DNA of 22,906 bases. It comes from Coemansia sp. RSA 487 (Eukaryota > Kickxellomycota > Kickxellomycetes > Kickxellales > Kickxellaceae). Shown one piece after another: positions 1-22,906 of the stretch; within the stretch, counting starts at the first letter, position 1; each line of letters begins with the position of its first letter. The stretch is taken from positions 1-22,906 of the forward strand of contig JANBRJ010000153.1 of assembly GCA_027577595.1 (NCBI GenBank). Direction: 5' to 3'. A program made the translations under genes and the position numbers. The notes beneath the pieces were generated by a model, which was given only the letters and a program-made list of their open reading frames with translations, was not told the DNA's origin and did not search any database.

Positions 1-18
1 TCGAAAAGTTAAACTTAC

Positions 19-265
19 CAAAGCTGATACCTTCATCCAGCTCCTCTGGGATATCACCAAGCGTGCTATTGTTTGTACGGTGCTTCTTATTTGGAAGTGT
101 ATAATGCGAATGGTTGAACAGTTTGCGTTTGTTAACTGGTGTCACGTTGACGCTGCTGGCGTTGTTTGGAGCTGTTGAGCTATTGCTGTTGGATTCGTTG
201 TTTTCCATTCGTGCCTGCAGCCTGGTGCGAGAACGCTGGTGCCCCTCTGGTCTTTCATTGGTCAT
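19..265 (-). CDS. First exon of an unrecognised gene (partial, continues past the left edge)
   Basis: An open frame on the minus strand starts at ATG 265 and runs 82 codons plus one base to a consensus donor, G|GTAAGT, whose intron begins at position 18 and leaves the window. A second in-frame ATG lies at 208. The first ATG is chosen because the frame is open upstream to a stop near 333 with no earlier ATG. The peptide is rich in Asn and Ser (NNESNSNSSTAPNNASS), then carries basic stretches (NKRKLFNH, PNKKHRT) that could act as nuclear localisation signals, and ends with an acidic IPEELDEG. I do not recognise the family. The exon and donor are read directly; the nuclear role is a guess. Confidence 0.6.
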
Positions 266-625
266 TTCTGTATTGCGTAGCAGCGTATGACAAACATAAA
301 AAGAGTTATTGGAAAGGTACTTTAAGGAGTTCTAATAAAGGTTTGTGTCTATAATAATAAAAAAAGTATACTGATAAGGGGAAAATGAGAATGAAGGAAA
401 AGAACATGCAAAGGCTTTTTTTAAATCGTAAACAAAAAATAAAAGTAAACACACAATCTGATTAACGGAAATGACTTGCGATCAACAAGGACAAACAATA
501 AAGAACCGTGTTTACTTTTTTCACTTGCTTTTTTACTAAAACCTGCTTTTCGGCTTCTCCTTTGTAATAAAAACACTTGACTGCTTTTATTAGATATAAG
601 CTAAAAGAAGCGGAGGTGAAGAACC
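266..625. other. AT-rich upstream region of the 19-265 gene
   Basis: About 360 bp of low-GC sequence with several A and T runs. It must contain the promoter and leader of the minus-strand gene starting at 265. I see no convincing TATA box, repeat or reading frame in it. Confidence 0.4.
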
Positions 626-1227
626 TCACAAACTATTTCCACATGTCAACAACTTGTGCACAGCTCCGCATGGGCGCGCATTGCTTGCAGTCTGGTGGTC
701 ACAGCTGCTAATATGTGTCACACCCCTTGTTATAAAAATAAATGCCATAGCGGAACTAGAGGAGATTGCTTTTAGCCCAGAAACTTTACCAAATACTATA
801 AAATAAATAGGGTTTCGCAATTCCCCGAAACCTCCTTGGCATCCGCTCCAGCTTTCGGCGATGCTAATATGCTGTTTATTAAATATCCACGTGGATGCAG
901 TGAAATTTTTGGGAAAACTGAGACGATACTGGATGGTCTCTATAAGACGTCCACTATATCTGGCTATCATAGCTATATGAATTAAAGCATGACTAAATGC
1001 CCCTACGAAACGCGCAAACCCGTCGTTCTTTAATATGCCGCGATGGCTGTTTTTCTCCACTCTACCTTATCAAGCTTGGTTCGTGGCCAGCGGGAACCCC
1101 ATCAGCCACACCGCTTATCCTTATTTGCTTCTTCATCAGCTGTCGTTGTCGTTTCCTGTATTCCAGCTGTAGTACAGATCTTACCATGGCGGTCGTCGGG
1201 TCTCGCGCTATGATGCCAGCTTTGCAT
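626..1227 (-). pseudogene. Coding-like island, probably a decayed or spliced unrecognised gene
   Basis: This patch is richer in GC than its surroundings and has long open stretches on the minus strand. One frame starts at ATG about 1187 in a very good context (GACCGCCATGG) and reads about 40 residues, including the basic stretch RKRQRQLMKKQIRISG, to a stop near 1063. Just before that stop is AAG|GTAGAG. Splicing from there to TTTAG near 989 would continue in frame into the 144-codon frame that ends at 626 (…IARYSGRLIETIQYRL…). A further open frame starts at ATG 1227. No family is recognised. It may be a real two-exon gene or a relic; the evidence is frame openness and composition only. Confidence 0.25.
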
Positions 1228-1254
1228 ACAATAACAAGATATGATATATAGTGT

Positions 1255-2470
1255 CATATTCTTGATACGTTATTTTTGAATGGTATCATGGTTCTTGAGG
1301 GCTTACAGCTATAAAATAGCCTAACACTCATACCATTGCTTCATGTCATCCTTAGTTTCTGTTTTAAATATATAGTACACTCCTACGTAACAGTCCTAAT
1401 GTCTATAGTGTAACAATTCATATCTCATCCAATGTTGTATTATGTTTATTATTTAAATACCTTTGAAACCATTGAGCAAATTGCTCAAAACCATACTAAA
1501 ATGTACTACTATCAAATGCGTTTGGTTTAATTGCCACAAATGCGTGTGTGACACGAAATCTAATTACCGGATATGTGTTTACCACTATTTAAGATAATTC
1601 CATGTCATTGCAGGTAGACAGACCTTTTCTTCTCTTGGTTCCTTCTTCAGCTTTTAAGAATATACTTTTATTCATACTAAACCATTATAGCATATTTTTG
1701 TATTTCTATATTTGGTTTTCTATTTTTGAATTATCTTTATTTGCACTCCTATTTAAAAAATTATAGGTGTAATGTTATAAGAATAAAATCAAAGTCACAA
1801 ATAAAAAGGGACTTTATGTGACGGGTTTACCATGGACCCAGGATAAAATAACATGGAGTAATTTTATAGATCTCTACTTTCCTTCCAAAAACTAGATAAA
1901 AGAAAATACACATGCCTTCTAGAAGAAGGCGATGATCCATGGGCAATGCTGCCCTTTATATTTAACAGTCCTTTGTTACGTAAGCGTACTGCTGCAATGT
2001 CCACAATCAGTGGTTGCTCCAAACATCTGAAAGGATCAGCCTTTCATATGACAACACACTAGCGTGACACAGATGCCAAAAGAGGCTTCAGTGAATTGTC
2101 AAGCCTCTCTGTCTTATTATATTCTGTAAAGATTCTGGGCTAAAATTGATCTCCAGTGGTGATGACCATTCAAATAAAATTGAGTGCAAATCTGCCAACA
2201 TCACCCTTTACTAGGAACTATGATTATATTTGAATATAATTTTAGGTGCTCCATTCAGGGATTGCTACAAGCTTACATACTGGTTTATTTTCAGCTTCGA
2301 AGGTGTCCCAAAATTAAAATTTTTCCACATTTAAAAGTGTAGCTAACAAAATAAAAAAGTTCAAAAATAAATCAGAGCAATTGGTTCGGTGTTTACTCTT
2401 AAATATAATCCACAGGAATCATAAAAAAGAAACCAAGGCTCAATAATTATTATCTATGTTTGTTCAACAT
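1255..2470. other. AT-rich intergenic stretch with short inverted repeats
   Basis: About 1.2 kb without a credible reading frame. It contains a perfect 17-bp palindrome at 1472-1488 and a 7-bp-arm hairpin at 1914-1930 (gccttct aga agaaggc). The composition suggests neutral decay. Confidence 0.4.
1472..1488. repeat. Perfect short palindrome
   Basis: TTGAGCAA-A-TTGCTCAA: two perfect 8-base arms around a single base, in otherwise AT-rich DNA. It could be a site for a dimeric DNA-binding protein or chance. No gene lies close enough to decide. Confidence 0.5.
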
Positions 2471-2487
2471 TAACATTCAAACTAAGG

Positions 2488-2688
2488 ATGCCAGCTACAG
2501 CTTCCAATATTACTTCTTCTTACACTCATCCTTGTGATGGATCTTCAGGTGCAGAGAAATTTGAAATAACAGCATCTACTGGAAAAGAGGCAATTATTCA
2601 AGCTGGAATAAAAACATGTAACCATATTAGAGGCTTACGAAAATCTGACACAGTTTCCCCAGGTTCTAACACAACCACGTGGGGATAG
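2488..2688 (+). pseudogene. Relic reading frame 0, Ser/Thr-rich, unrecognised
   Basis: A 66-codon open frame rich in Ser, Thr and Gly (TASNITSSYTHPCDGSSG near its start) ends with TVSPGSNTTTWG and a stop. The end resembles TVAPGSTTSTWE, which ends another frame at about 3337-3410, so the two probably share ancestry. The composition suggests a secreted or cell-wall type protein, but no signal peptide or family is seen. It is more likely a remnant of a small gene family than an active gene. Confidence 0.3.
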
Positions 2689-2736
2689 TTACCGGTTATA
2701 AAGTAGAATAAATGATATATTAGTTATAGAGATAGC

Positions 2737-3005
2737 TGTGATAACGACTAGGTTTGCAAGTTGTGAGCCTAGTGAAATTGCAATATGATTGACTTGCATT
2801 GAGCCAATCATATTGTTGGGAAGCACATGGTATATGCTTCTCAACCATCATAATCCTTTTTTGTACTGCTTTGACGGCTATAAATGCCATCTTTTGTTTT
2901 GAAAATGAACAAGAGGAACTTTAGTTCCATTTTAAAAAAAACTATTGTGAAGCACTAACAATGATTATGAAAATAGCAGTAATCGTGAGTCCACGTCTTA
3001 TTTAG
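2737..3005 (+). repeat. Repeat unit A: promoter-like segment plus short hydrophobic leader ORF
   Basis: Copy A of a diverged repeat; copy B is at 4638-4888. Shared blocks in the same order are a TGTGATAACGA…TTGCAAGT segment, a CGGCTATAAA box (about 2875-2884), the exact 19-mer CAAGAGGAACTTTAGTTCC (2910-2928), and …ACTAACAAT just before a short ORF. The ORF at 2961-3005 starts MIMKIAVIV, like a signal peptide, and stops soon after. A has an extra inverted-repeat segment (2781-2845) that B lacks. The arrangement reads like a duplicated promoter with the start of a secreted-protein gene, now degraded. Confidence 0.45.
2781..2845. repeat. Two adjacent inverted repeats inside unit A
   Basis: The first is perfect: CAATATGATT (2781-2790) and AATCATATTG (2806-2815), 10-base arms around 15 bases. 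The second is GTTGGGAAGCA (2815-2825) against TGCTTCTCAAC (2835-2845), 11-base arms with one mismatch. Both could form cruciforms or RNA hairpins. The whole segment is absent from copy B, so it may be a separate small insertion. Confidence 0.5.
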
Positions 3006-3336
3006 CTAGTTTTAGATAAAATTTTCGCTTCACATATTCTAGTTGAGGCAGGATAACTGAGATGGATACGGCACATGTTGTGATAATGACTCAACTTGCA
3101 AGCTGCATGCTGAATCATACTCACAATAGCTATTAAAATATTATTAACCTAGGCAAGCATATATCAATATACTGATCTCTGACACATAACTATGACACGA
3201 AATGCTAATTGTTGTTACCACCGTTCTCTTAATAAAACCAGAGACAAAAGATTCCACTGTAACCTTGAATAGTGAAACAGATGACAAGCATAAATCAGTA
3301 TGTCAGGTTAGAAGGCACATTAACTTTCTACATTAG
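3006..3336. other. AT-rich intergenic stretch with a fragment of the repeat
   Basis: A short third match to the start of the repeat lies at 3079-3103 (TGTGATAATGAC…AACTTGCAAGC). It lacks the TATA-like box and the 19-mer. Otherwise nothing is recognised. Confidence 0.3.
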
Positions 3337-3412
3337 TCTGGTACAGTTGCCCCTGGTTCAACTACAAGCACGTGGGAAAGTACTGCTGGGTGTGAGATAA
3401 AGAATAAGTAGT
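3337..3412 (+). pseudogene. Relic coding end, copy of the 2688 frame end
   Basis: A short open stretch reads SGTVAPGSTTSTWESTAG and stops after CEIKNK. It matches the TVSPGSNTTTWG end at 2650-2688, and both copies keep the CACGTGG hexamer context. It lies downstream of unit A as expected if A once supplied the promoter and start of the same gene. No intact gene remains. Confidence 0.3.
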
Positions 3413-4390
3413 GATAATTCTTTTGATTTTTAGCAAGTAGTCAAAATTATGAACCACCTATAAATAACATTGACAAAAACCAAAGTGGATATTGAAAATA
3501 GTGAAAACTGTGAATATTCAGACTCTGGTGCAACATATAATTTATTAAATTCAATAAAACAAAAATATTTATGGATAAGCTAAATACTGCCAATTTTCTG
3601 CAAATAGTACAAGCTGACAAAATTATGTATCACAGAATCCAGCATATGCATTGCTATCCACAAGTGCTTCTATAGTCTTCTAGTGTGTGCATGACACATT
3701 GAAATGATATCCCTAATTTGCATAATAGCTGGTAGGCTTATTTGCACAGTTCCTGTAAAGTGTTTTAGCAAGCGGCTTGGCTGGTGATTTTATTTCCTTA
3801 TTTTTTGAAGAAACTGTAGAGTTTAAATAGCCAGGTAAAGCTTTATTTTTTTTATTTTTTGATGCACCCATTTTAGTTTGATAATTGTGTAGGTTATAAT
3901 GAGTAGAAAATAATGTTTGGAGAAAATAGATAAAACAAAGCAGAAGAGGGCTGCAGTGTACATTTTAATACATTCTTGTCAGCATTGCGGATTCCTTGTC
4001 CTTTCTTTTATTTGCATATTTTCCAACATGCATCTACATTTTTATATATGGAAAGTCTTGCCTTTTTGTCTTTTTGCCTTTTTGCCTTTGTGGCCTTGTT
4101 TAAAGAAGGCTTTCAAAAATGTGGACACTCTGTCTTCTAGTTTTTCCCACTGTCTCTTTTACTAACCACATCATTCTGCTAGAAAATGCTGCGGCTATAA
4201 ATTAGGCAATTGCAAAAAATAGGAAACACCTGTTTTTGGATTTTAATATATGCCTAAAAGTAGGAATTTGTATCTGGAGACTTTGTAGATCAAAAATAAA
4301 AAGTGTTGGGGACGTGTGGCTATTACGCTTATGTATAGACAGCTTGAACATATAAATGATTACGCATTGATGTAAATATGTGAAAGCCGC
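3413..4390. other. AT-rich intergenic stretch
   Basis: About 1 kb with no supported gene. An 82-codon frame at 3917-4165 is rich in Phe, Leu, Cys and His from T-rich DNA and includes a short imperfect repeat (tttttgcc, 4065-4090). It looks like a chance frame. Confidence 0.35.
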
Positions 4391-4499
4391 CTTTGTTAGA
4401 TAAAATTGGCGACATAAAAGAACACTGTCGGCGCCCTTTCTCCTTTTTGGTTTATTAAAAAAAAACATCCTACCTTTAACAAAGTACATATATTCGTCA

Positions 4500-4616
4500 A
4501 TGACCTGTGGATTAGAAGCATTAATAACAAATGGTGGCCCTCATCAACCACGCCCACCACCAGCACCACAAGCAAAAAAGGAAAACCCCAGAAATGTGAA
4601 TAATCCAAAAGAGTAA
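4500..4616 (+). CDS. Possible small proline-rich ORF (38 aa) or terminal exon
   Basis: A 38-codon frame starts ATG ACC TGT and contains GGPHQPRPPPAPQAKKENPR before a TAA. The frame is open upstream to about 4394, and an AG at 4482-4483 follows pyrimidine-rich sequence, so it could be the last exon of a spliced gene. Its base composition is clearly richer in GC than its flanks. No family is recognised, and the chance of a random frame is real. Confidence 0.2.
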   Translation: MTCGLEALITNGGPHQPRPPPAPQAKKENPRNVNNPKE

Positions 4617-4637
4617 TTTAGAGCAAAACATCTGCTA

Positions 4638-4888
4638 TGTGATAACGATTAGGCTTGCAAGTCACTGAACCATTATCATTACCAGAGTATTGTGCATAGA
4701 GCTTTAGCGGCTATAAAAGCCAATGTTTTGTTTGAATAGAACCAAGAGGAACTTTAGTTCCGTTTTGAAATCTCTTGCAAAGTACTAACAATTAATGCGA
4801 AATGATAGTTGGGATTGTTCTCGGAATTTTAATTTTGCTGTTTTTGCAACATGCTAATGAAATAATGTGGCAAAGGGATGATGCATAG
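4638..4888 (+). repeat. Repeat unit B: promoter-like segment plus hydrophobic leader ORF
   Basis: Copy B of the repeat described at 2737. It has the TGTGATAACGATTAGG…TTGCAAGT block, CGGCTATAAAAGCC (about 4709-4722), the exact 19-mer CAAGAGGAACTTTAGTTCC (4743-4761) and AGTACTAACAAT. A 28-codon ORF at 4802-4888 starts MIVGIVLGILILLFLQHANE, a plausible signal peptide or membrane segment, then stops. It sits just upstream of the Nudix gene at 5009 and could have become part of that gene's promoter. Confidence 0.45.
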
Positions 4889-5008
4889 ACGATATAACAG
4901 GTATTCCCCATACTATGTGTTTTATTTGTTTTCATAGAGCCAATGCATAAAGCAACATAAAAGAAAAAAATGCAAACAAATTATTTCTCCAGCTATTTCG
5001 TCATAAAA

Positions 5009-5953
5009 ATGTCTGCTTCGAAATTTACCCTTTTGGAAATTGTCAAGGCGTGTAACAATGCTTCGGATGTTACTAGCCTTGTGTCGACTGGAGATTACTA
5101 TCGCTTTTTTGCAGACACTGGTGCTCTTGCAGGTATTGTGCATCGCCGTGACATTCCTCCGCTTGAGGAAGAATGTGGTAAACAAAAGCAGCCGGTTTTC
5201 GTGTTCGACCATGCTGAGAAGACGCTTTGCTTCAACACAGCATACGAGACGGAGCAACAGCGCTCTGCAGCACTGGCGTCTGTGATAGACGAACTACGTG
5301 CAAGCAACGCATGGCCAACGCTGCGTAAATGGCGCAACGAGCTGTATCCGATTTGCAGCGGCAAGAAACAGAGTCCTCCAGTGATGGTCGAGCGTGCTGC
5401 ATCGTTCAATTTTGGCATACGCACGTTTGGTGTGCATATCAATGGCATTGTCAGACCAGCAAAGGAAGGAGATCCGGTGCGTATGTGGATTGCAAAGCGA
5501 GCACAAACCAAGCAGACATGGGCTGGGTACTTGGACAATATGGCGGCTGGCGGAATCGGCAATGGAGACGGCATATTTGCATCTGTAGTGAAGGAGTGTG
5601 CTGAAGAGGCAGACATTTCAGCCGACATTGCTGCCACTGCCAAGGGCGCCGGCACTGTTCAGTATATGATGCTTTCGGAGCTTGGAGTTCAGCCAGACAC
5701 CATCTATGTTTTTGATCTTGAGCTACCTGCTGATTTTGTGCCGCGCCCTAATGACGGTGAAGTCGAGGATTTCTACCTGTGGACAATGGACGAGGTGCTT
5801 GCAAAGATCCGCGCTGGTCTGTTTAAGCCGAACTGCGCCGTGTGCGCTATCGACTTTATGATCCGCCAAGGAATCCTGACTGCCGAGAACGAGCCCGATT
5901 ACTTGGAGATTATCGACAATATTCACGTCTACTTGCCATTCCCTGGCGTCTAG
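5009..5953 (+). CDS. Nudix hydrolase, DUF4743/Tnr3 N-terminal type (thiamine-related)
   Basis: The 314-residue product has a DUF4743-like N-terminal part (FTLLEIVKACNNA onward) and a C-terminal Nudix domain. The Nudix box is AGGIGNGDG-IFASVV-KECAEEADI, that is G-x5-D-x7-KExxEExxI. Known members of this type, such as the N-terminal half of fission yeast Tnr3, are fused to thiamine pyrophosphokinase and act on damaged thiamine diphosphate derivatives. Here the kinase half is absent and the gene stops after the Nudix part, as in stand-alone homologues. The start at 5009 (AAAATGTCT) is preferred because the alternative ATG at 4970 adds only UTR-like codons. It converges on the kinase gene with 53 bp between stop codons. 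Confidence 0.85.
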   Translation: MSASKFTLLEIVKACNNASDVTSLVSTGDYYRFFADTGALAGIVHRRDIPPLEEECGKQKQPVFVFDHAEKTLCFNTAYETEQQRSAALASVIDELRASNAWPTLRKWRNELYPICSGKKQSPPVMVERAASFNFGIRTFGVHINGIVRPAKEGDPVRMWIAKRAQTKQTWAGYLDNMAAGGIGNGDGIFASVVKECAEEADISADIAATAKGAGTVQYMMLSELGVQPDTIYVFDLELPADFVPRPNDGEVEDFYLWTMDEVLAKIRAGLFKPNCAVCAIDFMIRQGILTAENEPDYLEIIDNIHVYLPFPGV

Positions 5954-6006
5954 TTCATTTTAGTAGTGTTTTTTTTATTACATCCAATTAGTTTTTTTAT
6001 AGCTTG

Positions 6007-7485
6007 CTAGATATTTGGAATCTGTGGCAATGGCTGATGAAGATAATGCTGGCTGGCCTCGACCATCATGGCTTTGGTCATTGGGATACCGTCGATGCTG
6101 TGCTGACGCTTCCTTAGGCTCTTCCGGCGCTCCTTTGCGCTGAGCAACCCGCCGGTGGCAGTGCGGTCAGACTCGCCGGACCGCTTACGGCTGTCGTGGG
6201 CCATTTTATTGCAGTAGCGGTGCGCAAGAGACCGCTGCTCTGGAAACAGCTGATTCCACGTCAAAATATCGATTGGAACACAGCGCGGCGGCTCGAGCGT
6301 GCCGCCCATGTACCCTTCGTCGTTCGAGCCAAACGGGCGGTTGTCGAGGGTCAGGCACTTTGCACGGTCGTCGGATATGGACCCGTTCTCCTCAAGGAAC
6401 CGCCGGAAGTGCTCGTACTCGATATAGTCAAAGGCAGCGAAATGGCGCGAGAGGCCGTGATACTCCGGTGTGTCGTGCTCCGGAGGGGTGCGGTTTTTGC
6501 GCATGGCGCTGCGCTTGCGTGGATCCAGGGGCTCAGGCTCAAGAAGCATTTCCTCGAGATCGTGCGAGATGTCAAAGTTGGACTGGTCTGTGCTGGGCGC
6601 AAAAGGCGGGTCGAGCTGCTTGGCTTCGAGACGGTCCCAGTTGATGGCTGAGAAGAAGGGATGCGCCTTGATCCCCTCAAAGCCAATGCGCTGGGCTGGG
6701 TCCTTTGTCAGAAGCGCGCGCATGGCGGATATGCAGTCATAGCTGACCTGGACATCAGCAATGATCGGGAACTGGATCTCCTCGTACATTAGGGCGCGCT
6801 TGAGCTCGTCACCGTTCTTGCGGTGGCGGAAGGGGCGCTTGCCGTAGACGCACTCGTACATGACGACGCCCAGCGACCACCAGTCGACCGAGTACGTGTA
6901 TCCTACGCCGCTGACGACCTCTGGCGCCATGTAGTTTGCGGTGCCCGCCACTGCGTAGTGCAGCGAGTTGTTGCCACGCACGCGCGTAGCAATGTTAAAG
7001 TCAGTCAGCGCTACGTGGCCGTGGTGGTCCATCAGAATGTTGTCTGGCTTTATGTCGCGGTGGACTATGGCATGCGTGGTGTGCAAGTAGTTTATGGCGC
7101 ACGCCAGCTCAGCGACCCAGAAGCGGATGACGCCCTCCACGAAGCGCCGCCGCATCATATGGAAGCGCAGGTCGCCGCCTATCATCAGGTCCATAACCAT
7201 GTACAGCGTGTATTCGTCCTGGAACGAGAAGCGCAGGTTGACGACGAATGGATGGTCTATTTCCTCGAGCATGTCGCGCTCCCGTACAGTGTTATTTTGC
7301 GCCTTCATGCTGATGCACGTTGCCTTGTTGATGTACTTGAGTGCGTATGTTTTGCCGGTCCCCCGGTGCTCGACGATACGCACCTTGCCAAACGAGCCGC
7401 GCCCAATGACCCGCAGCAGACGGAACTTGTGCAGCCCCAAGCCCAGCCCGGTGCCGTTCTGTTGCTTTGCAAGAGAGTTGCCCAT
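6007..7485 (-). CDS. STK32/YANK-type AGC serine/threonine protein kinase
   Basis: The 492-residue protein has the kinase domain at its N-terminus: glycine loop IGRGSFGKV (about 27-35), ATP lysine in YALKY (K50), αC glutamate in RERDML, HRDIKPDN (catalytic Asp144), and TDFNIA (Asp162) with Asn where most kinases have Gly. DFN and GTANYMAPE fit the YANK/STK32 branch of AGC kinases. The start is set at 7485 because GCCATGGGC is a strong context and gives MGNSLAKQ, a likely N-myristoylation signal as in STK32A; the ATG four codons earlier would mask it. The C-terminal third is diverged and basic, with AGC-type sites such as RRKSLRKRQHS. It probably sits at membranes; its substrates are unknown. 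Confidence 0.9.
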   Translation of the reverse strand: MGNSLAKQQNGTGLGLGLHKFRLLRVIGRGSFGKVRIVEHRGTGKTYALKYINKATCISMKAQNNTVRERDMLEEIDHPFVVNLRFSFQDEYTLYMVMDLMIGGDLRFHMMRRRFVEGVIRFWVAELACAINYLHTTHAIVHRDIKPDNILMDHHGHVALTDFNIATRVRGNNSLHYAVAGTANYMAPEVVSGVGYTYSVDWWSLGVVMYECVYGKRPFRHRKNGDELKRALMYEEIQFPIIADVQVSYDCISAMRALLTKDPAQRIGFEGIKAHPFFSAINWDRLEAKQLDPPFAPSTDQSNFDISHDLEEMLLEPEPLDPRKRSAMRKNRTPPEHDTPEYHGLSRHFAAFDYIEYEHFRRFLEENGSISDDRAKCLTLDNRPFGSNDEGYMGGTLEPPRCVPIDILTWNQLFPEQRSLAHRYCNKMAHDSRKRSGESDRTATGGLLSAKERRKSLRKRQHSIDGIPMTKAMMVEASQHYLHQPLPQIPNI

Positions 7486-7931
7486 GGCCACATGCAAAAA
7501 TGGTAGAAATTGAAAGGTTTTATTTTATTTTTTTACAAAGCAAAAATGACAAAAATAAGAAAGCTGTGTGGCTGCAAGAAAGGGAGAAGAAAGAACATGA
7601 AAAGCCAACATACAATTCTATTTTTGGGGGGGGAGAGGAGGAACAAAGGGCAGCTGGAAAAAAAAGACAAGAGATTTGCATACATTTAGCAGAGCTTCTT
7701 CCAGAGGCAAATCAGGGAACTGGTTGCAGTTGGAAATTAGCCAACCACACATGAAAAAGCGTTTTGCTTTTTTGTTTTGTTGCGGCTGTTTTACTGCTGC
7801 ATTGGTTCCGTATTTTTTTTGTTGGTCCCTGGCAGACTCTTTTTCTTTGGACCACACAGCCACTTTTATTTTCCCGCATTATTTACGTTAATTATATTAT
7901 ATCTTTTTATATTTTTACCTCACTATTGATT
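7486..7931. promoter_or_regulatory. Divergent promoter region between the kinase and lumazine-synthase-like gene 1
   Basis: A 446-bp region between two divergent starts. It contains a G run (7625-7632), A-rich purine tracts and T runs. No clear TATA box or conserved site is seen. Confidence 0.5.
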
Positions 7932-8792
7932 ATGAAGGCCGTAAGCAATTTGCGCACGCGCATGAAGCATCTGGGCGATGCGTCGCCCTCTTCTGGCGAA
8001 GGAGGAGCGGACGGCAACAGCGGCAGCGGCAGCGGCAGCAGCAGCAGCAGCAGCAACAACAACAACAACAACAACAGCAACAGCAACAATCGCATGGCTG
8101 AACAGGGCGACAAAAGTAGCAGTTCGCTTGGGTTCCGACGCCGCCAGCGCACGTCTTCCGGCCCCGCACATCTAACCACACCAGCAACTGGCCAGGCAGC
8201 AGCCACGCCTTCTCCGGCAGCTCGACGCCCCTGGGCAGTGCTGCCACGCAAGCTGCGTGGTCTCCACCCGGCGCCAGCCATAATCTACGTGCGCGAAAAC
8301 CCACAGGCGGTGGCGCATGTGCTGGATACGCTGTATGAAAGCTTGGTGGGCACATACAACGTGGACAGCAAAGATATTCGCGTGACTAACGTTCCAACAG
8401 CATTTGACTTGCCGAGCGCTGTACGGCGGATAGGGAGAAGCAAGCAGGTGGTCATTATTGTTGGCACGCTTTCGCGCGACAAGCCATGGCACGATGAGGG
8501 CCAATTATCCGCAGTTCGAAAGTTTCTTTTGCACTGGTCGCAAAGCACTCCGTTACCTTTAGTCGATGGGCTTGTTGTTGCCGATACGCAGCAAGAGTTG
8601 CTGCACCGCGTGTGCGAGCGCGCGTGGGATGTGCGTGCTGCTGATGACTTTGATATGGTCGATGACCAGGATGAAAACGACGAGGAGAGGGAAGACGACG
8701 AAAAGGGTGCTGGCGCCGACGGGTACCTTTTTGGAAATTATTTGGCCCATCGCGCCATCGAGATGTTTTACTTTGAACAACGCGGCTGGTGA
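7932..8792 (+). CDS. Lumazine-synthase-like protein 1 (probable pseudo-enzyme)
   Basis: The 286-residue protein has a low-complexity N-terminus (residues 30-55 nearly all Ser, Gly and Asn; basic FRRRQRTSS) followed by a lumazine synthase fold from about 114. The family landmarks are VPTAFDLPSAVRRI (154-167, versus VSGSYELPGAALKLI in the RIB4 enzyme here), VVIIVGTLSRDKPWHD (173-188), PLVDGLVVADTQQELLHR (209-226) and the last helix YLAHRAIEMF. A very acidic insert (about 238-258) breaks the fold before that helix. The phosphate-binding KGST becomes RDKP, although His187 falls in register with the catalytic His. The start is the ATG at 7932; the 56 codons before it are AT-rich leader. Catalysis looks unlikely; a partner or regulatory role is inference. 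Confidence 0.75.
   Translation: MKAVSNLRTRMKHLGDASPSSGEGGADGNSGSGSGSSSSSSNNNNNNNSNSNNRMAEQGDKSSSSLGFRRRQRTSSGPAHLTTPATGQAAATPSPAARRPWAVLPRKLRGLHPAPAIIYVRENPQAVAHVLDTLYESLVGTYNVDSKDIRVTNVPTAFDLPSAVRRIGRSKQVVIIVGTLSRDKPWHDEGQLSAVRKFLLHWSQSTPLPLVDGLVVADTQQELLHRVCERAWDVRAADDFDMVDDQDENDEEREDDEKGAGADGYLFGNYLAHRAIEMFYFEQRGW
8013..8091 (+). repeat. AGC/AAC trinucleotide tract coding poly-Ser/Asn
   Basis: Runs of GGCAGC, AGC and AAC codons encode Gly-Ser, Ser and Asn stretches in the N-terminus of the lumazine-synthase-like protein. Such tracts change length easily. Confidence 0.8.
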
Positions 8793-9329
8793 AATGACCA
8801 GTCACGTGTGTATCATTATCAACTTCCATTTATCGTTTTTTGTGTGTATTGCCTTGCATTTATATTTTTTTCGCTGGTAGGTAATATAAAAAGTCAGCGA
8901 GGAAAACCAACCACCCGTCTTTGTGACTGGGGAGGGAAATGGAAGACAAAACTATAGTCCATTATTTCATTTCATTATTTTTCATTATTTTCCTCAGCAT
9001 TAACAAAAGCTTTCTATTGTTAGCAATGTTGTATGTTTCGGAATCGGCCTTTTTTCAGGACGAGCGAAACCTACCACCATCGCCGCTTGACAGCAACAGC
9101 AGCGGATGGCCTTCGCTAATCAACATCCAATCAACAGTGTCGCTACTTTCATCGTACACGCCGCAAGCGTCATCATCGCAGCCAGAAGGCAGCTGTTCAA
9201 TGGCTGTGCTCAGTCCCATCAACGATGTTGATGAATGTTTCAAAGGTAAACAAAAAAAAAACTTTTTTTTATATTTCTCTTCTTTTTGTTTTCTTCCCTC
9301 TTTTGTGTTAATTTGTCTTTTTCGGAATC
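8793..9329. other. Region upstream of the Brl1/Brr6 gene with an unexplained open frame
   Basis: The first 230 bp are AT-rich and presumably hold the terminator of the gene ending at 8792 and the next promoter. From 9026 a coding-like frame is present and is listed separately. The segment 9246-9329 is A/T-rich and pyrimidine-rich like an intron. Confidence 0.4.
9026..9245 (+). other. Coding-like 73-codon frame ending at a splice donor (unassigned exon)
   Basis: The frame starts ATG at 9026 and encodes a Ser/Pro-rich peptide (DERNLPPSPLDSNSSGW, then SYTPQASSSQPEGSCS) using the GC-rich codons typical of genes here. It ends DECFK at AAAG|GTAAAC, followed by an intron-like stretch whose first AG is at 9357-9358. 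Splicing 9245 to 9359 puts the next exon out of frame with the Brl1/Brr6 reading and ends at a stop near 9435. It may be an upstream ORF, an alternative first exon, or an exon of a gene I could not assemble. Confidence 0.3.
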
Positions 9330-10624
9330 ATGGACTTTTCGTTTGTTACGCCGCGCAGAAAACAAAAGGCTCAGGCGCGGCCTCGTCTGGCGCCCATGGA
9401 CGTTGACTTTAACGACACAGACGACTCCTGGCTGAACCACCCCTTTAACCAGCAGCGAGCAGTAGTAGAGTCACCGCCGCCAGTGATGAGCGCTGACGAG
9501 CACCAGAACAAAAGCAAGTTTTACTCGTGGCAGACCGGAAATAAAGGACCATAAATAAAGCTTTAAATGCACTCGGCACTAACCCCTTTGCTGTTTCTAA
9601 TTATCCTTTTGTAGAGAGACTAGTGTCGACGCGTATGGAGCAGGAGCAGCAGCAGGAGCAGGAACGGCAGGCGTCACGCACACCCGTGTTCAGCGATAGA
9701 GCGCCTTTCACATTCACAATGTCGCCGCCGCCGCCGCCGCCGCCGCCCAAGATAGAAACTAAAAAAGAGGAACCGCCAGCAGCGGCTATTGAGGAAGCGG
9801 TGCGATCAAACGACCACCAACCCATATCACCCAAGGCACTGCGCAAGATCTACTCGCGGCGACAAAGACAGCAACAGCAGAAAAGCAGAAACTCTCTTGA
9901 CGATGATGACAGCCAGGAAACCAACGGCGCATGGATGACAGAAAGCGAACCCGAAGAAGACACAAGACAACAAACCACCACTCTTGGCGATAACAACAGA
10001 AGACTGAACCAGCAGCGGACCAACGAGCGGATACAAATGCATCGCGACTTGCCATACGTCATCTCGGGATACCTGCAACTGGGGTTCAACGTATTCATGG
10101 TTGGCACAGTGCTGATCATAGTGGTAAACGTGTTGCTTACGATTCGGCGGGACGTCAATTCCAAAGTGCAAGAGTATTCTTCAGAGATACTGCACGAGAT
10201 AGCCACTTGCTCCAAGCAATACGCCGACAACCAATGCGACCCGCTGAAGCGCGTACCGGCCATGGAGCCTCTGTGCGTTGCGTGGGAAAGCTGCATGCAC
10301 CGGGATCCGACCAAGGTGGGCCGCGCCAAGGTGTCGGCCGAGACGCTTGCCGAGATCGTCAATGGGTTTATCGACCCCATTTCATTTAAAACGATGCTGT
10401 TCTTTGTACTTCTTTTTGTTGGCACTTTGTTGGTTTCGAATTTTGCGTTTGGCGCCTACCGCCAGAACCGGGTGCAAAAGCAGTATGTGCGTCGGAGACA
10501 GCATTTGCACATTATGCCGCCCCAGCAGCAGTCCAAGAGATCCCAGATCCAGCAGCAGCAGCAACCCCGGCGAAGACGCGCTGCTGCTGGTACGCTGCCT
10601 CCTCCCAGCACTGTCTTGAGCTGA
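9330..10624 (+). CDS. Brl1/Brr6-family nuclear envelope protein (two exons, probable GC-AG intron)
   Basis: The predicted 397-residue protein joins exon 9330-9513 to exon 9615-10624. The C-terminal half is the Brr6/Brl1 domain: PYVISGYLQLGFN and a first membrane helix from about residue 208, four cysteines (about 260, 269, 282, 288) in CSKQYADNQC…LC…SC, the RDPTKVGRAKVSAETLAEI block, and a second helix (MLFFVLLFVGTLLVSNFAF). Known members span the nuclear envelope, pair their lumenal cysteines in disulfides and assist nuclear pore complex assembly. The N-terminus is low complexity (Gln/Glu, eight prolines). The start at 9330 has a strong context (ATCATGGAC) and gives MDFSFVTPRR. The exact N-terminal structure is less certain than the domain. 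Confidence 0.8.
9514..9614 (+). other. Probable GC-AG intron in the Brl1/Brr6 gene
   Basis: The downstream frame needs a phase-1 donor before the stop at 9552-9554. None of the GT dinucleotides here has the right phase with the TTTTGTAG acceptor (9607-9614), but GCAAGT at 9514 does. A CACTAAC branch-like site is at 9577-9583. GCAAGT is the usual donor of GC-AG introns. Other pairings, such as GTTTTA at 9518 with the AG at 9618, also keep frame but are weaker. Confidence 0.5.
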
Positions 10625-10912
10625 CCATCAAAACTTTTTTTTGCAATTGCAGGTATATTAATACCACCTGGCACGATCGATACAAGGATGAGGGGGATGT
10701 GGAGGTGGGAAAAAGGAGCATAATCAAAAGCTGTTTTTGTCAGCATGGGTCAAAAGATTACAAATGAATATTATAAAAGCTCGTTCTTTCTCTCTCTTTC
10801 TCCACCCACCTACCTACCTACCCACCTACCTTTTTATCTGGCTTGTGTATAGCTTTTATTTTCCCAACCATCCAAACAAGAGTACAAGAATCAGACTTTA
10901 AAGCTAGAAAGA
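10625..10912 (+). promoter_or_regulatory. RIB4: RIB4 promoter region
   Basis: A TATAAAA box lies at 10772-10778, about 135 bp before the RIB4 start. It is followed by a pyrimidine tract with CTCTCT and a CCTA/CCCA tetranucleotide array (about 10802-10831). Pyrimidine tracts also precede the next gene. Confidence 0.5.
10802..10831 (+). repeat. CCTA-type tetranucleotide array in the RIB4 leader
   Basis: Repeats of CACC, TACC and CACC in register, ending CCACCTACC. It lies downstream of the TATA box, so it probably falls in the 5' untranslated region or at the transcription start. Confidence 0.7.
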
Positions 10913-11542
10913 ATGGCTGGCGGAACCGATTTCGAAAAGGGCACCAAAGACCCAGTGCACAAGCTCGACGGCAGCAAGCTCAAGGTGCTTATCGTCTGTG
11001 CGCGCTGGAACTCGGAGATTGTTGACGAGCTAGTATCGGGGGCAAAGGCGTCTCTCCTTAGCTGCGGCGTCAAGGAGGCCAACATAGTTGTGCGCGATGT
11101 GTCGGGATCGTACGAGCTTCCGGGAGCGGCGCTCAAGCTTATCCGCCAGTCGCAGCAGCAATCAACCAACCTGGTGTCTGACATTGTTGAAGATATTTTG
11201 ACCAGCGCAAGCGCGACAGCCACGGCGGCGGTTACGGGTAGCAGAGCCTCCCGTAGCGAGGAAGGCGTGACAAAGTCGGGGCCGTTTGATGCGGCGATTT
11301 GCGTGGGGGTGCTTATCAAGGGCAGCACAATGCACTTTGAATACATCTCGGAGGCGGTGACCCACGGAATCATGCGTGTGGGGCTGGATACCGGCGTTCC
11401 TACGGTGTTTGGCGTGCTGACCTGCATGACTGACGAACAGGCTTTGCAGCGGGCCGGCATGGGAACCGGAAACAACAAGGGTCACAACCACGGTTCCGAC
11501 TGGGGCACGGCAGCCGTTGACATGGCGCTGCTCTCACTCTGA
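10913..11542 (+). CDS. RIB4: 6,7-dimethyl-8-ribityllumazine synthase (riboflavin biosynthesis)
   Basis: The 209-residue enzyme should condense 5-amino-6-ribitylamino-uracil with 3,4-dihydroxy-2-butanone 4-phosphate, the penultimate step to riboflavin. The family blocks are present in order: VLIVCARWN (25-33, aromatic Trp at the substrate site), VSGSYELPGAA (63-73), AAICVGVLIKGSTMHFEYI (127-145) with phosphate-binding Gly-Ser-Thr and catalytic His141, GVPTVFGVLTCMTDEQALQRAG, and NNKGHNHGSDWGTAAVDMA at the end. About 40 residues rich in Ser, Thr and Ala (79-122) are inserted before the catalytic strand, making it longer than bacterial enzymes and yeast Rib4. The ATG follows AAAGA. It lies between two diverged homologues on the same strand. 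Confidence 0.97.
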   Translation: MAGGTDFEKGTKDPVHKLDGSKLKVLIVCARWNSEIVDELVSGAKASLLSCGVKEANIVVRDVSGSYELPGAALKLIRQSQQQSTNLVSDIVEDILTSASATATAAVTGSRASRSEEGVTKSGPFDAAICVGVLIKGSTMHFEYISEAVTHGIMRVGLDTGVPTVFGVLTCMTDEQALQRAGMGTGNNKGHNHGSDWGTAAVDMALLSL

Positions 11543-11850
11543 GGGGAAAACTCAAGTCAGATACTGCTTTCCTCTTTCCTCTTTCGACACTCTTGCCTGC
11601 GACGAAGCACATGCCAGCAGCGGCAATTAATGTGCGAGGGTTCATCATCGTCATCATCATCAATATCTGCAAAAAAGAAAACCCGAAAACATTTCAATAT
11701 TTGACAAGATAAAAGGAGGCGTTTGTTTCTCTATCGGGTGTGCTCTGTCTCTTTCTCTCTTTCTTTCGTGGTTAAGTAAATATATATTTGTTATCCACCG
11801 CTATTCTCCTCCTCCTCCTCCTCTATCTTTATCTCTTAAGGCAAGGCAGG
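11543..11850 (+). promoter_or_regulatory. Spacer between RIB4 and lumazine-synthase-like gene 2
   Basis: About 308 bp. It carries CTTTCCTCTTTCC near the start, a TCATCATCGTCATCATCATC run (about 11641-11661), and a second pyrimidine tract (about 11740-11768) with a CTCCTC run just before the next start. No clear TATA box apart from TATATATT near 11781. Confidence 0.4.
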
Positions 11851-12351
11851 ATGACAAGATTGCCTATTCTACGACGAGCCTTTGAGTCGCCAAAGTGGAC
11901 AATATCTTCTCCGCGCATCGGAATCGTCTACTCTGCCGAAAACTGGGACCACATCGAGCCCCTTGTCAACGACCTGCGGTACGAGCTAATAGATCACTAC
12001 GGCATCAGCCCCATTAGCGTCAAGATCACGCAAGCCGAAAGCGTACACGAGATCCCAATGTATGTCGTGCACTCGCATCAGCGCAGCGACATTGTTTTTG
12101 CGCTGGGCGTGGTTTTCCGCGATATGCCACTGTATCAGGAGCGGCTGGTGGATCTGCTCACACGTAGACTTGGCTCCATTGGACTGCCTGGCCGGCTGCC
12201 TGTGTTTGATTGCATCCTGGTCAAGGATTCGCAGAAGCAGCTGAGCATGGATCTTGCTGTGCTTGGTGGCCACAAAGGCGGCGGCGTGGGGAAGATCTGG
12301 GCAAAGCGTGCAATGGATGCGTTGGCGATGCTGTCAAGACCTACTAGCTGA
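11851..12351 (+). CDS. Lumazine-synthase-like protein 2 (probable pseudo-enzyme)
   Basis: The 166-residue protein has the compact size of a plain lumazine synthase subunit. RIGIVYSAENWDHIEPLVNDL (22-42) matches the first strand and helix, with Trp32 kept. SVHEIPMYVV replaces the SYELPGAA segment. IVFALGVVFRDMPLYQER (81-98) matches AICVGVLIKGSTMHFEY. There the phosphate-binding KGST is RDMP and the catalytic His position is Tyr95, so the enzyme reaction is very unlikely. LPVFDCILVKDSQKQLSMD matches the VPTVFGVLT segment, and GGGVGKIWAKRAMDALAML the final helix. The ATG at 11851 is the first in frame; the codons before it are a pyrimidine tract. It may assemble with Rib4 subunits, but that is inference. 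Confidence 0.75.
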   Translation: MTRLPILRRAFESPKWTISSPRIGIVYSAENWDHIEPLVNDLRYELIDHYGISPISVKITQAESVHEIPMYVVHSHQRSDIVFALGVVFRDMPLYQERLVDLLTRRLGSIGLPGRLPVFDCILVKDSQKQLSMDLAVLGGHKGGGVGKIWAKRAMDALAMLSRPTS

Positions 12352-12606
12352 TAAATTAGATCACGCTCCCTTGTAACAATATCCAATTTGATTAACACAC
12401 TCTTCCCTCCAGATTTTCTTTCCCTTGATATCCTGATTGCGCCATACAATGTTCCCACGTCGTCATTCCAGAAACTGGCACTTAAAAAAGGATGTGAGAC
12501 ATCAATAGAAAAAAAACAGGGTATAAAGTGAGCACAAGTACGAAATATCCTTTTGACCCCTTTTTCTTTCTCTTATTTCAAATATTTCTTCTTTCTCACT
12601 GGGAAA
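12352..12606 (+). promoter_or_regulatory. DUG3: DUG3 promoter region
   Basis: TATAAA at 12522-12527 lies 80 bp before the DUG3 ATG and is followed by a T-rich leader (tttttctttctctt). Confidence 0.45.
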
Positions 12607-13512
12607 ATGTGCCGCTTTCTTTTGTACAAAAGCAATTCACCCATTCTGCTTGCCGACCTGCTCACTCGGCCCGCACACTCGATCATCATGCAGTCGTTCA
12701 ACTGCAAGCTGCGCATCGACCTAAGGCGGCCGATGAACGGCGACGGGTTCGGCATCGGATGGTACGACGAGCCAGGCACGCCAGGGTGCATCTTCACATC
12801 GACGCTGCCAGCATGGGGCAACCTCAATTTGCAGCGTCTTGCCGAGAAGATCAAAAGCGCCCTAGTGTTTGCGCACGTGCGTGCCACTACGGGCGACACA
12901 GCGACATCCGAATCCAACTGCCATCCGTGGCAGTTTGGGAACCTCATGTGGATGCACAACGGCAACATTGGCGGCTTTGACAAGATCAAGCGGCGGCTGC
13001 AGAATGCGCTCCGCGAGGACATATATTTGGCGGTGCAAGGGACCACCGACTCGGAGCATGCGTTTGCGCTGTTCCTCAACATGCTGGATGACCCCACCAA
13101 GCCGGTGTTTTCGTTCCAGGAGCTGCGCACCGCCATGCTGCGCACCATCGAGCAGCTCAACGAATGGCTCGAGGGCGAGGACGAGATCTCGCTGATGAAT
13201 TTTGCAGTCACCGACGGACAGTCTGTGGTTTGCACGCGGTACACCACAAGCTCTGAATTGGAGGCTGCATCGCTGTTCTACTCGTCGGGATCCGAGTTCC
13301 GGGCAGACGATGGCCAGTACCGGATGATCAAGGCCAACAAGCGCGAGGACGTTGTTGTTGTCGCCTCAGAGCCGCTGACATACGAGCGCTCCGACTGGCT
13401 GGTCATCCCCACCAACACGCTGCTTGTCATCACGCCCAAGCAAAACGTCCATTTGCATCCGATCAAAGACAAGTACTGGAACCCAAGCAGAAGCCTGGCC
13501 ACTTCCAGCTAA
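12607..13512 (+). CDS. DUG3: Dug3-type class II glutamine amidotransferase (glutathione degradation)
   Basis: The 301-residue protein begins MCRFLLYKS, placing Cys2 as the N-terminal nucleophile after Met removal. Further class II amidotransferase landmarks are NGDGFGIGWYDE (44-55), FAHVRATTGDT (88-98), NCHPWQFGNLMWMHNGNIGGF (104-124, Asn-Gly oxyanion region) and TTDSEHAFALF. In yeast, Dug3 works with Dug2 to cleave glutathione in the cytosol as an alternative to gamma-glutamyl transpeptidase. The start at 12607 is fixed by the required Cys2, not the frame opening at 12553. The C-terminal part (CTRYTTSSELEAASLFYSSG) is also family-like. It converges on the acetyltransferase gene with 99 bp between stops. 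Confidence 0.93.
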   Translation: MCRFLLYKSNSPILLADLLTRPAHSIIMQSFNCKLRIDLRRPMNGDGFGIGWYDEPGTPGCIFTSTLPAWGNLNLQRLAEKIKSALVFAHVRATTGDTATSESNCHPWQFGNLMWMHNGNIGGFDKIKRRLQNALREDIYLAVQGTTDSEHAFALFLNMLDDPTKPVFSFQELRTAMLRTIEQLNEWLEGEDEISLMNFAVTDGQSVVCTRYTTSSELEAASLFYSSGSEFRADDGQYRMIKANKREDVVVVASEPLTYERSDWLVIPTNTLLVITPKQNVHLHPIKDKYWNPSRSLATSS

Positions 13513-13611
13513 CTGATAGTTCTTGATTTTTGTATAGTTTCACTCTAGAAAAAAAGGGGGTTCTTCCGGTATTAAATAGACTTTTTTGTGTGTGCATTGA
13601 TCCCCAAGTGA

Positions 13612-14118
13612 TTACATTTCAGCCAAGTCGCCCAGAGCTTGTCCGGCTACTCTGTTTATGATCCACTCGTTCAGCTGGCGTGCTCCCAGCGACTCGTAGA
13701 ACCGGATAGCCGGCTCGTTCCAGTCGAGAACCACCCACTCCATACGCCCACACTCGCGCTTCTTTGCAATGGCTGCCAAATGGGCGAGCAGCCGCTTGCC
13801 AATGCCAAAACCACGGAACTCGCTGTCGACGAACAGATCCTCCAGGTACAGCCCCGGACGGCCCTTCCATGTCGAAAAGTTGAAAAAGTACAGCGCAAAA
13901 CCTGCCACCACCTCTTGATTGTCGGTTGGTCGTTTCACGTATGCAAGCAGAACGTGCGCATAAGGGTGCGGTCCAAACAGGTTTTTCAAAAGCAGATCCT
14001 CTGTTGCCTCCACCTCGTGCGACGCGGCCTTTTCATACTCAGCCAGTCGCTTGATAAAGCCCAAGACCACCGTGATGTCGTGCTCGGTTGCTGGGACCAC
14101 TCTGATGTTTGTTGACAT
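13612..14118 (-). CDS. GNAT acetyltransferase, diamine/thialysine N-acetyltransferase type
   Basis: The 168-residue protein fits a single GNAT domain of the SAT1/SAT2 type. It opens with IRVVPATEHDITVVLGFIK, has the YEKA segment typical of that subfamily, the LYLEDLFVDSEFRG strand, and the acetyl-CoA-binding RGFGIGKRLL followed by a helix. VVLDWNEPAIRFYESLGA completes motif B. Relatives acetylate spermidine, spermine or thialysine using acetyl-CoA; the substrate here cannot be decided from sequence. The protein is probably cytosolic, with no signal peptide or membrane segment. It is divergent from the membrane protein gene starting at 14724. Confidence 0.88.
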   Translation of the reverse strand: MSTNIRVVPATEHDITVVLGFIKRLAEYEKAASHEVEATEDLLLKNLFGPHPYAHVLLAYVKRPTDNQEVVAGFALYFFNFSTWKGRPGLYLEDLFVDSEFRGFGIGKRLLAHLAAIAKKRECGRMEWVVLDWNEPAIRFYESLGARQLNEWIINRVAGQALGDLAEM

Positions 14119-14723
14119 TATAACAATATTTGTAATATAAGTATTTTTATGCAGCTAAGATTCAAACAAAAGCAAAACATGTTTTTTCTTGGTTTTCTTG
14201 GTACAAAATTTTTTTTACTTTCCTGTTGTAGATATGCATTGATTTCCCGACTTTTTTTCAGTCGTCTCCCCCTCCCCAACAAAGAAACAATCAACATAAT
14301 AAAAGGCAAAATGAACAAAAGAGGATCCCTTGAAATCTAAGCAACAAAGGTTGTCAACTGCGCTTTTTCCATCAATCCGTGTCAATAAGCACTATTGCAT
14401 TGTTCCAATCGCTCTTATTGGCTACTGCACACACATGTATACGTGATGCATGTGGGATGTTGGCGTTTGGCGGCTTTATTTTTCCAGTTTCTTTTTGCCA
14501 AGCTGCGAAAAAAGAACTCCAATAAATAAATACATGACGGCTTTCCACCTTTTCTTTTTGGTCAAATGCTGCTATTCTCTTACTTTGCTTTTCCCCTCTT
14601 CCTGCTGCTTTTCATTCTTCAATAAAAGGCGTCATCTGTCCCTCTTTTGTCTTATCCAAAATTGTGTTTTAGTATTCTCTTATAATAATCTTATTCTGAA
14701 AACTATTTATTTATATATCAAGA
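14119..14723. promoter_or_regulatory. Divergent promoter region with paired CCAAT boxes
   Basis: The 605-bp gap between divergent starts contains CCAAT at 14405-14409 and its inverse ATTGG at 14417-14421, so a CCAAT-binding complex could act in both directions. The rest is AT-rich with T runs. A 63-codon frame at 14149 looks like chance. Confidence 0.45.
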
Positions 14724-15380
14724 ATGCTGGTGTCCAATACGCTACTCAGAGGAGTACGGTTCTACCTGTACGTATCGGCCATCCTTCTGGTCGTCATTGA
14801 GCTTATCGTCGATGCGCTGTCGCTCAGCTCCATCAACGACCTGTCCGACTCGCTACCATCGGGGTACCGCAGTGGACTTTCCCACGTTAGGGGAGCGGCC
14901 GGGTACACAATGTTTGTCACTCTCATCACTTTGCTTCTTGTGCCCTCGATTGCGTTTGGCGGTATTCTAGCCAACCGAGGCATTGCCATTGCTGCTATTC
15001 TGAACCGCGTGCTACTTGAGGTTTCAGCAGTCTCTGCGCTGACGCTGTTCTGGTTCGTGTCAGGATGCGTAATGGCCAACTATGCGGACTGCGGCGGAAG
15101 AGGCATGTGTTCGCGTTTCAGAGCAGCCACAGCGTTTGCATGGCTCCTGTTCTTTAACCTTCTTGCAGAAGTGGCGATTCTGGTGCTCATTTTGCTCAAG
15201 ATCCGTTCCAGCAATGGCGATATCAAGACCGCTTATACTTATGATGTGGACGATGTTTCGCCCACTCCCGTCATGGCTGCTGCGCCTATGCACTCGGAGC
15301 AGCCGTATTCGCCTACGGCTCGCGCGGAAGAATCGTATTACGAGAGCCAGCCTAAGGTCGCCATGCCTACTCCTCATTAA
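14724..15380 (+). CDS. Four-helix membrane protein, MARVEL-like, paralogue 1
   Basis: The 218-residue protein has four hydrophobic segments: about 11-33 (YLYVSAILLVVIELIVDAL), 60-80, 96-114 (SAVSALTLFWFVSGCVM) and 135-158 (AFAWLLFFNLLAEVAILVLI). A C-terminal cytosolic tail with Tyr, Pro and Ser follows. A short loop with two cysteines (YADCGGRGMCSRFRAATAFAW) precedes helix 4. Helix layout and the Arg/aromatic loop fit MARVEL-type proteins, which organise membrane domains and vesicle traffic. The family call rests on layout rather than a decisive motif. It is followed in tandem by a close relative at 15819, sharing GYTMF/GWTMF and TAFAWL. Confidence 0.7.
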   Translation: MLVSNTLLRGVRFYLYVSAILLVVIELIVDALSLSSINDLSDSLPSGYRSGLSHVRGAAGYTMFVTLITLLLVPSIAFGGILANRGIAIAAILNRVLLEVSAVSALTLFWFVSGCVMANYADCGGRGMCSRFRAATAFAWLLFFNLLAEVAILVLILLKIRSSNGDIKTAYTYDVDDVSPTPVMAAAPMHSEQPYSPTARAEESYYESQPKVAMPTPH

Positions 15381-15818
15381 ATAAGGAAAGGAGGAGGTTA
15401 TTTGTGTTTAGTGTGAATTTCTTTTTAACTGTGTCAACTGATTAATTTTTCTAATCGTTCTGGAAGGAACTCGTGTTTTCCTTTTTTGGGATCATGTTGA
15501 GGATGAAAAGCGAAATCCCCCGTCATAAAGGAGTGTGGGATAAAGGAAATAAATAAAAATCGAACTGCGCAAAGAAGCTATATTTAGCTTTCGCGCTCTT
15601 TGCCATTACTGGCAATGACAAAAAGTACATGATCTTTTTTTCTTTTCTTTTGTCCCATTTTTAAAAATCCATTTGCTTAAATCCATTTGGCTGCATTTGG
15701 CTTTCTTTCTTTCTTCTCTGCACTAGCTTTTTTTTAAAACACCTTTTCGACTTAAGCTTTTCTTTTTTCTTTCACGGAATACTTTGTTCATTAATCACAC
15801 GCTTGCATATTTGTTATA
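15381..15818. other. Spacer between the two MARVEL-like genes
   Basis: 438 bp of AT-rich DNA with AATAAATAAAAA near 15549 (a likely poly(A) signal for the first gene) and pyrimidine-rich leader sequence (about 15696-15775) for the second. No reading frame or repeat of the genes is visible. Confidence 0.4.
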
Positions 15819-16457
15819 ATGAGCAGTTGGAATCGGCTTGGGCTTCTCCGCAAGCTGTGCATCAGCGCGTCAGCCGTCTTGGCACTGGCCGTTCTGGTGG
15901 CCGATGCCACCGTGCTTTCGTTCCTCAGCACCAAGGGCCTACATATCGGGTCCATCCAGGGCGTAGCTGGCTGGACAATGTTTGCAGCAGTCTTCTCCCT
16001 GCTGCTGCTCCCTCTGCTACTGACCAACTCGATGAAGGTGCAGCGCTGGGTCAACCGCACAGGCATCGAGCTTGGCATCTTGGCGCTCCTGACGCTGTTC
16101 TATTTTATTTCAGGCATCATCTTGGCGTCCAAATCAAGCAACAAGAAATGTATTGCCGACACACTGTGCATGCGTATCAGAGTGTGTACTGCCTTTGCAT
16201 GGCTAACGTTCTTTGCATTGCTGGCGGCTATGACGACAGTAGGACTCGTGGCGCATGTACAAGCACGACTGGGCTTGCCCCTGTTTACCGCCTACTCGTT
16301 CGATGTTGAGGGCGAGGAGCTTAATGGCCCGCCGCCGGCACATGATATGCATGCGGCAGCCACGTCTATCGGTGGTGCGTACTTTTCTGGAAGTATCCCC
16401 CAGCAGCAGCAGCAAACCTATGCTCCACAGATCCAGGTACCGGAAAAAAGCTTCTAA
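15819..16457 (+). CDS. Four-helix membrane protein, MARVEL-like, paralogue 2
   Basis: The 212-residue protein repeats the plan of the gene at 14724. Helix 1 is LCISASAVLALAVLVADAT, then GVAGWTMFAAVFSLLLLPLL, LGILALLTLFYFISGIILA and TAFAWLTFFALLAAM. The loop before helix 4 again carries two cysteines and a basic segment (KKCIADTLCMRIRVC). The tails also correspond (TAYSFDVEGEE versus TAYTYDVDDV). The C-terminus ends in a Gln run and Pro-rich tail. The two genes arose by tandem duplication and have diverged considerably. Function is not known; a plasma membrane or vesicle location is likely. Confidence 0.7.
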   Translation: MSSWNRLGLLRKLCISASAVLALAVLVADATVLSFLSTKGLHIGSIQGVAGWTMFAAVFSLLLLPLLLTNSMKVQRWVNRTGIELGILALLTLFYFISGIILASKSSNKKCIADTLCMRIRVCTAFAWLTFFALLAAMTTVGLVAHVQARLGLPLFTAYSFDVEGEELNGPPPAHDMHAAATSIGGAYFSGSIPQQQQQTYAPQIQVPEKSF

Positions 16458-16725
16458 AAGGCCGTTATTGTTACCCTTGATCCACTTTCTGTTAATTCCC
16501 CGCCATTCTTAATCAGGACGAGGAGCTTTTTTTTGCTTCCAGGCCTCCTTTTCTTATATTCTTCTCATATCGTCGTCCTTCGCCAGCTGGAGGAGGAGGG
16601 GGAGAGGGGCTTTTAATTCTCTTGCGGCAGTACTTCTTTTTCTCTCTTGCTAAAATATAAACTTTAAATTTCCACACAAAGCTTTCGTTTTTTTTGTTGT
16701 TGCGAAATCTCTATAAACAGAAGGA
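16458..16725 (+). promoter_or_regulatory. Promoter region of the methyltransferase gene
   Basis: TATAAA occurs at 16656-16661, 65 bp before the start, and again at 16712-16717, too close to the ATG to serve as its TATA box. A GGAGGAGGGGGAGAGGGG purine run (16591-16609) is also present. Confidence 0.4.
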
Positions 16726-17685
16726 ATGTCGCCAAAGGAAAAGCCGACTACTACGTCATCGACCAACAGCCGCCCAGCCACCACCGCTGCCATTCCGCCA
16801 AGAGAGCCGTACCCGTGGCGGCGTGCGCTCTTTGGAGTACTTGTGGTGTTCGTGTGCTGGGGCATTGGGATCCACCGCGAGTACCCGGATGCTGTCAACA
16901 CGCGGCTCAAAACAGCCCAGCACTACCTGTTTTCCCGACTATGGACCGTTCTTAGTGGACACAACAATGAACGCCTTCTTCCATTCCGTGAAACACTGTG
17001 GGCGCAAGTACATGGGAATGTTCTGGAGCTGGGGCCTGGGTACGCCGATGCCCTTACGTTGCTCAAGAAACCTACTTCGCATTACGTTGCGCTGGAGCCC
17101 AATATGTTTTTGCATCCAAAACTTGCTGAAAACGCACGCAAGAACGGATTTGCTGTGCACTACGACCCCGATACCTGCCCCCACAGCACCAAGGAGCCTC
17201 TTCCTCCTGGTAGCAACAAAATGCCGCCGCAGCAGCTGGCCATAGTCAATGGCACGCTGGATAAGGGTATCCCACAGTATGTGGCGGATCACGCGCCATA
17301 CGACTACGTCATCACTTCGCTTGTTCTGTGTTCGGTGGATTCTTTACAGGCCAACTTGGACGCAATCCAGGCGCTGCTCAAACCCGGAGGCAAGTACGTT
17401 TTTATTGAGCATGTGCACCATACAGATGAAGAGGATCTGACGCTCGATGCTGACTCCTCTGCAGATAAAATGGATGTTGCATGGTGGAAAGGCGTGCAAT
17501 CATTTGTCTCGCGCTTCGTATGGCCAGTCACGGGGAACTGTCACTTTGATCGGGATACAGGGATCATGCTCAAGGCTATGAGCGGATGGAGCTCTGTTGA
17601 TTTCAAAACATCAAGAAAGGCAGCGAGTATTGAGACTAAAATGACCCCACTTATCTACGGTACCGCAACAAAGAGCGTCTACTAG
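16726..17685 (+). CDS. METTL7-like SAM-dependent methyltransferase with N-terminal membrane anchor
   Basis: The 319-residue protein has a hydrophobic segment at 35-49 (LFGVLVVFVCWGIGI) and then a class I methyltransferase domain. Motif I is VLELGPGYADAL (99-110) and the acidic residue of motif II is in HYVALEPNMF. ITSLVLCSVDS (196-206), LLKPGGKYVFIEHV (217-230) and the closing PLIYGTATK match METTL7A/B proteins, which are membrane- or lipid-droplet-associated; human METTL7B methylates small thiols. A methyl acceptor cannot be inferred here. WPVTGNCHFDRDTG agrees with the family's variable C-terminal part. The start follows a basic Ser/Thr-rich leader. The Nudix gene begins 91 bp downstream. 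Confidence 0.88.
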   Translation: MSPKEKPTTTSSTNSRPATTAAIPPREPYPWRRALFGVLVVFVCWGIGIHREYPDAVNTRLKTAQHYLFSRLWTVLSGHNNERLLPFRETLWAQVHGNVLELGPGYADALTLLKKPTSHYVALEPNMFLHPKLAENARKNGFAVHYDPDTCPHSTKEPLPPGSNKMPPQQLAIVNGTLDKGIPQYVADHAPYDYVITSLVLCSVDSLQANLDAIQALLKPGGKYVFIEHVHHTDEEDLTLDADSSADKMDVAWWKGVQSFVSRFVWPVTGNCHFDRDTGIMLKAMSGWSSVDFKTSRKAASIETKMTPLIYGTATKSVY

Positions 17686-17776
17686 ATAACCTTCTCCCCC
17701 CCCCTTTTTTTTGAAGGTACAAGTGGGGTGGTGATTGGTGGGAAGTGGAAACACGCTTCCTTTTCTTCTTTTAATT

Positions 17777-18607
17777 ATGTCCACGATTATTAAAGCTATT
17801 AAACGAAACACAAGAGTGATATCCTTTTCCACTTGTCGTTCAATGATGGAATCAACAGAGATCCAGCTCAGCCCAGATGGCTCCAGGACGGTACGCCTCG
17901 ACTGCCCGGCACATGTTGCATCCACGGTATCATTGTCAGAGATCCAGCGCTTTCCGCCGTTCAAGCACTGGCTCTCTGCCCTACAGCAGCAAAGCAACAG
18001 CGAGGTTGTCGTCAAGAGCATCACGATCCAAAGCGTCGACCGATTCAAATCGGGCAAAATAGGGTTTCTCAAGCTTGCTGCCCTTGCACATCACTTGCCT
18101 GACAACACAGCAGTCCCTGGAATCGTGTTTCTCCGTGGCGGCGCCGTTGCCATCCTCCTCATTCTACGGAGTGAGGAAAAAGAGTATGCGATACTGACTG
18201 AGCAACCTCGGCTGGCAGTACCCGACTTCCGTATGCTTGAACTCCCCGCCGGCATGCTAGATGATGATGGTGCCTTTGCAGGCACTGCTGCCCGTGAAAT
18301 CCTTGAGGAGACGGGGCTCACCATCGCACCACACGAGCTAATCGATCTCACCACACATGCCAGTAAGGGTCTGTATCCAAGCTCTGGTGCCTGCGACGAG
18401 TTTATCCGCCTTTTCGCTTGTCTAAAGCATGTGACAAGCAAAGAGCTAGATGATATAAAGGGCCGACTAAGTGGACTGCGCGAAGACGGTGAGTTCATTA
18501 CTGTGCGTCTGGTCCCTCTTGATCAGCTCTGGCAGTCCACAATGGATATGAAAGCAACGTCAGCACTTTATCTCTGGAACCAGCATAACCAGCAACAAAG
18601 TAAATAG
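17777..18607 (+). CDS. Nudix hydrolase, ADP-sugar diphosphatase (NUDX14-like)
   Basis: The 276-residue protein has a Nudix box at about 159-181, LPAGMLDDDGAFAGTAAREILEETGL. It matches the LPAGMLDDD…FVGTAVREVEEE pattern of plant NUDX14-type ADP-sugar diphosphatases, including replacement of the first Nudix Glu by Gly. Relatives split ADP-ribose or ADP-glucose into AMP and a sugar phosphate. The catalytic REILEE glutamates (174, 177, 178) are kept. The first residues (IIKAIKRNTRVISFSTCRS) are basic and free of acids, compatible with a mitochondrial presequence, unless translation begins at Met23. The ATG at 17777 is the first in frame; upstream codons lack an ATG. Its stop lies 22 bp from that of the convergent gene. 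Confidence 0.85.
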   Translation: MSTIIKAIKRNTRVISFSTCRSMMESTEIQLSPDGSRTVRLDCPAHVASTVSLSEIQRFPPFKHWLSALQQQSNSEVVVKSITIQSVDRFKSGKIGFLKLAALAHHLPDNTAVPGIVFLRGGAVAILLILRSEEKEYAILTEQPRLAVPDFRMLELPAGMLDDDGAFAGTAAREILEETGLTIAPHELIDLTTHASKGLYPSSGACDEFIRLFACLKHVTSKELDDIKGRLSGLREDGEFITVRLVPLDQLWQSTMDMKATSALYLWNQHNQQQSK

Positions 18608-18629
18608 GACATTTATTTAGATAAAAACA

Positions 18630-19028
18630 TTAGAGTTTAGCTTCTGATAACAGCGTTTCGCCTTCAATAAGGATGCATGGGCCATTGCCAATTGCGTGGA
18701 TGCCATTTTTGGCGGCAAAGTCCCTGAACCCTTCGGGTTCGCTACCTGGCTGGAACCATATATGACGGATCCCCAAGCGTGCGGCTTCTTCGAGAACACG
18801 AAGCGATACCTGTGGGGGCGTGATTACAGAGATGCTCAGCTCAGTCGATGGTAGGTCGCTGAGCGTCTTTTTGCACTGCAAGCCCTCGATTTCATCTGCT
18901 TTGGGGTTGATCGGTGTGACTGGAAGCTTGTTATCGATGTACCAGCGCAGTACTTTGTTGCCGTACTTTGATCTGTCGGCAGATGCACCGACCACGGCAA
19001 ACGCTTTGGACGAAAAGAATACGCTCAT
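18630..19028 (-). CDS. YccU-type CoA-binding protein
   Basis: The 132-residue protein is a single Rossmann-like CoA-binding domain, as in E. coli YccU and the N-terminal part of succinyl-CoA synthetase alpha. Landmarks are FAVVGASADRSKYGNKVLRW (10-29), VTPINPKADEIEGLQCKKTL (37-56), a central ISVITPPQVSLRVLEEA, and IRHIWFQPGSE (87-97), close to the family's W(M/L)Q-G pattern. The length is normal for the stand-alone family, which binds CoA but has no known reaction. It converges on the Nudix gene and diverges from the small membrane protein gene at 19404. Confidence 0.87.
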   Translation of the reverse strand: MSVFFSSKAFAVVGASADRSKYGNKVLRWYIDNKLPVTPINPKADEIEGLQCKKTLSDLPSTELSISVITPPQVSLRVLEEAARLGIRHIWFQPGSEPEGFRDFAAKNGIHAIGNGPCILIEGETLLSEAKL

Positions 19029-19403
19029 TGTATACTAGCTTATTAAAGATAAAAATGAGGAACTAAAAAGAAAAAAGGCGCTATCATTTGTGTTGAAATA
19101 TTCCCGCGCTCTTTTTTACCCTGTTCTTATACAAAACGTGTTAATCTAATCACGTAGGTTTATCAGCTTTTTTTCACAACATCTATACACAAAGAACAAG
19201 ATATATATATAAAGTCTAATATCCCACTTTACCAAAGAAGAAAAGCACCATTGGAGACGCCCTCTTTCTTTTTCATTTCATTATCTATTCAACTATTTTA
19301 TATATAAACTCATGGTTTTCAACAGAGGGCAAGTACACATGCATCAATTATTTAAAACTTTTTTAGGCACAAGCCACTATAAATACAACTAAACCACATC
19401 CAT
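19029..19403. promoter_or_regulatory. Divergent promoter region
   Basis: 375 bp, very AT-rich. It contains an (AT)n run with TATATATATAAAG (19201-19213) and TATAAA at 19378-19383, which is only 26 bp from the next ATG. TTTTTTTAG at 19360-19366 could be a splice acceptor of a leader intron. Confidence 0.35.
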
Positions 19404-19757
19404 ATGTCACCTAAAGGTAGGTATATATGTACGCTACTGGACACTGCGGTTACCGCATACTCTGTGGCAACGCTGGCCAGGACAGATCCACGCAAAGTCA
19501 GCACAAAGCATGTGTTTCTGACTACGGCCATATTTGCTGCGCATTTACTGCTAACTATGCGGATTTCTGGCGTCCTTTCGGTGTTTGCGGAGCTTGCCTT
19601 CTACACAACTATAGCACTAGGTAATGCTAACAGAGCTTTGACAATAGCTGTGCACTTGGCACTGTGTATACGAACGGTATTTGCAGCGCCAAGAGACACA
19701 ATAAACGTTGGTGCCAATATTTTTGCTCATTTGGCATCTGCCATATTGCTTGAATAA
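19404..19757 (+). CDS. Small hydrophobic membrane protein, unrecognised
   Basis: A 117-residue frame with several hydrophobic segments: about 36-50 (HVFLTTAIFAAHLLL), 54-72 (SGVLSVFAELAFYTTIAL) and 79-95 (ALTIAVHLALCIRTVF), plus a short one at the end. The codons are moderately GC-rich, as in nearby genes. The layout recalls small four-helix ER proteins, but I match it to no family. A TATA-like box is unusually close to the ATG, and AAAG|GTAGGT directly after codon 4 could be a splice donor, so the true 5' structure may differ. It lies between the CoA-binding gene and the armadillo gene. Confidence 0.5.
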   Translation: MSPKGRYICTLLDTAVTAYSVATLARTDPRKVSTKHVFLTTAIFAAHLLLTMRISGVLSVFAELAFYTTIALGNANRALTIAVHLALCIRTVFAAPRDTINVGANIFAHLASAILLE

Positions 19758-19997
19758 GGCTTGTAATCTAAATGCGACCCACGGATACATTGGCTGTGAA
19801 TATAGATCTTGATCAATGGGTCTTGTGTACTTTGATTTTTGGTAACCTTGCATTTAAAAAAAAGCGGCAGACAGCGTGAAAATGGGGGAGGAGGTAGAGA
19901 ACCAACTTTTCTTTTGGCCAATACAAATAAAGCTTTATTTTCCTTGTTTTCATTTGTTTACTTTTTTCTTCTTTCAAAAATCAATTTCATTTACAAA

Positions 19998-22163
19998 ATG
20001 GCTATTCCTACTTGGACCCGAAGACTTGCAGCAACCAATTCGGAGCAAGCACCTACGGGCGCATGGCTAACTGAACACGAAGCCACTAATGGCGAATCAG
20101 TGGAATCTCTCGACCCCGTACTCCATTACCTAGACGATAAGCAAGAGGAAGCGGTAAGCGGGGCACAGATAATAACGACAGCCAAAGTCTTCAAAGCACT
20201 TGCTGACGTGTGTCGCGCACCCGAAGCACGGCAAAAAATAACCGAGACCACGGAATTAGCGCACACAGCGTGTCTTATGCTCGGCCGCGTTTACTCTGAC
20301 CTCACCAGTGAACAATATGAAGAAGAAAGGAGAGCCGAGCAAGTGTTTTTGCTTGTCCAGGTACTGCGATGCATTTGCAACTTGGCGGCAGACAACGATG
20401 CGGCAAGACACCAGATATTGGACGCTGGAGGCATCGAGCTGCTGGCCGGCGTGCTCTGTTCTGTAGACGAGGTCCGGAAGCAACCGTTGCCTGTAGGACA
20501 GGCCGCCTTTGGTGCCACGCTCAACGTATCGCTGGACAACAAAGAGTGCACTGGTGCGCTGGTGAGCTCAGGCGCACTGCACGTGCACTTGAAGACGTTT
20601 ACCTCGGATACGGGGCTCCCGATATGGCCGCTAGTGTCGTCGAGCTTGGACAATCTGTGTGAGCACGATTCTGCCGCCCAGCAATTCGAAGCACATTCGG
20701 ATTATGCGCGTGGTGTACTAAGATCACTGGCCCGTCTGGCTCGCACTCTATCAGACACGTCGGTCAACGCAGATGATGCCGTTGTGCTGCGTGGCGCGCA
20801 GCGCACGCTTCTTTGGATCCTTTGCGAGGTGCTTGAGAAGTCGGCTACTGTCCGCAAACAGCTGTGCACACCCGAGGCTGTGCTCTCGTTGTTTGACATT
20901 CTGGAATTCTACTTGCTAAGCAATTCCAAAGAACTCGATGACGATGGTGAAGATGAAGAAGAGGAAAAGGAAGACGACAGGGAAGAAGCGGTTTCGCAGC
21001 CACCCAACAAACCGCTTCCCCAGGCAGCTAACCGGTACGCCGACGCCGTGACGCAAGCGATCATTGGAATTTCTGGCGAAGACGAAGCGCTAGATATTTT
21101 GTTTACAAACCCGCAGCTTATAGCACGGCTGCTCAGCATCCTGTCCACCGATCGCACCAATGATTCACAAAGCTCTAGGGCGCAAAGACTCGATGCAATG
21201 GCAGCAGCCGCTGCACTATGCTTAGGCAACTTGGCCCGCTCCGACGAGCATTGCACCCGACTTGTCACAGAGCATCCTGCACTGGTGCGTACGCTGATCC
21301 ATGAATGGTTTGCATCTAGAGACACCAATGTGCGCACACGGCATGCAGCAAGCGGGTTGCTCAAGAACCTATGCTTGCCAGCTGCCAACAAACCTACGAT
21401 GGTGTCCTTTGGGCTGGTGCGTGTGGCAGCTCTGTGTATCGATACGGCAGTCATCCCAATCCAGGCAAACGCAATCGGAATCCTCAGGCATTTGATCAAC
21501 AGTCATGGAGACAACTCGACAACCATGCAAACTACGCTTGGGCTGCTTGAAGAACACCCCACCGCGGGTGGTAAGAAGATTCGAGCACTCGATGAGCTGC
21601 TTAAGGTTGTCCGGTCCACGGACATCGATGGTATTCGGTGCGAAGGCACGCGGTTGGTAGCAGCCGTGGCAAAGAGGATCTACTTGCCTACAGGAGCAAA
21701 CAAAAATGATCCGGCGCTTGTCAAGGCGCAAGGGCTTCTCGAAGAAAAATCCTTTGATATCGTCAGTCCCTTGGTCAGGCTTGTGATGCTGGATGGACAG
21801 CGCCATCCGCTGCTGCAGCAAGAGAGCTTGGTTGCGCTAACTGTGCTGGCATCGTCGGACTGTTTGCGCGCCAGACATATTACTGACATTGTGCGCCATC
21901 TGGCAGCGCCAGCAGACTTGCCAGCAGCAAAGCCAGAAGAAGCTAACGAGGACGACAAGGAGGCTGAGGATGCACCAAAGACGTTTGGCCAAGCTCTTGA
22001 TCGCATTCTTAGGCAGGAGGGTGCTGTGTGGCCACAAACTACGCTCCAAGCAAAAAGCCTTGTCAGCCACTTATGTGCCATCGTCAACACCTCCAGCAGC
22101 GATATATTTGAACTAAAGGGACTTGACTTTTTGCAAACTGTCCTTGCACCAAACGCCAAATAA
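19998..22163 (+). CDS. Armadillo-repeat protein, SmgGDS (RAP1GDS1)-like
   Basis: The 721-residue protein is largely helical ARM repeats. Typical repeat cores are LVQVLRCICNLAADNDAARHQI, LVSSSLDNLCEHDSAAQQF, AAAALCLGNLARSDEHCTRL and AASGLLKNLCLPAANKP. The segment order and the N-terminal CRAPEARQKI and QILDAGGIELLAGVL blocks recall SmgGDS, which binds Rho and Rap family GTPases and helps their nucleotide exchange and prenylation handling. Two acidic linkers interrupt the repeats (about 314-331, DDDGEDEEEEKEDD; about 648-661). The start at 19998 (AAAATGGCT) is preferred over upstream AT-rich codons. Its stop is 5 bp from the convergent Tubby gene. The family call is fairly firm; the partner GTPase is unknown. 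Confidence 0.75.
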   Translation: MAIPTWTRRLAATNSEQAPTGAWLTEHEATNGESVESLDPVLHYLDDKQEEAVSGAQIITTAKVFKALADVCRAPEARQKITETTELAHTACLMLGRVYSDLTSEQYEEERRAEQVFLLVQVLRCICNLAADNDAARHQILDAGGIELLAGVLCSVDEVRKQPLPVGQAAFGATLNVSLDNKECTGALVSSGALHVHLKTFTSDTGLPIWPLVSSSLDNLCEHDSAAQQFEAHSDYARGVLRSLARLARTLSDTSVNADDAVVLRGAQRTLLWILCEVLEKSATVRKQLCTPEAVLSLFDILEFYLLSNSKELDDDGEDEEEEKEDDREEAVSQPPNKPLPQAANRYADAVTQAIIGISGEDEALDILFTNPQLIARLLSILSTDRTNDSQSSRAQRLDAMAAAAALCLGNLARSDEHCTRLVTEHPALVRTLIHEWFASRDTNVRTRHAASGLLKNLCLPAANKPTMVSFGLVRVAALCIDTAVIPIQANAIGILRHLINSHGDNSTTMQTTLGLLEEHPTAGGKKIRALDELLKVVRSTDIDGIRCEGTRLVAAVAKRIYLPTGANKNDPALVKAQGLLEEKSFDIVSPLVRLVMLDGQRHPLLQQESLVALTVLASSDCLRARHITDIVRHLAAPADLPAAKPEEANEDDKEAEDAPKTFGQALDRILRQEGAVWPQTTLQAKSLVSHLCAIVNTSSSDIFELKGLDFLQTVLAPNAK

Positions 22164-22168
22164 CTTTA

Positions 22169-22906
22169 TTAAATCAAAAATAACCCGGTCGAGTTTTTGC
22201 TACGCACTATTACACTTACAGCTATGCCAAATGCCATTACTGGAGAAACTGGGAACCTGAAATCAAGCGTGAAAGCATCACGGTCTGTTTTGCCAAACTG
22301 CACAGCCACATAGTGGTCGCAGTCCAAGCATATCAGCTGGAAATTCTTTGATGACGCCATTGTTACGCGTCCGCCAAAATCAAGCATGTACGCCATCCTG
22401 TTAACGCTCCATTTGGGTGTCTTGTTCTCCAGGACCACAATTGATCCGGTCGCATCCGTCATTGCCTTTTCGGCTTGGTCCCTATTGTTGGCCACACATG
22501 TACGGTACTTGGAAACAAGCGACACTTCACAAGCGGCAGAGCTGTCGGCTGCGTCATCGTTGACGATGGCCCGAATAACCACCGCCATCTTGCGCGGTCC
22601 CCGCTGGTGCCCAAACACGCTGTTTCTGGGTTTGTATACGACCGCACAGATCTCCCTCCATGTGTCTGCTGCTTCTTGTTTACTTTCCTTTTCGAGGATA
22701 GAAAACTCTGTGCCTGTTGCGTTGGAGACTACTCGCCCTACCACAGCGGATGAACCATGTACACACGCAATGTCGTAGCTGTACCGACAAAGCATGGACG
22801 CTCGCGGAGTCTTTGTTGCGCGTAACACGTGCTGCTGCTGCTGCTGTTGCTGCCGCCGCCCTGCGGTTCCATTTCCGCTGTTGCCTGTGGCAGCACGCAG
22901 AAGTGT
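22169..22906 (-). CDS. Tubby C-terminal domain protein (partial, 5' end beyond the window)
   Basis: The frame is open from the right edge, so the start is missing. It runs through a Gln tract (CAG repeat, 22829-22852) into a Tubby domain of about 210 residues. Landmarks are RYSYDIA, VVGRVVSNATGTEFSIL (like NLLGTKFTVYD), WREICAVVY, GPRKMAVVI, VLENKTPKWS (family LQNKTPxW), LDFGGRVTMASSKNFQL (family NFHGRVTxASVKNFQ) and VAVQFGKTDRDAFTLDFRFP. Known Tubby domains bind phosphoinositides and plasma membrane. The usual C-terminal FDSKLACE is replaced by VIVRSKNSTGLFLI, so the extreme C-terminus differs. The TAA is joined to an AATAAA signal (TTTAATAAAG). Confidence 0.9.
   Translation of the reverse strand, partial: TLLRAATGNSGNGTAGRRQQQQQQQHVLRATKTPRASMLCRYSYDIACVHGSSAVVGRVVSNATGTEFSILEKESKQEAADTWREICAVVYKPRNSVFGHQRGPRKMAVVIRAIVNDDAADSSAACEVSLVSKYRTCVANNRDQAEKAMTDATGSIVVLENKTPKWSVNRMAYMLDFGGRVTMASSKNFQLICLDCDHYVAVQFGKTDRDAFTLDFRFPVSPVMAFGIAVSVIVRSKNSTGLFLI
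22829..22852 (-). repeat. CAG/CAA tract coding poly-Gln
   Basis: Seven consecutive Gln codons (CAG with one CAA) before CAC GTG, in the low-complexity region ahead of the Tubby domain. Confidence 0.8.

Follow-up and report, generated by a model that had tools for sequence, protein, structure and literature searches.

The locus described here raises the question of why a fungal lumazine synthase (LS) gene should lie close to two diverged genes of the same fold, and what the products of those two genes might do. The window (the whole stretch of DNA analyzed, 22,906 nucleotides of Coemansia sp. RSA 487) had been claimed in a first-pass annotation to contain three plus-strand genes with the LS pattern. 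Each was found to be an intact, single-exon frame on the plus strand: gene A (7932..8792; P0001, 286 aa), RIB4 (10913..11542; P0006, 209 aa), a canonical fungal LS matched by both PF00885 and TIGR00114, and gene B (11851..12351; P0002, 166 aa). When searched with the profile of the DMRL synthase family (PF00885), as had been proposed for the two outer proteins, all three exceeded the curated cut-off of 26.7 bits (A, 41.3; RIB4, 150.8; B, 33.7). No further PF00885 match was found in the 17.8-Mb assembly, for which such counts are lower bounds, and the clustering of the three is therefore not due to chance. The claim of a cluster stood, but strict adjacency did not: the gene order is A, BRR6, RIB4, B, with a BRR6/BRL1-type nuclear-envelope gene between A and RIB4. 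The C-terminal open reading frame of this gene (9545..10624, plus strand) scored 170.2 bits on PF10104, and its upstream exons were placed, by eye, within about 9027-9630.

Judged from its sequence, the RIB4 of the window is an ordinary fungal LS. It scored 130.6 bits on the TIGR00114 equivalog (cut-off 84.6), its closest PDB relative was the M. grisea LS (1c41), it shared 55.8% identity with an S. pombe LS chain across 147 columns and its end branch in the tree was 0.37. The S. pombe row is that of a W63Y/L119F mutant chain; in the wild type, Leu rather than Phe aligns with RIB4 position 166, and Trp with position 67. The KGSTMHFE loop (11318..11341, plus strand), located by alignment to fungal LS of known structure, retains KGST and His141 (numbering of the window RIB4), and a long loop is found at about aa 80-125. 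No sign of co-adaptation with the paralogs was seen in the window RIB4 sequence.

The outer proteins share little sequence with RIB4, at 24.2% identity for A and 18.4% for B. Their predicted single-chain models, for which alignments A1 (25 rows) and A2 (37 rows, including partial ones) served as input, contained an LS-fold core upon structure comparison. The S. pombe LS chains were the top structural match for both, within 1 Z of other LS chains, and the match to the archaeal pentameric riboflavin synthase (2b98/2b99) was weaker than that to LS (18-20). In fold and domain extent, A and B are like the fungal Rib4 proteins (S. pombe 1kyv, M. grisea 1c41, S. cerevisiae 1ejb), of which RIB4 is a member; the LS fold attributed to the outer proteins is thus supported by the PF00885 scores and the structure comparison alike.

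The difference from fungal Rib4 lies in the old pocket, where A and B lack the gate aromatic and the phosphate Thr and instead carry Glu, Asp and Arg. In the alignment, the substrate-gate Trp/Phe position (RIB4 Trp32, S. pombe Trp27) is occupied by Glu122 in gene A (8295..8297) and Glu30 in gene B (11938..11940), the strand-4 Phe (RIB4 Phe166) is replaced by Asp212 (8565..8567) and Asp120 (12208..12210), and the last-helix Ala (RIB4 Ala200) by Arg274 (8751..8753) and Arg153 (12307..12309), all on the plus strand. These three replacements, the last in the form A-x-R, were present in 35/35 family A and 31/31 family B rows, representing 35 of 38 A proteins and 31 of 32 B proteins, with related strains as non-independent rows. 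Partial proteins P0064, P0065, P0066 and P0074 were left out of the column counts; P0011, P0042 and P0059, partial by name, were kept. The phosphate-binding Thr, present in RIB4, occurred in none of the 35 A or 31 B rows. The phosphate-binding Arg was found in 31 of the 35 A rows and in no B row, His (9/31) or Lys (1/31) taking its position in some members of family B.

The former phosphate/His loop reads RDKPWHDE in gene A (aa 182-189; 8475..8498, plus strand) and RDMPLYQE in gene B (aa 90-97; 12118..12141, plus strand). The earlier statement that KGST and the catalytic His survive only in the middle gene did not hold in the window, since the His of RDKPWHDE aligns with RIB4 His141; at the level of the families, loss of the His from the outer proteins was mostly confirmed, the residue being kept in 4/35 A rows (window A among them) and 3/31 B rows. 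Similarly, the R-D-x-P motif noted in both outer proteins is indeed present in the window (RDKP and RDMP), but it is a weak shared mark in the families, with Arg, Asp and Pro in 33, 33 and 22 of the 35 A rows and in 16, 6 and 28 of the 31 B rows, respectively. The Glu at the gate, the strand-4 Asp and the last-helix A-x-R are better shared marks.

LS active sites sit between subunits, and in the B. subtilis enzyme most active-site mutations were reportedly weak in effect, with His in place of Arg leaving 62% activity (PMC2935281); the loss of a single residue therefore proves nothing. Arg126 and Thr85 are, however, termed strictly conserved, and replacement of Arg126 by an uncharged residue gave an inactive enzyme (PMC2935281). 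At the gate, the available part of another study records that Brucella RibH2 W22A was unable to replace active LS in vivo, and reports it to be without activity and unaltered in structure, the structural remark being cited there as unpublished (PMC2828483). Residues reportedly needed for LS activity are thus absent from the outer proteins (PMC2935281 and, for the part available, PMC2828483), in agreement with the suggestion that these proteins are non-catalytic, and A and B probably no longer make vitamin B2. It could be argued that the active site of A and/or B, although altered, still supports weak LS activity or the work of a related flavin-pathway enzyme, as the phosphate Arg is kept in most A rows, a His occupies the catalytic position in window A and a few relatives, and LS catalysis reportedly tolerates many single active-site changes (PMC2935281). 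This is highly unlikely given that the gate Glu, the strand-4 Asp and the absence of the phosphate Thr extend to all A and B rows, and that both proteins fell far under the TIGR00114 equivalog cut-off of 84.6 bits (A, 31.3; B, 17.1).

Both outer genes are conserved among Kickxellaceae. Relatives listed as proteins numbered 24 for B and 36 for A, 6 of these being partial by name, and 22 columns were invariant across 25 B rows and 28 across 37 A rows. A profile search with both families, which scored the best 7999 candidates by shared words, returned 63 proteins; the names among the matches listed were Coemansia, Kickxella, Linderina, Dipsacomyces and Martensiomyces, all Kickxellaceae, with no name for P0039 and P0073. 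As far as searched, A and B thus appear specific to Kickxellaceae. No relative turned up in scans of viral_contigs. Neither of the outcomes named in the first-pass annotation as counting against its proposal, an unrelated fold or absence of both genes from close relatives, was observed. The divergence of the A and B sequences and the low-complexity runs in the N-terminus of the gene A protein might suggest functionless, decaying duplicates (pseudogenes or annotation noise), but the intact frames in the window, the number of relatives listed as proteins and the invariant columns make this hardly tenable, and the sequence conservation largely refutes it. A and B share with dead-paralog regulators a loss of catalytic residues in an intact, conserved fold.

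For other strains, linkage between A and B was read from locus tags, which do not identify intervening genes. Among 18 comparable strains (A and B both among the matches listed, with a shared tag prefix), the tags differed by 3 in nine strains and by 4 in two (11/18); the difference in the window is 3. In Kickxella, A and B were listed with contigs of the same size, so that 12/18 strains look linked, the listed size being that of the longest contig of the cluster and hence a rough guide. In the other 6/18, A and B were listed on different contigs, and at least one gene had a listed longest contig of at most 2.1 kb, too short for both. No true LS, including the RIB4 of other Kickxellaceae, was among the matches of the relative search, and the window is thus the one place where RIB4 was seen next to A and B.

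The suggestion that the outer genes derive from one earlier duplicate was supported by the tree (16/35 A rows, 15/31 B rows). Of the 13 bacterial rows, 10 were used; L018, which is short, was dropped, as were L010 and L012, which duplicate the genes of L011 and L009. Under a site-mixture model, A and B formed a group with support 100/99, and the two alternatives tried, with A or B grouping with RIB4, gave AU p-values of 0.031 and 0.042; the clades for these tests were named after the tree had been seen, and the p-values are just below 0.05. Fixation reached at least 90% in both A and B at 23 columns, 7 of which share the same non-LS residue, 2 of these 7 in a poorly aligned part. The A and B branches are very long (stems of 2.4, 1.66 and 1.76 changes per column), and long-branch attraction or parallel change of the pocket could therefore mimic a common origin. 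Two separate RIB4 duplications followed by convergence on the same pocket residues would fit these long branches, the barely significant AU tests and the fact that R-D-x-P is not fixed in B; such a history is nonetheless unlikely, as it must account for the 100/99 support and for unusual changes that A and B have fixed identically. A common origin of A and B is supported but not settled by these alignments.

The reading tentatively favored here, as slightly more likely than not, is that A and B stem from one early RIB4 duplicate that lost LS activity and was duplicated again, both copies being kept as non-catalytic LS-fold proteins. RIB4 would have been copied locally; the copy would have lost the LS active site, its old inter-subunit pocket being rebuilt with Glu, Asp and Arg; and a further duplication would have given A and B, both staying beside RIB4. 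The two may still form LS-like rings, alone or together, in which the charged pocket could lock the interfaces or hold a new ligand.

Alternatively, A and/or B could join Rib4 as dead subunits in a mixed LS pentamer and set its assembly state or activity. This would fit the fold common to all three proteins, the retention of both paralogs and their position, close to RIB4 in the window and, in many strains, close to each other; regulation of an active partner by a dead paralog is also known. In the trypanosome AdoMetDC prozyme, a catalytically dead paralog is likewise kept alongside the active enzyme, but that is another enzyme, for which the available part of the source describes partner binding as shown (PMC5201418), whereas A and B are known from sequence and single-chain models. 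As LS active sites are inter-subunit (PMC2935281), each paralog entering a ring would spoil sites; moreover, the window RIB4 resembles any fungal LS, and the identity of A and B to it is low. Mixed pentamers are therefore possible but doubtful. Because RIB4 is ordinary and the rebuilt pocket is common to A and B and not to RIB4, a role apart from Rib4 catalysis seems somewhat likelier than one as dead subunits inside Rib4 pentamers.

Gene A has two further elements. Its N-terminal tail (aa 1-101; 7932..8234, plus strand) is predicted to be disordered (pLDDT mostly <50), with a conserved MKAV-type start in 29/35 rows and a conserved RRRAxT motif; R8, R10, R69, R70, R71, A72 and T74 were conserved at ≥90% in alignment A2. 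The motif is presumably basophilic-kinase-like. Its conservation rests on the columns of alignment A2, the regular-expression count having been set aside as confounded, with other basic stretches also matching by eye (as in P0041, where the motif is absent). An acidic, mostly disordered insert of low pLDDT (aa 236-263; 8637..8720, plus strand) precedes the last helix; across family A its length varies from 5 to 105 aa, and 34/35 rows have a net acidic insert. The conserved basic tail and the acidic loop make A the likelier control or docking subunit. A more specific proposal, which is unlikely, is that A and B would form a two-component LS-derived ring, its former inter-subunit active sites now being an acidic/Arg pocket that serves a new ligand or chemistry and is switched via the A tail.

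In the boldest form of this proposal, the two-component ring would supply or channel the second substrate of RIB4. DHBP synthase (RIB3) makes this substrate, and RIB3 was not found in the assembly with the PF00926 and TIGR00506 profiles or a motif search; RIB1-, RIB7-, RIB5- and riboflavin-kinase-type genes were. All 14 control genomes were matched by the profiles, 14 of them above the cut-off with PF00926 and 12 with TIGR00506; the motif pattern was run without a positive control. An assembly gap is a far likelier explanation for the missing RIB3 than a rebuilt LS ring.

The nearest parallel for several LS-fold genes in one genome is that of RibH1 and RibH2 in Rhizobiales, where, in the available part of the account, duplication is thought to be the source of two LS isoenzymes, one encoded within the rib operon and the other outside it; both are active LS in vivo, which A and B, on their residues, are not expected to be (PMC2828483). 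No published account of dead LS paralogs beside a fungal RIB4 was found in a literature search. A lumazine-synthase-type UniRef name is carried by 7/24 listed B relatives and 9/36 listed A relatives, and flavin-pathway annotation of the A/B family may therefore mislead. Lumazine synthase is of interest both as a target for antimicrobials and as a model of protein shells that self-assemble. The A and B proteins of Kickxellaceae would represent a natural case in which an enzyme with an inter-subunit active site has become a non-enzyme while keeping its fold.

Three intact genes on the plus strand of the window, the complete 22,906-base contig of a 17.8-Mb assembly, score over the PF00885 cut-off: RIB4, the canonical lumazine synthase gene (10913-11542; 150.8 bits), and two outer paralogs of the same fold, A (7932-8792; 41.3 bits) and B (11851-12351; 33.7 bits). 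The first-pass annotation, which had described three plus-strand genes with a lumazine synthase pattern, was correct in this respect, and these were the only family genes found in a search of the whole assembly, such counts being lower bounds. The stretch separating A from RIB4 carries a BRR6/BRL1-type gene (PF10104). The RIB4 product has a long loop (about residues 80-125), resembling the one in M. grisea lumazine synthase (1c41). Elsewhere on the contig are two NUDIX-domain ORFs (4961-5950, also with DUF4743, and 17735-18604), a protein kinase ORF (6007-7521, minus strand), a class-II glutamine amidotransferase (GATase_4; 12607-13512, plus strand) and a Tubby-domain ORF truncated by the end of the contig (22172-22906, minus strand).

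The active sites of lumazine synthase sit between neighbouring subunits, where a gate residue, Phe or Trp, stacks against the ring of the substrate and the phosphate is held by a Thr and an Arg (PMC2935281). These positions were compared across an alignment of 35 A, 31 B and 6 fungal lumazine synthase rows. The gate Trp is replaced by Glu and the strand-4 Phe by Asp in every A (35/35) and B (31/31) row, the G-x-A of the last helix is A-x-R in all of them, and the phosphate Thr is found in none (0/35 and 0/31). The phosphate Arg is present in 31/35 A rows but 0/31 B rows. The loop His occurs in 4/35 A and 3/31 B rows, its place being taken elsewhere by Phe or Tyr. The catalytic His had been assigned to the middle gene only, which does not hold: the loop of window A (RDKPWHDE) has a His aligned with RIB4 His141. 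The R-D-x-P motif ascribed to both outer proteins is present in window A and B, but is not fixed in family B, where 6/31 rows have the Asp.

Against the NCBI equivalog cut-off for lumazine synthase (84.6 bits), RIB4 scores above (130.6) and A (31.3) and B (17.1) below. Changing the phosphate Arg to an uncharged residue inactivates the enzyme, while His and Lys leave 62% and 9% of activity (PMC2935281). The gate variant W22A of Brucella RibH2 reportedly could not stand in for an active lumazine synthase in vivo; the citing source describes its structure as unaltered, on the strength of unpublished work (PMC2828483, in excerpt). Because many active-site residues of the B. subtilis enzyme can be changed with little effect (PMC2935281), the argument for inactivity uses the joint loss rather than the His; judged from sequence, A and B have most likely lost lumazine synthase activity.

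The outer genes are kept in relatives. In sequence and profile searches, their sensitivity bounded by shared words, the listings comprised 24 relatives for B and 36 for A, and 63 proteins with a joint profile; every visible name among the listed A and B relatives belongs to Kickxellaceae, and two proteins are nameless. A and B are a real, conserved pair of lumazine synthase-fold paralogs. Residues 100-286 of A are 100% identical to a listed protein of Coemansia sp. RSA 986, which places the source of the window in Coemansia or very close to it (Kickxellaceae, Kickxellales). The closest listed relative of B, however, is just 80% identical, so the RSA 986 B seems to be missing from the annotation or database. 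In 18 strains A and B are listed with a shared locus-tag prefix, and the two tag numbers are 3 apart in nine of these strains and 4 apart in two; the window order (A, BRR6, RIB4, B) corresponds to a difference of 3. Kickxella has the same single contig size recorded for both, and in the other six at least one of the pair has a longest listed contig of at most 2.1 kb. The matching tag spacing suggests a window-like arrangement in Coemansia and Linderina; the listed contig size indicates that Kickxella probably shares it.

Maximum-likelihood analysis of 47 rows and 152 columns (LG+C20+F+G4 PMSF) joined A and B at 100/99, with fungal lumazine synthases, including RIB4, unresolved beside them. Forcing A with RIB4 cost 24.1 log units (AU p 0.031) and forcing B with RIB4 cost 23.0 (AU p 0.042), for clades chosen after tree inspection; a single A+B+RIB4 clade was not rejected (AU p 0.441). 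Both paralog families are at least 90% fixed in 23 columns. Of these, A and B have the same non-lumazine synthase residue in 7, two of which (RIB4 positions 16 and 23) fall in the poorly aligned N-terminal part, and differ from lumazine synthase and each other in 5; the commonest lumazine synthase residue is kept in A only in 4, in B only in 4 and in all in 3. The suggested descent from one earlier duplicate is favoured by the joint placement, by the seven shared columns and, marginally, by the AU tests; the branches are very long, and the grouping may instead reflect long-branch attraction.

The assembly also contains riboflavin synthase, riboflavin kinase, RibD_C and GTP cyclohydrolase II-type genes, the last at two separate loci (G000:C63:3698-4042 and G000:C16:91547-91954), of which one matches strongly (165.7 bits) and the other less so (64.3 bits). 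DHBP synthase (RIB3) was not found in the whole assembly with PF00926, TIGR00506 or an ENEGD-type motif; this may be an assembly gap, which is the simplest reason.

By analogy with lumazine synthase geometry, the gate Glu of one subunit would lie opposite the strand-4 Asp of its neighbour, and perhaps the last-helix Arg, and the old pocket could now serve as a charged interface or bind a new ligand. The conserved basic tail of A, with its RRRAxT motif (R69, R70, R71, A72 and T74 each 90% or more), and its insert, net acidic in 34/35 rows, would fit a regulated or docking subunit. The main alternative is that A and B are dead subunits within Rib4 pentamers, fungal lumazine synthase being reported as pentameric (PMC10366380, in excerpt). 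Since RIB4 looks unaltered and the changes in A and B are common to each other, we lean, from these sequence patterns, towards A and B forming a ring or complex of their own, separate from Rib4.

Searches of open-access full text found no paper joining lumazine synthase with Coemansia or Kickxellales, none on riboflavin with Kickxellomycotina or on riboflavin biosynthesis gene loss in early-diverging fungi, and only an aquaculture microbiome paper with both Coemansia and riboflavin. Open-access titles and abstract openings on lumazine synthase pseudoenzymes, heteropentamers and fungal gene duplication, and those of the 20 papers listed out of 231 in a wider search, described no case like A and B. 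Dead paralogs beside their enzyme are already known, and the conserved A and B pair would most likely add a new instance, of lumazine synthase fold.
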